A stretch of DNA of 64,000 nucleotides. Origin: Povalibacter uvarum. GTDB taxonomy: Bacteria; Pseudomonadota; Gammaproteobacteria; Steroidobacterales; Steroidobacteraceae. Below the pieces are notes generated by a model, which saw only the letters and a program-made list of their open reading frames with translations, ran no database searches and had not been told where the DNA came from. The DNA is taken from positions 137,913 to 201,912 of the forward strand of contig NZ_JACHHZ010000007.1 in assembly GCF_014202975.1 (NCBI RefSeq). Direction: 5' to 3'. The position numbers and the translations under genes were made by a program. This document shows, piece by piece, positions 1-64,000 of the stretch. How positions within the stretch are numbered: position 1 is the first letter of the stretch; every line of letters begins with the position of its first letter.

Positions 1-5
1 TGCGG

Positions 6-713
6 ATGAATATTCTGCGGTCGGTGCTCATTGTAATGGCGCTCGCGGTCGAGTCCGCTTCGGCGGCTTCCCTGTTCGTGCGTCCAACGACGGTCATTCT
101 CGCCCAGGGAAATTCTGCAGCCATCGTGACGCTGACCAACAGCGGGACGGCGCCCGTGACGGCGCAGTTACGTACCTTCGCATGGGATCAGTCGGGCAAC
201 GAGGACCAGCTCACGGCGACTACGGCTATCGTGGCCAGCCCGCCGATGATGACGATCGCCGCAGGCCAGAGTCAGACGGTGCGGCTGGTGCGCGTAGCGA
301 AGTCGCGGGCTTCGCGGGAGGAAAGCTACCGGTTACTGGTCGATGAGATTCCCGACCGGGCGGCGGGCGATGCGGGGTCAAACGTGCAGATCCAGCTGCG
401 ATATTCGGTGCCGGTGTTCGTCATTCCCAACCCGAAGAGCCTGGCGAAGCTCTCGGTCACTGCCGAAGTAAGCGACACCGTTCTCGTGTTCGACGCGGTC
501 AACAGCGGCAAATCGCATGCGCAGATCAGCAACGTGGTCCTGGGATACGCTGATGGTTCATCGCATGTCGTAGGGCAGGGGCTGGTCGGTTACGTACTGC
601 CCGACAAGAATCGCCAATGGAAACTGGCACTGCCTGAAGATCTCGCGGCGAGGGGCAAACCGCAGCAGGTGCGAGCCACCGTGAACGGCAAGGAGATGGC
701 TGTGACGCTGTAG
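6..713 (+). CDS. Periplasmic fimbrial chaperone (PapD-like, archaic Csu type)
   Basis: A 235-residue protein with a signal peptide ending near SASA (residue 20) and an immunoglobulin-like N-terminal domain (about 22-140), followed by a second beta domain. The stretch around residues 88-112 (AGQSQTVRLVRV, then ESYRLLVDEIP) is the usual G1-F1 region of pilus chaperones that donates a strand to subunits. It would bind spore-coat-U subunits in the periplasm and hand them to the usher encoded directly downstream. The start lies 5 bases from the window edge, so the ribosome binding site cannot be fully judged. Major subunit genes are expected just outside the window. Confidence 0.9.
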   Translation: MNILRSVLIVMALAVESASAASLFVRPTTVILAQGNSAAIVTLTNSGTAPVTAQLRTFAWDQSGNEDQLTATTAIVASPPMMTIAAGQSQTVRLVRVAKSRASREESYRLLVDEIPDRAAGDAGSNVQIQLRYSVPVFVIPNPKSLAKLSVTAEVSDTVLVFDAVNSGKSHAQISNVVLGYADGSSHVVGQGLVGYVLPDKNRQWKLALPEDLAARGKPQQVRATVNGKEMAVTL

Positions 714-732
714 AGCGTCGTCGAGCAGAACG

Positions 733-3258
733 TTGGTGCCCGTAACGCGAGGATGGCATCGACTCCGGGCCCCGGAGGCTCGTCTCGGATGCAGAGTGCA
801 TGTCGTGCACGCGCGATACCCCGAGGCTCGTTCGATTGGGCGTTGCTGCTTCTGGGCAGGGCTAGTTGCGATGGCCATCGCATCGGTACCGGCAAGCACA
901 CTCGCGCAATCCGGTGCAGCCGCGCTGGCCACCGAAACACTCTACTTGCAGGTCTTCGTCAACGGTTTCGACAAGCAACTCATCGTGCGCGTCGATCGCG
1001 AGGGAGACACGCTCTACATCAGCGGCGACGATCTCGACGCCATTGGCATTCCACCGGACGCCCTGTCTGCTGGAGTCGGCGGGATCGCATTGCGCAATGT
1101 GCCCGGCCTGACGTATCGATATCGCGCTCTGGAGCAAAGGCTGGACCTCACCATCGACCCGGGCAAGTTGCGGGCGCAGCTGTTGGGATCGAGCGCGCAT
1201 GAGACCGTCGAGCCGAGTTCCGACTACGGACTGGCGCTCGACTATGCGATCCAGGTCCAGGACGAGACGATCACCTTGACCGAACGGCTTCAGCGTCAGC
1301 GCGCACCCCTGGTCGAGAGTCGATATGGACGCCTGCCCGTGCAGTCGCAGAGCGACGTGGCGGAGGCCTACGAGGTGAACAACGAGAATGCGACGCTCGG
1401 AGTCGAGCTCCGCTTCTTCGGTCCGTTCGGTTTGATCTCCACCGACGGTCACGCGGTGATGGACTCGGACGAGTACAGGCACATACGGGACGAGAGTTTC
1501 TGGACCTATTCGGAAGTCGGTTCGCTGCGCACCTACACCGTCGGCGACTACATCAGCTCATCGCTGGACTGGTCACGCGCCATCAGGCTCGGCGGTGCCC
1601 GCGTCTCGCGCAACTTTGAGCTTCGTCCCGATCTGGTGACCTTTCCGCTGCCGGCACTCGGCGGCACGGCAGTAGTGCCCACGACGGTGGACATGTACGT
1701 CAACGGGATTCGCCAGTTCAGCGGCCAAAGCAATCCAGGTCCCTTCCAGTTCTCCGATCCGCCGTCGCTGACCGGAGCGGGCCTGGTTTCTATCGTCTAT
1801 CAGGATGCGTTCGGGCGCGAGCTCACGTTCACGCGGCCGTTGTACGTCGATAGCCGGATGCTCGAGACTGGCCTGAGCGACTATGCGGCGGAGGTCGGGT
1901 ATCCGCGGAGGAATTTCGGTTCAAGTTCATCCGACTACGCGCAAGATCCGGTGGGCGTCGGTTCGCTGCGATACGGTGTCAACGACGGCCTGACACTGGA
2001 GGGTCATACGGAGCTGGCGCGCGGCCTGAGCAACGGCGGCGCAGGACTGTTGGTAGCCCTCGGCCAGTACGGTGTGCTGAGCGCGGCGGCAGCATTCAGC
2101 GACGGTGGCGGGACGCTCACGAGCCTCGGCTATCAATTCATCGCGCCGCAATGGAGCTTCGACATATATGACAGGCGCGCACGCGAAGGTTACCGCGATC
2201 TGGGCACCCTGGAGGGTGTGCCAGTGCCCGATCGCCTTACGCGCGCGGGCCTCACACTTTCCTTTGCGCAGACGCAGTCGCTTACATTCACCTATGCGCG
2301 ACAGCAGGCTTCGGCAACGGGCGGCTCACGCATCGCATCCGTGGGCTACAGTGCGAGCTGGTTCAGTTCCCGCTTGAGCCTCTTCGTCAACGCTTTCGAG
2401 GATCTCGACCTCGATGATTCCGGCGGTGTCTATCTCGGCGCGAACTACAGCTTCGACAACCGCGTCAGCATCGACACCAGTTTCAGCCGCTATGGCGATG
2501 AGCGTACCGCGACCGTCGGCGCAAGCCGGCCGGTGGACTACGACCTGGGCGGCTTTGGCTGGAAGGTGGCCGCTGAAGCTGGCAACGAGAGCTACCGGCG
2601 TGGCGCAGGCCGGCTCGACTATCGCGGCCGGTACGGCGACTGGACGGCATTTGCGCAGCGGGTGCAAAGCGAGGGTTCGGAGTACACGCAGAGCGGGCTG
2701 TTCGGCACCGGCTCGTTCGTGTACATGGGCGGCGAGTTGTTCGCATCGCGTGCCATCTACGATGGCTTTGCCCTGGTGTCGACCGACGGACAACCCGATG
2801 TGCCGGTGTTGCGCGAGAACCGGTTGCTCGGGCGGACGAATCGGCGCGGCTATCTGCTCGTCAACGATTTGCCGGCGTATCGCACCAGTCGCCTGGCCAT
2901 TGATCCGCTGACGCTGCCTGTCGACATGAGTGTTGCGAAGGAAAGTATCTATGCCAATCCGGAATCGCGCGCTGGCGTGCTCGTGGAGTTCACGCTCGAC
3001 CGCTACCGGGGTGCCACAGCGATCATCGTCGACGAAGATGGCAGTCCCTTGCCCGCAGGCACGCGTGCGACGCTCGACACCGGAGAGTCCGCGCTGATCG
3101 GCTTCGATGGCCAGGTGTTCTTTCCTGTCCTGCAGCCGATGAATCGCCTGCGCGTGGATACGGACGATGGCAACTGCATCGCCGAAGTCCCTTTCGACGA
3201 GCGGCAGGCGATGCAAACGATCGGCCCGTTCGTTTGCACTCCAGTGTCTGCGCCATGA
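733..3258 (+). CDS. Outer-membrane fimbrial usher (FimD/PapC family)
   Basis: An outer-membrane usher that would export and assemble the pilus made with the neighbouring chaperone and adhesin. After a signal peptide (hydrophobic stretch near residues 40-52, cleavage near TLAQ) come the N-terminal domain, a long beta-barrel with a plug region (VDMYVNGIRQFSGQ near residue 320) and C-terminal beta domains. The start is uncertain: position 733 is a TTG codon, with GTG codons at 796 and 805; 796 or 805 would give a more normal signal peptide. The gene begins 19 bases after the chaperone stop, and its stop overlaps the next start as ATGA. The length after trimming is normal for the short archaic ushers. 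Confidence 0.92.
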   Translation: MVPVTRGWHRLRAPEARLGCRVHVVHARYPEARSIGRCCFWAGLVAMAIASVPASTLAQSGAAALATETLYLQVFVNGFDKQLIVRVDREGDTLYISGDDLDAIGIPPDALSAGVGGIALRNVPGLTYRYRALEQRLDLTIDPGKLRAQLLGSSAHETVEPSSDYGLALDYAIQVQDETITLTERLQRQRAPLVESRYGRLPVQSQSDVAEAYEVNNENATLGVELRFFGPFGLISTDGHAVMDSDEYRHIRDESFWTYSEVGSLRTYTVGDYISSSLDWSRAIRLGGARVSRNFELRPDLVTFPLPALGGTAVVPTTVDMYVNGIRQFSGQSNPGPFQFSDPPSLTGAGLVSIVYQDAFGRELTFTRPLYVDSRMLETGLSDYAAEVGYPRRNFGSSSSDYAQDPVGVGSLRYGVNDGLTLEGHTELARGLSNGGAGLLVALGQYGVLSAAAAFSDGGGTLTSLGYQFIAPQWSFDIYDRRAREGYRDLGTLEGVPVPDRLTRAGLTLSFAQTQSLTFTYARQQASATGGSRIASVGYSASWFSSRLSLFVNAFEDLDLDDSGGVYLGANYSFDNRVSIDTSFSRYGDERTATVGASRPVDYDLGGFGWKVAAEAGNESYRRGAGRLDYRGRYGDWTAFAQRVQSEGSEYTQSGLFGTGSFVYMGGELFASRAIYDGFALVSTDGQPDVPVLRENRLLGRTNRRGYLLVNDLPAYRTSRLAIDPLTLPVDMSVAKESIYANPESRAGVLVEFTLDRYRGATAIIVDEDGSPLPAGTRATLDTGESALIGFDGQVFFPVLQPMNRLRVDTDDGNCIAEVPFDERQAMQTIGPFVCTPVSAP

Positions 3259-4211
3259 GGCACCTGTGCTTCAAAGCCCTTGCGGTCCTTGCGCTATGCG
3301 CAAGCAGTTCCGGAGTTGTTGCGGAGCCCTACTGCTCTCTCGGGACGTCGAATATCGACTTCGGCTCCGTGGGGGCTAACGGCAGCAGCGTCATTGGCGT
3401 CATGAACATCACGTGCAGCAACGTGGTGCTGCCGAGTATCCGGGTATGCGTCTCGCTCGGCTCGTCCCTGTACTTCAGCGGACAGCAGCGCTACATGATC
3501 GGACCGTCCGGAACCGCCGGCCCCGTGCTCAACTACAACGTCTACGCGGACAGCAATCACACGCAGATATGGGGAGAGGCGCAGTATCAGGTTGCAATCG
3601 ACGTGCCGCTGCTGTGGCCCGGCGGCGGGCAGGTCCAACGCTCCTATTACTCGAAGGTGCCGCCAGGACAGTCGGTGCCACCGGGCTACTACTGGAGCAA
3701 GTTTCCATACGATGCCAGCGGCGGATCGTATCGCGCTATCGAGCACAACGGCGCGGCTCCCGACTGCATGACTGTGACTACGGCGCCCAACTATTTCGAG
3801 TTCGGCGTTACTGCGACCGCGACTGCGCAGTGCGTGGTCTCCGCCACCTCACTCAGCTTTGGTACGACCGGCAATCTGGCATCCGCACTGAACGCCAGCA
3901 GCGGCATCTCAATCACTTGTCCCCAGAGCGTGCCGTACAACGTTTCTCTCAATGCCGGGCAGGGTAGCGGTGCCAGTGTCGCTGAGCGCAGGCTCACTCG
4001 TGTGAGCGGCACCGAAACGCTCGCTTACCGGCTCTACAGCGACAGTTCTCGCAGCACGCTATGGGGAGATGGCAGCGCCGGCACGAGCAAGGTGAACGGC
4101 ACTGGGACGAACGGCGTTCAGACACACACTGTCTACGGAACACTTCTCGCGCAGCCGGTTGCTGCCGCAGGCGACTATCGCGACATGGTGACGGTTACCG
4201 TGACGTACTGA
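3255..4211 (+). CDS. Two-domain spore coat U protein, probable pilus tip adhesin (CsuE-like)
   Basis: The ATG at 3255 overlaps the usher stop (ATGA), so translation is probably coupled. This start gives 318 residues with a signal peptide ending near VVAEP. Two spore-coat-U (SCPU) domains follow, roughly residues 23-190 and 190-318. Each begins with a Cys followed by a characteristic beta segment (SLGTSNIDFGSVGA; VVSATSLSFGTTG). In the Csu system of Acinetobacter the last gene, after the usher, encodes a two-domain tip adhesin, and this gene matches in position and architecture. Tip function is an inference from that order. Confidence 0.85.
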   Translation: MRHLCFKALAVLALCASSSGVVAEPYCSLGTSNIDFGSVGANGSSVIGVMNITCSNVVLPSIRVCVSLGSSLYFSGQQRYMIGPSGTAGPVLNYNVYADSNHTQIWGEAQYQVAIDVPLLWPGGGQVQRSYYSKVPPGQSVPPGYYWSKFPYDASGGSYRAIEHNGAAPDCMTVTTAPNYFEFGVTATATAQCVVSATSLSFGTTGNLASALNASSGISITCPQSVPYNVSLNAGQGSGASVAERRLTRVSGTETLAYRLYSDSSRSTLWGDGSAGTSKVNGTGTNGVQTHTVYGTLLAQPVAAAGDYRDMVTVTVTY

Positions 4212-4235
4212 TTCATCGGCGAAGTGGAAGCGGGA

Positions 4236-5399
4236 CTAAGGCTTGATCGCCGCCACCACGCGCTTCACGAACTCCGCCTCGTTGCCTGAGTGCCAGCGCC
4301 ACACTACCACCAGGTCCTGCTCGGGCAGGATCGTGATTGTGTTGCTGCCCGCGCCGCGCGCGCCGTATGCCGTCGTCGGCAGATCCGGATAGTTCTTGCC
4401 CTGCGTGTTCAGCCACCAGAGATAGCCGTAGTCAGGCCCGTGGTCGCTCGGGGTGAGGGCGGCTTTCACGAATGCCGAAGGCACGATCTGTTTCTCGTCC
4501 CATTTGCCGCCGCGAAGCCAGAGATAGCCGAAGCGGGCCATGTCCTGGGCGTTGATCCACACACCTCCGCCCCAGCGCGTGCCGCCGGAGACTGATGCGA
4601 GCTGGCGGCCGTCGATCTCGACGAAACTGTTGTGATATGGAATCCAGCGCCAGGTGTTCGATGCGCCGATAGGGTCCATCACTTCGCGACGGAACACAGT
4701 CGGGACGCTTTGTTTGAACGTGCGCAGGAGCGACAGGCCGAAGCGGTTGATGCGCACGTCGTTGTATTCGTAGAACGTGCCCGGTGGCCGGATCTCGCGC
4801 GGCTTGCGCTCACCTTCGCCAAACGCCGCCTTGCCGATGAAGTCGTCCTTCTTGCCGAACATCGTTCCCTGCCATTCGCTTTCCTGCTGCAGGTGCATCT
4901 TCCACGTCACGAGTGCGTTGTGCGCGGAATCGTAGCCGCCATCCTTCACGGTCTTGCCGACCGGTTCATCGAGGCTGGAAATCCTGCCGTCGCGGACGCC
5001 GATCGCAGCCACTGTCGACATCATGCTCTTGGCGGCGGAGTAGGTCGGGTCGACCCATGTCGTGTCGCCGAACTCCGCGACTACGTAACCCTTGTAGATG
5101 ACGATGCCGTTGGTCCTGGCGCGGATGTCCGGCACTGAACCGAGCATCGAGCCGAAGATGCGTTCCTGGTCGCTGAAATCCATTTCCCGTGTCGACTCGC
5201 GCGTCTTCGCGAACGCCACCGCGGAATCGAGTGCGGCCTGATCCATGCCGAGCTCGCTGGCCGATTTCTTTGCCCAACTCCCTGCCGGGGGGTAATAGAC
5301 GGCCGACGCCGGTTGCGCGGCACGCGCGTCGTCATGGAAGGTGGTGAGCAAAGCGCTGAGCATCAGCGCGCAAGCTGCCAGCGGCAGGCTGAATTTCAT
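4236..5399 (-). CDS. Serine hydrolase, class C beta-lactamase-like (NylB type), exported
   Basis: The ATG at 5399 is preceded by a GGGAGA ribosome binding site and gives 387 residues with a signal peptide (about 1-27). The S-x-x-K motif is SAAK at residues 121-124, where the Ser is the expected nucleophile. A Tyr-rich segment (YEYNDVRIN) stands where the Y-x-N motif is expected. The family covers esterases, 6-aminohexanoate-dimer hydrolases and D-amino-acid peptidases; the substrate cannot be told here. It runs in the same direction as the M20 peptidase upstream but is separated by about 90 bases, so co-transcription is possible only. Confidence 0.85.
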   Translation of the reverse strand: MKFSLPLAACALMLSALLTTFHDDARAAQPASAVYYPPAGSWAKKSASELGMDQAALDSAVAFAKTRESTREMDFSDQERIFGSMLGSVPDIRARTNGIVIYKGYVVAEFGDTTWVDPTYSAAKSMMSTVAAIGVRDGRISSLDEPVGKTVKDGGYDSAHNALVTWKMHLQQESEWQGTMFGKKDDFIGKAAFGEGERKPREIRPPGTFYEYNDVRINRFGLSLLRTFKQSVPTVFRREVMDPIGASNTWRWIPYHNSFVEIDGRQLASVSGGTRWGGGVWINAQDMARFGYLWLRGGKWDEKQIVPSAFVKAALTPSDHGPDYGYLWWLNTQGKNYPDLPTTAYGARGAGSNTITILPEQDLVVVWRWHSGNEAEFVKRVVAAIKP

Positions 5400-5489
5400 G
5401 AGATGTTCTCCCGCCGCGGTGATCAGCGGCGTGCGGCACTTTACACCGACGGTCTGTCCACGGCGCAATGGCCGTGCGCCGGCTCAGGG

Positions 5490-6758
5490 TCAGTGCGTCG
5501 TCAGCGCGACCGCTAGTACGATCAGCTGCCGGACACCCGGGACGATGCTGTTCGCTTCGGCGTTCTCTTCCATCTGGTGCGGATTGCTGAACAGCACACC
5601 GCCGGCGGCGATCGCGGGAATGCCGAGGCTGATGGCGATGTTGGCGTCGGTCGAGCCGAGATCCATCGGAATGACAGGCGGCGATCCCGGTTTACGGAAA
5701 TGGTTGAATGTCCCGATGGCTGTCTGCACGAGGGGATGATTCAGTCGTTGTTCTTTGGTCAGCGCTTTCGAGTAGTCCTCCGCGGCCACCGTCTGTTCGA
5801 TCCGGAACCCCACGCGCTGTTCGTCGGCAACGCGACGTCCAGCTTCGACGATCGCCGCGCGCAGGCGTTCCTGCGTCGACGAATCCGCAGAGCGCAGATC
5901 GACGGTGAACCACGCTTCGGCGGGAATCGCGTTGAGCACGGTTCCTCCGCCGAGCATGCCGACATTGATTGTCGGCAACCGGATGCCGCCGATTCCTTCG
6001 ATGCGTTCGGGAAGCGCAATGTCGTAGACCGCTTCGATCGCCTTGGCCATCGCTTTGGCCGCGGTCGGTTCATCGCGGCTGAAGAGAGTGTGAACCGAAG
6101 GCGAGGTGAATATCAGCTTCACCATCTCGATCCGCAGCGCGCCGTACCAGATCTCGTTCGAAGGGGCATCGAGCGCGACGAACATGTCGGGCTTGTACCC
6201 GCTGTGATGCAGCCAGTGCTTGGCGCCTTTGAGTCCGATCTCTTCCTGGGTGGAGGCGACGAGGATCAGATCACCCTTCGTCTTGATGCCGCCCCGATTC
6301 AGCGCCCGGAACAGTTCGAGCATTGCGACGACGTTGCCCGTGTCGTCACCGACTCCGGGTGCCCGCAACAGGTTGCCGTCGCGCTTCACCTTCAGGTCTG
6401 TCGTCGCGGGGAAAACCGTATCCGTGTGGGCGACGAACGCGACCGACGCCCCGCCGCCGGTCCCCTTGCGCACTCCGCTGACGTTCAGCATCTCATCGAC
6501 ACGAACGTCCGTGAGGCCGAGCTTCTCGACTTCGGCGCGTACGTATTCAGCGCGCGCGCGTTCCTGGCCGGAGGGCGCAGGCATTTCCGTGAGCCGGACC
6601 CATTCGTCGACGATCGTTCTCTCATCCAGCGAAGACAGCGCCTTGCGTACGTCCGGACGATTCAGCAGCGCTTCGGTGAACCAGTTGGATTCTGCTTGCA
6701 GAGGGGACGCAGCCAGCAGCAGGAGCGAGGTGATCAGAGTGCGCATGTGGGTCAGCAT
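5490..6758 (-). CDS. M20 family metallopeptidase, exported
   Basis: A 422-residue M20 peptidase with a signal peptide. The di-metal ligands are visible: H111-x-D113 (AHTDTV), D138/D139 (GVGDDTGN), E172/E173 (TQEEIGLKG) and a late His in NPHQMEENAEAN. The family hydrolyses peptides or N-acyl amino acids. I chose the ATG at 6758 because a GGGGAG sequence lies at a normal distance upstream; the ATG at 6746 is the alternative. The gene starts 6 bases after the stop of the HtrA-like gene, so the two probably form an operon. Confidence 0.88.
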   Translation of the reverse strand: MLTHMRTLITSLLLLAASPLQAESNWFTEALLNRPDVRKALSSLDERTIVDEWVRLTEMPAPSGQERARAEYVRAEVEKLGLTDVRVDEMLNVSGVRKGTGGGASVAFVAHTDTVFPATTDLKVKRDGNLLRAPGVGDDTGNVVAMLELFRALNRGGIKTKGDLILVASTQEEIGLKGAKHWLHHSGYKPDMFVALDAPSNEIWYGALRIEMVKLIFTSPSVHTLFSRDEPTAAKAMAKAIEAVYDIALPERIEGIGGIRLPTINVGMLGGGTVLNAIPAEAWFTVDLRSADSSTQERLRAAIVEAGRRVADEQRVGFRIEQTVAAEDYSKALTKEQRLNHPLVQTAIGTFNHFRKPGSPPVIPMDLGSTDANIAISLGIPAIAAGGVLFSNPHQMEENAEANSIVPGVRQLIVLAVALTTH

Positions 6759-6764
6759 AGCATC

Positions 6765-7829
6765 TCACTCCCCGGTCTCACCGAGCGTCACCGTCGCTGA
6801 CTTCCGCGAGCCGCTGCGTTCATAGGCGAGGTCGAGCGAGCTGCCGGGCGCCAGGCGCCTGATCAATCGGACCAGGTCTGATGAAGAGTGAATGGGTTCG
6901 CCTGCTGCCTGCACGATGACATCCTCCGCCCGGAGTCCCGCGCGATCCGCCGCTGATCCTTTCGTCACAGCAGCAATCATGACTCCGCGCAGCCCGGGCT
7001 CTGCTTCAGATTCCTCTTGCAGCATGACGCCAAGGCTCGCACGCTTCACGCGGCCGAACGCTGCCAGATCGCTGACCACTTGCTGCGCTTCGGATTGGGT
7101 GACCGCGATACTGATCGCCGAGTTGGACGGATTCGCATAGATGGACATCGCCACCGCGATGACTCGACCCTTGCTGTCGAGCAGCGGCCCTCCCGCGAAT
7201 CCGAAAGGAAATGCCACATCGGTCATTAGCATGTCGCGTGAGTCGAACTGCTCGACGCCTCGCGCGAACCCGGAAATGATCCCTGAGGTCACGACCCTGC
7301 CGAGATCGCCGACCTGGCCCAGACCGAACGCGACGTCGCCGACCTTCAGCGCATTCGAGTCCCCCCACTGAAGGGCCTTCAGTCCCCGAACGTCCTTGAC
7401 CCGCAGCAGGGCGATGTCGGTGACCTCGTCGCGACCCGCGATCTCTGCTTCGGTCTGGCGGCCGTCATCGAATCGGACAGTCACGCTGACTGCATCGTTG
7501 AGCAGGAAGCTGGCGGTGACGATCAGGCCCCGCTCGGCATCGATGATGAAACCCGCGCCGGCTTGCCGGGACTCTCTGGCGGACGGTGACCTCGATCCAA
7601 AGAGTTTCCTGAACTCATCCGGGACTTCCGGCTCCGTGCGAGAGCTCTTCACAGACACGCCGACTATCGAAGCCAGGGCGGGCTCGACGTATCCGGCATA
7701 ACTCAGCACGCCCCGGCTCGTATCCTGCGGGGCACTGCCGGCTACTGATTGAGCAGCGGCGGAATGGATGAATACGATCAGGAGCGCGCACGCGCCACCA
7801 ACGAAGCGTAACGGAGTGTGCTTGCGCAA
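6765..7829 (-). CDS. HtrA/DegP-like protein with lost catalytic residues, plus PDZ domain
   Basis: A 354-residue exported protein (signal peptide about 1-26) with the trypsin-like HtrA fold and one C-terminal PDZ domain (about 260-350). In active HtrA proteases the triad lies in TNxHVV, DIALL and GNSGGPL. Here the matching positions are F108 (TASFLL), D138 (DIALL, kept) and A212 (GFAGGPL), so His and Ser are both missing. The fold seems intact, which suggests a chaperone, scaffold or decoy role rather than proteolysis. The start is TTG at 7829, with GGGAGAA seven bases upstream. It is co-oriented and nearly contiguous with the M20 peptidase gene. Confidence 0.85.
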   Translation of the reverse strand: MRKHTPLRFVGGACALLIVFIHSAAAQSVAGSAPQDTSRGVLSYAGYVEPALASIVGVSVKSSRTEPEVPDEFRKLFGSRSPSARESRQAGAGFIIDAERGLIVTASFLLNDAVSVTVRFDDGRQTEAEIAGRDEVTDIALLRVKDVRGLKALQWGDSNALKVGDVAFGLGQVGDLGRVVTSGIISGFARGVEQFDSRDMLMTDVAFPFGFAGGPLLDSKGRVIAVAMSIYANPSNSAISIAVTQSEAQQVVSDLAAFGRVKRASLGVMLQEESEAEPGLRGVMIAAVTKGSAADRAGLRAEDVIVQAAGEPIHSSSDLVRLIRRLAPGSSLDLAYERSGSRKSATVTLGETGE

Positions 7830-8060
7830 GAGGATTCTCCCGGCCGAGGTTTCTTGTCGTTCTGATTGCCATCTAAGGTGACATGCCGCCCGGCCCGACG
7901 CCAGCGCCGCGGCTGGCGCCGATAGAAATCACCGACGGTACAGCTACGCATTGAGGCATTCGCGGCCCGAGGCGAAGAATCCGCGCGAAGCGACCGGCAT
8001 TCCGAGCCGGCGATTCCTGGCCAATCTCTTCCAAGGCGTTCACTGCAAGGAGCACGTGTC

Positions 8061-9365
8061 ATGCGCCACTCCCATCGTTCTGCGTCGCTGCAGCATGGAG
8101 GCGCACGCAAGCGCCAATGGCTGTTGCTGGTCTGCGCGCTGCTGCTGGCACCGTTGCAGTTGCCGGCGCAGGACAATCCGCTTCCCATCGTCCCTGAGGG
8201 CACCATTACCAACAGGTTGCCCACGTGCTGGGGATGGTATTGCGGCAGCACCATGGTGGCGATGCACGGAAGTGCTGCGGTCTACGACGGAGGTATGGGC
8301 ATCCTCGAGTTGTTCACGCGTGTTGCGCCGGATACCTGGAGCGTAACCAAAGCCCTCGTGAATCCGGATTACCCGGCTCCGCCGGAGCTGCGGCCCGGCG
8401 CGCCGGTTCAGGACTTCGGTGCGCCAGTGGCATTGGATCAACGGGTCATGCTGATCAGCGGCGGTAGTCCATCGCACCCCAATGCAATCTATGTGTTCAC
8501 ACGACCGGGGCGCACCTGGACGCATACACAAACCATCGATCTGCCCAAGCCCGATGGCTACTACCGCGTCACGGTGGTCGACATTGCGCTTCATGAGAAC
8601 ACCGCGATTGTTCTCGTGCGCTATCACAACTCCGTGAGGGCTTTCAAAGAGGTTCATTGGTACACGCGCACAACGGGTCAGCCCTTCGTCTACCAGGGAA
8701 TGATCACGCCAGCGCTTGGCAATCGGCTGGCGCTGCAGAAGAGCACTGCGTTGATGGTCGATCCGCGTGCGGACGGCGATCGCGGCGCGGCGTATGTTTT
8801 CCAGCGCACCGGTTCGCAGTGGACGCAAACGCAGAAGCTCACGGGATCCGGGACCGCGCCGTTCGATGGTTTCGGCCTTGCCGCGGCTTTCGATCAGGAC
8901 ACGATCGTCATCTCGGCGCCGGATCAGCCGAATGCTTCCGACGAGCGGCTGCCGGGCGCCGTGTACACCTTCGTTCGCAACAGTGGGGTGTGGGTCGAGG
9001 ACAGCGTGCTGCGTCATGAGCCGGTGAGCGATCCCGAGTTCTCGAAGTTCGTTCGCTACGGGCAGGACGTAGCGTTGTCCGGCGCCCGGTTGCTGGTGGA
9101 CTCCGGCAGGTCGGCAGGTTTCCCGAGCGACATGCAGGCCGTCGTACTCTACGAGCGCAGCAACCTCCAATGGCAGGCGCGGGCGCAGCTCGGATGCCAG
9201 AACATCATTGACGTCATGATTGCCGGCGACGCTGCTTTCATCACCCACTACGACCCGATCCGGCCGACGCCGAACGTTACGGCGTATCTGCTGCCTCCGC
9301 TGGGCACTGCGCCGCCGCCGGCGATATCGACTTGCCAATCGATTGCGGGGTTCGCGCCGCCTTAG
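8061..9365 (+). CDS. Exported beta-propeller-like (FG-GAP type) protein, paralogue of 10881-12113
   Basis: A 434-residue protein with a signal peptide (hydrophobic core about 20-33, cleavage near LPAQ). The mature part holds degenerate repeats of the type FGLAAAFDQDTIVISAP and AYVFQRTGSQWTQTQKL, which resemble FG-GAP/integrin-alpha-like propeller blades found in secreted bacterial proteins. No catalytic motif was seen, so function is unknown. AAGGAG lies upstream of the ATG. The protein and about 125 bases of leader are clearly related to the gene at 10881-12113, which points the opposite way. Confidence 0.8.
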   Translation: MRHSHRSASLQHGGARKRQWLLLVCALLLAPLQLPAQDNPLPIVPEGTITNRLPTCWGWYCGSTMVAMHGSAAVYDGGMGILELFTRVAPDTWSVTKALVNPDYPAPPELRPGAPVQDFGAPVALDQRVMLISGGSPSHPNAIYVFTRPGRTWTHTQTIDLPKPDGYYRVTVVDIALHENTAIVLVRYHNSVRAFKEVHWYTRTTGQPFVYQGMITPALGNRLALQKSTALMVDPRADGDRGAAYVFQRTGSQWTQTQKLTGSGTAPFDGFGLAAAFDQDTIVISAPDQPNASDERLPGAVYTFVRNSGVWVEDSVLRHEPVSDPEFSKFVRYGQDVALSGARLLVDSGRSAGFPSDMQAVVLYERSNLQWQARAQLGCQNIIDVMIAGDAAFITHYDPIRPTPNVTAYLLPPLGTAPPPAISTCQSIAGFAPP

Positions 9366-9384
9366 TCCGTCCATGGCGCAAGGC

Positions 9385-9416
9385 TCTCGCCGGCTCTGTA
9401 CGATGAGCCGGCGAGA
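9385..9416 (+). terminator. 12-bp perfect stem hairpin after the propeller gene
   Basis: Bases 9385-9396 and 9405-9416 form a perfect 12-bp GC-rich stem with an 8-base loop, 19 bases after the stop at 9365. No T-run follows, so it may be a weak terminator or an mRNA-end stabiliser rather than a classical intrinsic terminator. Confidence 0.5.
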
Positions 9417-9455
9417 AGCGCACAATCGACGCCGGGCACAGGCAGGAGAACAAGA

Positions 9456-9911
9456 ATGAACGATGCCAATCCCTATCAGCCGCCGCAGAGTGAAGTCCGG
9501 GACACCGAGGAGCTGCGTGAGCTCGTCGAGGCCAGTCGTGGACGAAGATTCGGAACCTTCATCGTCGACTACATCGGTGCATTGATCGTGGTCTTCGTCG
9601 TGAGTTTCGGGATGGTCCTGGTCATGGGGGACCGCTGGATCGTAATGATCAACAGCACCCTGGTGAGCTACCTGCTCGGCATGGGCGTGATGATCCTCTA
9701 CTACGTCGGCTTCGAGGCCATGTGGGGGCGGACACCGGGAAAATTCGTGTTCGGCACGGTCGTAGTGAATGAGGAGGGCGGCCCTCCATCGTTTGGGCAA
9801 GTCATCGGCAGGACGCTGTGTCGTTTCATTCCGTTCGAGGGCTTCTCGATGCTCGCCGGTCGCGGCTGGCACGACAGCATCCCCAGGACCTACGTCATCA
9901 TGGCTCGCTGA
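9456..9911 (+). CDS. RDD family membrane protein
   Basis: A 151-residue protein with an RDD domain: the conserved R-x-x-D-x-x-D-like start is represented by RRFGTFIVDYIGA at about 30-42. Three hydrophobic segments lie near residues 36-56, 65-88 and 105-130, and the typical GRTPGKFVFGTVV motif lies between the last two. A Pro-rich N-terminus (NPYQPPQSEV) is common in this family. RDD proteins are inner-membrane proteins of mostly unknown role; some are linked to ion exchange. A purine-rich GGCAGGAG sequence precedes the ATG. Confidence 0.85.
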   Translation: MNDANPYQPPQSEVRDTEELRELVEASRGRRFGTFIVDYIGALIVVFVVSFGMVLVMGDRWIVMINSTLVSYLLGMGVMILYYVGFEAMWGRTPGKFVFGTVVVNEEGGPPSFGQVIGRTLCRFIPFEGFSMLAGRGWHDSIPRTYVIMAR

Positions 9912-10081
9912 TCGTTCTGCGATCGACACATATGTATGTGGCGTCGCTGATCGCGGCAGCCGTTCTTGTTACATAAGCAGTGCTCCGCCGACAATCAACG
10001 CTCGACGCGCCTACGCTGGTTGCCTAAGCTACGCGCACGCACTGAAGAGGCCGATCGAGCCTCACCGAAGGAAGAATTCCA

Positions 10082-10894
10082 ATGAAGAAGGCCATCCAGA
10101 GTCTGGCGTTCCTGTTGCTCGCCGGTATGGCAGTGAGCGCGAATGCCGTGCAGATCAGGATCGATTTCACCGGAACGGTGTATTCGTCCTACAGATTCGG
10201 CGATGACGGAGTCGCAGTTCTCGAGCCGCTCTACATGGGCCAGTCTGTCGTTGGCTGGATGCTGATTGAGACAGAGGGATTGGATCGGACCGAGTGGGGT
10301 AGTGCAACAGCCGACTACCTGGGGTTTTCTGATGGCCCGGACGCTCCCGATCTGATCACGAGCTCGCTGATGATCGGTGGAACGAATGTGGATATTGGTG
10401 CCTACAGCGAGAATGGGGGTGGCATTCAGTACACGGACTCCAAAGGCCCCATCTCCCTGGAGGGTGGGGGCACACTCATGACGCACGATCAGTTCAGCTT
10501 CGACGATGCGTCGGGCGAAGAGATTGTCGATTCCGCGACGGGCGCGAGTACCTATTATGGGCGTTCCCTGTACCTTGGTTCGGCTGCGATTCCGGAGGAC
10601 CCGTTCGATCTGTCCGATAGTCAGGCGTACATCGATCTCTCTCAGAACCTCGATGCCCTCAGTTCTGTCTACCTGCCGTTGCAAACCGAGAGCTATCGGG
10701 GCCTGTACGGCGGGTACGCCGACGCCTGCTACGGCAGTGGCTGCGCGACTGGAGATCTGTCGCTTGCCTTCGAGATCAGCTCGATGGTTCGCCAGGTCAT
10801 CGGCGTTCCCGAACCCAGCACACTTCCGTTGATGGGTATTGCCGCCTTCGCGCTCCTGGCAGTGCGTCGTCGCCGCAGTCTCACGGATCGCTGA
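10082..10894 (+). CDS. PEP-CTERM sorting-domain protein
   Basis: A 270-residue exported protein with a signal peptide (about 1-21, ending SANA). The C-terminus is a PEP-CTERM tail: VPEPST at about 241-246, a hydrophobic helix (LPLMGIAAFALLAV) and an Arg-rich end (RRRRS). Such tails are recognised by an exosortase/archaeosortase-type transpeptidase at the inner membrane; no exosortase gene lies in this window. The central beta-rich, Gly/Ser/Asp-rich part is not recognised. The 3' end overlaps the convergent gene at 10881 by 14 bases. Confidence 0.85.
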   Translation: MKKAIQSLAFLLLAGMAVSANAVQIRIDFTGTVYSSYRFGDDGVAVLEPLYMGQSVVGWMLIETEGLDRTEWGSATADYLGFSDGPDAPDLITSSLMIGGTNVDIGAYSENGGGIQYTDSKGPISLEGGGTLMTHDQFSFDDASGEEIVDSATGASTYYGRSLYLGSAAIPEDPFDLSDSQAYIDLSQNLDALSSVYLPLQTESYRGLYGGYADACYGSGCATGDLSLAFEISSMVRQVIGVPEPSTLPLMGIAAFALLAVRRRRSLTDR

Positions 10895-12113
10895 CTCGCG
10901 GCGGCAGCGTCCAGAGCTCTGGCAGTTCATGATCGAAGCTGACCATGACGTTCATGGTCTGAATCGCGATGGGCCCGGACAGCAGCACATCGACGGACAC
11001 CAGGCCCTCATAGGTGAACAACTGCGCCACGGGCGCCCAGACGCCTCGACGCTCATACAGATAAGCACGCGACAAACTGCTGTCGCTCAGATTCCAGCTC
11101 GCGACCAGCCGATCCTCCGACACCGCGATGCTTTCGCCGAAACTGGATTCGCTCTCGTCCGGTGCGGGTTCATCCATCTCTTCCGGCTTCACCAGGAGTT
11201 GCACCTGCGCCCAGGTAGAGGCGGTGCGTCTCAGCACGTAAGCCGCGCCGGGATGCAACGGTCGATCGAAGTTCGGTCGCTGCGGTGCGCCTGCCACGAT
11301 CGTGTTTCCAGAGATGTCGATGGATGTCCCGAAACGCGCGCCCGGACTGCTGTCGGCCGCAGTCAATTGACGGCGTAGTGTCCAACCGCTCGAGCCGCGC
11401 TCGTACAGCAGCACGCGCCCACTCTCCTGGTTTGCGAGTGGGTCCGCCACCAGCAGCGTGCTTCCTTCGAGAGCGAGAGTGCAGCGGTTCCTCGCTTGCG
11501 GAGCAACGGGCGGAATGATCTGAGCTTGCCGCTGGAAGCGGCCGCTGGCCTGGAGCGCATAGAGATCGATCTGTGTTTGTATACGAGCGGTTGCCGTGTC
11601 GCGCTGGATGCTGCAGATCGCCGCAGTCCGCTGGTGCACTTGAACGCTCGCGATGATGGTCTCGTTGAATCCGGCAGCGCGGGGCAGCGCGAGAACCTGC
11701 GTATGTGTCCACGTCGTGCCGGAGCGCTGCCACACGTAGATCACCGGCACGAAGTTGTAGACGCGGCTGGTTCCGGTCAGCAGCAGGACATCGCCGGAGA
11801 CCGCGGCAGGCACATTCATGCGCGTCGGATACTGAGTGGGAGGCGAGTCAGGATTCCGCAGTTCCTGTTGCAGGTCCCAGCCGCCCGCGGCATTTCGCAC
11901 CAGCACGCCCGCACCATCGCCGGTCATGATGGCGGTGTTCCCGTCGAGCGCGGTGACGGTCGCGGAACAGAACCGGGAGAAGCAGCCGATCCCTCGATCG
12001 AACTCGGTATCGGCAGGGATTTCAGTGACACGCTGCGCTTGCGTCGAACCGGCAGCCAGCAGCGCAAAGGCCGCGACGAATCGCAGCCCGCATAGGCGAG
12101 GGGGACGGCGCAT
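10881..12113 (-). CDS. Exported beta-propeller-like protein, paralogue of 8061-9365
   Basis: The start at 12113 is set by an AAGGAG site inside a leader (CACTGCAAGGAG) shared with the gene at 8061. The 410-residue product has a signal peptide ending near STQAQ and repeats such as FGTSIDISGNTIVAGAP and FGESIAVSEDRLVAS, typical of FG-GAP-like blades. Matching segments in both paralogues (TWTHTQ near the middle) support a duplication. Function is unknown; an extracellular or outer-membrane-associated role is inferred from the signal peptide. Confidence 0.8.
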   Translation of the reverse strand: MRRPPRLCGLRFVAAFALLAAGSTQAQRVTEIPADTEFDRGIGCFSRFCSATVTALDGNTAIMTGDGAGVLVRNAAGGWDLQQELRNPDSPPTQYPTRMNVPAAVSGDVLLLTGTSRVYNFVPVIYVWQRSGTTWTHTQVLALPRAAGFNETIIASVQVHQRTAAICSIQRDTATARIQTQIDLYALQASGRFQRQAQIIPPVAPQARNRCTLALEGSTLLVADPLANQESGRVLLYERGSSGWTLRRQLTAADSSPGARFGTSIDISGNTIVAGAPQRPNFDRPLHPGAAYVLRRTASTWAQVQLLVKPEEMDEPAPDESESSFGESIAVSEDRLVASWNLSDSSLSRAYLYERRGVWAPVAQLFTYEGLVSVDVLLSGPIAIQTMNVMVSFDHELPELWTLPPRVSDP

Positions 12114-12351
12114 GACAACACTCCTTGCAGTGAGACGCCGCGATGGATGGCCAGGTGTCGACGTGAGACGTTCCGCCGGACGTCGCGATCCTTCGCCCCG
12201 ACCCGTGGCTTGGCAATGCGTAGCACTACTCAAGGGAAAAATCCGACGCGGGAGAATCCGCGTCGGTTCGTGCGGATCATCGAAGCGATGAGTCTGCCCT
12301 CGTACCCGATCTGGCCGCGGATCGCGCGAAGCGAATCCGCGGCCGCAGGCC

Positions 12352-15300
12352 TCAGTACGTTCTCACAAACCGCAACGTGCTGGCGGAGTTGCTATCGGGC
12401 GCAACGAGAAGAACCGCGCTCGCGCCATCGGCTGAAACGTCGAGCTGCGTTTCCCGCAGCACAGTGTTCAGCGGCACGCTGAGCCGCATCGAGTTGTCGG
12501 CGTTGTAGATCCACAGCGTGTCGGTATCGGTCGGAGTGGCGTTGGTGCGCACGACAGCGTAGAGATCGCCATTCGTTCCCGCTTCGACGGCGCGACCGGC
12601 GCCAGGTGTGCCGCCCGTGTTCATCGCCTGAATCATCTCAGCGGTCTGGCGACCGTCAAACAGCATCAACGGCATCTGCAGGTTCGAGGGGCCGAAGTAC
12701 GGAGAGTTGGCGATCAGGATGCGCTCGCCATCGTTTCGCATCGCGAGGTCTCGCGAGAAGCTGGCGGTACCAGATGGGGTATTGTGGCCACTCGCCGCGA
12801 CGCTGGCCACCCATCGGATGTCTCCGTCGCCATAGGTGCTCAGAGACCACGTCGCGCAATCGCCCGTGAACGGTGTGAAGTCGCCGTTGATGACACAGAG
12901 CTGATCGGGTCGACGGGTCGGCGACAGCGTGTGCTTATCGGCGAACTGCGCCATCGGCGTGGTTGTGATCTGGCTGCCATCGTCCGTGTCGATCACGTGC
13001 CCGTTATTGAGAGCGATGACGCCGTGACCGTTCGGCCTCATGTATCCGAGTCTCGTCGCGCTCGACGACAACGACCAGGTGACAATCGGTGCCGCACCGT
13101 CAACGAGGCTGACGCGCCGTACGGCGCCGCCATCGAGAACGTACAACCATTCGCCGTCGCTGCTTGCCGCCATCGCGCCGAGCGCAGTGCCGACGGTGCG
13201 CGATGTTACGAGACTGCGATCGTGAACGTTGTAGACATCGATGCTTGTACCGCCGTTGTGCGCATAGACGTACGGCCGGACTGGATCCGCGAGAATCTCG
13301 ACATACGTTGCGGCCGTAGCGGACGACGCGGTGGGCGTCGTTGAACTGACCCAGATAGCTACGCGCAGGGCACCTGTGCGCTCGACGCCGGCATTCGTGG
13401 AATCGAGTGACACCGTCGCTTCGTGCAACCCATCCGGCAAGCCTGTGACGTTTGCTGTGACAGTAAGTGGGTCACCGCTCGAGCCGCTCGATGTCACCGA
13501 TAGCCACGGAGCGTCGTCGCTTGCCGTCCACTCCGCACCTGGCACGTTGTAGCTGTCGAGGATCTCGACCGTGTGTGTCAGCGCCTGCCGACCCGGAAGG
13601 CTCAGCAGGGCGACACCGTCCTCGGAGGGGTAGAGGACATGCTCGGATGCGCGTACTGCGATCGGCACTGTGCGCGTGATCGTCTCACCTCGCACCGTAG
13701 CCGTGAGGCGCACTGTGCCGGTGTGTTCGCCTCCGCCCAACTGCTCTGGCGCTATAGCCAGCGTGAGTTGCGCCGCGGTTTGTCCCAGCGTGCCGCCGCT
13801 GATCGACGCGATGGCGGTATCCGAAGGCGTGAAGTCGACTTCAGCAGTCACTGGATAGCGCAGAGTGCCGGTGTTGAGCGTGACGTTGGTCGTCGTGGTC
13901 GGTTGCGACCAACCGAGCGAGCCGTCGATCGTCAGCGACGTTGCGACAATGCTGATCGTCGGCAGCGCGATCTCCAGTTGCACTGTGACAACGACTTCGC
14001 GTTCGACTTCCGGATCGGCGAACACCAGCGATGCTGCATGAGTGCCGGCGCCGAGCTGCGACGTGTCGGCCGTGATCGTGATGTTGGCGGGACCAACGCC
14101 GCTGGTGCGGCTGACTTGGGCCCAGCTTGCGCTGCTGCTCACCTGCCATGGCGCGTCGAAACCGTTCACGGAAACGACGCCGGTGGGCATCACGGAGCTG
14201 CCAAGGACACCGTTGAGAGCCACGGAGTCCTGACCGACCGTCAGCAGTTGCCAGCGCTGCGCATCGCGCGGATAGGCATCGTTCGCATCCGGAACGGAAT
14301 CGTTGTCATCGTCCTGGTCGCTGTTGTCGCCAACGCCGTCGCTGTCGAAGTCCGTCGTTTCGTAACGGTCCAGCGGAAAACGATCGTCCGCGTCAGCGAC
14401 GCCGTCGTTGTCGTCATCTGGGTCGTAGAAGTCCGCGACGCCGTCGCGATCGGTGTCGGTGTTGTGAACGTCGAACGGGAACGGATCGCTGTTGTCGGGC
14501 AGCCCGTCGTTGTCGTCGTCGTTGTCGGCGTTGTCGCCCATGCCGTCGTTGTCGAAGTCCTTCGTCTCGGTCGGATCGAGAGGGAACCGGTCGTTGGCGT
14601 CGGCAACGCCGTCATTGTCATCGTCCGTGTCGGCGTTGTTGCCTTGTCCGTCGCGATCCGTGTCGGCGGACTCGTTCGGGTTGTTGGGGAACGCATCGAG
14701 ACCGTTGAACACGCCGTCGCCATCGCTGTCCTGTCCCGTGGCGTTGGTGAGCCGCAGCGTCTGTCCCGCTTCCAGTCGTTGCACGATGCCAAGATCCCGC
14801 ACGAACCAGAACGTGACGTTGAAAGGCAGTGAAATGCTCTGCCCCTGGACGGTGGTCGAGAAGTTCAGATTGACCGCCACACGGCGCGCATCGAACTGAC
14901 CAAGTGCGGTCGTTATCTTTTCCGTGCCCGCATAGTTCACCGTGCCCGAGACATTCAGGTTCTGGGTGCCATACGTCGGCGTGATCGTCACCTTGCCGCT
15001 GCCGCTGACGGATTCGGTGCGCGGTCCTGTTTCGTCTGTTCGAAGGAACGTCACCGGCGCATCGAGCACAGCGTCGACAGTGAACTGCCCAGCTCCGCTG
15101 ACGAAGACCTGCGGGGAATAGAAACCAAGGAAGCCGACCGACGTCGGCGTGCTCACGAAATATTCCTTGCCGCCTGTCGGATAGCGCAACGGTGCAACGA
15201 ACACGGAGTTGCGTTGTGCAGTCGCTTCGAACGCCGTGGCCGACGGATTGCTGTTGTAGTAGAGCTGGACACTGGAGCCCGTGGGCAGCCAGGGATTGGG

Positions 15301-15423
15301 ATCGGGCGCAACCGGATCAGGTCGGCCGCCGTCGTCGTTGTCGCCACCACTACCGCCGCCGCACGCAGCCAGCGCAAGACACGCCAGCACCAGCCAGCTG
15401 TGCCGGATAATCGACGTCTTCAT
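12352..15423 (-). CDS. Large lipoprotein with thrombospondin type 3 repeats and BACON-like domains
   Basis: The ATG at 15423 follows a GGGAG site and gives 1023 residues. The lipobox is LALAAC, followed by a Gly/Asp-rich linker. After an N-terminal beta domain, residues about 230-390 contain repeated Asp-rich calcium-binding loops (DSDGDGV, DTDRDG, DFDNDGMGDN) of bacterial thrombospondin type 3 repeats. Next come about three Ig/BACON-like beta domains with WxxxSxxSG features, and then a C-terminal YVTN-like propeller (YVYAHNGGTSIDVYNV). It is probably an outer-membrane-anchored, Ca-stabilised surface protein; ligand unknown. The strongly biased repeat DNA creates long false reading frames on the other strand. 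Confidence 0.88.
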   Translation of the reverse strand: MKTSIIRHSWLVLACLALAACGGGSGGDNDDGGRPDPVAPDPNPWLPTGSSVQLYYNSNPSATAFEATAQRNSVFVAPLRYPTGGKEYFVSTPTSVGFLGFYSPQVFVSGAGQFTVDAVLDAPVTFLRTDETGPRTESVSGSGKVTITPTYGTQNLNVSGTVNYAGTEKITTALGQFDARRVAVNLNFSTTVQGQSISLPFNVTFWFVRDLGIVQRLEAGQTLRLTNATGQDSDGDGVFNGLDAFPNNPNESADTDRDGQGNNADTDDDNDGVADANDRFPLDPTETKDFDNDGMGDNADNDDDNDGLPDNSDPFPFDVHNTDTDRDGVADFYDPDDDNDGVADADDRFPLDRYETTDFDSDGVGDNSDQDDDNDSVPDANDAYPRDAQRWQLLTVGQDSVALNGVLGSSVMPTGVVSVNGFDAPWQVSSSASWAQVSRTSGVGPANITITADTSQLGAGTHAASLVFADPEVEREVVVTVQLEIALPTISIVATSLTIDGSLGWSQPTTTTNVTLNTGTLRYPVTAEVDFTPSDTAIASISGGTLGQTAAQLTLAIAPEQLGGGEHTGTVRLTATVRGETITRTVPIAVRASEHVLYPSEDGVALLSLPGRQALTHTVEILDSYNVPGAEWTASDDAPWLSVTSSGSSGDPLTVTANVTGLPDGLHEATVSLDSTNAGVERTGALRVAIWVSSTTPTASSATAATYVEILADPVRPYVYAHNGGTSIDVYNVHDRSLVTSRTVGTALGAMAASSDGEWLYVLDGGAVRRVSLVDGAAPIVTWSLSSSATRLGYMRPNGHGVIALNNGHVIDTDDGSQITTTPMAQFADKHTLSPTRRPDQLCVINGDFTPFTGDCATWSLSTYGDGDIRWVASVAASGHNTPSGTASFSRDLAMRNDGERILIANSPYFGPSNLQMPLMLFDGRQTAEMIQAMNTGGTPGAGRAVEAGTNGDLYAVVRTNATPTDTDTLWIYNADNSMRLSVPLNTVLRETQLDVSADGASAVLLVAPDSNSASTLRFVRTY

Positions 15424-15675
15424 CTGAACTCCCCGCGTGTCCCTCGAGGACAACGCGCCCATGTCCACTCTTCAGAATTCTGGTGTATTTACGCGTCGAA
15501 GCGCGTTTCGCCGCCGTTGATAGCAAACGCGATCGTGCAATTCAACCGCTTAACAAAGTCGGACATAACATCAGGCCGCCGGCGCCCGCTCACTGACGCT
15601 CGCCAGGAGCCCTGGGACCTGATCCGGAAGGCGGGTGGGATCTGGAATCGCGAACATCGACCCGAGGTATTGCCG

Positions 15676-16131
15676 ATGAGTGAGATCTTCAGCTGCGCGC
15701 TTCAGGTGGGATGGGAGCACCTCGATTCGAACGCCCACATGGCCAACACGGCGTATCTCGATCTTGCCGTCAACGTCCGCATGCGGTTCTTTCAGGCAAG
15801 CGACTTCTCTCTGCAGGAATTCGAACGCCTGCGGATCGGCCCGGTCGTACGTCGGGACGAGATCGACTACTACCGTGAGTTCCGTCTTCTGGATGCCATC
15901 AACGCGACGCTCGCGCTCGACGGGCTCAGCGATGACGCGTCACACTTTCGTTTGCGCAACGAGTTCTTTCGGGCGGATGGACGGCTGGCGGCACGCGTCA
16001 CCATCAGCGGGGGATGGCTCGATCTCAATCTGCGCAAGCTGACGACACCGCCCGAAGGAATCGTTCGGGCATACGCGTCACTCGCCCGCACCGAGGGTTT
16101 CGAGGTGCTGAAGTCGAGCCTCAAACAATGA
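15676..16131 (+). CDS. Acyl-CoA thioesterase, hotdog fold
   Basis: A 151-residue protein of the 4-hydroxybenzoyl-CoA thioesterase/YbgC-type hotdog family. The N-terminal motif WEHLDSNAHMANTAYLDLA (about 13-31) matches the family pattern D-x-N-x-H-x-x-N-x-x-Y. The rest follows the usual beta-sheet pattern (RRDEIDYYREFRL, then VTISGGWLDLN). It would hydrolyse an acyl-CoA thioester; substrate unknown. The ATG at 15676 is chosen because the domain starts there; the frame stays open much further upstream, but that part overlaps the lipoprotein gene and does not look like protein. Confidence 0.82.
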   Translation: MSEIFSCALQVGWEHLDSNAHMANTAYLDLAVNVRMRFFQASDFSLQEFERLRIGPVVRRDEIDYYREFRLLDAINATLALDGLSDDASHFRLRNEFFRADGRLAARVTISGGWLDLNLRKLTTPPEGIVRAYASLARTEGFEVLKSSLKQ

Positions 16132-16160
16132 GGTAAGTCGGCAGGGTCGCGATGCCGGAT

Positions 16161-16391
16161 CTACTTGGGCTTCTTGCCCATGCGTCGCAGGTTCAGGCGT
16201 TCGACCATCTCTTCGAGTTGCAATGCCACTTCGGCGTGCGCGCCCGGGCGCAAACCTGTGATCTTGTTCACCCCTTGCGAAATCACGTACTGCTGCCAGG
16301 CAGCGCTGCTGCCGTCGGGCGCGGCCGCTTCGCAGATCAACTCGACCCGAAAAGGCAGTTCGACGAAAGCCTGAGCGCCGAACCGGCTCAT
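16161..16391 (-). CDS. Small hypothetical protein, translationally coupled
   Basis: A 76-residue protein not recognised. It has a central WQQYVISQGVNKITG segment and a C-terminal half that looks helical (ALQLEEMVERLNLRRMG) ending in Lys/Pro. Its ATG overlaps the stop of the upstream gene as ATGA (16388-16391), which supports both as real. No membrane segment or signal peptide is seen. Confidence 0.6.
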   Translation of the reverse strand: MSRFGAQAFVELPFRVELICEAAAPDGSSAAWQQYVISQGVNKITGLRPGAHAEVALQLEEMVERLNLRRMGKKPK

Positions 16392-16663
16392 AGCTGCTCC
16401 ATTGCGCCGCGTGCCCGGCGTTGTTGTTCATCCCTGATCTGGTCGAGCGTCAACGAGGTCTGTTGCGCAATCAAAGCCAGCAACGGGTGGGATGCGCTGC
16501 GCGGCAACACAAGCATGTGCAATCTCTCCCAGAGCGCGATCCGGTCTTCCGGGGGGCTGCTGGGCGAGGACTGGCGCTGGAGTAGTTGTGCACGCTCTTC
16601 GGCGCGCCTTTCCGCTGCGCGTATTGCCTGCGCGCGGGGATCTCCGTTCAAGGTATCGGTCAT
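16388..16663 (-). CDS. Small hypothetical helical protein
   Basis: A protein of 91 residues from the ATG at 16663 (101 from 16693). It is rich in Ala, Arg, Glu and Gln, with predicted amphipathic helices (AQAIRAAERRAEERAQLLQR; LDQIRDEQQRRARGAMEQL). It is not recognised. It shares a 4-base overlap with the following gene, which suggests the two products are made together and may interact. Confidence 0.6.
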   Translation of the reverse strand: MTDTLNGDPRAQAIRAAERRAEERAQLLQRQSSPSSPPEDRIALWERLHMLVLPRSASHPLLALIAQQTSLTLDQIRDEQQRRARGAMEQL

Positions 16664-16746
16664 AGGTGAGGACCGTTCTGGTAGTGTCGACATGTCAGGA
16701 CGTTGCGACTGCGCACGCGGAATGCGGTGCGCAGTCGCTCTCGGCC

Positions 16747-17034
16747 TTACCAGCGACGCGGGCCGCCGCCGCCACCACCGCCGCCGCCACGTGGCTTGTC
16801 CTGCGCTTCGTTGATCTTCAGCGGACGACCATCCATGTCTTGCCCGTTGAGGCTCTGAATGGCGCGTGCAGCATCCGCGCGTGGCATTTCGACAAAGCCG
16901 AAGCCGCGTGGCCGACCGGTTTCACGATCGTTGATCAGTGCGACCGAATCGACGGTGCCATGTTGTGCGAACAGCGCGCGAACGCTGTCTTCCGTTGCGC
17001 TGAACGGGAGATTCCCTACGTAGATCTTGCTCAT
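16747..17034 (-). CDS. RNA-recognition-motif (RRM) RNA-binding protein
   Basis: A 95-residue protein with a single RRM. RNP-2 is IYVGNLPF (residues 4-11) and RNP-1 is RGFGFVEM (residues 43-50), with the aromatic residues that stack on RNA bases present. A Gly run follows and ends in PRRW. Small single-RRM proteins of this type in bacteria are often cold-induced and help RNA folding or stability. The reversed 5' leader is about 250 bases of non-coding DNA, long enough for leader regulation, but no specific element was identified. Confidence 0.92.
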   Translation of the reverse strand: MSKIYVGNLPFSATEDSVRALFAQHGTVDSVALINDRETGRPRGFGFVEMPRADAARAIQSLNGQDMDGRPLKINEAQDKPRGGGGGGGGGPRRW

Positions 17035-17290
17035 TGGATACTCACAAAGTAGAAGCGCGATCCTTCAAGCCAAAGGAACACGCACGGACATGACAGCGGA
17101 CAACCCGCGGTCTCCAGGTTCGAGAACGATTCGGTTTAGGTTGAGTGGCCGGAGAGACGCCGGATTGGCGCGGGCCAGGCGAGATAAAGAGAAAGGTTAC
17201 GAGCCGGGAGGCACTATACATGCCGGGAGCCGGCCCTGCCCGCCTTTTATCCCCCGGCCGCGAATGAGCCGATTCCGGCTGCGCGGTCCG

Positions 17291-19186
17291 CTATCGCTTG
17301 TACCCCGCCAGAGCAGCATCATCGAGTCCGACGCGCGTGAGCAGAACGTCATAGCGGGGATCCTGCCGGATCGCTTCCAGGCGAGGATCGTTGCGCAGGA
17401 AAATGAGACAGTTCGATCGTTTCTCGACAGCTTCGCCCAACAGGGAAAGTGCGCGATTCCGGTCGTCGATGCTGAGATATGCCGCGGCGGATTCATAAGG
17501 GCAGGTGTACGTGCCCGCGTTCGCGGCCTTTTCGAGCAGCGGCAGTACTTTCTCTTTCTGCCCGGCATATCCGTACGCTTGCGCCAGCATGATCAGCCCA
17601 ACAGGCGACCCGTCGAGCTCGGCGCCCCGTTCTGCGAGCTTCACTGCGCGCTCATAGTCGCCGGCGATGTAGGCGCCCACGCCCGCGCCCGAATACATCA
17701 CGCCGACATCCGGATGCTGCCTGATCTTTTCATCGATCCAGGCCCGGGCGGCCTCGCTTTCTCCGACAGTGAACAGGGCCCAGTTGCCCCAGTCCGCCAG
17801 TTCAGTGCTGAGCGGATCGAGCCGGTTGGCGGCGGCCAACGCCTGCTTCACTTTCTCTGCTTCGCCCAGCCCGGAGTAGTAGAGCGCGAAACCCAGTTCT
17901 GTCTGTGCCAGCGTCGGGTCGGCGCGCTTCGCCTTGTTCAAAGCGATCCACGCATCCTTCCAGCGCCACGCCATCACATAGGTCAGGCCGAGAGAAGACC
18001 ACGCTTCGGCCGAGTCGGGACGCAGTTGCTGCGCTTCCGCGAGCGACTTGACCACTGCTGGCAGCATGCTCACCGGCGGCTCGAAATATGCGAACAGTTG
18101 CCGGTAGGCATCACTCCGCGCGATGTATGCGTCGAAGAACGACGGATCGAGCGCGATTGCCTGATTGAAAAGCTCTATTGCACGCGGCAACGATTCGCGA
18201 CTCAGCAGCTCGAGCTCGTGTCGCCCTGAGACGTACAGTTCATAGGCATTGAGATTCGCGGTGGGAAATTCGTCGAGTGCCCGGCGCTCCTCTTCGCGGA
18301 TTGCGACTTGCAGCGAGTGCGACACCGCCGCGGCGATTTCGGACTGCATCGCGAAGAGGTTCGTGTCGTCGGTGCGGCCTTCGTAGTCCTTGTCCCAGAC
18401 CAGCCGGCCTTCCTTGAGATCTTCGAGCTCCGCGGTGATACGCAACGTGTTGCTGCCGGAAATGCTCACCACGCCGTCCAGCACGTATCGCACATCGGGC
18501 AGCTGGCTGCGGATGTGCTCGTGCGTCTTGTTGTCCTTGAAGGCGAAGGCTGAAGTCGTCGGGACCACTTTGAGCCCGGAGATCTTGCGCAGATTGCGGA
18601 TCACTTCGCGCGTCACCTGGTCGGCGAAAGGGCGCCATGCTTCGGGCGCGTCCGCGGATACATCGAAGGGCACGACGACCAGATAAGGAACTCCGGCATC
18701 AGGCGGCGGCGCGTGTGAAGGAGCGATGCGAGTCCAACCGAACACGGCGACAGCGAGGAGCAGCAGGGCACCCATTGCCACGGGCAGACGCCAGGCTTGC
18801 ACGGGCTTGCTCGTTTGAGTCGTCGGAGGCGATGGCACCGGCACCGCGACCGGATCGGGGCTCGCCGCGGCGTCCGGGATCTCCTGGACGGGTGCCACGA
18901 ACTGATAGCCGCGACCGCGGACCGTCAGGATGGTCTTCTGCAGCTCGCCGCTGTCGCCCAGAAGTTTGCGGGCGCTCATGACGTGATTGCTCAGGGTCGC
19001 ATCCGAGACCTCGCGGCCATCCCAGACCTCCTTGAACAGCTCCTCCCGGGAAAGTACCCGGTCCCGGTGCCGGATCAGGTAGACGAGGAGGTCGAAGACC
19101 TTGGGCTCCACGGGAACGGCGGCGCTCCCCGTACTGATCCGATACCGGGCGGTATCGATCACGTAGTCAGCCACCTGGTACTTCAT
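17291..19186 (-). CDS. Winged-helix (CadC-like) membrane regulator with TPR domain
   Basis: A 631-residue protein. Residues 1-100 form an OmpR/PhoB-type winged helix (EPKVFDLLVYLIRHRDRVLS, then SNHVMSARKLLGD and TVRGRGYQFV). A single transmembrane helix lies near 135-153 (MGALLLLAVAVFGW). The periplasmic part begins with a TolB-N/adenylate-cyclase-associated segment (YLVVVPFDVSADAPEAWRPF to about 300) followed by tetratricopeptide-like repeats to the end. This is the layout of ToxR/CadC-like one-component sensors, which bind DNA directly from the membrane. The target genes are not evident. The ATG at 19186 starts directly with the winged helix. Confidence 0.9.
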   Translation of the reverse strand: MKYQVADYVIDTARYRISTGSAAVPVEPKVFDLLVYLIRHRDRVLSREELFKEVWDGREVSDATLSNHVMSARKLLGDSGELQKTILTVRGRGYQFVAPVQEIPDAAASPDPVAVPVPSPPTTQTSKPVQAWRLPVAMGALLLLAVAVFGWTRIAPSHAPPPDAGVPYLVVVPFDVSADAPEAWRPFADQVTREVIRNLRKISGLKVVPTTSAFAFKDNKTHEHIRSQLPDVRYVLDGVVSISGSNTLRITAELEDLKEGRLVWDKDYEGRTDDTNLFAMQSEIAAAVSHSLQVAIREEERRALDEFPTANLNAYELYVSGRHELELLSRESLPRAIELFNQAIALDPSFFDAYIARSDAYRQLFAYFEPPVSMLPAVVKSLAEAQQLRPDSAEAWSSLGLTYVMAWRWKDAWIALNKAKRADPTLAQTELGFALYYSGLGEAEKVKQALAAANRLDPLSTELADWGNWALFTVGESEAARAWIDEKIRQHPDVGVMYSGAGVGAYIAGDYERAVKLAERGAELDGSPVGLIMLAQAYGYAGQKEKVLPLLEKAANAGTYTCPYESAAAYLSIDDRNRALSLLGEAVEKRSNCLIFLRNDPRLEAIRQDPRYDVLLTRVGLDDAALAGYKR

Positions 19187-19325
19187 TTCTTGTTGTCACC
19201 CCTGCGTCCGCGGCCCTCCCGACGAATCATTATCGAGAGATTGCGGAAAGATTATCCACCGACTATGCAAGGACCGAGCAGTCCCCGGCAACGTCGCTCC
19301 CACGAACCACAAGAGGGAGAGTCCC

Positions 19326-20120
19326 ATGCCGACGCCGCTGCAGATCCTGATGGATCCCATTTCGCTGACCCTGCTGGCTCTTTATGGTGCATTGATCCTG
19401 CTGGAAGCCTTGTTTCCGGCGCGTCCCTTGCCCAGGGTCAGGGGCTGGATACCTCGTGCCCTGGCAGTCTTCTTCTTCTACTTCCTTCTCTCGTCTTACC
19501 TGCCGCTGCTTTGGGGCGACTCGCTTGCCCCGTATCAGCTCTTCAACCTGGAAGCCCTGCATCCCCTCGTCGGGGCGGCGATCGGCGTGCTGATCTACGA
19601 GCTGCTGGTTTATGTCTGGCACCGGGCCATGCATCGGAATCACTGGCTCTGGCGTGCCTTCCACCAGATGCATCACAGCGCGGAACGGGTGGACAGCTTC
19701 GGTGCCTTCTACTTCAGCCCGCTGGACACCGTCGGCTTCACTTTCATGAGCAGCATCAGCCTGACCATCGTGGGATTGAGCCCGCAGGCGGTGACCTATT
19801 TCCTCTATGCCGGGATGTTCCTGGCCGCATTCCAGCACACCAATATCCGCACACCGCAATGGCTGGGCTACATCGTGCAGCGGCCCGAGAGTCACAGCGT
19901 TCATCACGCTCGCGGCATTCATCATTACAACTATTCAGACCTGCCGCTGTTCGACATCCTGTTCGGTACCTTCCGCAACCCGAAGGATTTCTCCGCGGAG
20001 AGCGGATTCTACGAAGGAGCCTCGGCCAAGCTGCCGCAGATGCTCGTGTTCAAGGACATCGCGAGCAGCGACTACGACCCGTCGATGAAGCTCGACCAGC
20101 AGGGAGCGACACATGGATAA
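19326..20120 (+). CDS. Sterol desaturase / fatty acid hydroxylase family protein
   Basis: A 264-residue integral membrane protein with about four hydrophobic helices. The eight-His di-iron motifs of the family are visible: HRAMH (about 100-104), HQMHH (about 115-119), a His in FQHTN near 172, and HSVHHARGIHHYNYSD (about 190-205). The family uses O2 to hydroxylate or desaturate lipids and sterols. A GGGAGAG site precedes the ATG. Its 3' end overlaps the next gene by 8 bases, so the two are probably co-translated and may act on a shared pathway. Confidence 0.9.
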   Translation: MPTPLQILMDPISLTLLALYGALILLEALFPARPLPRVRGWIPRALAVFFFYFLLSSYLPLLWGDSLAPYQLFNLEALHPLVGAAIGVLIYELLVYVWHRAMHRNHWLWRAFHQMHHSAERVDSFGAFYFSPLDTVGFTFMSSISLTIVGLSPQAVTYFLYAGMFLAAFQHTNIRTPQWLGYIVQRPESHSVHHARGIHHYNYSDLPLFDILFGTFRNPKDFSAESGFYEGASAKLPQMLVFKDIASSDYDPSMKLDQQGATHG

Positions 20121-22149
20121 GCGCGATCGCGCCCTTGGCATGGACGCCAGCATCACACGCAGGGATTTCATCGATGGCGTGGCGCAGATCGTCGGCAGCG
20201 CCGCAGCGTTGTCTGTCGCAGGGTTCGCACCGGCGACAGCCAGCGCTGCGACAACCGAGGCTGCTTCTCTTCCGGGTTCCGACTATCCGCCGATGCGTCA
20301 GGGCATGCGCGGATTCGAAGATGCGGCGATGAATGTGGGTCATGCGCTTCGCGATGGGGGGCTCTTCGAAACCAGCACTGACACCGGCGAGGTCTACGAC
20401 CTCGTCGTGGTCGGCTCCGGTATGGCGGGACTGTCGGCCGCGTATTTCTATCGCAAGCAGATTCCCGGCGCGAAGATTCTCGTGCTGGATGGATGCGACG
20501 ATTTCGGCGGCCACGCGCGTCGCGTCGAGTTCAACGTCGACGGCAAGCAGCTGCTCATCTGCGGCGGGACGGAGGAGATCTGGAATCCAAATACGTTCTC
20601 ACCCGAATCATTGCAGATGCTGAAGGACATCGGCATCGATCGCGAGCGCTATGCCCGGCACATGCAGGCCAACGAAGACCCGATCGAGAAGCTCGGTCTG
20701 GGCGGATCCGGCCTGTTCTTCGACAAAGAAACTTTCGGTGCCGATCGGCTCGTTACCAAGCGGCCGCCGACGCGAGGAACTTCGGCGGCACAATGGCGCG
20801 AGTATTTCGACAGGACGCCGATGTCGGAGAATCTCAAGGTCGGCTTCATCAAGCTCTACACCGACAAGACCGACTACATGGCGGGCCTGTCGGTCGCGGA
20901 GAAGATCCAGCGGCTGAAGAAGATGAGCTATGCGGATTACCTGAGCAACGTCGCGCGGATCCATCCCGAAACAGTTGCGTTCCAGGTGCGCAACGGCAGT
21001 GGCGACAGCGACAACCAGGCGGCGGGACCGGAGACCTACAGCGCCTGGTACGCATGGCGCAAGAACCAGCGCGGCTTCGACGGACTGGGGCTTCCGCAAG
21101 CGAACCAGCTTTCGAACCTGACCAACGATCCCGGCCAGAACATCGTGTTCCCCGACGGGAACGCTGGCGTCGCGCGCTTGCTGATCCGCTCGATGATTCC
21201 AGCGTCGCTGCCGGGCAGCACTGCGGAAGACTCCATTCCCGCACGCTTCCGCTACGACAAACTCGACCTGCCTGAGAACGATGTCCGCGTTCGTCTTTCG
21301 AGCATGGTCGCTCGCGTCAGGCACCTGGGCGATCCCTTGACGGCGAAGGAAGTCGAGGTCACATACATCCGCGACGGACAATCGTATCGAGTACGCGCGA
21401 ACGCCACAGTGATGGCGTGCTTCAATACGATGATCCCGCATCTCGTGCCGGAGCTGCCGGAAATCCAGAAAGCTGCGCTGCGCATGGCGGTGCGCAAGCC
21501 GCTGGTGCGAACGTTCGTCGCGATCCGCGACTGGTCGGCTTTCCAGAAAGTGGGTGTCAGTGAAATTTCGTGTCCGGGCATGTTCCATCAATACATCAAG
21601 CCGTGGACCCGGCCCGAGTGGGGCGGTGCTTACAGGAACGCCAGGAATCCGAACGATCCCGTCATCGTCTATATGAGACTAGCCACCAGCATGCTCGAGA
21701 TGCACGGCTCAGGACTGCCGCCGCGAGAGCAGTGGAGGGCTGCACGGGCAAAGCTGCAGGCGATCAGTTTCGAAACGATGGAACGCAACGTCCGCTCGCA
21801 ACTCGATCGCGTGCTGGGGCCCGGCGGCTTCAATGCGCGGCGGGACATCGCCGGCATCACGGTGTGTCGATGGAGCCACGGCTACGCCGGCGGTTCGAAC
21901 GAGCTCTACGACCCGGACTGGTCGCACCGCACCGATGCTCCGTGGGTCGTCGGCCGCCAGCGCTTCGGCCGCATCGCCATCTCGAACTCGGATGCGGCTG
22001 CCACTTCGCTCACCAGTGCGGCGTTCGCGCAGAGCCATCGCGCGGTCATGGAAATCGTCAATGACGTCGTGCGGCCCGTTTACGATTTTCGGTGGTCGGA
22101 GCGGGATACGGCGGGCGAGCCGGGAGTCACGGGTCGACTCGCTACGTGA
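20113..22149 (+). CDS. FAD-dependent oxidoreductase, spermidine dehydrogenase-like, Tat-exported
   Basis: A 678-residue flavoprotein. The N-terminus has a twin-arginine-type signal (TRRDFIDG, residues 15-22) and a hydrophobic, Ala-rich stretch to about residue 45. The dinucleotide-binding motif is VVGSGMAGLSAAY (about 100-112), followed by LDGCDDFGGHARRVEF, the FGGHA pattern of SpdH-like enzymes (NAD(P)-binding Rossmann family). The C-terminal SHGYAGG segment also fits. Spermidine dehydrogenase is the best-known member; the actual substrate here is not certain. It overlaps the sterol desaturase-like gene, suggesting one operon. Confidence 0.85.
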   Translation: MDKRDRALGMDASITRRDFIDGVAQIVGSAAALSVAGFAPATASAATTEAASLPGSDYPPMRQGMRGFEDAAMNVGHALRDGGLFETSTDTGEVYDLVVVGSGMAGLSAAYFYRKQIPGAKILVLDGCDDFGGHARRVEFNVDGKQLLICGGTEEIWNPNTFSPESLQMLKDIGIDRERYARHMQANEDPIEKLGLGGSGLFFDKETFGADRLVTKRPPTRGTSAAQWREYFDRTPMSENLKVGFIKLYTDKTDYMAGLSVAEKIQRLKKMSYADYLSNVARIHPETVAFQVRNGSGDSDNQAAGPETYSAWYAWRKNQRGFDGLGLPQANQLSNLTNDPGQNIVFPDGNAGVARLLIRSMIPASLPGSTAEDSIPARFRYDKLDLPENDVRVRLSSMVARVRHLGDPLTAKEVEVTYIRDGQSYRVRANATVMACFNTMIPHLVPELPEIQKAALRMAVRKPLVRTFVAIRDWSAFQKVGVSEISCPGMFHQYIKPWTRPEWGGAYRNARNPNDPVIVYMRLATSMLEMHGSGLPPREQWRAARAKLQAISFETMERNVRSQLDRVLGPGGFNARRDIAGITVCRWSHGYAGGSNELYDPDWSHRTDAPWVVGRQRFGRIAISNSDAAATSLTSAAFAQSHRAVMEIVNDVVRPVYDFRWSERDTAGEPGVTGRLAT

Positions 22150-22215
22150 ACGCAAAGCGGAGGCATCCGCGATAGCATGGGGCCCGGCGTGTCTTCAGTC
22201 GCTGGGTTCACTTCA

Positions 22216-22620
22216 ATGTATTCGCACATCATGCTCGGCGTTCAGGATTTCGATCGCGCGGTGGCGTTCTATCGCGCGCTGATGCCGGTGCTGGAAATCC
22301 AGGAACGTTTCTGCGATCGGGCTCGTCCATGGGCGGGCTGGCAATCTCGTCCGGATCCGCGTCCGCTGTTCCTGATCGGTAAGCCCTACGATCGTCAGCC
22401 GCATGAGGCAGGCAACGGTCAGATGATCGCGTTCCTTGCGAAGGATCGGGCGACAGTGGATCGCGCGCATTCGACTGCAATCGCGAATGGCGGTACGTCG
22501 GAAGGAGCGCCAGGGCTCAGGCCGGAGTATCACGCCAACTACTACGGCGCCTATTTCCGGGACACTGAAGGCAACAAGCTGTGCGTCGCGTGTCATTCAC
22601 CGCAGGAGAGTGAGAAGTGA
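22216..22620 (+). CDS. VOC (glyoxalase/bleomycin resistance) family protein
   Basis: A small VOC-fold protein, about 134 residues from the ATG at 22216 or 147 from 22177. The paired beta-alpha-beta-beta-beta modules begin at SHIMLGVQDFDRAVAFYRA and end at AYFRDTEGNKLCVACH. Metal-ligand positions include the N-terminal His and a later acidic residue, but no specific activity can be assigned. GGAGG lies 13 bases before the 22177 ATG, so the longer form is possible. The stop overlaps the next gene's GTG start (GTGA), showing translational coupling. Confidence 0.82.
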   Translation: MYSHIMLGVQDFDRAVAFYRALMPVLEIQERFCDRARPWAGWQSRPDPRPLFLIGKPYDRQPHEAGNGQMIAFLAKDRATVDRAHSTAIANGGTSEGAPGLRPEYHANYYGAYFRDTEGNKLCVACHSPQESEK

Positions 22621-23015
22621 TCGTCGGCGGATGTCTCTGCGGCGCAGTGCGCTACGAGTACGAGGGAGAGATCGGCGAGATCTCGATGTGCCACTGTTCC
22701 ATGTGCCGCAAGGCTCAGGGCTCGGCGTACGTCGCTGTGAGTCCGATCGATGCGACGAAGTTCAGGGTCACCGAAGGACAGGAAGCGCTGAAGGAATTCC
22801 GGGCTGTCCCGTACAAAGCTCGGGTTTTTTGCTCGAACTGCGGCAGCCCCATCTACAGCGCGAGGGATGATCTTCCGGATGTGAAGCGGCTTCGCATCGG
22901 TACCGTCGAAACTGCCTTCGCGTGCAAAAACGCGTACCACATCTACGTGGATTCGAAGGCGTCGTGGGAGGTGATCACGGATGATCTCCCGAAGTATCCG
23001 GGCTTGCGCGCGTAA
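22617..23015 (+). CDS. GFA (glutathione-dependent formaldehyde-activating/CENP-V) family protein
   Basis: A 132-residue zinc-binding protein starting at GTG 22617. The Cys pattern of the family is complete: GGCLCGAVRY near the start, MCHCSMCRK at about 23-31 and FCSNCG at about 71-76. GFA-family members bind zinc and are often wrongly called formaldehyde-activating enzymes; most have no proven reaction. It overlaps the VOC gene by 4 bases and is probably made from the same mRNA. A second GFA protein is encoded at 33300-33707. Confidence 0.88.
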   Translation: MIVGGCLCGAVRYEYEGEIGEISMCHCSMCRKAQGSAYVAVSPIDATKFRVTEGQEALKEFRAVPYKARVFCSNCGSPIYSARDDLPDVKRLRIGTVETAFACKNAYHIYVDSKASWEVITDDLPKYPGLRA

Positions 23016-23063
23016 TCGACGAAGCGGCAAGCCGATCGGCGTTGGATCGCTTTGCTGCTACGG

Positions 23064-23717
23064 TCATTCCAAGGGGTCGCGCGATCTTCCGGCCAGCACC
23101 ACTTTGACGACGCGCCCGATGATGTCTTCCTCGGGGACGTAACCAACCTCGGGGAAGCGGCTGTCGCGCGAATTGTCGCGGTTGTCCCCCATCGTGAAGT
23201 AGTGTCCCGGCGGCACCGTACCAACGAAGTCCAGCGATGGACGCTCGGGTAGCCACGCGATCGACACTTCTTCGCCATCGAGGATTTCGACCGCGTGCCG
23301 GTATCTTCCGACCCGATTGCCCGGTGTCACCGGCACCTTGACACTATTGATGAGCAGCTCCGTTCCGTTTGCGACGATCCGATCGCCCGGCAGGCCGATG
23401 ATGCGCTTCAGGTACGCCGTCTCGCCATCGCGCAGATAGAACACGATGATGTCGCCCCGTTTGGGTGTTGCCGTGACGGAGAGTTTCCCGAGGCGGAATG
23501 GAATGGCATGCGCAAAGCCACGCTTGTCGACGAGCACTATGGAGCCCGCCGGAAGGGTCGGATACATCGCTGCCGACGGTGTTCGGAAAGGTTCGTAGAT
23601 GAACAGGCGTGCGATCACCAATGCGGTGAAAACGATGCTGCCGATCCAGGCGATCGAAAGACCGATGATCCGTCTCGTGCGTCGTGCCTGTGGCTTGCTG
23701 TCCGATGCTGTTGTCAT
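23064..23717 (-). CDS. Signal peptidase I (LepB/S26) homologue lacking the usual nucleophile Ser
   Basis: A 217-residue S26A-type protein with one N-terminal transmembrane helix (about 18-40). The general-base Lys is kept (YLKRIIGLPGDR, K104), as is the MGDNRDNSRDSR box near 175-186. The catalytic box, PSGSM in E. coli LepB (Ser90 of the SM pair), reads PSAAM here (residues 47-51), so the nucleophile position is A50. S48, two residues before it, is retained. The protein may be inactive, may use S48, or may have another role. The ATG follows a GGGGGGA site. Confidence 0.85.
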   Translation of the reverse strand: MTTASDSKPQARRTRRIIGLSIAWIGSIVFTALVIARLFIYEPFRTPSAAMYPTLPAGSIVLVDKRGFAHAIPFRLGKLSVTATPKRGDIIVFYLRDGETAYLKRIIGLPGDRIVANGTELLINSVKVPVTPGNRVGRYRHAVEILDGEEVSIAWLPERPSLDFVGTVPPGHYFTMGDNRDNSRDSRFPEVGYVPEEDIIGRVVKVVLAGRSRDPLE

Positions 23718-23830
23718 TCGTGGTCCCCCCGTCGATCAACTCTCAGGATCTGCCTGTGGTTTGTGCCTGGCTTCAGCATCCTGCAACAGGATAAGTCCCC
23801 GGGGCTCATGGTGCCGTGCTAAAAGGGACC

Positions 23831-24208
23831 ATGCCCGACAGATCAGAATCGATAGCCAAGCACGCGGCGCTGCGATTCGTAGTGGTCAGCGACATCCCGG
23901 CGGATCACAAGCGTGTGCTGATCAGCGTGCTGACACAGGCGCTTCGGGATGATGATGCCGCCGAGCTCCGCGTGAAGAGTGACGCACAGGCCCGACCACC
24001 GTGGGCCCCCGAAGACGTCGTTCAACTGCAGTCTCTGCTGGAGCAAAAAGTCGCACGCAGCTGGCAGCACGCAGATGAGATTCTGATGGGCGTTGCAGCG
24101 CAGCTGCATCGGGAGCCTCGCGACGTACGCTCGAAGGCAACGCAGCTTGGCCTCGGCCGCGCTGTGGACTATGCCGTGGCGAAAGCCGAGATCGTGGCGA
24201 GCGACTAG
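23831..24208 (+). CDS. Hypothetical protein
   Basis: A protein of about 125 residues from the ATG at 23831 (AAAGGG just upstream); a GTG at 23816 would add 5 residues. It is hydrophilic and Ala-rich, with probable helices in the middle and at the end (LLEQKVARSWQHADEILMGVAAQLH; LGRAVDYAVAKAEIVASD). No signal peptide, membrane helix or known motif was found. It is divergent from the signal peptidase homologue, with about 110 bases between. Confidence 0.55.
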   Translation: MPDRSESIAKHAALRFVVVSDIPADHKRVLISVLTQALRDDDAAELRVKSDAQARPPWAPEDVVQLQSLLEQKVARSWQHADEILMGVAAQLHREPRDVRSKATQLGLGRAVDYAVAKAEIVASD

Positions 24209-24342
24209 CAAGGAGCCATTTCATCAGCGGCCATTTGTGCGGGCGCGTACAGATCGCACTCCGGCAAGTGTCGTAGTCCCAGGAGCGAGGACACGGGTCG
24301 GGATATCCGTGTCGCTGAAGTGGATGCGACACAGGAGGGCGG

Positions 24343-25035
24343 CTAGCCGCCTGATTCCGCCGTCACCCCGTTGCGCGTGAAGGCGAATCGCAGCACCACA
24401 GTCCGCTGCTCCTTCGTCGGCGCTGCCGCGAACGTCCATTTTCTCGATGCGTCCACGGCGAGCCGCTCGAAGTACCGGCTGGGGCCGGAGTCCACGGGGG
24501 TGACGGTGACGACCGTGCCCAGTGGATCGACGGCCGCCCGAACCGACACCCTTACTGTGCCCCGTATCGTCTCCAGAGCGCTTCGCGGAACATCCGGCAT
24601 CACTTCGTCAATCGGTGACGGCGATGCGTTCTCTACATCTCTCGCCGGTAACTGCGTCTGGTGAGCCTGTATTGATCGCGGCTCGATCGATGTCGCGACG
24701 GTGGGCGACGCTTTCTCGGCCGAGGCCGCGGGCGCCTGCACGGCACGAACAACGGGTGAGACATCGCTCGGATCGGATCTCGACGCCGATAGTGGGGACT
24801 TCAAATCCCGCGCTTCTTCACTCCTGAACACTCTGATTCCGGCCCAACCCAGCGCCAGCAGCGCCACAGCGCTGATCGCGAGCGCAGCGGTGCGTTTCCT
24901 CGCCAGCGACCGTCGGTCGCGAGTCGGCGAGGGCGGTTCGGGAATGATTTCGGCGCGTATCACCAGCCGGTAGGTAGGCGGCGCGTCTGGTCGCGACCCG
25001 GTCTGCGCGTCCGGTACCGCATCTGACTCTTTCAT
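24343..25035 (-). CDS. TonB-like energy transducer (TonB C-terminal domain)
   Basis: A 230-residue protein with a cytoplasmic N-terminus, one transmembrane helix (AALAISAVALLALGWAGIRVF, about 49-69), a long Ala/Ser/Pro-rich periplasmic spacer and a C-terminal TonB-type domain (about 145-225; TVRVSVRAAVDPLGTVVTV, then AVDASRKWTFAAAP). TonB proteins pass ion-motive energy from ExbBD to outer-membrane receptors; several TonB-dependent receptors are encoded in this window, but not next to this gene. The ATG at 25035 has a GGGTGGGA site; a GTG three codons upstream is possible. Confidence 0.75.
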   Translation of the reverse strand: MKESDAVPDAQTGSRPDAPPTYRLVIRAEIIPEPPSPTRDRRSLARKRTAALAISAVALLALGWAGIRVFRSEEARDLKSPLSASRSDPSDVSPVVRAVQAPAASAEKASPTVATSIEPRSIQAHQTQLPARDVENASPSPIDEVMPDVPRSALETIRGTVRVSVRAAVDPLGTVVTVTPVDSGPSRYFERLAVDASRKWTFAAAPTKEQRTVVLRFAFTRNGVTAESGG

Positions 25036-25141
25036 CGTTCCCACCCATCGTCAGCAGGATCCCGAGACAACTCGCCCATCCTCAGCATGTGTGCGCCAGC
25101 GTCGATTGTCCTGATTCAAATGCACAAGCTGGAGCAACTCA

Positions 25142-25306
25142 ATGAGCCGCGTAATGAACATCGATCCCGAGATCCAGGTCAGCGATCTCCTGACGACTCG
25201 GGCTTTCCTGCCGCAGGGTCAGCAGTCGCAGGATGTCGTTGCGGAGCTCGCGGCATTCAATGAACTGTCCGCGGTGCTTGCGAGTGATCCGACGCGCGCG
25301 ATCTGA
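25142..25306 (+). CDS. Small 54-residue protein
   Basis: The ATG at 25142 is preceded by GGAG eight bases upstream. The product starts MSRVMNIDPEIQVSDLLT and ends FNELSAVLASDPTRAI; its middle contains three Gln in GQQSQ. It is too short and plain for a family call, but the ribosome binding site, codon use like its neighbours and an otherwise empty gap support it. It stands alone between the TonB-like gene and a convergent YeaQ/YmgE-type gene. Confidence 0.5.
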   Translation: MSRVMNIDPEIQVSDLLTTRAFLPQGQQSQDVVAELAAFNELSAVLASDPTRAI

Positions 25307-25319
25307 TGACCCTCAGAAT

Positions 25320-25616
25320 TCATCGTCCGGCACCGCCGCTTGCGTGAATGCGGCGCGTAGCGTAGCGCAGCACATTGGCCAGAGCGACGGCAATCACTGC
25401 GCCGAAGAACGAAACCAGCACACCACCCGTGCTCAAACTGCCCTGATTCATGGTTGCAACTCCCAGCAGGGGCGTCAGAAACCAGCCACTGAAGACGGCA
25501 CCCACGATACCGATGGCAACGTCGAGAAAGATTCGCTCCTGGCTGTCGATCCGCAGGGCGATACTCGCCAGCCATCCGACCAGTCCGCCGATTAGCAGCC
25601 ATGTGATCACGTTCAT
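25320..25616 (-). CDS. GlsB/YeaQ/YmgE family small membrane protein
   Basis: A 98-residue protein with three hydrophobic helices: MNVITWLLIGGLVGWLAS at the N-terminus, DVAIGIVGAVFSGWFLTP in the middle and LVSFFGAVIAVALANVL near the end. This is the pattern of the transglycosylase-associated (GlsB/YeaQ/YmgE) family, whose members are stress-induced inner-membrane proteins of unknown biochemical role. The ATG at 25616 has a GAGGG site; the longer frame upstream is not supported. Confidence 0.9.
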   Translation of the reverse strand: MNVITWLLIGGLVGWLASIALRIDSQERIFLDVAIGIVGAVFSGWFLTPLLGVATMNQGSLSTGGVLVSFFGAVIAVALANVLRYATRRIHASGGAGR

Positions 25617-26169
25617 GATGCAGCCCTCGAGTTCGTTGCGAGATCGCGACATTTGAGCGTACGCGCGGACAGAGTAGCGTCGGTGCGCAGGCGCACATAT
25701 GTCCGAGTGGCGCTGTAAGCGCGGCAACGCACTGATGCCGCGCCACTTGGCAGCTATCTTGCAGTCCACCAGATGCGTTGAAGTGGTTGTTCGGAATGTG
25801 ACTGCGTCTGCCTGGAAACGCGTCAGAGAGGCATGTATGAGCCGTTCAGGAGCAGGTCCCAAAGGACCTCGACGTCAACGATTCCATGGGCCATGGAGCG
25901 CCAATCCGTGGTTCAACCCTCGGAACATCGGACCCAGACAGTATGAGCAGGTGGACAGGCCGCGCGGCCCGGCTCCCCTGGCGTCGCTCCCGCAAACCGC
26001 AGGTGCTGCGGAAGCGATCGAATCGGACCGCGACCACGTGCGGAGGCGAAGGGACAGGCGGGAGCAATGTCGTGCATTGAGCGCATGGGATGAGGAGGGT
26101 GGGAGATGACGCCTCCGGTCAAAGCCAATGCTGTGTTGTCGTGTTGGACAGCTCACGTGCAGGCGCGGA
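25617..26169. other. 553-base gap with no confident gene
   Basis: No reading frame here matches a recognised family. One frame at 25837-26109 has a plausible ribosome binding site and is listed separately at low confidence. No promoter, terminator or repeat of note was recognised in the rest. Confidence 0.5.
25837..26109 (+). CDS. Possible small basic protein (doubtful)
   Basis: A 90-residue frame from the ATG at 25837, with GAGAGG just upstream. The product is very rich in Arg, Pro and Gly (MSRSGAGPKGPRRQRFHGPW at the start) and would be strongly basic and probably disordered. It is not recognised, and such a composition also arises by chance in GC-rich DNA. It is kept only because of the start context and the lack of any other feature here. 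Confidence 0.25.
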   Translation: MSRSGAGPKGPRRQRFHGPWSANPWFNPRNIGPRQYEQVDRPRGPAPLASLPQTAGAAEAIESDRDHVRRRRDRREQCRALSAWDEEGGR

Positions 26170-27801
26170 CTAGCTGAGCTTCGCCAGCAGCGCCTGAAAA
26201 CGCGGATCGTCGCGCAGGCTGTTGTAGTCGGGGTCGTGTTCGATCCAGTCACGCTTGCCCCAGCCCCGCCCGAACGCGTGCTCCAGGTGAGTGAGCGCTT
26301 CTTCTTTGCGGCCGATCTTCAGCATCAGACAGGCTGCATTGATGAGTGAGCTCATGTCATCCGGGTACAGCTCGAGTGCGCGCTGCGCCCACTCGATTGC
26401 CCGCGCGATCTGGCCGTCGAAATGCAGAGCGCCGGAACCCAGCGAAAGGACCCGACCGTCCACCGGATTGAGCGCGAGCAAGCGCTCTGCGCGGACGATG
26501 CCTGCGCGATTCGCCTCATTCGCTTCGCTGGTTCGCCTCAGGATGAACAGCGATTGCGCGTATAGCATCTGGCTCTGGAAATCCTCAGGCCGTACGCGCG
26601 CCGCCGAACCAAACAGGTCGGCCGATTGCTCTACAGCGCCGCGGGCGAAGGCCGTCCGGCCATAGTAGTAGTAAGCATCGTAGAGATAGGGATTGATGCG
26701 AATCGCAGCCTCGAAGTGCACAGCCGACTCGTCATAGCGGCGATGCTGCGAAAGAGCGATGCCGCGTGCGACATGCGCGTCCGCCAGTTCCGGTGCGAGC
26801 TGCATCGCCGTCTCGCTGGCGCGGTCAGCACGGTCCAGATCTTCTGTGCGCGAACCCCACCACTCATAGAGCAACGCATGAACCGTGGCCAGCCCGGCCC
26901 ACGCGGGTGCGTAGGTGCGGTCGAGTTCGATGGCACGTTCGAACATTTCGCGACTGTGTTCGAGATCGGGCTGACGCATGCGATGCAGGCTTTGTCGCCC
27001 GCGCAGGAAGTATTCGTAGGGCTGGGCACTCGTTGCCGGTCGGCGCAGGGCCTGGCGTTCGCGACTGGAGAGATCGCCGCCGCGCAAGGTCGTCGCGACG
27101 CTGGCTGCGATCTCGTCCTGGATCGCAAAGACATCGACGACTTCGCGCTCGAATCGCTGCGACCACTGCTGATAGCCGGTCACGACATCGACGAGCTGTA
27201 CAGTGATGCGCACCCGATCGCCCGCCTTGCGAACGCTGCCTTCCACGATCGCGTCGACTCCCAGCCGGCGGCCCGCTTCGCGCAGATCGACGCCAGCCGT
27301 GCGAAATTGAAACGACAAGCTGCGTGCAGCGACTCGCAGGCCTTCGACCTGTGTCAGTGCGTCGATCAGTTCCTCGGCAAGGCCCTCGCAGAAGTAATCC
27401 TGGTCGCGACCCGGGCTCATGTCGGTGAATGGCAGAACGGCAATGGCGGTCATTGCCCGCTTTTCAGGAGCGGCATTGTGTTCGGCCGGCATCGCGACGG
27501 TTGCGACGAATCGATAGCCGGATCGATGGCGCGTCTCGATGAAGTCGGGCTCGCGTGCGTCGTCCTTCAGCGCCTTGCGCAGTTCCTGAATACAGGTGAC
27601 CAATGCGTCGTCGCTGACGATCGTGCTGCCCCACACGGACGAGAACAGCTCCTGCTTGGTTACGGGCTGACCAGCACGCTGCACCAGCACGCCGAGCACG
27701 GCCGCCGACTTGGGGGTCAGCCGAATCTCGCTTTCACCCGACCACAGTCGCGCGGACTGCGGATCGAAACGATAGGGGCCGAATGTGACTGCGTCGTTCA
27801 T
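26170..27801 (-). CDS. Soluble winged-helix regulator with TolB-N-like and TPR domains
   Basis: A 543-residue protein from the ATG at 27801. Residues 1-105 form an OmpR-type winged helix (TPKSAAVLGVLVQRAGQPVTK, then TRHRSGYRFVATV). A TolB-N/FlgO-like segment follows (IAVLPFTDMSPGRDQDYFCEG, about 122-250, with VDAIVEGSVRKAGDRVRITV), and then about 250 residues of tetratricopeptide repeats. Unlike the related gene at 17291, no transmembrane helix is visible, so it should be cytoplasmic. It diverges from the MddA-like gene and may control it. An inverted repeat lies in its leader at 27814-27849. Confidence 0.85.
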   Translation of the reverse strand: MNDAVTFGPYRFDPQSARLWSGESEIRLTPKSAAVLGVLVQRAGQPVTKQELFSSVWGSTIVSDDALVTCIQELRKALKDDAREPDFIETRHRSGYRFVATVAMPAEHNAAPEKRAMTAIAVLPFTDMSPGRDQDYFCEGLAEELIDALTQVEGLRVAARSLSFQFRTAGVDLREAGRRLGVDAIVEGSVRKAGDRVRITVQLVDVVTGYQQWSQRFEREVVDVFAIQDEIAASVATTLRGGDLSSRERQALRRPATSAQPYEYFLRGRQSLHRMRQPDLEHSREMFERAIELDRTYAPAWAGLATVHALLYEWWGSRTEDLDRADRASETAMQLAPELADAHVARGIALSQHRRYDESAVHFEAAIRINPYLYDAYYYYGRTAFARGAVEQSADLFGSAARVRPEDFQSQMLYAQSLFILRRTSEANEANRAGIVRAERLLALNPVDGRVLSLGSGALHFDGQIARAIEWAQRALELYPDDMSSLINAACLMLKIGRKEEALTHLEHAFGRGWGKRDWIEHDPDYNSLRDDPRFQALLAKLS

Positions 27802-28031
27802 GACTCTCGATTCCCGGGGAAATCCCGGCGTTCTCCCGGGATTCCCCGGCACGCCCGCGCGTACCCTTTTGTCACAACGTTCCCGGGGGCACAAGCAGCC
27901 CGGAAGGACGTATGTCTTTGAATTCGGCCGGGCCACCCACTGCGGACAGGGGCGACTCTTCACGTCGGTGGGCGTTGGACGGCACGGTAGGGTGGTCCCC
28001 TTGTCGTCCCGTGTATTTTCAGGAGTCTGTC

Positions 28032-28796
28032 ATGAAACGCTTGTTGATCTTTCTGTACGGCATCGCGAGCTACGCGGTGTTCTTTGCCACTTTCCTTTAC
28101 GCCATCGGCTTCATCGGCAACTTCGGCGTGCCGAAGACGATGGATTCGCTGCGGGATACGCCGCTCGTCACCGCGCTGCTGATCGATGCGGGGCTTCTTG
28201 CCCTGTTCGCGCTCCAGCACAGCATCATGGCGCGTCCTGCCTTCAAGCGCTGGTGGACGCGGATGGTGCCGGAGTCGGCTGAGCGCAGCACCTATGTGCT
28301 CTTCTCCAGCCTCGCACTGATCGCGCTGTTCGCGTTCTGGCAGCCGCTGGGTGGCGTGGTCTGGGAAGTGACTTCGCCGGTCGCGCGCGCAGTGCTGTAC
28401 GGCGCCTACGCGTTCGGCTGGGGATTGGTGCTGGTCTCGACGTTCCTGATCAATCACTTCGATCTGTTCGGCCTGCGCCAGGTGTGGCTGCAACTGCTCG
28501 GTCGTCCCTATCATTCGGTGCCCTTCGTCGTGCCGGCCCCGTATCAGGTCGTTCGTCATCCGCTGTACGTCGGCTGGCTGTTCGCGTTCTGGGCAACGCC
28601 GGTCATGACGGCGACGCATCTGTTCTTTGCGATCGCCACGACGGCCTACATCCTGATTGCGATCCAGTTCGAGGAGCGCGATCTGGTCGCGGCACATCCC
28701 GAGTACGAGCAGTATCGTCGACGCGTGCCGATGCTGATTCCGTCGTTCAAGCGTCGCGCTTCGACGCAGGGGCGTGTGGCTCTCGGCGGACGCTGA
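28032..28796 (+). CDS. mddA: NnrU/isoprenylcysteine-type membrane methyltransferase, probably methanethiol S-methyltransferase
   Basis: A 254-residue membrane protein with about six hydrophobic helices, related to NnrU and isoprenylcysteine methyltransferases. The C-terminal PYQVVRHPLYVGWLFAFW motif and the following ATTAYILIAIQFEERDL segment are the S-adenosylmethionine-binding region of this group. The N-terminus (LLIFLYGIASYAVFFATFLY) matches my memory of MddA, which makes dimethyl sulfide from methanethiol. That assignment needs a database check. The ATG at 28032 has AGGAG eight bases upstream. A soluble methyltransferase gene starts two bases after its stop. Confidence 0.75.
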   Translation: MKRLLIFLYGIASYAVFFATFLYAIGFIGNFGVPKTMDSLRDTPLVTALLIDAGLLALFALQHSIMARPAFKRWWTRMVPESAERSTYVLFSSLALIALFAFWQPLGGVVWEVTSPVARAVLYGAYAFGWGLVLVSTFLINHFDLFGLRQVWLQLLGRPYHSVPFVVPAPYQVVRHPLYVGWLFAFWATPVMTATHLFFAIATTAYILIAIQFEERDLVAAHPEYEQYRRRVPMLIPSFKRRASTQGRVALGGR

Positions 28797-28798
28797 TC

Positions 28799-29602
28799 AT
28801 GTCGGCCACGCGCGTCGATCTGTTCGACAGCACGTATCGCCACTTCGCGTCGGAAGTCCTGACGGACATCCGGCGCGAAGCGTTCGGCGACGACATCGGC
28901 CAGAACAGCTGGCTGACGCTGGACGAATACGATCGGTTCATCGCCTGGCTGAATCTGCGCCCCGATGAACATGTGCTGGAGGTGGCGTGCGGTTCCGGCG
29001 GACCCGCGCGCTATCTTGCGCAGCAGACGGACTGCCGTGTGTGTGGCCTGGACTCCAACGAGTACGCGGTCGGCACTGCTACCCGGATGGGAACGCAGGA
29101 CGCCGTCACCTTCATTCATGCGGATGCCAACGATCCGTTGCCTTTCGCCAACGGTGAGTTCGATGCGGTCGTCTGTGTCGATTCGATGAATCATTTTCCG
29201 AATCGCCTGAGCGTGTTGTGGGAATGGCATCGCGTGATGCGGTCGGGTGCCCGAGCCGTGTTCACCGATCCGGTGGTCGTCACAGGCCCGGTGACGAACG
29301 AGCAGTTCGCCATCCGCAGCTCGATCGGGACGTTCGTTTTCGTTCCTCAGGACGTCAACGAACAGCTCATCGAGCTCGCCGGATTTCGGCTGATCCTGCA
29401 GCAGGACGTTACGAGCAACGCCGCTCTGGTAGCGGGGCGGTGGTATCGCGCCCGGGAACGCCACAGGAACGAACTGCTATCGAGCGAAGGGCGGCATCGG
29501 TTCGAGGGATTGCAGGAGTTCTTTGCGACGGTCCATCGGCTGGCGAGCGAACGGCGGCTGTCGCGGATCGCCTATCTCGTGGAGAAGCCGGCGACGACAT
29601 GA
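28799..29602 (+). CDS. Class I SAM-dependent methyltransferase
   Basis: A 267-residue soluble methyltransferase. Motif I is VLEVACGSGGPARYLA (about 60-75), followed by an acidic end of beta-2 (VCGLDSNEYAVG) and motif II-like segments (DAVVCVDSMNHFPNR). The N-terminal SWLTLDEYDRFIAWLNL and general layout resemble small-molecule N/C/O-methyltransferases of the UbiE type. The substrate is unknown. It starts two bases after the MddA-like gene, so a shared mRNA is likely. Its 3' end abuts the convergent PEP-CTERM gene with no spacer. Confidence 0.85.
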   Translation: MSATRVDLFDSTYRHFASEVLTDIRREAFGDDIGQNSWLTLDEYDRFIAWLNLRPDEHVLEVACGSGGPARYLAQQTDCRVCGLDSNEYAVGTATRMGTQDAVTFIHADANDPLPFANGEFDAVVCVDSMNHFPNRLSVLWEWHRVMRSGARAVFTDPVVVTGPVTNEQFAIRSSIGTFVFVPQDVNEQLIELAGFRLILQQDVTSNAALVAGRWYRARERHRNELLSSEGRHRFEGLQEFFATVHRLASERRLSRIAYLVEKPATT

Positions 29603-30301
29603 TCACTCGATACGCAGAGTGCGACGCCACCTCATCATCAGCAGTCCCAGCGACAGCAGCACGAGTGTTCCAGGCTCGGGAACCGAGACATAGGCGGCCG
29701 AGAATCGATCCACGGATCCGATTGCGAAGACACTCGTCGTCGTTTCTCCCGGTTGCATCTCGTAGAACACGAAGTCGGTGAACTGCCAGAACGGACTCTG
29801 CCTGTCCGTGAACAAAGAGGTCAGTTGCAGCGGATCGGCGATGAGAGCATCGCTTCCCAGCACCCCGCCACCGGGCGCCGCATCCCCAAACGATGCAAGA
29901 AGACTGAAACCGTACAACGTCGAGGCAACGGACCCGCCGAATCCGACCACATCGCGGAAAGTCTCCCCGTCGCCGTCGTTCGATGGTCGGTCGTCGAAGA
30001 CCCGCACATTCGCTCTTTCCGGCACGAGATCAGCAAGCGTGTAGATCTGATCGCCGACAGTGAGCTGCAACCACTGATAGGCGTTGTAGAGGCCTTCAGC
30101 GGGATCGCCAGGAAGCGTATCCGGCGTCGACGTCTCGTAAACCAGATCGAGACTCCATTGCGTGCCCACGGCGATCGACGATTGGGAGTCGACGAAGACT
30201 CCGCCGGTGGAGACCTCGATTGGAACGGCCTGCACCGGAGTGGAGAGGCTGAGCAATACCGCGGTGCCGATCACAGCCGCCGCACGCAGTCCTGAGTTCA
30301 T
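29603..30301 (-). CDS. PEP-CTERM sorting-domain protein
   Basis: A 232-residue exported protein from the ATG at 30301 (GGAAG upstream). It has a signal peptide ending near PVQAV, a beta-rich body without recognised enzymatic motif, and a C-terminal VPEPGTLVLLSLGLLMMRWRR tail that fits the PEP-CTERM sorting signal. This is the second such protein in the window. The longer frame reading into 31066 overlaps the dioxygenase gene and is not supported. Confidence 0.85.
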   Translation of the reverse strand: MNSGLRAAAVIGTAVLLSLSTPVQAVPIEVSTGGVFVDSQSSIAVGTQWSLDLVYETSTPDTLPGDPAEGLYNAYQWLQLTVGDQIYTLADLVPERANVRVFDDRPSNDGDGETFRDVVGFGGSVASTLYGFSLLASFGDAAPGGGVLGSDALIADPLQLTSLFTDRQSPFWQFTDFVFYEMQPGETTTSVFAIGSVDRFSAAYVSVPEPGTLVLLSLGLLMMRWRRTLRIE

Positions 30302-30457
30302 TCTTGTTTCTTCCTTTCGCTGAGCCGAACGCCGCAGAGCAGCAAGTCTCATGCCCAAAGAATCATCACCGTGATGCCACGCGCAGTTGCGTAGTAATCG
30401 CGACGGAACGCCAGGCGAGTCTGTCAAAGCTTCCGACGCCGCATCCGGGCTACTTGG

Positions 30458-30487
30458 CCCTGTCGCCAAATGCGAAGCCCCTGTCGC
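30458..30487 (-). promoter_or_regulatory. AraC-type operator A before the dioxygenase operon
   Basis: On the + strand two identical half-sites, CCCTGTCGC, lie at 30458-30466 and 30479-30487, starting exactly 21 bases apart. An AAATG follows the first half-site. The same two-part element occurs at 37345-37374 and 40182-40211 with identical spacing. Its orientation toward the dioxygenase gene (start 30611, 124 bases away) matches that of the other two sites toward their genes. Direct repeats at 21 bp fit two tandem AraC-family monomers. Confidence 0.75.
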
Positions 30488-30610
30488 TATTTGCCAGACG
30501 CATGCCCGACCGCATCCACTAACGTCAGGACCGCTGGAAAGGCGGCCGCTGCAAGGTGGTGATTCGCCCTCCGGCGCCCCGGTTCTTCCAACCCCGGAAG
30601 AGAGCGTTGC

Positions 30611-31459
30611 ATGCGAATCGAGCCCCTTACCTGCGCCATCGGTGCCGAACTGGTCGGCGTCAGCCTCGCCGAGGCGGCTTACAACGCCGACCTGTTCGGC
30701 GAGGTCAAAGCTGCCCTGCTGCGCTATCGCGTGCTCTTCCTCCGCGACCAGGATATCTCGCGTGCAGCTCATGTCGCGTTTGCGTCCCGGTTCGGGAAGC
30801 TCGAAGACCATCCGGTCGCGCCGAGTCATCCTGACTTTCCCGGTCTCGTTCAGATCTACAAGAGTCCCGAGCACCCGGCCGATCGCTACGAAAACGCCTG
30901 GCATACGGATGCGACCTGGCGCGACGAGCCGCCGATGGGATGCGTGCTGCGTTGCGTCGAATGCCCGCCGGTCGGAGGCGACACGATGTGGGCGAACATG
31001 GCGCTTGCTTACGAGCGGCTTCCGGACGAGATCAAGGCGCGAATCGCCAATCTGCGCGCCCGTCACAGCATCGAAGCTTCATTCGGTGCCGCGATGCCCA
31101 TCGAGAAGCGCCTCGCTCTCAAAGCACAGTATCCCGACGCCGAGCATCCGGTCGTGCGCACGCACCCCGAAACCGGCGAGAAGATCCTGTTCGTGAACGC
31201 GTTCACGACGCACTTCACCAACTATCACACGACCGCCAACGTCCGTTACGGACAGGATGCGAATCCCGGCGCGTCCGACCTCCTGCGTTACCTGATCAGC
31301 CAGGCGTTCATTCCCGAGTACCAAGTGCGCTGGCGATGGAAGCCGAACAGCATCGCGATCTGGGACAACCGCAGCACGCAGCACTACGCCGTGATGGATT
31401 ACCCGCCGTGCCATCGCAAGATGGAACGGGCCGGCATCATGGGCGACAAGCCTTTTTGA
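30611..31459 (+). CDS. TauD/TfdA-type 2-oxoglutarate/Fe(II) dioxygenase
   Basis: A 282-residue dioxygenase. The facial triad is visible: H98-x-D100 (WHTDATW) and H258 (NRSTQHYAVMDY), with R269 in the following segment as a likely 2-oxoglutarate contact. The family hydroxylates a wide range of sulfonates, aromatic ethers, amines and carboxylates, so the substrate is open. It starts the operon with the BKACE gene 25 bases downstream; an operator lies upstream. A first hydroxylation step of a catabolic route is inferred. Confidence 0.9.
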   Translation: MRIEPLTCAIGAELVGVSLAEAAYNADLFGEVKAALLRYRVLFLRDQDISRAAHVAFASRFGKLEDHPVAPSHPDFPGLVQIYKSPEHPADRYENAWHTDATWRDEPPMGCVLRCVECPPVGGDTMWANMALAYERLPDEIKARIANLRARHSIEASFGAAMPIEKRLALKAQYPDAEHPVVRTHPETGEKILFVNAFTTHFTNYHTTANVRYGQDANPGASDLLRYLISQAFIPEYQVRWRWKPNSIAIWDNRSTQHYAVMDYPPCHRKMERAGIMGDKPF

Positions 31460-31484
31460 GTTCTGTAGCAGAAGGAAACACCGC

Positions 31485-32588
31485 ATGAATTTCCTCGACG
31501 GCTCCCTCTTTCCCGAGAACCAGCAGAAGCTCGTCATCACGGTCGCGCCATATGGGCCGGAGTGGATGCCCGCTGACTTCCCGGAAGACATTCCGGTGAC
31601 GATGGAAGCGCAGATCCAGAAAGCGGTGGATTGCTACAACGCCGGCGCGACGGTGCTGCACCTGCACGTGCGCGAGCTCGACGGCAAGGGCTCGAAGCGC
31701 CTGTCGAAGTTCAACGAACTGCTCGCCGGCATTCGCGCCCGTGTTCCGCAGCTGATCCTGCAGGTCGGCGGCTCGATCTCTTTCGCGCCGGAAGGCGAGG
31801 GCGAAGCAGCGAAGTGGCTGTCGGACGATACGCGCCACATGCTCGCTGAGCTGCAGCCGACACCGGACCAGGTGACGATTGCGATCAACACGAACCAGAT
31901 GAACATCGTCGAGCAGATGGTCCCCGCCGACCTCGCCGGCACATCGATTGCAGAGCCGGCGCTGTATCGCGCCTACCGCGAAATGACGATTCCCGCCGGA
32001 CCGGAGTGGGTCGAAGAACACATCCGTCGCCTGTCGGCCGCGGGCATCCAGACGCATTTCCAGCTCGCGAACAACTCGCAGCTCGAAACAGTCGAACGCA
32101 TGATGCGTCGTGGCGCGGCGAACGTGCCGTTGATCCTCACGTGGGTCGCGATCGGCGGCGGCTTCGATGCGCCGAACATCTACAACCTAGCGAACTTCGT
32201 GCGGGCCTGCCCGGACGGCTCCGTGCTGACGCTCGAGACGTCGATGCTCAACGTGCTGCCGCTCAACATGATGGCGATCGCCATGGGCCTGCACGTGCGT
32301 TGCGGCATCGAGGACAACATCTGGACGCAGCGCCGGGACAGCAAGATGTCCTCGGTCGAGCAGATCGAACAGCTCGTTCGCATCTCCCGCGAGTGCGGGC
32401 GCGACATTGCGAACACGCAGGAAGCCCGCGAGATCTACCGCATCGGCACCTTCTACAAGGATGCTGACGAAACTCTGGCAGCGAATGGCTTCGCGCCGAA
32501 TCGCAAGCCGGGCCAGCTGGGGTTCACCCAGCATGCACCCAGTGCACCGGTTCGTCCGGTGATGACGCCGCGCAAAGTCGCAGTCTGA
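31485..32588 (+). CDS. BKACE-family beta-keto acid cleavage enzyme (DUF849)
   Basis: A 367-residue TIM-barrel protein of the beta-keto acid cleavage enzyme family, which uses acetyl-CoA to split beta-keto acids; 3-keto-5-aminohexanoate and 3-dehydrocarnitine are known substrates of members. The zinc-binding HLHVRELDGKG motif is at about 62-72 and the late VRCGIEDNIWTQR segment matches the family VRxGLEDN motif. It lies 25 bases after the dioxygenase gene in the same direction. With a dioxygenase it could process a hydroxylated then oxidised acid; the substrate is unproven. Confidence 0.9.
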   Translation: MNFLDGSLFPENQQKLVITVAPYGPEWMPADFPEDIPVTMEAQIQKAVDCYNAGATVLHLHVRELDGKGSKRLSKFNELLAGIRARVPQLILQVGGSISFAPEGEGEAAKWLSDDTRHMLAELQPTPDQVTIAINTNQMNIVEQMVPADLAGTSIAEPALYRAYREMTIPAGPEWVEEHIRRLSAAGIQTHFQLANNSQLETVERMMRRGAANVPLILTWVAIGGGFDAPNIYNLANFVRACPDGSVLTLETSMLNVLPLNMMAIAMGLHVRCGIEDNIWTQRRDSKMSSVEQIEQLVRISRECGRDIANTQEAREIYRIGTFYKDADETLAANGFAPNRKPGQLGFTQHAPSAPVRPVMTPRKVAV

Positions 32589-32597
32589 TCTTCATCG

Positions 32598-32695
32598 AGC
32601 CGAAAGCTCGCGGCTGATAGTCCACGCCACGGACGGACCTCACCGGCCAGGACGGCCGGTTGAGTCGTGGGCTGTCAGCGCGCGAGCTTTCGGCT
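32598..32695. repeat. Nested long inverted repeat (structured RNA or terminator-like element)
   Basis: Bases 32598-32626 and 32666-32695 are inverted copies with a few mismatches or bulges, together about 29 bp of stem. Inside lies a second stem at about 32639-32648 and 32654-32664 with a 5-base loop. The whole element fills the gap between the BKACE gene and the hydrolase gene. No T-run follows. It could be a processing or attenuation structure, or a mobile palindrome. Confidence 0.7.
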
Positions 32696-32708
32696 ATCGG
32701 AAACCCTC

Positions 32709-33284
32709 ATGTCCTTTCCGCCGACACTGCTGATCATTCCTGGCCTGCGCGATCATGTCCCCGACCACTGGCAGACGCTGCTGGCGAAGAAGCTGTCGTC
32801 GAACCGCCTCGTCTGCTCTGTGCCGCCGCTCGGTCGCGTGGATCTGAGCTGCGCGAAACGGGTTGCGGCGATCCAGCAGTCGCTCAAAGCAATTCATGGC
32901 CCTGTCATCGTCGTGGCTCACAGCGGTGGCGTCATCTCGCTCGCTCATTGGGCGCAAAGGCACGGCCGTGCCAACGTCGTCGGTGCCGTGCTGGCTGCAC
33001 CCGTGGATCTGGATACCCCGCTCCCAGAGGGCTACCCCACGTTCGCCGATCTACAGCACAGCGGCTGGTTCCCTGTGCCGCGTGCGCAGCTGCCGTTCCC
33101 CAGCCTGGTCGCGGTGAGCAGCAACGATCCTCTGGCGGAGCAGTCGCGTGTCGAGCAATTCGCCCGTGACTGGGGAAGCGATTGCGTGCACGTGGGTGCC
33201 GTCGGTCACCTGAGTCCTGCGTTCGGATTCGGCGAGTGGCCGCAGGCGGAGGATCTCATCGCGCGATTCGATCGGTCGATCTGA
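32709..33284 (+). CDS. RBBP9/YdeN-family serine hydrolase
   Basis: A 191-residue alpha/beta-hydrolase of the RBBP9/YdeN type. It starts MSFPPTLLIIPGLRDHVPDHW, with the oxyanion-side motif LLIIPG. The nucleophile is in VIVVAHSGG (about 75-84) and a late His occurs in GAVGHLSPAFGFGEW; an Asp near SNDPLAE may complete the triad. These enzymes are small esterases of mostly unknown substrate. It is in the same direction as the dioxygenase and BKACE genes, after the long inverted repeat. Confidence 0.85.
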   Translation: MSFPPTLLIIPGLRDHVPDHWQTLLAKKLSSNRLVCSVPPLGRVDLSCAKRVAAIQQSLKAIHGPVIVVAHSGGVISLAHWAQRHGRANVVGAVLAAPVDLDTPLPEGYPTFADLQHSGWFPVPRAQLPFPSLVAVSSNDPLAEQSRVEQFARDWGSDCVHVGAVGHLSPAFGFGEWPQAEDLIARFDRSI

Positions 33285-33299
33285 GACGGCGATCGTCCT

Positions 33300-33707
33300 T
33301 CACGACGGAAACCGGTCGAAGCCGGGAATCGCCTCCAGCGCGTGATCCCATCCGGCGCGACTGGCCGTGAACAGGTGCGCGTCCGGCCTCGCGACGAGGT
33401 CGCTGTCCAGCGAGCCCGCCGGCACTACGAGCAGCTTGCCTTCCATCTGCAGCATCGGCAGCGCTGAGCCGCAATTCCCGCAGAAGCAGCGGGCGTGCCG
33501 TGTTCCCGGCAGATTGAACTGACGCCTATGGTCTTCGCCGGAGATCCAGCGAAGCGTGGCAGTCGACGAGAACAGATTGGCGGCGTGCGCCGAGCCGGTG
33601 TCCTTCCGGCAATGCTGGCAATGGCAGAGGAAGAATCGCTCGAACGATCCTGTGATTTCGAAGCGGATCTCGCCGCACAGGCAAGAGCCAGAATAGGTGC
33701 TGCTCAT
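33300..33707 (-). CDS. GFA family zinc-binding protein (second copy)
   Basis: A 135-residue protein from the ATG at 33707 (GGGAGAAG upstream). It has the family's Cys pattern: GSCLCGEIRF near the start, CHCQHCRK at about 29-36 and CFCGNCG near 75. The C-terminal part carries a LFTASRAGWDH segment. It is related to the protein at 22617-23015 but not adjacent to it. Role unknown. Confidence 0.88.
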   Translation of the reverse strand: MSSTYSGSCLCGEIRFEITGSFERFFLCHCQHCRKDTGSAHAANLFSSTATLRWISGEDHRRQFNLPGTRHARCFCGNCGSALPMLQMEGKLLVVPAGSLDSDLVARPDAHLFTASRAGWDHALEAIPGFDRFPS

Positions 33708-33788
33708 TGTTCTTCTCCCGAGTCTCGATTGAACCGGAAGCGTTGCATTCCCGAGAGTTGGCGGCAAGCAAAAGCACAGACGGCACGA

Positions 33789-33874
33789 AGCGCTTTCCGT
33801 CGTCCCCGCGAAAGCGGGGATCCGTGCCTTGTTCCGGATGGATCCCCGCTTTCGCGGGGACGACGGAAAGCGCT
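33789..33874. repeat. 86-base perfect REP-like palindrome
   Basis: Arms 33789-33823 and 33840-33874 are perfect 35-bp inverted copies around a 16-base loop. The core CCCCGCGAAAGCGGGG matches the palindromes at 46183, 48985, 58168 and 63418. It sits between the GFA gene and the YeiH-type gene. Confidence 0.85.
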
Positions 33875-33880
33875 GCGCGC

Positions 33881-33936
33881 TGACGTGCGGCTGAAGCCGG
33901 ACCCTGCGTTCTGGCTAGCCGGCTACCAGCTCATCT
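33881..33936. repeat. Second dispersed repeat (GGGTCCGGCTT type) with GGCTAGCC module
   Basis: The reverse of 33881-33904 matches 59376-59399 at 22 of 24 bases. It is followed by a GGCTAGCCGGCTA module (about 33913-33925) that recurs near 59321 and in varied form at 63363-63410 and 63539-63562. It touches the 3' side of the YeiH-type gene. Confidence 0.65.
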
Positions 33937-33952
33937 TGCTGGCCAGCTTCTT

Positions 33953-34981
33953 TCAGCCCAGCCAGTGTGACAGCCCGAGCACCAGACACGCGAGCAACAC
34001 GGTCTCGATGACCATCAGGATGACCGGCTTCAATCCCACGGCGGCCAGTTCCTTCAGCTGAGTCTTCATGCCTATCGCGCTCATCGCGATCGCCAGGCAC
34101 CAGCGTGAGACATCATTGGCGACGTCGCGGGTAGCGGAACCGATCCAACCGAGGCTGTTGAATGCCGCCAGAGCCACGAAGGCGACGGCGAACCAGGGTA
34201 ATAGCGGCGGCCGTGTGCCGCGACCATCGCCTTGTGCGCGAGTGATCATGGCAGCGCATACGATCACGGGCAGCAGCATTGCGACCCGCATCAGCTTGAC
34301 CACCGTGGCAACGTCGCCAGTTTCCTGCGACATGCTGTAGCCGGCACCGACGACCTGCGCAACGTCGTGGATCGTGCCGCCAATGAACAGGCCCGCTGCT
34401 GCCGGCGACAGGTCGAGCAGATGCGCGATGAGCGGGTAGACGATCATAGCGATCGTGGACAGCGCGGAAACGCCGATCACGGTGAACGTCGTGGCTTTCT
34501 CCTTGCCCGGATGAGCGGGCAGCGCGGCGGAGAGCGCAAGGGCAGCAGACGCGCCGCAGATCGCGGTGGCTCCGCCCGTCAGGAAGCCGAACAACGTGTG
34601 GAAGCGCATCCACCGCGCCAGCAGCGTCGACACGCCGATCGTGACGACGAGCGATACGATGACGATGACGGGCGGCTGCCAGCCCAGCTGCGCAATCTGA
34701 TCGAACGTCACCCGAACCCCGAGCAGCGCGACACCAGTACGCAGAACGGCACGCGCAGAGAAGTCGATGCCTGCGGCGCAACGCGTTTCGCCCGAGAGGA
34801 AATTCATCGCGATGCCGAGCAGCAGCGCGAAGAGCATCAGCGGCGCCTGATAGTGATCCGCCAGGAAAGTGGCAGCTGCGGCAACGATGGCTGTGACCGT
34901 CAGCCCAGGCAGCAGTTCGCGACTGCGTTCCGGGAACGTCACCATCGCGTCGCGAACGATCGAAAGTGTCGTGGAGACCAT
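33953..34981 (-). CDS. YeiH/UPF0324 family putative exporter
   Basis: A 342-residue membrane protein with about ten hydrophobic helices. Family motifs are visible: GVALLGVRVTFDQIAQLGW (about 88-106) and TGGATAICGASAALALSAALP (about 140-160), then GLFIGGTIHDVAQVVGAGY. YeiH-type proteins are thought to export small anions or sulfonate products, with low certainty. Its start lies 4 bases after the MFS gene stop, so it is the last gene of the quinone oxidoreductase-MFS-YeiH operon. Confidence 0.88.
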   Translation of the reverse strand: MVSTTLSIVRDAMVTFPERSRELLPGLTVTAIVAAAATFLADHYQAPLMLFALLLGIAMNFLSGETRCAAGIDFSARAVLRTGVALLGVRVTFDQIAQLGWQPPVIVIVSLVVTIGVSTLLARWMRFHTLFGFLTGGATAICGASAALALSAALPAHPGKEKATTFTVIGVSALSTIAMIVYPLIAHLLDLSPAAAGLFIGGTIHDVAQVVGAGYSMSQETGDVATVVKLMRVAMLLPVIVCAAMITRAQGDGRGTRPPLLPWFAVAFVALAAFNSLGWIGSATRDVANDVSRWCLAIAMSAIGMKTQLKELAAVGLKPVILMVIETVLLACLVLGLSHWLG

Positions 34982-34985
34982 GGGC

Positions 34986-36269
34986 CTACGCCAGGTCGGC
35001 ACGCATTTCGCTATGCCGGAGGTCCGTGCGACAGCACCGCGCGGCGCGAGCAAACAGTAGAGCTGAGGCAAGGCACACGAGTGGCACGAGCTGCAGCGCC
35101 GTCGTCAGACCATAGACGTCGGCGAGGGCGCCGACGACGATCGGCCCCGGCGCCAATCCGAGCAGATTGTTGGCCAGCGAGAGCGTGGCGAACGCGGTGC
35201 CATGGATAGGCGCCGGTGTGAGATTGGCGACCATTGCGCCCGAGGGCCCTACGGTTCCCGCGCCTACGAACATGCCCAGTCCGATCAGAACCAGTTGCGG
35301 CAGACCAGGCGGCAACTGGAATGCGATTGTCAGTACCAGGAAGCACGTCAGGCAATACGCAATCGCGAGCCCGAATTTCGTGGTGGGCGAGTCGCGACCG
35401 ATACGATCGCTGAGGTTCCCGCAGAGCGCCATGCCTGTGGCACTCGCCAGCACGAACACCGCGGCGACGAGGGCTCCCTGTGCGACGGGCATGTGATATG
35501 CGCGGTTCAGATGGCTCGGAAGCCAGGCGAGCAGCGCTCCACTGACGAAGACCTGGACGCCGCTGCCGAGATAGGTGTAGATGACCGAGCAGCTGCCGAC
35601 GACGTCGCTCAGCTTCGGTCGCGGAGCCGTGGTCGATTGCTGCGGCGACGACGCTATCCGTCGCTCGCGAACGATGAGTGGATAGCAGATCGTCAACAAC
35701 CCGCCGAACACGGCCATTCCGGTGAAGGCGCTGCGCCAGCCGAATTGTTGCGCGAGCAGCCCGCCGATCGAGATGCCCAGCACTGAGCCGATCATGCTGC
35801 CGGCGAGAAACATCCCTGTGATGGTGGCTCGCAATCGGGCAGGAAAGACGGTCAGTACGACGGCGAGACCGACGCTGCCATAAGCCGCTTCACCGACGCC
35901 AACGAGCAGGCGCGCGATGAGCATGTGCTGAAAGTCCTGTGCAATCGCGCAGCCGAGCGTGGCCACGCTCCACAGAGCCGCCATCAGCACGAGGCTGCGG
36001 ATGCGGCCCCATCGATCGGCGAGCAGCGAGAGCGGCAACGCCAGCAAGCCCACCGCGAGCGACACGATGCCACTGAGCGTTCCGAGCTGGGCATCGGACA
36101 ACGCCCATTCTGCTTTGAGGTGCGGAAAGACTGCGTTGAGCACCTGCCGCGACATGTAGTCCGACAGCAGCAGGCCGAACGTCACGGCGAAGACGATCCA
36201 CGCGTACCTGCGCGATACCGACACCTCGGCGTCGTTTTCCAGAGCAGCGTTCCGAACAGGAAGCGCCAT
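34986..36269 (-). CDS. MFS transporter
   Basis: A 427-residue, 12-helix major facilitator protein. The loop 2-3 motif is DRWGRIRSLVL, and loop 8-9 has SDRIGRDSPTTKFG, both typical of the family. The N-terminal part (FGLLLSDYMSRQVLNAVFPHLK) resembles transporters of aromatic or carboxylic acids. It could import the regulon's substrate across the inner membrane. Its stop lies 4 bases before the YeiH start and its start is 24 bases after the quinone oxidoreductase stop. The ATG has a GGGAG site. Confidence 0.9.
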   Translation of the reverse strand: MALPVRNAALENDAEVSVSRRYAWIVFAVTFGLLLSDYMSRQVLNAVFPHLKAEWALSDAQLGTLSGIVSLAVGLLALPLSLLADRWGRIRSLVLMAALWSVATLGCAIAQDFQHMLIARLLVGVGEAAYGSVGLAVVLTVFPARLRATITGMFLAGSMIGSVLGISIGGLLAQQFGWRSAFTGMAVFGGLLTICYPLIVRERRIASSPQQSTTAPRPKLSDVVGSCSVIYTYLGSGVQVFVSGALLAWLPSHLNRAYHMPVAQGALVAAVFVLASATGMALCGNLSDRIGRDSPTTKFGLAIAYCLTCFLVLTIAFQLPPGLPQLVLIGLGMFVGAGTVGPSGAMVANLTPAPIHGTAFATLSLANNLLGLAPGPIVVGALADVYGLTTALQLVPLVCLASALLFARAARCCRTDLRHSEMRADLA

Positions 36270-36293
36270 GAGTTTCGCTCCCGGATGAAGAGG

Positions 36294-37274
36294 TCAGATG
36301 ACGAAGATGGAGGAGCCCGTGGTCCTGCGCGACTGCAGGTCCTGGTGCGCCGCCACGACATCTTCCAGCGCGTAGTGCTGGTTGATCTCGATCTTGATGC
36401 GTCCGCTGCCGACGTTGTCGAACAGCTCCTGCGCCAGCGCGGCCTTCTCTGCGGGATCCGCGATGTAGTCCGCGAGAGCCGGCCGCGTCAGGAACAGCGA
36501 GCCTTTCATCGCGAGCAACTGCGGATCGAAGGGCGGAATCGTTCCCGACGCCGTGCCGACGTTGACGAGCAGGCCGCGGCGTTTGAGCGAGTCGAGCGAC
36601 GCCATGAAGGTGTCCTTGCCGACGCTGTCGAAGACGACATCGACACCGACTCCGCCAGTCAGTTCACGGACGCGCTTCGCGACGTCTTCACGTGCGTAGT
36701 TCACCGTGTGGTCGCAGCCGTACGCACGCGCGAGGTCTGCTTTCGCGTCCGTCGACACCGTCCCGATGACCGTCATGCCGAGCAACTTCGCCCACTGCGC
36801 CACGATCAGGCCGACACCGCCTGCGGCAGCATGAAGCAGCACGACGTCACCCGGCTTGTGATCGCGAACACGACGCAGCAGGTAGGCAGCGGTGAGGCCG
36901 CGCATGGTCATTGCCGCCGCGGTTTCGAAGGCAATGGTCTCGGGCAGCCGGATCAGCGGCGCTGCCGGAATCAGCCGCTCGGTGCTGTACGCACCGAGTG
37001 TGTTGACGAAGCCGGTGTACGTGACGCGATCACCAACAGCGACATTGCTGACGTCCGTGCCGATGGCCGTGACGATGCCCGATGCTTCGACGCCGATGCC
37101 GCTCGGACGAGGGACCGGATAGAGACCGCTGCGGAAGTAGGTGTCGGCGAAGTTGAGGCCGACGGCGACATGGCGGATGCGGGCCTGTCCCGGCCCGGGA
37201 TCGCCGACTTCGACGTCCTCGAGGCGCAGCACTTCAGGACCGCCGACATGATGGAAACGAACTGCTTTCGCCAC
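36294..37274 (-). CDS. NADPH:quinone oxidoreductase-type medium-chain dehydrogenase
   Basis: A 326-residue zinc-free MDR of the quinone oxidoreductase group. The N-terminal GroES-like domain is followed by a Rossmann motif (LLHAAAGGVGLIVAQWAKL, about 146-164). Cys ligands of the zinc-binding subgroup are not seen. The start is GTG at 37274 with GGAG upstream. It is the first gene of the operon with the MFS and YeiH genes and has an AraC-type operator 71 bases upstream. Its role is reduction of an enone or quinone intermediate, by family. Confidence 0.9.
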   Translation of the reverse strand: MAKAVRFHHVGGPEVLRLEDVEVGDPGPGQARIRHVAVGLNFADTYFRSGLYPVPRPSGIGVEASGIVTAIGTDVSNVAVGDRVTYTGFVNTLGAYSTERLIPAAPLIRLPETIAFETAAAMTMRGLTAAYLLRRVRDHKPGDVVLLHAAAGGVGLIVAQWAKLLGMTVIGTVSTDAKADLARAYGCDHTVNYAREDVAKRVRELTGGVGVDVVFDSVGKDTFMASLDSLKRRGLLVNVGTASGTIPPFDPQLLAMKGSLFLTRPALADYIADPAEKAALAQELFDNVGSGRIKIEINQHYALEDVVAAHQDLQSRRTTGSSIFVI

Positions 37275-37344
37275 GAGATTCTCCGCGATCGCTGCTGCTG
37301 TGGATGAAGGTAGAAAAGTGCCGCCCGGGCAGCTACCTCATGGG

Positions 37345-37374
37345 GCGACAGGGGTTGTTCATTTCGCGACAGTC
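37345..37374 (+). promoter_or_regulatory. AraC-type operator B before the quinone oxidoreductase operon
   Basis: On the + strand, half-sites GCGACAGGG (37345-37353) and GCGACAGTC (37366-37374) start 21 bases apart, with CATTT just before the second. In the direction of the minus-strand gene they read as CTGTCGC repeats, the same arrangement as operators A and C. Confidence 0.75.
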
Positions 37375-37402
37375 GGGCTCACCAGGAGGAAGAGCCGGAT
37401 TT

Positions 37403-37525
37403 TCCACGGGGAACACAGGGAGCCACGGGGACAGAAAACGATCGAGTGTCGCGCTGCGATCGTCCTTATCGGCATTTCTGGGGGGAGATTGCTCTTACCC
37501 CGTGGCTCCCCGTGTTCCCCGTGGA
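37403..37525. repeat. 28-bp inverted repeat around a 67-base loop
   Basis: Arms 37403-37430 and 37498-37525 are inverted copies with one mismatch, made of CCACGGGG/GAACAC blocks. The element lies between the divergent ends of the receptor gene's 3' side and the quinone oxidoreductase leader. It could be a folded RNA or a short mobile repeat; nothing in the loop codes for protein. Confidence 0.65.
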
Positions 37526-37551
37526 GATTCTTTCTCCCGTTCCTTACTCTT

Positions 37552-37584
37552 CCTTCGGGCCCGGCATTGCACCGGGCCCGAAGG
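37552..37584 (-). terminator. 13-bp hairpin directly after the receptor gene
   Basis: Bases 37552-37564 and 37572-37584 form a perfect 13-bp stem with a 7-base loop, 7 bases beyond the stop of the minus-strand receptor gene. No T-run follows in that direction, so termination may be assisted or the hairpin may protect the mRNA end. Confidence 0.6.
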
Positions 37585-37591
37585 TGTTCGA

Positions 37592-39976
37592 TCAGTATTT
37601 CGCCTGGACGGAGATGCCGTACGAGCGTTGCGCACCGAGATAGTTCTGATACGTGCCGTCCGCCAGCGACGCGAAGAGATTCGACTGCGCCGTCTGGGTG
37701 ATGTAGGTCTCGTCCGTGAGGTTGCGCACCCACGTCGAAATTTCCCACGAGCCCTGGCGCCAGCCGAGACGCAGATTCGCGATCGCGTAGCCATCCTGCA
37801 TGCCGTGATTCGGATCGAGCTCCGACGTCACGTTCTGTTCGCCGATCCAGTTGCCGTCGAGGCGCGAGAAGATGGTGCCCGGACCCACGTCCTGTTCCCA
37901 CGTCAGGCCGGCTGTCGCAGTCAGCTCCGGTGCGAACGGCAACGTCTGGCCCGAGAGATCGCAGCCGCCCGTCGCGGGATCGTCAGGAGCGCGACCCGAG
38001 TAGCACGAGCCTTGCGTGTACTTCTCGTAGGTCGCTTCGGCATACGTCGCCGACATGTCGAGCGTCAGGCCGTCGGTGAGGCGGGCGGTCATGTCCGCTT
38101 CGAGGCCCTGCACGCGGACCTTCTCTGCGTTGTTGACCAGGAACTGCAGGCCGATGAACGACGCCGACTGGAAGTCGTCGTAGTCAGCGAGGAACGCTGC
38201 GGCGTTCAGGCGGACGCGGCCACCCCATTCGGTCTTCGCACCGACTTCGTAGCTGATGACGTCCTCGGAATCGAACGGACGTCGCGCCAGCGGGGTGTTG
38301 CCGAAGCCGCCGTTGTAGCCGCCACCCTTGAAGCCGGTTGCGACAGTCGCGTATGCCATTGCATCCGGAGTGAAGCGATACACCGTGTTGAACGTGCCGG
38401 TGACCGCATCCCATTCGTCGTTCAGGGCGAACGATGCCGCAGCCGGCGTCAGCAGGCGCACGGGCAGGGAGAGGCCTGCGAGCGGGCCCGGGGCGGAAGT
38501 GAACGGCGTGTTCGTGAGCGACACGTCCTTCTCTTCGAGCGAGTAGCGCAGGCCGAGCGTGACCGCGAGGCTGTCTGTCACGTCCATCGAGCTCTGCGCG
38601 AACGCGCCGTAGCTCTGGCTGTCGGAGATTTCGTAGAAATCGCCGGTGTCGCCGGGCAATCCGAATACGGGCACGTTCGGCAGCGTCGGCGATGCGATGC
38701 CCGCGGCGACGCCCAGTTCGTCGATGGCCTGACCCAGCGTGAATTCGTGCTTGTCTTCGTCGCCACGCTGGAAGTGGTTGTCGTAGAAGTACACGCCCGC
38801 CAGCCAGTTGAAGCGATCGCCACCGCGCGAGTTGATCCTCAGTTCCTGGCTGAAGGTCTCGCCGGTCTGGAAATCACGGTAGTTCACGAGCTCGAGGCCG
38901 GTCTGGCCGGCGTCGTTCCAGCTCTGCGTGACGTCGTAGACGTCGTAGCTCGAGAGCGAAGTGAACGTGAACGAATCAGCGGAGTATTCGATCGAAGCGA
39001 TGGCTTCGTCGGACTTCTGCTCGAACTGGAGCGGAGCAAGCGCCTGCACGCGGCGGTTCAGCGGATCGTTGTCGAGGATCGGCTGCGCGCTGGAGTTGAT
39101 GACGCCGTCTGCGAGGCCAGGGCCGTCGGCGGCACCGAGCGCGGCAGGATTCGCCGCAGTTGCGTTGACCAGGGCGCTGACAGCAGGACCGTAGTACATG
39201 TCGGCCAGTGCGGGCTTCATGTCGCGCTCGACATGCGAGCCGATGAGGCGGATCTGCCAGGAATCGCTGGGTTCGAACAGCAGCTGGCCGCGCACGGCGA
39301 ACTGGTTCAGATCGTCGCTGTCGTCACCGATCAGGTTATCGGCGATCGCGTCACGACGCGAGCCCGTCACGCTGAGTCGCGCGGAGACTGAATCTGTCAG
39401 GCCGCCGGTGACATAGCTGCGGACGCCCCAGAAGTTGTCGTTGCCGGAGGTCAGTTCGCCCATGGCGCCGAAGGTCTGGCTCGGCATCGCGGTGCGGACG
39501 CTGATTGCACCGGCAGTCACGTTGCGGCCGTAGAGAGTGGACTGCGGTCCGCGCAGCACTTCGACCTGTTCGATGTCGGCGAGGTCGCCCAGTCCGAGAC
39601 CGGAACGCGAGCGATATGCACCATCGATGAAGAGGCCCGTATCCGGTTCGAAATCCGGAATGTTGCCTTCGTTGCCGATGCGGCGGATGCGGTAACTCGT
39701 GTTGAAGGGATTCGAGTTCGTCGTCACGACGAGCGAGGGCACCACAACGGTGAGGTCGGCGACGTCGCGGATGCCCGCGGCCTGAACCTGCTCCGCGGTG
39801 ACGGCCGAGATCGCCATCGGGACATCCTGGATCGGTTCGGATGTCTTGCGCGCGATGACCTGAATTTCCTCGAGTGCGGTCACGCTGGTGTCGGCTGGTT
39901 CGGCCTGAGCCCGCGCCTGCTGCGAACCGAGAACGGTCGCGATGGCGAGCGTGAGCAACGAGTACGATGTCTTCAT
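37592..39976 (-). CDS. TonB-dependent receptor
   Basis: A 794-residue outer-membrane receptor from the ATG at 39976. The signal peptide ends near ARAQ. The TonB box-like segment (EEIQVIARK) is at about 36-44, the plug domain follows (IQDVPMAISAVTAEQVQAAG to about 165, with QVEVLRGPQSTLYGRN), and the 22-strand barrel fills the rest, ending with an aromatic residue pattern (YGISVQAKY). It would import the substrate of the 30-41 kb regulon; the substrate is unknown. It diverges from the AraC gene with operator C between them. Confidence 0.93.
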   Translation of the reverse strand: MKTSYSLLTLAIATVLGSQQARAQAEPADTSVTALEEIQVIARKTSEPIQDVPMAISAVTAEQVQAAGIRDVADLTVVVPSLVVTTNSNPFNTSYRIRRIGNEGNIPDFEPDTGLFIDGAYRSRSGLGLGDLADIEQVEVLRGPQSTLYGRNVTAGAISVRTAMPSQTFGAMGELTSGNDNFWGVRSYVTGGLTDSVSARLSVTGSRRDAIADNLIGDDSDDLNQFAVRGQLLFEPSDSWQIRLIGSHVERDMKPALADMYYGPAVSALVNATAANPAALGAADGPGLADGVINSSAQPILDNDPLNRRVQALAPLQFEQKSDEAIASIEYSADSFTFTSLSSYDVYDVTQSWNDAGQTGLELVNYRDFQTGETFSQELRINSRGGDRFNWLAGVYFYDNHFQRGDEDKHEFTLGQAIDELGVAAGIASPTLPNVPVFGLPGDTGDFYEISDSQSYGAFAQSSMDVTDSLAVTLGLRYSLEEKDVSLTNTPFTSAPGPLAGLSLPVRLLTPAAASFALNDEWDAVTGTFNTVYRFTPDAMAYATVATGFKGGGYNGGFGNTPLARRPFDSEDVISYEVGAKTEWGGRVRLNAAAFLADYDDFQSASFIGLQFLVNNAEKVRVQGLEADMTARLTDGLTLDMSATYAEATYEKYTQGSCYSGRAPDDPATGGCDLSGQTLPFAPELTATAGLTWEQDVGPGTIFSRLDGNWIGEQNVTSELDPNHGMQDGYAIANLRLGWRQGSWEISTWVRNLTDETYITQTAQSNLFASLADGTYQNYLGAQRSYGISVQAKY

Positions 39977-40181
39977 CGAAAAAACCCCCGGACATGTTGG
40001 TACGGCATGACCAGCCAACGAGCTTCTGGCGATGCAACAGTGGTGAACCTGGCGCCGTGCGCGAGACAGTGGTACTGCCGACGAGTCACCGGTCGCACCC
40101 CTCCCGTTCGTTGTTTCGTCCACGGCGTCAGGTCCGGAGACCGAGCCTAGAGGTCGCGCGCAGCCCCGTGCTGTGCACGGG

Positions 40182-40211
40182 ATGACAGGGCCTTTTCATT
40201 TCGCGACACGG
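40182..40211 (+). promoter_or_regulatory. AraC-type operator C between receptor and araC-type gene
   Basis: Half-sites ATGACAGGG (40182-40190) and GCGACACGG (40203-40211) start 21 bases apart with CATTTC before the second, as in operator B. It is oriented toward the receptor like the other sites toward their genes, 206 bases from its start, and is 56 bases from the regulator's ATG, so it may also act in autoregulation. Confidence 0.72.
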
Positions 40212-40266
40212 GGGCTAGAGTCGTTCAGGATTTACGCCCTTTGCCGAACCTGCGATACGACATCCA

Positions 40267-41259
40267 ATGACCCGCATGGTCCGCGCCGCGGCGCTCACGA
40301 ACTATTTCGACGTGGCCGAGCAGGTCGGTTTGAACCCGGTCACACTCCTCAGTGACGCTGGTCTCAATCGCACGATCCTCGCCAATCCCGACAACAAGAT
40401 TCCCGCCAGCGCCGCGGTCACGTTGCTCGAGGAGTCGGCGCGCATCGCCAGTTGTCCGACATTCGGATTGCGGATGGCGGAGACGCGGCAGATTTCGGAT
40501 TTCGGCGCGGTCGGATTGCTGGTCACGCACCAGCCGACGCTGCGAGAGATGCTGCTCGCGCTGATGAACTATCGGCACCTGCTCAACGAGGCGCTCACCC
40601 TGCAGATGAGCGACGTCGGCAAGCACGTCGTCATCCGCCAGGAAATAGTGACGGACCCGCCCATGTATTCGCGGCAGGCAACGGAGCTCGCGCTCGGCGT
40701 ATTGGCAAGAGCGGGCAGTGCGCTGCTCGGAAGTCACTGGAAGCCGGAGCGAGTGCTGTTCCTGCACGAAGCACCGGAGGATCTGCAACTGCATCGACGG
40801 CTGTTCCGCTGCAAGCTCGAGTTCGGCAGCGAGTTCAACGGCTTCGTCTGCAACTCCGCGGACCTCGACTATCCCTGCTCAGCGGCGAACCCTGCGTTGG
40901 CGCGCTATGCCGAGCAGCTACTGCAGACGTTGCCCAAGGCGACAGACAAGACGATCGAGGAGGAGGTGCACGAGGCGATCTACCTTCTTCTGCCGATGGG
41001 ACGGGCAACAGTCGAACAGGTGGCGCAGAGTCTCGCGGTGAACGTTCGTACTCTGCAGCGACAGCTCGAGGAGCGGGGCGTCACGTTCTCGGATCTGATC
41101 AACACCGTGCGCAGGGAGCTCGCGGTTCGCTACATCGAAAGCGGCCAGCATTCGCTCGGTCACGTGGCGGAGCTGCTGGGATACTCGACGCAGACATCGT
41201 TCACGCGCTGGTTCAAGAATGAGTTCGGCGTCGCGCCGACGCAGTGGGAGCGATCCTAG
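40267..41259 (+). CDS. AraC family regulator with N-terminal ligand-binding domain
   Basis: A 330-residue regulator. Residues about 20-205 match the Arabinose_bd-type N-terminal domain common in AraC proteins of catabolic clusters. The C-terminal two-helix-turn-helix domain spans about 230-330, with VEQVAQSLAVNVRTLQRQLEERG in the first HTH and LGHVAELLGYSTQTSFTRWF in the second. It is the best candidate to bind the three operators in this region. It diverges from the TonB-dependent receptor; the effector is unknown. Confidence 0.92.
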   Translation: MTRMVRAAALTNYFDVAEQVGLNPVTLLSDAGLNRTILANPDNKIPASAAVTLLEESARIASCPTFGLRMAETRQISDFGAVGLLVTHQPTLREMLLALMNYRHLLNEALTLQMSDVGKHVVIRQEIVTDPPMYSRQATELALGVLARAGSALLGSHWKPERVLFLHEAPEDLQLHRRLFRCKLEFGSEFNGFVCNSADLDYPCSAANPALARYAEQLLQTLPKATDKTIEEEVHEAIYLLLPMGRATVEQVAQSLAVNVRTLQRQLEERGVTFSDLINTVRRELAVRYIESGQHSLGHVAELLGYSTQTSFTRWFKNEFGVAPTQWERS

Positions 41260-41332
41260 GCCAGTTAGATTTTTTGGCCGCATCGATGTGTAATACGCAG
41301 TCACAAGCTCGATCAGGCTCGGGAGCGTATAC

Positions 41333-42730
41333 ATGTCAGCATTGTCAGTCGCCAGCGTTCTGGCGGGGCGCATACCCCTCGATGAAGTCGTCACCCTCAA
41401 GGGATGGGTTCGCACCCGGCGCGACTCGAAGGCGGGATTCTCGTTCCTGGCCGTTTCCGACGGGTCGTGCTTCGACAATGTCCAGATCGTTGCGCCGAAC
41501 ACGCTCGCGAACTACACCACCGAAGTTCTGCAGCTCACCACCGGTTGCGCCGTGGCGTGCACCGGGAAACTCGTCCGTTCGCAAGGCAAGGGACAGGCGA
41601 TCGAGATGCAGGCCGACGCGGTCGAGGTGATCGGCTGGGTCGAGCATCCGGATACCTATCCGGTTTCGCCGAAGCAGCACACGTTCGAGTATCTGCGGGA
41701 AGTCGCGCATCTGCGGCCGCGTACCAACACCTTCGGCGCCGTGACGCGAGTGCGCCATGCGCTCGCGATGGCCGCGCATCAGTTCTTCCACGACAACGGC
41801 TTCTTCTGGATTCACACGCCGATCGTGACAGCCAGCGACGCAGAGGGCGCGGGCGCGATGTTTCGTGTCTCGACGCTCGACATCGCCAACCTGCCGAAGA
41901 CGGGCGACGGTCGGATCGATTTCTCGAAGGATTTCTTCGGTAAGCCCACGTTCCTCACGGTCTCGGGCCAGCTGAACGTCGAGACGTACTGCCTCGCGCT
42001 TTCGAAGGTCTATACGTTCGGTCCGACATTCCGCGCCGAGCAGTCCTTCACGCCGCGCCATCTGGCCGAGTTCTGGATGATCGAACCGGAGATCGCCTTC
42101 GCCGACCTGAGCGCCGATGCCGATCTGGCGGAAGCCTTCCTCAAGCACCTGTTCCGGTCGTTGCTCGATTCACGTCAGGACGACATGAAGTTCTTCGCGG
42201 AACGCATCGACAAGGATTGCATCACGCGCCTCGAGAAGTTCGTCGAATCGAGCTTCGAGCGCATCACGTACACGGATGCGGTCAAACTGCTCGAGCAGTC
42301 CGGCCGCAAGTTCGAGTTCCCGGTGAAGTGGGGCCTCGACCTGCAGGCCGAGCACGAACGCTATATCACCGAGCATATCGGCCGCCCGGTCGTCGTCATG
42401 AACTATCCGAAAGACATCAAGGCGTTCTACATGCGCCTCAACGACGATGAGAAGACGGTTGCCGCGATGGACGTCCTCGCGCCGGGCATCGGCGAGATCA
42501 TCGGCGGCTCGCAGCGCGAGGACCGGCTCGATGTGCTCGACCAGCGCCTCGATGCGCAGCATCTCGATAAGAACGCGTATTCGTGGTATCGCGACCTGCG
42601 TCGTTACGGCAGCGTTCCGCACGCAGGCTTCGGCCTCGGCTTCGAGCGCACGATTCAGTACGCGACCGGCATGGCGAATATCCGCGACGTGATTCCGTTC
42701 CCGCGCTCACCGGGCAATGCGGACTTCTGA
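41333..42730 (+). CDS. asnS: Asparagine-tRNA ligase
   Basis: A 465-residue class IIb aminoacyl-tRNA synthetase. The N-terminal OB-fold ([20 protein letters not shown], about 23-42) binds the anticodon. Motif 2 has [21 protein letters not shown] (about 231-251), and motif 3 is [21 protein letters not shown] near 430-450. The C-terminal [12 protein letters not shown] is typical of AsnRS rather than AspRS. It charges tRNA-Asn. GGGAG lies upstream of the ATG. It stands alone, unrelated to the catabolic genes before it. Confidence 0.96.
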
Positions 42731-42732
42731 GC

Positions 42733-43305
42733 TCAAGGACGATTCGGTGAGGTAGTGGCCACTTTGGGTCGGACCAGGCGGTTCACCCGATCGATCTCAA
42801 AGACGACACTCACCGTTCGTGACGGACAGCACAACGCGTCGCTCTGGGTGTAGCGCAGGTACTGCGCATCCAGATTCTCGCCGCTGCTGTGGAATGACAC
42901 TTTGTTGAGCGCGCCGTCGGTGCGGCTGTCCATGAGCCCGGGCGAGAGCGTTCCCGCAAACGCTCCGCGGACGAAGACGAAGTACTGATACTGGAGCGGC
43001 CGGCACATCCCGTCATAGCCGGCCGCGGCGGCGATCACGAGAACGTTCCATCCGCCCTGGTACGGGCCCATCAGATTCCATCCCCGTTCGCGCACGTTCC
43101 TGTCTTCGAGGAATTGTGGCGGCCGGGTATAGCCCTCGCATGCGAGAACGGTGTCCCTCTGGTTCACGGGTGCCGCCGGAATCGTCATGCCGGGTTTGTT
43201 CCAGTTGGCGGGATTCAGGTCATCCAGCCAGTTTGCTTCCCCAGCGCAGACGCAGGACCAGAGCAGTATCGAAGGCGCAACCAGGATTGGCAGCGTGCGA
43301 ATCAT
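42733..43305 (-). CDS. Exported LppP/LprE-like protein
   Basis: A 190-residue secreted protein from the ATG at 43305. The signal peptide ends near CVCAGE. A segment YTQSDALCCPSRTVSVVFE near 160-178 resembles the C-terminal pattern of LppP/LprE-like lipoproteins. No enzymatic motif was seen. The two Cys pairs (ACEGY, CRPLQ, CCPSR) suggest disulfides. It is convergent with asnS with 2 bases between stops. Confidence 0.65.
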   Translation of the reverse strand: MIRTLPILVAPSILLWSCVCAGEANWLDDLNPANWNKPGMTIPAAPVNQRDTVLACEGYTRPPQFLEDRNVRERGWNLMGPYQGGWNVLVIAAAAGYDGMCRPLQYQYFVFVRGAFAGTLSPGLMDSRTDGALNKVSFHSSGENLDAQYLRYTQSDALCCPSRTVSVVFEIDRVNRLVRPKVATTSPNRP

Positions 43306-43391
43306 GCAAGGCAGGATACCCGTGAATTTTCCGCCATGCACTGCCGTGCTGCGGTGCCCGCCCGGGTAGCGTAAATCGCTCGAAAATCGTC

Positions 43392-44039
43392 TCAGCTCGG
43401 CCGGTGTGCCTGCTCCGCGCTCTGGAAATTCACACTGATGCGGGCGCCGCACGCGGCGTCGCTCTTTGGTACGCCGTGAACCCAGTCTTCCTGGCTGCGC
43501 CCGCCCATGACCACCAGGTCACCGGATCGGGGATTCACGTTCACGGAGGTGCCGCCTGAGCGCGGTTTGATCTGAAAGCGCCGGGTGGCACCGAGAGAAA
43601 GCACCGGAACGATGCACAATGGTCGCCGGCAGGAAAACCGATCGCGATGCCAGCCCGTGCTGTCTTCCTCCGTGCGATAGAGGTTCATCCAGAGGCTGTC
43701 GTACTTCACGCCATAGTGATCCGACAGCGCCTGCGCAGCCTCGATGATTGCGGGATGCGGCGCGTCGTGAATACTCCGATAGCTCGCAGTGAGTCGCGGC
43801 TCGAGGAATATCTGTTCGAACATGCGGCGATGGTGCTGCTTCCACGGCACTTCCCTGCGCAGGGCTTCGAACAGATCCGTCGATCCGGTCAGCCAGCCGG
43901 GCACGACTTCGAGCCAAGAGGTGCCGTCGAGGTTGCGACGGTTCGCGGTGGCGAATGAGGTATCGATCGCCAGCGCCTCGGGCACCGAGAACAGGTCCGC
44001 CTGATTGTCGCGCCCGGAAGAGCTGGCCATGGTCCTCAT
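43392..44039 (-). CDS. AlkB-like 2-oxoglutarate/Fe(II) dioxygenase
   Basis: A 215-residue AlkB-family protein. The iron ligands are H131-x-D133 (WHRDRF) and H188 (DWVHGVPK), with R200 (RISVNFQ) contacting 2-oxoglutarate; the N-L-Y substrate-side pattern (WMNLYRTEEDS) is present. AlkB-type enzymes remove alkyl groups from damaged DNA or RNA. The ATG at 44039 overlaps the stop of the DUF4198 gene (ATGA), a surprising neighbour for a nucleic acid repair protein. ATG 44030 is an alternative start. Confidence 0.92.
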   Translation of the reverse strand: MRTMASSSGRDNQADLFSVPEALAIDTSFATANRRNLDGTSWLEVVPGWLTGSTDLFEALRREVPWKQHHRRMFEQIFLEPRLTASYRSIHDAPHPAIIEAAQALSDHYGVKYDSLWMNLYRTEEDSTGWHRDRFSCRRPLCIVPVLSLGATRRFQIKPRSGGTSVNVNPRSGDLVVMGGRSQEDWVHGVPKSDAACGARISVNFQSAEQAHRPS

Positions 44040-44881
44040 CTCCGCGGCGTCATTGTTCCTGGGGAAAATCCGAAGCTCAGTGTCGAGAACACGGTTTCAA
44101 AATCCACTTCCTCGGCTTCGGGCAGGACCCTGGTCCACGTCACGCTCACGATCCACTCCCCGTCCGACGGCATTGCGAAACTTCCCCGACCGGCAGCATC
44201 GCTCGTAAACCTGTCAACGACTGTCAGGTTGCCGCGCAGGTCGATCATCTTTACCAGCGCACCCGCCAGCGGCTGTCCTTCATGGATCACCCGCAGCGGC
44301 AGGCGGGCAGCAGGGGGCGTCGCGTAAGGATTGGCTTCCGGCACGAGTTCGAGTGACAGCCCTGTGGGCATCGAGAATGAATTGCTGTCGGCTGCGCCGC
44401 CGACCTGCACGAGCATCTTCGCCCGGCGGCTGTATCGCTCGGAGCCCTCCGCGACAGTTCGTCCAGTGAGCTGGCGATGCCTCAGCGCTGGTGTCAGTCC
44501 TTCCTCGGCGAGATAGGCATTGAACTTTTCCGCCGGCAAGTAGCTCTCGGCGCGATTGTCGGTTTCGAGAATCAGCACGTGAGTGCCGGGGGCCTTCCAG
44601 CGCAGTTCACCATCGTGCTGCGGCTCGTGCAGCGTCAGCACGCCGCGCCTATCGGTTCTCTCGCCGCTCGGCCCGATCGAATCGAAACGGGTAATGCGTT
44701 TCGACTTGATCTGCGAGCGCTGCCGCGACGACGGGTCTCCCACCAGCAACGTGATCGACACTGCTTCATCGATCCGCGGGCTGAATGTTGCCGGCTGAAT
44801 CCAGAAATCGTGCGCATTCGAGCCGAAGCTCGCGGTCACCGCGATCGCAGCCAGCGATCGGATCATCGTGTCGCGCATCAT
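44036..44881 (-). CDS. DUF4198 domain exported protein
   Basis: A 281-residue secreted beta-rich protein. The signal peptide ends near NAHDF; mature proteins of this family often start H-D-F-W, as here (AHDFWIQP). The DUF4198 domain continues to near the C-terminus (GQPLAGALVKMID; GRGSFAMPSDGEWIVSV). Related proteins are linked to nickel or cobalt uptake in some bacteria, but this is not a functional proof. It lies 3 bases after the DUF4331 gene and overlaps the AlkB-like gene by 4. Confidence 0.85.
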   Translation of the reverse strand: MMRDTMIRSLAAIAVTASFGSNAHDFWIQPATFSPRIDEAVSITLLVGDPSSRQRSQIKSKRITRFDSIGPSGERTDRRGVLTLHEPQHDGELRWKAPGTHVLILETDNRAESYLPAEKFNAYLAEEGLTPALRHRQLTGRTVAEGSERYSRRAKMLVQVGGAADSNSFSMPTGLSLELVPEANPYATPPAARLPLRVIHEGQPLAGALVKMIDLRGNLTVVDRFTSDAAGRGSFAMPSDGEWIVSVTWTRVLPEAEEVDFETVFSTLSFGFSPGTMTPRR

Positions 44882-44884
44882 CGG

Positions 44885-46093
44885 TCAGTAGCCTGAGGCA
44901 GTTCCGGGCGCCGCCAGAAATGGAAAGGCCGTCAATGAATGGGTGTGATCGTCGGTGTCGACGCCATCCTCCACCCCGCTCGTCGTTCCGTTCACCAGCA
45001 ATGCCCGATACACGTCGATGGAGTCGTCGGTGACAGTTCGCCCGCCGCAGTCCGTGGCGAGTGACTTGCGGCCGGCAGCGTGCGTCAGCTCGACTGCCAA
45101 GAACTGGCGACAGACCGAGGAAGCGCTGTCGACCCACAGTCGATCGTCGGCCAGCACGCGTGCAAGCTGTGCGTATCGGGCGTCCGCCGCTGCAGATCGA
45201 TCCGCCAGCAACTGATTGCCGCAGTGCGCATCGAAAGCATCGTAGAGCGCGAGGCCCTTCTCAATCTCGGTCACGAACTCGGTGAACGTTGCAGGTGTCG
45301 TCTCGTTGAAGCGCTCCTTCAGTTCATCGGCGCGTTCCGCCGGGCCGAGCGTGGCGAGCAACGCATTCTGCGTCAGCGGTCGACCCATGCGATCGAGCTG
45401 GCGCTTCGCGTTGCTCGTCGTGGCCCAGATGGCGAGCAGGTCACCGCCGATCGCCACGATGTCGCGATCCACCGAGATCACGAGCGACGACGGCGTCCAG
45501 CCCCGCAGGAAATCCGTCGCCGGTTTGCCGTCGACCTCACGGAATTTCGTGAGTATCTGCCTGGATGTATCTGCATCGAAGCGCGGGCAACCCGCGTCGT
45601 CCGCGGGTACGCCTGCGCGCACTTTCGCCGCGGCAATTTCATAGCCCGCCCGAAAGCCTTTCACGTTGTTGATGAATGGATCGTCGCGCAGTCCGGCGAA
45701 GACTCTGAATCGTCCCCTGCTGCTGGCGAGACCCGCGACGGCACTTGGATCGCCCTGTGCGAAATCCGCGCTGCCCGCGAGACATTTCACCGAGCTCATC
45801 GATGCGAACTTGCATGTGATCGCTGTCGACGCTGTCGTCTTGCTGAACTGTCTGCCGCTGTCGATGTGGAATGTGTAGGTGAGTTCTTCCGAGAAGGAAT
45901 GTCCCACGATGGTCATCACCAGGTTGAGCCGTTTGCCATCGGCCGACATCCAAGAGAACACGTCGCCTATGTCGGCGCGCGGGTTCATCACAGTCGTGGG
46001 GGTGTCGAGATGGTTGGCGGCGGATGCCGTCAACGGGCACCATGAACTCACGCACAGAAGCGCGACCACCAATCCGTTCCCGATACTGTTCAT
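44885..46093 (-). CDS. DUF4331 family exported protein
   Basis: A 402-residue exported protein from the ATG at 46093 (TAGGGAT upstream). The signal peptide ends near ASAAN. DUF4331 features are present: an N-terminal SAANHLDTPTTV start, then ADIGDVFSWMSADGKRLNLVMTI and a late VNGTTSGVEDGVDTDDHTHSLT. The function of this secreted family is unknown. It leads the three-gene operon with the DUF4198 and AlkB-like genes. Confidence 0.85.
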   Translation of the reverse strand: MNSIGNGLVVALLCVSSWCPLTASAANHLDTPTTVMNPRADIGDVFSWMSADGKRLNLVMTIVGHSFSEELTYTFHIDSGRQFSKTTASTAITCKFASMSSVKCLAGSADFAQGDPSAVAGLASSRGRFRVFAGLRDDPFINNVKGFRAGYEIAAAKVRAGVPADDAGCPRFDADTSRQILTKFREVDGKPATDFLRGWTPSSLVISVDRDIVAIGGDLLAIWATTSNAKRQLDRMGRPLTQNALLATLGPAERADELKERFNETTPATFTEFVTEIEKGLALYDAFDAHCGNQLLADRSAAADARYAQLARVLADDRLWVDSASSVCRQFLAVELTHAAGRKSLATDCGGRTVTDDSIDVYRALLVNGTTSGVEDGVDTDDHTHSLTAFPFLAAPGTASGY

Positions 46094-46182
46094 CACGATC
46101 CCTACCGCTGCATGGAGCGTGTAGCAGACCATTGCGTTGCGCGTGGCGCTGTCAGAATCTTTAGCTGACAGCAGTGCGGCCA

Positions 46183-46200
46183 CTCCCGCGAACGCGGGAG
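46183..46200. repeat. Single REP-like palindrome
   Basis: The hairpin CTCCCGCGAACGCGGGAG has an 8-bp stem and belongs to the same family as the palindromes at 33789, 48985, 58168 and 63418. It lies just past the 3' end of the acyl-CoA dehydrogenase gene. Confidence 0.75.
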
Positions 46201-46217
46201 GCCATGACGGGGAGCTC

Positions 46218-47489
46218 CTACCCGCGCTTGATGTAACCGAACAGGTATGCCGCCACCTTCCGCATCTGGATTTCCTCCGACCCTTCGGTGATCCGGTAGC
46301 GGCGGTGGTGACGGTAGATGTGCTCGAACGGTTTGTGGCGCGAGTAGCCGATACCGCCGTGCACCTGCATTGCCCGATCGGCGGCTTCGCACACCAGGCG
46401 ATTCGCCCAGTAATTGCACATCGACACGCGATCGGACAGCCGCCTCTCCACTTCGGGGTGCGGCATGCGATCCATCTCCCACGCAGTCTTGCGGATCAGC
46501 AATCGCAGCATCTCGATCTGCGTCGCGAGTTCGACCAGCGGCCACTGGATCGCCTGGTTCTCGGCAAGCGCCTTGCCGAACGGTTGGCGCTCGCGTGCGT
46601 ACCTCGCACTCTCCTGGACGCAGAACACAGCGGCGCCGAGTGAGGAGGCGGCCTGCCGGATGCGATTCTCGTGTACGAATGCCTGCGCGAGCGCGAGACC
46701 GCCTTCGGGCGGGCCGAACAGTGCGTCCTCGGGCACCCACACGTTCGTGAAGCTCACGCGCGGGTGATCGGTCGGCATGTTGAACGTCCACAGATATTCT
46801 TCGATCACCACGCCTTCGCTGTCGGCCGGGACCAGGAATGCGGTGATTCCCTTTGCTGCGCCCGCTTCGCCGGACGTCCTCGCGAACACGATGCAATGCG
46901 TGGCCACGTGCATACCCGTGGTCCACATCTTCTCGCCGTCGATGCGCCAGCCCGCTCGGCCGCCGCGACTCTCACGCACCGCGCGTGTCTCCATGTGGGT
47001 CGCATCCGAGCCGTGATTCGGTTCGGTGAGCCCAAAGGCGAATCGATGAGTACCGTCGAGCGAGCCCCGGATGAACTCCTCCTTCTGTGCGGGGCTGCCG
47101 AAATCACGCAGCATGATCACGACTGGGAAGTTGCCGACGATCGAGTGCTCGTTCTGCAGGTCGTTGTGCAGTCCCAGGCCCCTCGCGGCCAGATGCTCGC
47201 GGATCACTGCCATCCAGAGATTCGATCCGCCCGCGCCGCCGTACTCTTCGGGCAAGGCATATCGAAAGAATCCCGCACGGTCCGCGCGGGCACGCGCTTC
47301 GTGGAGCAGCGCTTCCCACTCGGTGCGCGGCAGCCCGCCGCGATCCCAGTCGGTGCGAGCCCATTCGCGGCGATGATCGAAGAATCGCTCGTTGTCGTTC
47401 GCCCGTTGCAACGGCTCGATCTCGCGCTCGATGAAGTCATCGAGCTTGCCGAGGTAGTCGACCAGGTCGGCCGGCAGATCGAAATCCAT
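46218..47489 (-). CDS. Acyl-CoA dehydrogenase, LvaC/ACAD11-like
   Basis: A 423-residue acyl-CoA dehydrogenase from the ATG at 47489 (AAGGAG upstream). Family motifs include GLTEPNHGSDATHMETRA (about 150-167), WTTGMH and the C-terminal QVHGGIGYSRHKPFEHIYRHHRRYRITEGS region with its Arg-rich end. It is the third gene of a kinase-DUF6285-dehydrogenase operon. In levulinate catabolism (lvaABC) and in human ACAD10/11, a 4-phosphoryl-acyl-CoA is handled by such an enzyme; a matching role here is an inference from order. Confidence 0.9.
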   Translation of the reverse strand: MDFDLPADLVDYLGKLDDFIEREIEPLQRANDNERFFDHRREWARTDWDRGGLPRTEWEALLHEARARADRAGFFRYALPEEYGGAGGSNLWMAVIREHLAARGLGLHNDLQNEHSIVGNFPVVIMLRDFGSPAQKEEFIRGSLDGTHRFAFGLTEPNHGSDATHMETRAVRESRGGRAGWRIDGEKMWTTGMHVATHCIVFARTSGEAGAAKGITAFLVPADSEGVVIEEYLWTFNMPTDHPRVSFTNVWVPEDALFGPPEGGLALAQAFVHENRIRQAASSLGAAVFCVQESARYARERQPFGKALAENQAIQWPLVELATQIEMLRLLIRKTAWEMDRMPHPEVERRLSDRVSMCNYWANRLVCEAADRAMQVHGGIGYSRHKPFEHIYRHHRRYRITEGSEEIQMRKVAAYLFGYIKRG

Positions 47490-47499
47490 CCGGAGCTCC

Positions 47500-47895
47500 T
47501 TATTCCTTGCCCGCTCGCCCGGCAAGTGTGCGTTGATAGCTGGCGTACGTCGGCTGATCCACCGCGACCTTGGCGAGCGTCGTGGTCCAGAGATGCTCCA
47601 TGAGTTCCCGATCGTCGAGGCCGAGCTGCCCCGCGGCGATCCTTGCGCAGAGCTGTTGATTGAGCTCCTCAAGCGATCCGTGACTGCCGAGAAGACTCCT
47701 CAGTCGCTGGCGCTCAGCGTCATCCTGCTGAGTTGTCTCAGCGTTCAAGGCCAGCTGACGCCGTACGAGCTCGACAGCATTCGCCGCCACACGCGCATCG
47801 AATGCTTCGCGCGGCGGCAGCTTCGAGGGAACGACGTCTCGCAGGAACGTCGCAACCGATTCCAGAATCTCCGCGGGTGTCGGGTGGTCCTGCAT
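47500..47895 (-). CDS. DUF6285 small protein, LvaB-like
   Basis: A 131-residue soluble protein recognised as DUF6285 by its length, the N-terminal TPAEILESVATFLRDVVP motif and its position between an APH-type kinase and an acyl-CoA dehydrogenase. LvaB, a small partner of the LvaA kinase, occupies the same place in levulinate operons. It starts one base after the kinase stop. Confidence 0.8.
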   Translation of the reverse strand: MQDHPTPAEILESVATFLRDVVPSKLPPREAFDARVAANAVELVRRQLALNAETTQQDDAERQRLRSLLGSHGSLEELNQQLCARIAAGQLGLDDRELMEHLWTTTLAKVAVDQPTYASYQRTLAGRAGKE

Positions 47896-47896
47896 T

Positions 47897-48892
47897 TCAC
47901 TCCTCCAGGATCCGCAGCAAGTCGAGCTCGCTCTCGGACGCGCGCCTCGCGATCATCGCCCGCTCGACACTTCGATCGCGGCCGCTGCGGAACCAGTCGA
48001 CCATGCCGGAGCACATCAGTCCCCAGCGCAGGCTGCCAAAGATTTCCCAGTAGCGCAGCCGCGTACGATCGAGTCGTTCGCCGCTGGCGTTCTCGTAGGC
48101 CGAATAGAGCGCCTCGCGCGAACCGAGCCCGCCGGCTGGCGAATCGATCTTGCCGAAGCGCCACGGATGCAGACACAGCCAGGCCAGATCGTGCATGGGA
48201 TCACCGATGTGGCAGAGCTCCCAGTCGAGTACCGCACGCAGTCCCTCCGGGCCGACGATGAGGTTGCCCATGCGGTAGTCGCCGTGCACGAGTCGCGGAG
48301 TGAAAGGCGTCTTCGGCTCGTGATCGCGCAGGTAGCGAAGCGTGAGCTCGAACACGGGACGCGATTGACCCTGGCTGCGATACTCCTGCCGCCATTCATC
48401 GAGCGTCTGTGCGACGCTCTGCATCTTCAGAGGCGGAAGCCGATCCAGCGGCACTGCGTGAATGTGCGCCGCCGTCTCTGCGATCTGTTTCAGGAGCACG
48501 TGGTGAATCGCCTGGAAGGCCGGGTCGCGCAGGATCTTCCGCGCGATGGTCTCGCCTTCGATGCGCTCCATCAGGAAACCGCCGCCCAGACGATCGTCCG
48601 GCTGCAATACGTAGCGGACGATCGGTGCCTTGACGCCTGCCGCGACCGCAGCCTGGATCACCGACGCTTCGGTGCCGAGCCCGGCGAAATCTTCAGGCTG
48701 TGCATTGCCGGGCGGCCGCCGACGCAGGATCAGTGGGATCGTGCCGGTCGTCGACTCGGCATCGAACGACCACGTTTCCATGCTCGCGCCGGCAGACAGG
48801 TGACGCAGCGAATGCACTGCGCTCACGCCCGGAATGCGGGCGACGACCACGGCCTGAAGTGCATCCTGGAAGCTGTCTGCGTTCGAGGTCAT
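47897..48892 (-). CDS. Aminoglycoside-phosphotransferase-like kinase, LvaA-like
   Basis: A 331-residue APH/choline-kinase-fold protein from the ATG at 48892. The catalytic loop is LVHGDYRMGNLIVGPEG (about 205-221, Asp of HGD) and the metal-binding Asp is in VLDWELCHIGDP. The N-terminal FSAGASMETWSF-type P-loop equivalent is also present. In the matching levulinate operons this enzyme phosphorylates the 4-hydroxyacyl-CoA. The ribosome binding site is weak, so an earlier start cannot be excluded. It leads the operon. Confidence 0.85.
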   Translation of the reverse strand: MTSNADSFQDALQAVVVARIPGVSAVHSLRHLSAGASMETWSFDAESTTGTIPLILRRRPPGNAQPEDFAGLGTEASVIQAAVAAGVKAPIVRYVLQPDDRLGGGFLMERIEGETIARKILRDPAFQAIHHVLLKQIAETAAHIHAVPLDRLPPLKMQSVAQTLDEWRQEYRSQGQSRPVFELTLRYLRDHEPKTPFTPRLVHGDYRMGNLIVGPEGLRAVLDWELCHIGDPMHDLAWLCLHPWRFGKIDSPAGGLGSREALYSAYENASGERLDRTRLRYWEIFGSLRWGLMCSGMVDWFRSGRDRSVERAMIARRASESELDLLRILEE

Positions 48893-48984
48893 CGGAGATC
48901 GGCGTTGGCCCTCCACTGGTCGCGGAGAATGGCAGAACAGGCACCTCGACCGCACCTATCGAGATCGATACTGTCGAGCCGCCG

Positions 48985-49051
48985 ATGGATTCCCGCGTTC
49001 GCGGAAATGACAGTGGTCCGTCACTCCCGCGAACGCGGGAGTCCATGTCTC
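48985..49051. repeat. REP-like palindrome pair overlapping the end of an AraC gene
   Basis: Two oppositely oriented REP-type units lie at 48985-49014 and 49022-49051. The second, CTCCCGCGAACGCGGGAG, encodes the last codons and stop of the AraC-family gene at 49021-49884. Confidence 0.75.
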
Positions 49052-49884
49052 ACTGATCGCTGAAATTCCCCGGGCGTTCGCCCGAACGCCTGTCTGAACG
49101 CTGCACTGAAATGACTGTGACTCGAGAATCCCAGGTCCGCCCCTAGCCGCGACAGATCGTCGTAGCTGCCCAGCAGCTCCAGCGACCGCGCCAGGCGCAA
49201 TCGCAATTGATAGCGTGACAGCGGCATGCCTTCGACCTGCTGGAATACCTGCGTAAGGTAGACCGGCGAACCGCCGACTTCCGCGGCGATGTCCGCAAGC
49301 GACCAGCGGCGCGAAAGATCGGACGACAGTACCAGCTTCACGCGATCGACGAGTTTCCGCCGGACCGCTGTACCACGGGAGACGTGAGAGGTCTTCAATC
49401 CCAACGCACGCCGGACAAGTGCCACGGTGGCTGTTTCTGCTTCCAGCGGCTCTGTGATCTTTCCGGCGAGGCCGTAGCGCAGTTGTGCGGCGAGCGCTTG
49501 AGCGTGTGAATCGATGCGCAAGCGTGCGGGTTTGAAGGTGACGCGCGACGAGCTGTCCAGGTGTTCACGCGGCGAGAGCTCCTGCAATCCGTCTCCGCCG
49601 AGCGCAATGGACAGGCACGCATCGCCGCCGGAAAGCGGATGACTGATGCGGTAGCCTTCGCCAGCGTTGAAGAACAGCAGCTGGTTCGCTTCGGCGACCG
49701 TTGCTTCGCTGCGCGCATGCCGGACATAGACACCGCGATAGGGAAACACGAGGTGTGTCGTGCTTGCACACTCTTCCGCACTCGCATGACGGCAATCGCC
49801 CCGGCAGATCACATCACTGATCGTCGCCGTGGCGGTGCTCAGCAGGCATTGAACGGAGAGTTGGGTCATGCGGCGTTCGGTCAT
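49021..49884 (-). CDS. AraC family regulator with REP-encoded C-terminus
   Basis: About 287 residues from the ATG at 49884 (282 from 49869). The N-terminal half carries a cupin-like/AraC sensing region, and the C-terminal two-HTH domain spans about 185-275 (WSLADIAAEVGGSPVYLTQV; DDLSRLGADLGFSSHSHFSAAFRQAFG). The last residues (RHGLPRSRE) and the TGA stop are encoded by a REP palindrome. It is read in the same direction as the LvaABC-like genes and could control them. The start is uncertain as no strong ribosome binding site is seen. Confidence 0.85.
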   Translation of the reverse strand: MTERRMTQLSVQCLLSTATATISDVICRGDCRHASAEECASTTHLVFPYRGVYVRHARSEATVAEANQLLFFNAGEGYRISHPLSGGDACLSIALGGDGLQELSPREHLDSSSRVTFKPARLRIDSHAQALAAQLRYGLAGKITEPLEAETATVALVRRALGLKTSHVSRGTAVRRKLVDRVKLVLSSDLSRRWSLADIAAEVGGSPVYLTQVFQQVEGMPLSRYQLRLRLARSLELLGSYDDLSRLGADLGFSSHSHFSAAFRQAFGRTPGEFQRSVRHGLPRSRE

Positions 49885-50062
49885 TCTTTGAACGGAGCGC
49901 GCCCATCGTAGCGGATCCGCGGGCCATCGGGACCTTTGCGGGCAGGGATCGTGACCGCATCGCCTCATTTGCGGACCGGCGGGCAGGGGCGGGTGAACTG
50001 GGATATCCTGCCGTCCAACTCAGGCGAATCGGGCAGCGCAAGATCCGAAGCCCAAGCTGCAA

Positions 50063-51007
50063 ATGAACGGAATCCGCCGCAATATCAGGCTGTTGATCGT
50101 GGGGTTCGCCGCGGTCGCTGCGACCGCCGCAGCTCATTCCCACGCCGATGAGGACTCTTCCGCTTCCATCGCGGAAGCAGCGGCCCAGACGACTGAAGCC
50201 GGGAACGATGAGCGTGCCGCGCTTCTGAAGAAGGCGAAGGAACAACGCAAGTGGCGTTTCTCTCGCTACCAGCCTCCGACTGGAATCGGCGACCTCAAGT
50301 GGGGAGAGCGGCCCGCGAATTTCGAGCGATACCGGCCGGTGAACATCGAAGTCACCTTCACGCCGGGCAGGTACATCTGGAGCGGCAACCCATGCCTCGC
50401 GACCGCCGACTGCGACATCAACCACATCCTCAACTCGCTGCGGATCGATCAACACGAGCAGTTCCAGATGTTCGCGGAGTTCGTGATCCCGGAACAGGGA
50501 ATGCGCTTCACGAACACCGGCGTAGTAATGTATCCGGTGACGTATATGTTCTGCGCCAACTGGGCCGGCGGTCGCGGCAAGCCGCCGCCTGACATTGAAC
50601 AGCGGCTGGTCCTGTGCGGCGCCCGTCTCGTCTTCGAGAGTCAGACCGGCGAAGCGCTGGCGGCCCTGCGCGAGGATGAGCCGACGAACTACGAGCGCGT
50701 GCTGTTCGAGCTCATCGAGCGCCATGGACGTCCACCCAACTACTGGCGATCGCCGCAGGTGATCGTGAAGACCGACGACGCGATCATCAGCGAGCCGCGC
50801 AAACGCAGGTTCGACAACTGGGCCTGGTGTCCCTTCTACCGCGGCGGCGCACGTTCGTGCGGTACGAGCGTGAATCTCGCGTTCAATGAAAAGACCGGCA
50901 ATGGTGCCGTCATTTTCGCTACACGCGCCATCTGGGACTTCGCCGCGGCCAGCGACTCCAAATCCGAATCGGCGCGGCTGCTGCACAAGCTCCTGTACGA
51001 AGAGTGA
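50063..51007 (+). CDS. Exported hypothetical protein
   Basis: A 314-residue protein not recognised. The signal peptide ends near HSHADE. After a helical, charged linker (about 28-65) there is a body with several Cys (NPCLATADCDINH; FCANWAGGRG; LVLCGARL; WCPFYRGGARSCG) that may pair. Trp/Tyr content is high. It stands between the reversed AraC gene and the sigma factor gene. Confidence 0.7.
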   Translation: MNGIRRNIRLLIVGFAAVAATAAAHSHADEDSSASIAEAAAQTTEAGNDERAALLKKAKEQRKWRFSRYQPPTGIGDLKWGERPANFERYRPVNIEVTFTPGRYIWSGNPCLATADCDINHILNSLRIDQHEQFQMFAEFVIPEQGMRFTNTGVVMYPVTYMFCANWAGGRGKPPPDIEQRLVLCGARLVFESQTGEALAALREDEPTNYERVLFELIERHGRPPNYWRSPQVIVKTDDAIISEPRKRRFDNWAWCPFYRGGARSCGTSVNLAFNEKTGNGAVIFATRAIWDFAAASDSKSESARLLHKLLYEE

Positions 51008-51148
51008 GCCTCTGGCCGGCTGCGTCCGGCCCACGCAGGCCGAGGGGTTTCGCCGATCGCCAACCCCCTCCCTCTCATATATATGTGCCCGTCCCGATCG
51101 ATGGATCGGCCATATTCATAAAGAAAACTGGCCGCGCTCGCCGTCCGG

Positions 51149-51180
51149 GAGGGGGAAGCGGATGCCCATACCCGGTCTTA
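51149..51180 (+). promoter_or_regulatory. Predicted ECF-sigma promoter before the sigma factor gene
   Basis: Blocks GAGGGGGAAG (51149-51158) and CCCGGTCTTA (51171-51180) recur exactly at 52857-52888 with the same 22-base spacing. A GGAA-containing upstream block and GTC-containing downstream block resemble ECF promoters. It lies 38 bases before the sigma gene start, so the sigma factor probably activates its own transcription. Confidence 0.65.
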
Positions 51181-51217
51181 ACCCTCAGGTACGACTCCGC
51201 GAGAAGCCTCACCGCTC

Positions 51218-51754
51218 ATGTCCGATCCGGGCTCCAAAGGCCACGTTGCCGACTGGTTCCGACGCCTGCGCACCCCGTTGCGCCGGTTTCTCGTCGGGCG
51301 CGGAGCCGTGCGCGTCGCCGACCTGGACGATATCGCCCAGGAGGTTTTCCTCCGCCTGCTGCGCTATCGCACCAGCGAAGTGGTCAGTCAGCCGCAGGCG
51401 TATCTGTTCAAGATCGCGTCGAACGTCGCCGCGGAGTGGGCGATTCGCGCCCGTCACCGGTTCGAGCACGAGCCCCACTGGCTCGACTCGCTGGTCGCGG
51501 AGGATCAGGTCGAGGAGACGCTCGACAGCGCCGCCGCCCAGAACGAAATCCGTCGCGCCGTCGATACCCTGACGCCGCGCGAACGCCAGATCATCAAACT
51601 GTATTTCGAGGAAGGACTGACGCATGCGCAGATCGCCGAGCGAATCGGCGTAACGCTGCGGGTCGTGCGTCGGGACTTCGAGAAAAGCTATAGCAAACTG
51701 CGCGGCGAGCTGAAGCTGCAGCAAACAGGAGCGCTCAAGTATGGAAGCGAATGA
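51218..51754 (+). CDS. FecI-type ECF sigma factor
   Basis: A 178-residue ECF sigma factor. Region 2 is at about 20-80 (VADLDDIAQEVFLRLLRYRT; PQAYLFKIASNVAAEWAIRARH) and region 4 at about 115-165 (LTPRERQIIKLYFEEGLTHAQIAERIGVTLRVVRRDFEK). It has the FecI layout and is followed, with a 14-base overlap, by a FecR gene, and then by a TonB-dependent receptor. In such systems the anti-sigma FecR releases the sigma when the receptor binds its ligand. Its own promoter carries the shared element. Confidence 0.93.
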   Translation: MSDPGSKGHVADWFRRLRTPLRRFLVGRGAVRVADLDDIAQEVFLRLLRYRTSEVVSQPQAYLFKIASNVAAEWAIRARHRFEHEPHWLDSLVAEDQVEETLDSAAAQNEIRRAVDTLTPRERQIIKLYFEEGLTHAQIAERIGVTLRVVRRDFEKSYSKLRGELKLQQTGALKYGSE

Positions 51755-52835
51755 ACGGCGCAGGCTCGCCACGGAGGAGGCGAGTCGGTGGTGGATCAAG
51801 ATGGATACGCGCTCAGCGGACACCCTGTCGGCTGAGGATCAGCGGCAGTTCACGGAATGGCTGCGCGAATCGCCTCTGCACGTGTCCGCGATGCTGCATG
51901 TTGCGCATGTTCACGATGCACTGGGCAGGTTCAAAGGCTGGAGCGAGGTTGCCACCGACGGCGCGGATGAGAACGACAACGTCGTGACTTTGCGCGACCA
52001 ATCACCGCGCGAAGAGTCAGCGCCCCGTCGCCGCTCTGCATGGCTGCCGGCCGCACTCGCGGCTGGCCTGTGCACGTTCGTGGTCGGCGGCGCATGGATG
52101 TGGCTCGGCCGCGGTGAGGTGATCGTGACGGATCGTGCCGAGCGGCGCGAAGTCATGCTGAGCGACGGCAGCGTCGTCCGGCTCGAACCAGAGTCGATGG
52201 TCCGCGCCAGCATGAGCGATGACGTACGCAACATCACGCTGGTTCGCGGACGTGCCCTGTTCCACGTGAGCAAGGACCCGAATCGACCGTTCATCGTTGC
52301 GGCCAACAATACCGCTGTTCGCGCAATCGGCACGGCCTTCGGCGTCGAGCACAAGAAGGACGAGATCATCGTGACAGTTGCCGAGGGCGAAGTCGCGGTG
52401 CGCCCCGTTGCGCCGAAGATTCCAATCCTTCCGATGACACAGCAGGACGAGAGCCCGTCGGCAGCTCAGCCCGCAAGCGCAGGCGTCGTATCGAAGAGCG
52501 TGAGTGAAGTGCGTCTGACTGCGGGCAAGCAGGTCATCGTGCAGTCTTCCGGCAGCGCCGAACCCGTGCGTGAAGTCGATGCCGAGCGCGCGCTCGCCTG
52601 GTCCGAGGGAAGGCTCGTGTTCGACGGCGTGCCGTTGCGTGATGTCGCCGAAGAATTCAATCGCTACAACCATGTTCAGTTGCGCATCGAAGGCGAAGAT
52701 CTGGGACAGCGTCTGGTGCGCGGCGTGTTCCAGGCGTCCGATCCGGAAACGCTGATTGCCTTCATCGGCGCCGGCGCTCACGTCAGTGTGACGTATCCGG
52801 ATCGCCAGAACATCGTTGTCGCAGCCGCTCCCTAA
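51741..52835 (+). CDS. FecR-type anti-sigma factor
   Basis: A 364-residue FecR-like protein. The cytoplasmic N-terminus (DUF4880-type, about 8-60) should bind the sigma factor. One transmembrane helix lies near 97-118 (LPAALAAGLCTFVVGGAWMW). The periplasmic FecR domain follows (REVMLSDGSVVRLEPES; GRALFHVSKDPNRPFIVAA), and a C-terminal STN-like region ends the protein (YNHVQLRIEGEDLGQRLVRG). It overlaps the sigma gene, and AGGAG precedes its ATG. Confidence 0.93.
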   Translation: MEANERRRLATEEASRWWIKMDTRSADTLSAEDQRQFTEWLRESPLHVSAMLHVAHVHDALGRFKGWSEVATDGADENDNVVTLRDQSPREESAPRRRSAWLPAALAAGLCTFVVGGAWMWLGRGEVIVTDRAERREVMLSDGSVVRLEPESMVRASMSDDVRNITLVRGRALFHVSKDPNRPFIVAANNTAVRAIGTAFGVEHKKDEIIVTVAEGEVAVRPVAPKIPILPMTQQDESPSAAQPASAGVVSKSVSEVRLTAGKQVIVQSSGSAEPVREVDAERALAWSEGRLVFDGVPLRDVAEEFNRYNHVQLRIEGEDLGQRLVRGVFQASDPETLIAFIGAGAHVSVTYPDRQNIVVAAAP

Positions 52836-52856
52836 AGCGCGGCTGATCGATCTGTC

Positions 52857-52888
52857 GAGGGGGAAGTTCGTGAGGTCGCCCGGTCTTA
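52857..52888 (+). promoter_or_regulatory. Predicted ECF-sigma promoter before the TonB receptor gene
   Basis: GAGGGGGAAG (52857-52866) and CCCGGTCTTA (52879-52888) repeat the element at 51149-51180 with the same spacing. It lies 53 bases before the receptor ATG, so the sigma factor is predicted to drive the receptor and the genes after it. Confidence 0.65.
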
Positions 52889-52941
52889 CTTAATCAGAAC
52901 GTATTTCGACAACCAGATCGTACTGGGCGGGGAGACCAACG

Positions 52942-55900
52942 ATGCGGATTGCAATCGCCACTGCGGTAGCGGCATGCCTCATGGCCAGCATGGCCAGCGC
53001 GGAAGATGCCAAGCTCTACAACCTCAACATTTCGCGCCAGCCGCTCGACGCGGCGCTGCAGGAGCTTGCGCGCCAGACCGGCCTTCAGGTCGGTCGTTTC
53101 AGTGATGCAGGTCAGGATGAAATCCTCGTCGGTCCGCTGAGCGGCGACTACGCTGCGGACAAGGCGTTGGAAGTGCTGCTCTCGCCAAGCGGATTCACCT
53201 GGCGCGCACTCAATGATCGCGCGTACATCGTACTGACGCCTTCGGATCTGCAGCCTGCGCCAGCGGGAGAACGCGGTCGCGAAACAGTGACGCTGGATCG
53301 TGTCAGCACGACACAGATGCGTCCGATTCGTCTCGCGCAACTCGATACATCGGCAGCTCCGCCGTCGGGCGCGGTAACGGTGCCGCAACGCGCCGCCGCG
53401 GCAGCAAGCGCGGATGCGGAGGAAGCACCTGTTGCCGAAGTCATCGTCACCGGATCGCGTATCCGCACGACGAACCTCGTGAGCTCATCGCCTGTCACCA
53501 CGGTGAATCAGGAAAGCCTCAAGCAGACCGGCACGCAGTCGGTCGAAGCGTATCTCAACACGCTGCCGCAGCTCGTTGCCGGCAACACCAAGTCGAGCAA
53601 CGTGTTCGGCGATGCCGATGCGACCTCGACGCTGAATCTGCGCGGCCTCGGCGCCAAGCGCAGCCTCGTGCTGGTCAACGGCAAGCGCTTCATCGCTTCC
53701 GGCCCCGGCGGCACGGTCGACGTCAACAACATTCCTGCATCGATCGTCGACCGCGTCGAGATCGTGACGGGCGGTGGTTCGGCTGTGTACGGCTCGGACG
53801 CGATGGCCGGTGTCGTCAACTTCATCCTCAAGGACAAGTTCGACGGCATGGAAGTCGAAGGACAATACGGCATCTCCGGCGAAGGAGATGCTTCGGTATG
53901 GAGTGCCTCGACTACGATCGGGGGAACGGGTGAGAGATCCTCGGGCTGGCTGCACATCAGCCACGAAGAGCGTGACCTGCTGCGCGGCAACCAGCGCGAA
54001 CTGTCGCGCTATGCGTTGACAGACAACGGCACCACGTTCGTTCGGACGGGCTCCGCGAGCCGTCGTGGCGGCACGCTGCTTGCGATTCCGACGCCGAACG
54101 GCACTGGCGGCTTCACGAATCGTGACTACGCGCTGGATGATCTCGTGCCGCGTCCGTACGTCGCCGCCCAGGACGCATTCTTCGATGCGACCGGCGACTA
54201 CGCGATCCAGACGCCGCTCGAGCGCACCAACGTCTATGGTCGCGCAACCTTCGATGCGACCGATAACGCGACTGTCTATCTCGAAACGACCTACAACCGC
54301 GTCTTCTCGGCGGCAGCATTGTCGCCGTCGGCACCGAACGTGCGTCAGACCTACAACGCGCCTGCGATGCCTGTAAACGCGTCATGGATCTCTCCTGAGA
54401 TTCGCGCGCTGCTCAACGCGCGTCCCAACCCGAACGCGCCGTTTGCAGTGCGCTTCCTCGTACCTGATTCGTTCCCAAAGCGTGAGATCTCGTTCACGCG
54501 CGATATCTTCCGCGGCATCGGCGGCCTCAAGGGCGAGTGGGATTCGGGCTGGGCTTGGGATGTGAGCTACAGCTACAGCCACCTCAACACGACGGAAGTG
54601 CAGAAGGGCGATGTGTCGCGCCGCATGATCGTCGAAGCCTCGACGCCTGATCCGAATGATCCGACGCGTTGCGCGAATGGCAATCCGGCTTGCTCGCTCA
54701 TCACGAGCCTGACGGACTGGACGCCGGAGCAGGTTGCGTACCTGCGTTCCGACAACGTCAGCACCATCAGCGGTACGGAAGAGATCGCAGCTGCGCAGAT
54801 CACGGGTGATCTGTTCACGCTGCCCGCTGGCGCGGTTTCGACCGCGTTCGGTACGGAGTACCGCCAGGTCTCCAGCCAGGACAACCCTGCACCGATCGTG
54901 CGTGACTTCATCTCGGCAGGTTTCGGCGAGCGCAGCGCGACCTCGGGCTCGTTCGACGTGTGGGAAGCGTACGGCGAAGCGATCGTTCCTCTGATCGCAG
55001 ACAAGCCTTTCATGGACTACGTCGGCCTCGAAGTCGCTGCCCGCTACTCTGACTATTCGCTGGCCGGTGGCGTCAACACGTACAAGGCTGGCGGTGAGTG
55101 GCGTTTCAATCCGACGTGGCGTTTGCGCGGTGTGTATCAGCGCGCCGTTCGTGCACCGAACATCAACGAACTGTTCGGCGGCGCAACGCAGACATTCCCG
55201 CAGACGATCGAGCCCTGCTCTGCGTCCGCGAACCCGACAGGTGCTGTTCGCGATCTGTGTATCGCGCAGGGCATCCCGGCGGATCAGATCGGTGTCTACC
55301 AGCAGAACGGCGCGGCGATCTCCGGGTTGCTGGTGTCGAACCCGGATCTCGAACCGGAAGAGTCGGACACGGTCACGCTCGGTGTCGTCTACACGCCGGA
55401 AGCGCTGCCGCGCCTGAATGTGACGCTCGACTACTACGACATCAAGATCTCGAATGCCATCGAGCGTCTCGCCGGTGGTGCGATCGGCACGCTGAACGCC
55501 TGCTTCGCAAGCCTGGATATCAACAGCCAGTATTGCCAGACGATCCGTCGCTCGCCGAGCAACTATGAGATCGCGGACTTCCGGGTACCACTCGCGAACG
55601 TGGGTGCATTGCGCACGTCCGGCATCGACCTCGCCAGCCAGTACGCCTGGGACTTCGACTTCGGATTCGGCGGCGCCGGATCGCGGTTGCATGTTTCGGC
55701 ACTGGCGACCTGGGTCGAGCAGAACACGTTCCAGGCGAACCCGGATGCGCCGGTCATCGATCGCGTCGGCACGGTCGGCGGCGACACGGCGGCGATTCCG
55801 GAATGGAGAGCGAATACGGACGTGACCTGGGTCACCGGCGACATGCGGTTCACCTGGAGCACGCAGTACCTCTCGTCAGTGAAGGATCGCAAGTACGCGA

Positions 55901-56145
55901 ATGCGCTCGCCGCGGGCAGCGCGAATCCGACGGCGGGTATCACGAATCCGGAAGTGCCGGCCTACTGGTATCACAACTTCAATGTCGCCTATGACCTGGG
56001 CAAGTACTCGGTCTACGGCGGTGTCCGCAACGCCTTCGACAAGCAGGCTCCGCTGCTGTCCTCGCCCATCGAAGGCAACACTGACCAGAACACGTACGAC
56101 GTCATCGGCCGCTACTTCTATCTCGGCGCCTCGGTGGAGTTCTGA
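52942..56145 (+). CDS. TonB-dependent receptor with N-terminal STN signalling domain
   Basis: A 1067-residue receptor. The signal peptide ends near MASAE. An STN domain (about 25-110; LNISRQPLDAALQELARQTG) is the part that signals to FecR. A plug domain (about 165-300; VAEVIVTGSRIRTTNLVSSS, then VDRVEIVTGGGSAVYGSDAM) and a long barrel follow, ending in YFYLGASVEF. Together with the ECF sigma factor and FecR this makes a complete cell-surface signalling system. It starts the run of TPR, M19 and TPR genes, spaced 3 bases or overlapping. Confidence 0.95.
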   Translation: MRIAIATAVAACLMASMASAEDAKLYNLNISRQPLDAALQELARQTGLQVGRFSDAGQDEILVGPLSGDYAADKALEVLLSPSGFTWRALNDRAYIVLTPSDLQPAPAGERGRETVTLDRVSTTQMRPIRLAQLDTSAAPPSGAVTVPQRAAAAASADAEEAPVAEVIVTGSRIRTTNLVSSSPVTTVNQESLKQTGTQSVEAYLNTLPQLVAGNTKSSNVFGDADATSTLNLRGLGAKRSLVLVNGKRFIASGPGGTVDVNNIPASIVDRVEIVTGGGSAVYGSDAMAGVVNFILKDKFDGMEVEGQYGISGEGDASVWSASTTIGGTGERSSGWLHISHEERDLLRGNQRELSRYALTDNGTTFVRTGSASRRGGTLLAIPTPNGTGGFTNRDYALDDLVPRPYVAAQDAFFDATGDYAIQTPLERTNVYGRATFDATDNATVYLETTYNRVFSAAALSPSAPNVRQTYNAPAMPVNASWISPEIRALLNARPNPNAPFAVRFLVPDSFPKREISFTRDIFRGIGGLKGEWDSGWAWDVSYSYSHLNTTEVQKGDVSRRMIVEASTPDPNDPTRCANGNPACSLITSLTDWTPEQVAYLRSDNVSTISGTEEIAAAQITGDLFTLPAGAVSTAFGTEYRQVSSQDNPAPIVRDFISAGFGERSATSGSFDVWEAYGEAIVPLIADKPFMDYVGLEVAARYSDYSLAGGVNTYKAGGEWRFNPTWRLRGVYQRAVRAPNINELFGGATQTFPQTIEPCSASANPTGAVRDLCIAQGIPADQIGVYQQNGAAISGLLVSNPDLEPEESDTVTLGVVYTPEALPRLNVTLDYYDIKISNAIERLAGGAIGTLNACFASLDINSQYCQTIRRSPSNYEIADFRVPLANVGALRTSGIDLASQYAWDFDFGFGGAGSRLHVSALATWVEQNTFQANPDAPVIDRVGTVGGDTAAIPEWRANTDVTWVTGDMRFTWSTQYLSSVKDRKYANALAAGSANPTAGITNPEVPAYWYHNFNVAYDLGKYSVYGGVRNAFDKQAPLLSSPIEGNTDQNTYDVIGRYFYLGASVEF

Positions 56146-56148
56146 TCG

Positions 56149-57069
56149 ATGCGCATCCTGCTGCCGCTCGTCGCCGCGCTTGCGGCGACGGGCTTCGCGG
56201 ATTCATCCGCGGCGGAGCCGGTCGCGAAGCACAAATCCCTGATCGGGACTGAGCTTCGCGATCCGGACTGGAGCCCGGCCACGCGCGCGATGCTGGAGAA
56301 GGATCTCCTGATCGCACAGAAAACGATGGAGATCGCGCCTGAGCGGGAAGACTCCTATATCTGGCTGGGACGGCGTTTTGCGTATCTGAATCGCTTCGAC
56401 GAAGCGATCGACGCTTTCACCGTCGGCCTCGGGAAATTTCCGGACAGCTACAAGCTGCTGCGTTTTCGCGGACGAAAGTACGCGCGCACGCGCCAGTTCG
56501 AGCTTGCGATTGCGGACTATCGGCGCGGCGTCGAGTTGATGCAGGGCATTGAAGACAGCTACGAGCCTGACGGCATCGTCAACAAGCGCAACCAGTTCCT
56601 CGGTTCGTACCGCGGCAACATGCACTACTACCTGGGGCAGACGCTCTGGGCGGTAGGAGACTATGCGGGCACGCTGCAGGGCATGGAGCGATCGATCAGC
56701 GAGCCGCTGGTCCAGAATCCGGATCACACGGTCGCTACGACGTACTGGCGATATCTCGCCCTGCGAAAGCTCGGGCGGACAGCGGAAGCGAACGAGCTCG
56801 TTCGCAAGATCCCCGGCGATCTCAAGCTGCTGGAGAACGACGGCTACTACGATGGCGTCAAGTTCATGCAAGGCGTGCTCGATGCGAAGAGCGTGATCGC
56901 GAAGGGCGATGCAATCAGCTCGTTCGCCGTCGCCATGGACTATCACTTCCGCGGCCAGCACGCCGAAGCGGAACGTACGTGGACCGACATCATCACCAAG
57001 ACGCCGCAGGGCTTCTGGCCCGCGGAGACCGAGTTGCTCGCGTCGCGGGCACGCCGAGGTGCCAAATGA
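56149..57069 (+). CDS. Exported TPR protein, related to 58327-59319
   Basis: A 306-residue exported protein with a signal peptide (about 1-22). Tetratricopeptide-type helical repeats fill the body (YIWLGRRFAYLNRFDEAIDAF; LLRFRGRKYARTRQFELAIADY; YYLGQTLWAVGDYAGTLQGM). It lacks other motifs. It is related to the gene at 58327-59319, and the two flank the M19-like gene. It starts 3 bases after the TonB receptor stop and overlaps the M19-like gene by 4 bases. A periplasmic scaffold for the substrate imported by the receptor is possible. Confidence 0.85.
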   Translation: MRILLPLVAALAATGFADSSAAEPVAKHKSLIGTELRDPDWSPATRAMLEKDLLIAQKTMEIAPEREDSYIWLGRRFAYLNRFDEAIDAFTVGLGKFPDSYKLLRFRGRKYARTRQFELAIADYRRGVELMQGIEDSYEPDGIVNKRNQFLGSYRGNMHYYLGQTLWAVGDYAGTLQGMERSISEPLVQNPDHTVATTYWRYLALRKLGRTAEANELVRKIPGDLKLLENDGYYDGVKFMQGVLDAKSVIAKGDAISSFAVAMDYHFRGQHAEAERTWTDIITKTPQGFWPAETELLASRARRGAK

Positions 57070-58157
57070 GCAGCCAGATGAATGGTTCGTGGACACGTCG
57101 CGCCGCCCTCGGCGCTATTGCTGGAGCGGTCGCTGCAGCATCCACACCGCGCACGTTGTGGGCCGCGAGCGGGCAGGGTGGCTCGCCGATCTTCGATGCG
57201 CTCGGTGAGATCCGCACGGTCTATACGCCTGCATTGCTCGATGACATCATCGCGAGCGGTACGCGCGCCATCTCGATCACACTGACGGATCCGAAGGTCG
57301 GTGTCGACGAGGCGCTCGATCTGCTGCTCCTGGACATCTCGGCGTACAACCGCTACCTCAAGTCGCTGCCGAATCACTTCATCCTGGCTCGCAGCATTGC
57401 GGACGTCGATCGCGCAGCGCGCGAGCGCAAGCTGGCGGTGTTCTACAACATCCAGGACTCCAATCCGGTTGCGCGCGATCTCGATCGCGTGGCCGTGCTG
57501 CGAGGGTTGGGTCTCACAAGCATCCAGCTCACCTACAACACCCAGAACTACTCCGGCGCCGGCTGCTTCGTGGAGAATGATCCGGGCGTCACGCCGTTCG
57601 GCCGCGAGCTCATTGCGCGCATGGAGAAGGAGCGCGTGCTGCTCGATCTGTCGCATGCAGGCATGAAGACAATGGCCGACGCCGTGGCGGCCGCAAAGCG
57701 GCCGATGATCATTTCTCACACGGCGTGCAAAGCATTGCGTCCGCATCGTCGCAACACTACCGACGAGAATATGCGCGCGATCGCGAAGAAGGGTGGTGTC
57801 GTCGGCATCACTCAGATCCGCACCTTCCTGACGGACGCGAAGAAGGACAACCTCGAGGTCTACTTCGAGCACATCGTGCACGCCGTGAAAGTGGCGGGCA
57901 TCGAGCACATCGGCATCGGCAGCGACCGCGATCACCGCGTCATTCCTGACACCGAGGAAGAGCTGAAGATCCTGCTGCAGGAAGAAGGATCGCAGATCAA
58001 GCCGACGGACTGGCCGCTCTATCTCGAGAAGCTCAACGGGCCGCGACGCATGGAAGTCGTGCACGACGGGCTCAAGCGGCACAAGTTCCCGGCGTCGGAT
58101 ATCGACAGGATCATGGGCGGGAACTTGTACCGTCTTTACAAGGAAGTCGTGGGTTAA
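57066..58157 (+). CDS. M19 membrane dipeptidase-like protein with degenerate metal site, Tat-exported
   Basis: A 363-residue protein starting at the ATG that overlaps the previous stop. A twin-arginine signal (SWTRRAALGA) precedes the M19 domain. Two His ligands are kept (H197 in DLSHAG and H218 in ISHTAC), and an Asp of GIGSDRD is also present. But the usual N-terminal H-x-D is absent (residues 41-48 read PIFDALGE) and the bridging Glu is not evident (YNIQDS near 128). It may have a changed or missing metal site. It lies between two related TPR genes. Confidence 0.8.
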   Translation: MSSQMNGSWTRRAALGAIAGAVAAASTPRTLWAASGQGGSPIFDALGEIRTVYTPALLDDIIASGTRAISITLTDPKVGVDEALDLLLLDISAYNRYLKSLPNHFILARSIADVDRAARERKLAVFYNIQDSNPVARDLDRVAVLRGLGLTSIQLTYNTQNYSGAGCFVENDPGVTPFGRELIARMEKERVLLDLSHAGMKTMADAVAAAKRPMIISHTACKALRPHRRNTTDENMRAIAKKGGVVGITQIRTFLTDAKKDNLEVYFEHIVHAVKVAGIEHIGIGSDRDHRVIPDTEEELKILLQEEGSQIKPTDWPLYLEKLNGPRRMEVVHDGLKRHKFPASDIDRIMGGNLYRLYKEVVG

Positions 58158-58167
58158 GTTGACCAGG

Positions 58168-58253
58168 AATGGATCCCCGCTTTCGCGGGGATGACGATCG
58201 CCGTCGCCGAGGTGACGACCTCGCAGTCATTCCCGCGAAAGCGGGAATCCATC
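58168..58253. repeat. REP-like palindrome pair
   Basis: Two oppositely oriented units, 58168-58196 and 58226-58253, with cores CCCCGCTTTCGCGGGG and TCCCGCGAAAGCGGGA. They fill the gap between the M19-like gene and the TPR gene. Confidence 0.8.
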
Positions 58254-58326
58254 TTCGTGTCCGTATCCTCGGAGAATCGATTTCGCGGCGCAGTTCATCG
58301 CGCCAGGCTACAAGGGGAAATTCAGC

Positions 58327-59319
58327 ATGAGATTCAGCAAGAGCTTGTTCATCGGCGTCGCCGCGGTCGCGGCGATGGGGTCCGCCGTTGCTGCCGAGCA
58401 AGGGCCGCGCGTGTTGCAGGGCAAGTCGCTGTTCGGCGAGCAGCTCTATACGACCGGCCCGAATCCGGTGAACGTCGCGCCCACGGATACGCTGCTGCGT
58501 GCCGTGGCCGAGGCGAAGACAGCCTACGAGACCAACCTCACGATCGACTCCGCGACCTGGTACGGACGCCTTCTGGGCTACCAGGGACTGATGCGCGAAG
58601 CGATCGCCGTCTACACCGCCGGCCTCAAGAAATATCCGAACTCGGCGAAACTGCTGCGCCATCGGGCGCATCGCTATTTCAACCTGCGCGAGTTCGATCG
58701 TTCGGTCGAGGACGGCTTGCGGTCCGCCGCGCTGTACGAGAACAAGCCGCTCGAGCGCGAGAAGCTGGGCCCGGACTATTTTCCGAGCACGCCGGACGTC
58801 GTGCAGTTCTATCTCTACTATCACCTGGGCCATGCGTTCCTCGCGAAGCATGACTACAAGCAGGCGGCGCACTGGTTCGATCGCTCGCGTCAGGTCGGAG
58901 CCGGCGTCGGTGAAGCGAGCAGCATCACAGCCGGTACTTACTGGCAGTACATCTCCCTCGCGCGCGGCACGCAGTTCGATGCTGCCCAGGCGCTCCTCGA
59001 CGGTTACACGATGGATCTGGTCGATCTCAAGGACAACCTCGAATCGAACAACTACTTCGAAGGCCTGCAGCTCTTCAAGCACCGCCGCGATCCGTCGTCC
59101 TTCTTCGACGACAAGGACAGCGGCAAGGCGTTCAGCACGTCGGACGGCATCAAGTCGAGCACGAGCTTCTCGCTCGCGAACTACTACCTGATTCAGGGCC
59201 GCGCGGCCGAGGCCAAGGATCACCTGCGTCGGGCGATGCAGATCGATACCTGGAGCTTCTTTGCGCGCGTACAGGCGGAAGCGGACTGGATTCTGGTGTA
59301 CGGGGAAGAAAAGCCCTGA
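58327..59319 (+). CDS. Exported TPR protein, related to 56149-57069
   Basis: A 330-residue exported protein with a signal peptide ending near VAAEQ. Helical repeats are of TPR type (WYGRLLGYQGLMREAIAVYTAGL; LYYHLGHAFLAKHDYKQAAHWF; ANYYLIQGRAAEAKDHLRRAMQ). The family relation to the gene at 56149 is clear from the matching KLLRHRAHRYFNLREFDRSV / KLLRFRGRKYARTRQFELAI segments. AAGGGG lies upstream of the ATG. The REP pair separates it from the M19-like gene, so it may have its own transcript. Confidence 0.85.
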   Translation: MRFSKSLFIGVAAVAAMGSAVAAEQGPRVLQGKSLFGEQLYTTGPNPVNVAPTDTLLRAVAEAKTAYETNLTIDSATWYGRLLGYQGLMREAIAVYTAGLKKYPNSAKLLRHRAHRYFNLREFDRSVEDGLRSAALYENKPLEREKLGPDYFPSTPDVVQFYLYYHLGHAFLAKHDYKQAAHWFDRSRQVGAGVGEASSITAGTYWQYISLARGTQFDAAQALLDGYTMDLVDLKDNLESNNYFEGLQLFKHRRDPSSFFDDKDSGKAFSTSDGIKSSTSFSLANYYLIQGRAAEAKDHLRRAMQIDTWSFFARVQAEADWILVYGEEKP

Positions 59320-59371
59320 GGCTAGCCGGCCAGCAATGAGCTGTTAGCCAGAATCTAGAGAGGAGTTCTTG

Positions 59372-59455
59372 CTGTGGGTCCGGCTTTAGCCGGACGTCAT
59401 CGCGTCACGCGATCTGGGCCTTCGGCCTGACGTCCGGCAAAAGTCGGACCCACAG
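59372..59455. repeat. 28-bp inverted repeat next to the amidohydrolase stop
   Basis: Arms 59372-59399 and 59428-59455 are inverted copies with two mismatches. Bases 59376-59399 match the repeat at 33881-33904. The element ends 2 bases from the amidohydrolase stop (59458), so it could also act as that gene's 3' hairpin. Confidence 0.75.
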
Positions 59456-59457
59456 TG

Positions 59458-60909
59458 CTATCGGATCCGCAGCGCCGAACGATCGATCGGCGTGCCGCGC
59501 TGAATGACGTGCGCGATCCGCCGGGTGTTCATGATGTCGGCGAGCGGGTCGCCGTCGAGAATCAGCAGGTCCGCGGCCTGGCCGGGCTGGATCGATCCCC
59601 ACTCGTTTTCTTCCTTCAGGAATTTCGCCGCGTTGACAGTGGCTGCCGCGAGTGCGTCCATCGGCGCAACGCCGGCTTCGACCATCAATCGCAATTCCTG
59701 GTGCGTCCCGTAGCCGGGAAAAGCAAACGCATTGCCCGTATCCGTGCCAGTGACCAGCAGCGCGCCTGCCCGCTGGGCGTCACGCACGTGATCGAGGATC
59801 GGGCGCAGCCCGCTCTTGCCGAAGAACTCCTGTTCGCGGGCGAAGATTTTCGGAGCGTTCTGCATCGACGCTGCTTCCGCGTCCGTCAGTGTTTCGCGCA
59901 GGAACGCGTCGTTCATGCGATCGGGATCGGCGCTCCAGTTCAGGAAGCCGTCGTACAGGTCGAGTGTGACGACATAGAAGAAGCCGGCTGCACCCATTCG
60001 CTGATGCAACTCCGCGTCGAACGGCCCGGTGATGATCGAATGCGCGGCGGCATCGACGCCCGTGCGAAGACATACATCGAGCTCATCTCGCGACGATACG
60101 TGCGCGATCACGGGAATCTTCGCAGCGTGCGCTTCTTCCACGGCGGCACGCACGATCTCTTCGGACATCTGGGGATGGTCGTCACCGAAAGGACCGGGTC
60201 CCGATTCGATCGTGAGCTTGATGGCATCGGCGCCCCACGATGCGAGTCGCTTCACCTCGGTCCGCACTTCGTCGGCGGTACGAACGAGCGTGATGGCTCT
60301 CAGCGGCATCAGATCGATCGGCCCCTGTTCGGGTGCGGCGGCAACGGTCTCGGCAATCTTCTTCCGCAGGTCCGGCGGGAAGATCGTCGTCGTGGGGTGC
60401 GATCCGGGGACCGTGAGCAACGAGCCGACTGCGTAGAGCTTCGGTCCCTGCCACGTCCCGTCAGCGAGCTTGCCGCGGTACGAATCGATTTCCGCGGGCG
60501 ACGCGCCGTTTGACCCCATGTTCAGAATGCGAGTGATGCCGTAGTAAAGATTGCGGGCCAGCGTCTGCTCGACGATGTTCCCGCTTTCCGCGAACGTGCC
60601 GTTGCCCCAATGAACGTGAAGGTCGGCGAAGGCCGGGACGACGCTCCTGCCGGCGGCATCGATCGTTTGCATTGCCTTCAGGGTGGGTGAGAGCGAGGGT
60701 GCGACTTCGACGATCCGGCCATCGTCGATCGCGATGACGGCGCCTTCCAGAACGCTCCTGGAGCCCGGGTCGATCACCTTCGCATTCGCAATGACGAGAT
60801 CGATCTCGCGTGGCGCTTCAGCTTTCTGGCTGCAGCCCGCGGCGCAGACCAGCGCGACGGCCAGAAGGAGGTGCAGCCGGAGGGGTTGGGTCGCATCAGC
60901 GAAGGGCAT
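59458..60909 (-). CDS. Amidohydrolase family lipoprotein
   Basis: A 483-residue amidohydrolase. The N-terminus carries a lipoprotein signal with lipobox VCAAGC. The metal-binding HxH is in PAFADLHVHWG (about 95-105). Further ligand-region motifs are IPVIAHVSSRDEL and DAAAHSIITG, and GTDTGNAFAFPGYG carries the late Asp. The family splits cyclic amides, peptides and related bonds; substrate unknown. It is convergent with the TPR gene and diverges from the siderophore-type receptor. Confidence 0.88.
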   Translation of the reverse strand: MPFADATQPLRLHLLLAVALVCAAGCSQKAEAPREIDLVIANAKVIDPGSRSVLEGAVIAIDDGRIVEVAPSLSPTLKAMQTIDAAGRSVVPAFADLHVHWGNGTFAESGNIVEQTLARNLYYGITRILNMGSNGASPAEIDSYRGKLADGTWQGPKLYAVGSLLTVPGSHPTTTIFPPDLRKKIAETVAAAPEQGPIDLMPLRAITLVRTADEVRTEVKRLASWGADAIKLTIESGPGPFGDDHPQMSEEIVRAAVEEAHAAKIPVIAHVSSRDELDVCLRTGVDAAAHSIITGPFDAELHQRMGAAGFFYVVTLDLYDGFLNWSADPDRMNDAFLRETLTDAEAASMQNAPKIFAREQEFFGKSGLRPILDHVRDAQRAGALLVTGTDTGNAFAFPGYGTHQELRLMVEAGVAPMDALAAATVNAAKFLKEENEWGSIQPGQAADLLILDGDPLADIMNTRRIAHVIQRGTPIDRSALRIR

Positions 60910-61225
60910 GAGTTTGTTCTCGTTATAGGGGGCAGGACGCGCAGCCTAACAGCGCCCGCACGGTGATGGCATTTCAGGCAGGCGGGAGATGGATACCCCG
61001 TTTCGTGCGTATGACGGACTTACGCCTGGGCCATCTTGGCCGGAAAGATGAGAATCGTTATCATCTCGACCGCCGCGCGCCTTGCATGAAGGCCGATGCG
61101 GCAACCCAGCCAGCCGCCTGTCCCGCCGGGACACGCAAGCCAGCCATCAATCGCAGCGCGCTGGCCCTGTTTCATTCCATTTCTCCAGCGCCTCTGCCGC
61201 CGACAACGATAAGGGAGAGGCTCCG
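60910..61225. other. 316-base divergent promoter region with Fur box
   Basis: This gap lies between the reversed amidohydrolase gene and the siderophore-type receptor. It holds the Fur box at 61049-61063 and a decayed REP-like stretch at about 60973-61018 (ATGGATACCCC...). No gene is seen. Confidence 0.6.
61049..61063 (+). promoter_or_regulatory. Fur box
   Basis: TGAGAATCGTTATCA fits the 7-1-7 Fur consensus TGANAATNATTNTCA with a single mismatch. It lies 163 bases before the ATG of the siderophore-type receptor and suggests iron-dependent repression. Confidence 0.75.
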
Positions 61226-63349
61226 ATGGCTCGTGTTTCCGACCAGCGCCTTGCGCGCGCGGTATGTATTGCATTGACCGGACTGTCAGCGGTGGCTGCA
61301 TCAGCGGCCGATACCTCCGCTGCACCGACCGAGGTCGATACTGTGATCGTGAACGCGACACGCATCGGCACTTCGCTCGAAGAGGTCGCGACCAGCGGCG
61401 CGCTCGGATCGAAGAAGCTGCTGGACACGCCGTTCTCGATCACCGTCATCAGCGACGAAGAAATCAACCGGCGCCAGGCGAACTCGGTCGCGCAGATCTT
61501 CATCAACGATCCTTCGATTCTTTCTGCTTCGCCTTCGGCGACGACCGCCTGGTGGGGTGCGCAGATCCGCGGTCTCGACGTGATGAACTACTACATCGAC
61601 GGCGTTCCGTTCCTTCTGTCCTACGGAGGCGAATTCCCTCTGGAACCCATCGAGAGTGTCGAAGCGCTCAAGGGCCTGACGGGATTCATGTACGGCTTCG
61701 GTACGCCCGGCGGTGCGATCAGCTACACCACCAAGAAGCCGACGGAGGAACCGCTGGCAATGATGGCGCTGGAGTACCGCAACGACAGCGTCTTCTCTGG
61801 TCAGCTCGATGCGGGCGGACGCGTCGGCGATTCGCAGGCATTCGGGTATCGCGTCAACGTCGCTGGAGAGTACGGCGAAGCGTACAGCGGGGCCGATCTC
61901 AATCGCACGCTCGTGTCACTGGCGGTCGACTATCGCATCACCTCCGATCTGGAGTGGTTCGCGAACGGGCTGTACGAGACGAGCAAGCTCGAGCACGAGC
62001 CGCTGTACTTCTACTGGGACATGTACGAGGACGCGCGGCTTCCGCGTCCGACCTATGACTACGAGAACGTCAGGATCGACAACTCGTTCTACGAGTACGA
62101 CACGCTGATGGGCTCGACGGGTCTGAGGTGGCGCATCAACGACGAGTGGAAGGCAAACCTGACCTTGGGCTACAACGAGAAGGAACATCACTCGAACAAG
62201 ATGTTCGCATACGTGTTGAACGAGGCGGGCGACTACGAGGGCTACGCCTACAATTTCGCGGGCTTGCTCAAGAACTACTTCAGCCGCGTGCTCGTTCAAG
62301 GCGAGGCGACGACAGGCGCGATCCGGCACGAACTGGTGTTCGGCATCGACTATCAGCGCAACACCACCCGCTGGGGCAACGACTGGCACTGGTCGAACGA
62401 CTTCAACGGCAACATCTACCAACCCCAGGATTTCGTGGTCACGCGCGATATCGATTTCAGTCTTGCGCCGCTCAGCGACGACGAGCGACAGACTGCGCTG
62501 TTCGCCAGCGACACGCTCCATATCGGCGATCACTGGCAGGCAATGCTCGGCGGTCGATACACCGAGTACGAGCAGGTCGATCATGACCACGACCCGACGT
62601 TCGATTCCGGGTACGACACCAGCGAGTTCTCGCCGACGGTCGCGTTGATATTCAAGCCGGCCGATTACGTTGCCATCTACGGCAGCTATGTCGAGGCGCT
62701 GGAATCCGGCTCGCGCGTGGGGACTGACGGTGAGCCGCCGTACATGAACGCGGGCGAGCTTCTGCCCGCGACGATCAGCAAGCAGTACGAACTCGGTGCC
62801 AAATACGAGCACGATCGCCTGCGCTTCACCGCTGCCGCATTTCATGTCGAACGAGCCGCGCAGATCGACGTATACCGCGACGGTGATCGGTACCTGACCC
62901 AGGATGGGATGACTCTGTACGACGGCATCGAAGCCATCGGCAACGTGAACGTCACGCACGATCTGACGATGGGACTCGGTGCGACCTTCATCGATCCGCG
63001 CATCGACAGGGTCTCGGAGGAGAACGCAGCGCTGGAAGGCAATCGTCCTGCCGGCGCCCCGAAGCGCCAGTTCGTCGCCAACGCGGACTATCGATTTCCA
63101 CGGATTTCAGGGTTGAGCGTGTTCGGCACCGTGCGCTACCTCGGCGACTTCTACTACGAGGAGGCGAACAACGTCCTGATCCCCGATCGCACGATCGTCA
63201 GCACCGGCTTCGAGTATCAGGCGCAGTGGGGCGGGCGTCGCGCCGTGATCACCGGCAGCATCAACAACCTGCTCGATGAGAAGTACTGGGACAGGAATAC
63301 GCTGGGAGAAGGGATCAATGGAGCGTTGGGAGTGAGGGTTTATTGGTAG
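61226..63349 (+). CDS. TonB-dependent siderophore receptor
   Basis: A 707-residue receptor from the ATG at 61226, with GGGAGAGG upstream. The signal peptide ends near ASAAD. The plug domain starts with VDTVIVNATRIG and includes LLDTPFSITVISDEEINRRQA and VEALKGLTGFMYGFGTPGGAISY, typical of siderophore receptors of the FhuE/FpvA sort. The barrel follows to the end (NNLLDEKYWDRNTLGEGINGALGVRVYW). It lacks an STN domain, so it should be controlled through Fur only. Siderophore identity is unknown. Confidence 0.93.
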   Translation: MARVSDQRLARAVCIALTGLSAVAASAADTSAAPTEVDTVIVNATRIGTSLEEVATSGALGSKKLLDTPFSITVISDEEINRRQANSVAQIFINDPSILSASPSATTAWWGAQIRGLDVMNYYIDGVPFLLSYGGEFPLEPIESVEALKGLTGFMYGFGTPGGAISYTTKKPTEEPLAMMALEYRNDSVFSGQLDAGGRVGDSQAFGYRVNVAGEYGEAYSGADLNRTLVSLAVDYRITSDLEWFANGLYETSKLEHEPLYFYWDMYEDARLPRPTYDYENVRIDNSFYEYDTLMGSTGLRWRINDEWKANLTLGYNEKEHHSNKMFAYVLNEAGDYEGYAYNFAGLLKNYFSRVLVQGEATTGAIRHELVFGIDYQRNTTRWGNDWHWSNDFNGNIYQPQDFVVTRDIDFSLAPLSDDERQTALFASDTLHIGDHWQAMLGGRYTEYEQVDHDHDPTFDSGYDTSEFSPTVALIFKPADYVAIYGSYVEALESGSRVGTDGEPPYMNAGELLPATISKQYELGAKYEHDRLRFTAAAFHVERAAQIDVYRDGDRYLTQDGMTLYDGIEAIGNVNVTHDLTMGLGATFIDPRIDRVSEENAALEGNRPAGAPKRQFVANADYRFPRISGLSVFGTVRYLGDFYYEEANNVLIPDRTIVSTGFEYQAQWGGRRAVITGSINNLLDEKYWDRNTLGEGINGALGVRVYW

Positions 63350-63362
63350 ACCAATGGACGGC

Positions 63363-63562
63363 GGGCTAGTTGGCTAGCTTGTTAGCTAGCTAGCTACCTA
63401 GCCAGAGCAAGAGCCTCGTCACTCCCGCGAAAGCGGGAGTCCATGCCTTTGGTTCAGATGGACTCCCGCTTTCGCGGGAGTGACAGAGTCCTACGCTGAC
63501 TCTTCTCTTCTCTTCTCTTCTCTTCTCTTCTCTGCTCTGGCTACCGGCTAGCTGGCTAGCGG
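63363..63562. repeat. Composite inverted repeat with REP pair and microsatellite
   Basis: An outer inverted repeat of GGCTAGC modules (perfect 11-bp arms TAGCCAGAGCA at 63399-63409 and 63533-63543) encloses two REP units (63418-63446 and 63458-63487) and a TCTTC microsatellite. It fills the gap between two convergent genes. Related modules occur near 33913 and 59321. Confidence 0.7.
63501..63533 (+). repeat. TCTTC pentanucleotide microsatellite
   Basis: Six perfect tandem copies of TCTTC (63501-63530) followed by TCT. It is outside both flanking genes, so copy-number change would not shift a known reading frame. Confidence 0.9.
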
Positions 63563-63568
63563 GCTTCC

Positions 63569-64000
63569 TCACGATGTCAGTCTCCCCAACCCCTCCGGCC
63601 ACAACTTCGTATACGGCGTGATCGCCCGATACACCGTGACATTGTTGAGCTGGCGATTGTCGCGGCCGAGGAACTTGATCAGTCCGCCCGCGCGGCCGAG
63701 GCGATTCTTGTACTGGTAACTCTGCGAGATGACGCGCTGGTAGAAAAACTCCCACTTGCCCTCGACGCGCCGGCCCATCACGAAGCAGAGAGTGTCGGTC
63801 AGGATGCCGCCCTGGAGCTTGCGATTCTGATCAGATAGACCCTGTTGCACTGTTGCTTCTTCGCGCGCGATGCCGCCGGCGTCCAGCTTGTAGTCCTCGC
63901 GTCCGAGTCGCAGCGCGTTCTTCGTCTTCACGCCGGAGTCCTTGAGCACCTGGTGATACTTGTCTTCGTATTCGCTCGAGTCGTCGCAGTTGATGTGACT
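63569..64000 (-). CDS. C-terminal part of an unrecognised gene (cut by window edge)
   Basis: The frame is open from the right edge to the stop at 63569, giving at least 143 residues. The end region contains a helical, charged part and an RRVEGKWEFFYQRVISQSYQY segment, then NVTVYRAITPYTKLWPEGLGRL. No family is recognised and the N-terminus lies outside the window. Confidence 0.6.
   Translation of the reverse strand, partial: SHINCDDSSEYEDKYHQVLKDSGVKTKNALRLGREDYKLDAGGIAREEATVQQGLSDQNRKLQGGILTDTLCFVMGRRVEGKWEFFYQRVISQSYQYKNRLGRAGGLIKFLGRDNRQLNNVTVYRAITPYTKLWPEGLGRLTS

What the first reader, a model, noticed from the sequence alone, without database searches (positions are those of the whole stretch)
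30458..40211. Three copies of a 21-bp-spaced operator define an AraC-controlled catabolic regulon
Half-sites of CCCTGTCGC / GCGACAGGG type occur in pairs starting exactly 21 bases apart at 30458, 37345 and 40182, always with the same orientation toward the gene they precede: the dioxygenase-BKACE operon, the quinone oxidoreductase-MFS-YeiH operon and the TonB receptor. The AraC gene next to the third site is the natural regulator. The match was found by eye and is unusually regular.
Basis: seen in the sequence. Interest (0 to 1): 0.8.

Follow-up and report, generated by a model that had tools for sequence, protein, structure and literature searches.

The report
AraC switch for a catabolic cassette
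Three matching DNA control sites in this bacterium form one switch, very probably worked by a neighbouring AraC-type activator, for a movable set of genes that breaks down a still unknown, possibly sulfur-containing, compound; the same switch and gene set recur in other bacteria.

Summary
The three sites are real and beyond chance. Each is a direct repeat of TGTCRYNNNNTG at 21 bp, followed exactly 26 bp later by a TANNNT -10-like hexamer, facing the TauD-BKACE, quinone oxidoreductase-MFS-YeiH and TonB-receptor genes. In the held genome (6.3 Mb, 98% complete) only these three fit the two-half-site patterns without mismatch. A Steroidobacter of the same genus keeps the AraC (91%), the cassette and sites 1 and 3. 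A site model trained only on these two genomes finds 133 sites at spacing 21, against 0-6 at any other spacing, in 79 loci (Pseudomonas, Aeromonas, Caulobacter and others) with AraC relatives at 54-61%; 123 of 133 have TANNNT at +25/26. The operator resembles the Pseudomonas ArgR box. Limits: no binding data; in 29 genomes 43 of 95 sites lie outside the cassette locus, so paralogous regulators may share the operator. Lead on function: in 7 of 7 Pseudomonas genomes with a SorA of >=86% identity, this sulfite dehydrogenase gene carries the operator, suggesting a sulfite-releasing (sulfonate) pathway. New member of a known kind.

The parts
30461..30493 (+). Operator 1: two direct half-sites TGTCRYNNNNTG, 21 bp apart
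30520..30525 (+). -10-like hexamer TAACGT, 26 bp after operator 1
   Evidence: same hexamer at the same distance in G002 (L071)
30611..31459 (+). TauD/TfdA-family 2-oxoglutarate dioxygenase
   Evidence: PF02668 223.1 bits; below the NCBIfam taurine dioxygenase cut-off; closest PDB chain 5vn6
31485..32588 (+). BKACE (beta-keto acid cleavage enzyme)
   Evidence: PF05853 205 bits
32709..33284 (+). Ser_hydrolase-family (PF06821) alpha/beta hydrolase, possibly third gene of this operon; frequent member of the cassette elsewhere, absent from the G002 cassette
33953..34984 (-). YeiH family (PF03601), labelled putative sulfate exporter; start is approximate, by homology with G002
34986..36269 (-). MFS transporter
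   Evidence: PF07690 177.3 bits
36294..37274 (-). NADPH:quinone reductase family
   Evidence: NF008024 356.5 bits, above cut-off 348
37307..37312 (-). -10-like hexamer TACCTT, 26 bp after operator 2
37339..37371 (-). Operator 2; absent in G002, where the quinone oxidoreductase gene directly follows the TonB receptor gene
37592..39976 (-). TonB-dependent receptor
   Evidence: PF00593, PF07715
40144..40149 (-). -10-like hexamer TAGGCT, 26 bp after operator 3
   Evidence: same hexamer at the same distance in G002
40176..40208 (-). Operator 3
40193..40221 (+). Possible araC promoter TTTTCA-N17-TAGAGT overlapping operator 3 (would allow autorepression); low confidence
   Evidence: read by eye (bases); same hexamers and spacing in G002
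40267..41259 (+). AraC/XylS-family regulator with Arabinose_bd (PF12625) domain; proposed activator
   Evidence: PF12625 145.5 bits, HTH_18 61.6 bits; orthologue 91% in G002

Best explanation
A compact single-input regulon. The AraC/XylS protein at 40267-41259, on binding an unknown pathway metabolite, is proposed to occupy two direct half-sites (TGTCRYNNNNTG, 21 bp or two helical turns apart) at each of three promoters. The promoter-proximal half-site ends 26 bp before the -10-like hexamer, so the bound protein would abut or overlap the -35 position, where no good -35 box is seen by eye. It would therefore recruit RNA polymerase in the class II manner. One operator serves each transcription unit: TauD-BKACE-(hydrolase), quinone oxidoreductase-MFS-YeiH, and the TonB receptor. 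Operator 3 may also cover araC's own promoter. Shown by computation: sites, geometry, restriction to this cassette in the held genome, conservation with the AraC and cassette. Inferred: binding, activation, effector. The cassette probably imports a compound through the outer membrane, oxidises it with the 2-oxoglutarate dioxygenase and cleaves a beta-keto acid. A sulfite-releasing (sulfonate) substrate is suggested but not established.
For: Perfect sites only in the cassette in the held genome. Same-genus G002: AraC 91%; homologous DNA begins at 30458 (operator 1) and ends at 41247 (end of araC), no DNA match in the flanks compared; operators 1 and 3 and their hexamers kept. Model trained on ten half-sites of window and G002: in 10 plasmid-borne loci (AraC 38-56%) the best site in the intergenic intervals tested ranks first or second of about 33,900 places in 8 loci. 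In 79 chromosomal loci (1,546,334 bp): 133 pairs >=20 bits at spacing 21 against 0-6 at each other spacing 15-30; 73 of 79 loci have one or more, 56 two or more; nearest same-strand cassette gene start within 400 bp is hydrolase 61, quinone oxidoreductase 54, TonB 6, other 12; TANNNT at +25/26 in 123 of 133. A stricter pattern, written from that consensus: 121 hits in these 79 loci, 0 in the reversed sequences; 95 hits in 29 whole genomes, reversed-pattern control 0.
Against: No binding or expression data. 6 of 79 chromosomal loci have no site >=20 bits. Of 10 plasmid loci, L108 and L113 have no convincing site, and one of the two intervals tested in L109 and in L112 has none; L106 and L107 are near-copies. 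In 29 genomes 43 of 95 sites lie outside the fetched cassette locus. I looked at 36 of the 43: 8 precede SorA, 7 belong to further cassette copies or lie just beyond the fetched flank, 5 precede PhaC-like genes, 4 DUF1329 genes, 12 other genes or unclear. So either the regulon is wider there or AraC paralogues share the operator. More distant AraC relatives show only a weak excess at spacing 21 and none clear in a motif-free test. Of 9 sites outside window and G002, only 3 have TANNNT exactly at +25/26.
Confidence: 0.85

Rival explanations
1. The operators are bound mainly by another AraC-family protein of the genome (a paralogue or an ArgR-like regulator), and the adjacent araC is only one of several that read the same sequence.
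For: In 29 genomes 43 of 95 sites of the same class lie outside the cassette locus, some in front of unrelated genes. The own genome has other relatives, e.g. 28% at C1:1469810. The ARG box of Pseudomonas ArgR has the same TGTCGC core and 21-bp period (PMC10963909, passages).
Against: In the window's genome the three perfect sites occur only in this cassette, and operator and AraC relative stay together in 73 of 79 loci.
Confidence: 0.12
2. The sites are repressor operators rather than activator sites.
For: One site could cover araC's own promoter (read by eye), as in autorepression.
Against: Upstream position with a constant gap to the -10-like hexamer and, by eye, no good -35 box 17 bp before it (GACGCA, TAGCTG, AGCACG) is the usual layout for activation by AraC/XylS proteins (recalled).
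Confidence: 0.08
3. The repeats are remnants of a dispersed repeat or mobile element without regulatory role.
For: Operator 2 lies beside a dispersed palindromic repeat (69 matches in the genome).
Against: The operators themselves are not dispersed in this genome and are conserved with their geometry across genera.
Confidence: 0.01

Closest known systems
ArgR of Pseudomonas (AraC/XylS) and its ARG box TGTCGC-N6-GNAA, repeated in tandem with 5 bp between (16+5 = 21-bp period); PMC10963909, passages read
   Same: TGTCGC core, direct repeat, 21-bp period. AA at positions 15-16 is present in both half-sites of the consensus of 94 distinct sites.
   Different: In the window AA at 15-16 occurs in only 2 of 6 half-sites; G at position 13 is not conserved (A 72% in the first half-site); position 5 is often A; an added ATG at 10-12 in most sites; the targets are a catabolic cassette.
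GliR (PA3027), AraC-type regulator of P. aeruginosa; PMC8151288, passages read
   Same: AraC type; one of its motifs overlaps the -35 of its target promoter; the NCBIfam GliR model matches the window protein, below cut-off.
   Different: Reported motifs YYGGCGHTDTYSGMC and GGAYAWCGCCG are unlike this operator; targets differ.
XylS/Pm (recalled, no call)
   Same: Two direct half-sites 21 bp apart, the proximal one against the -35, weak -35.
   Different: Other half-site sequence and other effector domain (recalled).
E. coli TauD, taurine dioxygenase (1gqw alignment)
   Same: Iron-ligand His and Asp and the equivalent of His70 in 72 of 72 relatives; second iron His and both C-terminal Arg in 70 of 70 read there.
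   Different: The equivalent of Tyr73 is Ala here and never Tyr in 72 relatives (Ala 62, Val 7, Thr 2, Asn 1); below the taurine dioxygenase equivalog cut-off.

Membership tests
AraC/XylS family, PF12625 (Arabinose_bd) branch | N-terminal Arabinose_bd domain and C-terminal AraC HTH above curated cut-offs | tested here: met
   145.5 bits (cut-off 27.6); HTH_18 61.6 bits (33.6)
AraC/XylS class II activator | Direct-repeat half-sites with fixed helical spacing, next to the -35/-10 | tested here: met
   spacing 21, TANNNT at +26 in 3 of 3, 0 of 5000 shuffles; 123 of 133 elsewhere at +25/26
AraC/XylS class II activator | Binding to the sites and ligand-dependent activation | not testable with these tools
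   needs EMSA/footprint and reporter assays
QhpR equivalog (NF049968) | Score at or above curated cut-off 250 | tested here: not met
   197.6 bits
GliR equivalog (NF050186) | Score at or above 570 | tested here: not met
   131.9 bits
CypR equivalog (NF053784) | Score at or above 500 | tested here: not met
   96.6 bits
ArgR ARG box | TGTCGCN6GNAA repeated with 21-bp period | tested here: inconclusive
   core and period met; full GNAA in none of the 6 window half-sites and AA in 2 of 6; AA met in the 94-site consensus
Taurine dioxygenase equivalog (NF007104) | Score at or above 313 | tested here: not met
   249.9 bits
BKACE (PF05853) | Pfam gathering score | tested here: met
   205 bits, cut-off 24.8; none of the four NCBIfam models listed reaches its cut-off
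YeiH (PF03601 / TIGR00698) | Curated cut-offs | tested here: inconclusive
   Pfam met (244.8 bits, cut-off 24.5); TIGR00698 150.9 below 232.6

The most novel reading that the evidence does not exclude
A widespread, apparently undescribed regulon for an organosulfonate (sulfite-releasing) pathway: an AraC activator controls a TauD-like desulfonase, a beta-keto acid cleavage enzyme, export of sulfite by YeiH, exchangeable outer-membrane uptake modules (TonB receptor or DUF1302-DUF1329-YCF48-RND) and, in Pseudomonas, SorAB sulfite dehydrogenase.
Probability: 0.4. Interest if true: 0.65.

Novelty: new member of a known kind. Interest (0 to 1): 0.5.

Why it matters
The operator gives a precise, testable regulon for a catabolic cassette shared by Steroidobacter, Pseudomonas, Aeromonas, Caulobacter, Cupriavidus and others whose substrate is unknown. 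Because the same operator marks a sulfite dehydrogenase in some Pseudomonas, it points to a class of substrates to test, and so to a function for a TauD-BKACE-YeiH set that is otherwise named only by family labels.

Tried and rejected
Single half-site counts and a plain count of half-site pairs by spacing in the window carry little signal; the full two-part motif is needed. One search used a pattern with one base too few (my miscount); its four hits, all at 3 mismatches, serve only as an off-register control. The search of genome contigs with the window AraC alone found no relative; the alignment A1 then gave 512 relatives, of which the best 80 were kept. Motif tests on more distant AraC relatives gave a weak or no excess at 21; in those two scripts I took position 1501 as the gene start for all loci, which is wrong for seven loci near contig ends (L051, L059, L060, L075, L078, L085, L098), and included the G002 orthologue, so they are rough. 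Dispersed-repeat origin of the operators rejected. The one 1-mismatch site elsewhere in the own genome is inside a reading frame. Ten paper searches on the AraC, the operator, the cassette or the pathway showed no description of this regulon in their listings; the library lacks most subscription papers, so this is weak evidence of absence. Only PMC8151288 and PMC10963909 were opened (passages by term); all others were seen as search listings. The own genome has no good SorA (best E 5.6e-7, 34% over part of the protein), so the sulfite link is not shown in the window's organism. Seven of the 43 sites outside the cassette loci were not looked at.
Full report
OBSERVATION. On the strand of the gene they face they read TGTCGCCAAATG-N9-TGTCGCTATTTG (30461-30493, +), TGTCGCGAAATG-N9-TGTCGCCCCATG (37339-37371, -) and TGTCGCGAAATG-N9-TGTCATCCCGTG (40176-40208, -), all with a 21-bp period. 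Only 3 of 6 half-sites are exactly CCCTGTCGC. A single half-site is only slightly above chance in the window (409 against 371 +/- 17, reached by 1 of 100 shuffles), and a plain pair count has no peak at 21, so the evidence is in the full motif. The pattern TGTCGCNAAATGN6CCCTGTC with <=3 mismatches has six matches in the held genome (6,321,800 bases, 98.28% complete): these three with 0 mismatches and three with 3; reversed control 1. With TGTCRYN4TGN9TGTCRYN4TG there are 33 matches with <=2 mismatches: these three at 0, one at 1, 29 at 2, against 24 for the reversed control. The one-mismatch site lies inside a reading frame.

PROMOTER GEOMETRY. Exactly 26 bp after each operator stands a TANNNT hexamer: TAACGT, TACCTT, TAGGCT. 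None of 5000 shuffles of the three downstream stretches gave three at one offset. In 12 sites (three of the window, one of G036, eight of plasmid loci; the two G002 sites left out as near-copies) 6 have it at +25/26, reached by 0 of 5000 shuffles; three of these six are the window's own, so 3 of 9 others. By eye no good -35 box lies 17 bp before it (GACGCA, TAGCTG, AGCACG). This is the layout expected for a class II AraC/XylS activator (recalled). On the other strand, TTTTCA-N17-TAGAGT (40193-40221) overlaps operator 3 in front of araC, with the same hexamers and spacing in G002, so autorepression is possible; this was read by eye.

GENES. AraC at 40267-41259 has Arabinose_bd and HTH_18 domains but fails the NCBIfam cut-offs of QhpR, GliR and CypR. 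Operator 1 faces TauD, BKACE and, about 120 bp after BKACE, a PF06821 hydrolase (32709-33284), which the finding does not name. Operator 2 faces quinone oxidoreductase, MFS and YeiH; operator 3 the TonB receptor.

SAME-GENUS RELATIVE. Of 98 genomes searched (the own one included), 49 have some match to the AraC; apart from the own gene G002 has it at 91%, and the next best by E-value is at 28%. G002 is taken to be the record that names an uncultured Steroidobacter, because identity and contig length (292,994) agree. Comparing window 22000-52000 with 19.5 kb of G002, the homologous DNA begins at window base 30458, the first operator, and ends at 41247, the end of araC. The hydrolase stretch (32531-33953) is missing from it. 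Operators 1 and 3 and their hexamers are kept. Operator 2 is absent: there the quinone oxidoreductase gene directly follows the TonB receptor gene. In the window the gap also holds a palindromic repeat with 69 matches in the genome. Whether operator 2 was gained here or lost in G002 is open; elsewhere the quinone oxidoreductase gene often has its own operator (54 sites), which favours loss.

OTHER BACTERIA. A half-site matrix was made from the ten half-sites of window and G002 only. A plasmid search gave 587 records; I fetched ten loci with AraC relatives of 38-56%. The best site in the intergenic intervals that I chose ranks first or second among about 33,900 places in 8 of 10 loci (L104-L107, L109-L112); L108 and L113 have no convincing site, and one of the two intervals in L109 and in L112 has none. 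L106 and L107 are near-copies. Among 79 chromosomal loci (80 kept of 512 relatives, G002 left out; 1,546,334 bp) 133 pairs score >=20 bits at spacing 21, against 0-6 at each other spacing from 15 to 30; 73 of 79 loci have at least one, 56 at least two. Nearest same-strand cassette gene start within 400 bp: hydrolase 61, quinone oxidoreductase 54, TonB receptor 6, other 12. Seven of the twelve others are in Aeromonas (L209, L221, L223, L225, L226, L240, L241); for one of these genomes the next gene matches DUF1302 (L254). TANNNT stands at +25 in 114 and +26 in 9 of 133. Consensus of 94 distinct sites: TGTCAT[CG]AAATGAAAAGTNNCTG[TA]CG[TC]NNRATGNRAAGC-N19-TANWGT. These loci are related to one another, so counts are not independent events. 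Cassette genes in the 79 loci: hydrolase 71, TauD 61, BKACE 61, YeiH 60, MFS 60, quinone oxidoreductase 59, TonB 6 (identity thresholds 45%, 30% for MFS and TonB; some loci are cut by contig ends). In P. fluorescens FW300-N2E3 the hydrolase is followed by DUF1302, DUF1329, a YCF48-type protein and an MMPL protein, perhaps the outer-membrane module used in place of the TonB receptor.

WIDER USE OF THE OPERATOR. In 29 cassette-bearing genomes (30 asked, L253 not held) the pattern TGTCRYNAAATGNNAAN5TGWCGYNNRATG, written from the consensus, has 95 matches with <=2 mismatches in 28 genomes; the reversed control has none. The window's own sites differ from it by 2, 2 and 3. 52 matches lie in the fetched cassette loci, 43 outside. 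I looked at 36 of the 43: 8 precede SorA; 7 belong to further cassette copies or to a cassette operon just beyond the fetched flank (L295, L309, L285, L257); 5 precede PhaC-like genes (L292, L300, L302, L304, L307; 45-89% to the PhaC_N protein of L256); 4 precede DUF1329 genes; 12 precede other genes or were unclear. So in Pseudomonas either the regulon is wider or paralogous AraC proteins share the operator. This weakens exclusive assignment there more than in the window's genome.

SULFITE LEAD. One outside site in FW300-N2E3 precedes a gene that passes the SorA model (657.3, cut-off 600), followed by one that passes the SorB model (108, cut-off 93); its best PDB match is sulfite:cytochrome c oxidoreductase 2blf. 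Of 12 SorA-like matches (E <= 1e-30) in 11 of 29 genomes, the seven at >=86% identity, in seven Pseudomonas genomes, all have an operator 65-243 bp upstream on the same strand, with 0-2 mismatches. The other five do not: 68%, 65%, 36% and 34% have none within 2 mismatches, and 57% has one on the opposite strand. In G491 the SorA gene stands divergently beside a further cassette copy with its own AraC (51%), operators facing both ways. With TauD, whose sulfonate-contacting residues by recalled roles (His70, Arg270) are kept while Tyr73 is replaced in 72 of 72 relatives read (full-length matches only), and with YeiH, this suggests release and disposal of sulfite from a non-taurine sulfonate. Against it: 18 of the 29 genomes have no SorA match at that threshold, the own genome has no good SorA, and the link in Pseudomonas could run through a paralogous regulator.

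VERDICT. The kind of system, an AraC/XylS activator on TGTCGC-type direct repeats at 21 bp, is known: the Pseudomonas ArgR box has the same core and period (PMC10963909, passages). The regulator, its cassette and the extent of conservation appear undescribed in the library searched.

Noticed in passing
window 37398-37530: Palindromic element (38-nt arms, 87% complementary) beside operator 2, belonging to a dispersed repeat family with 69 matches in the own genome.
   Followed up: partly
window 33783-33880: Another strong inverted repeat (41-nt arms, 95% complementary) between the GFA-like gene and YeiH.
   Followed up: no
G002, e.g. C21:57597-57643 and C16:8639-8671: Tandem arrays of a 7-base unit TGTCGCC recur in the G002 genome and make up many of its 2-mismatch pattern hits.
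   Followed up: no
L256, L292, L300, L302, L304, L307 (Pseudomonas genomes): The same operator class stands in front of PhaC-like genes (PhaC_N in L256; 45-89% relatives in the others), suggesting that an AraC protein may govern them.
   Followed up: partly
L071 4291-6138 (G002): Genes resembling a persulfide dioxygenase, an ArsR-type regulator and a rhodanese lie directly before the cassette in G002 (my reading of the translations).
   Followed up: no
L254, L257 (Aeromonas): Operator-bearing genes lie beside CoA-transferase subunits and a PEP-mutase/ICL-family gene, which would fit acetoacetate and perhaps propionyl-CoA as products.
   Followed up: partly
L237 12324-12650: A small Rieske-domain gene sits between MFS and YeiH in the FW300-N2E3 cassette; I saw none between MFS and YeiH in the window, where the two genes adjoin.
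   Followed up: partly
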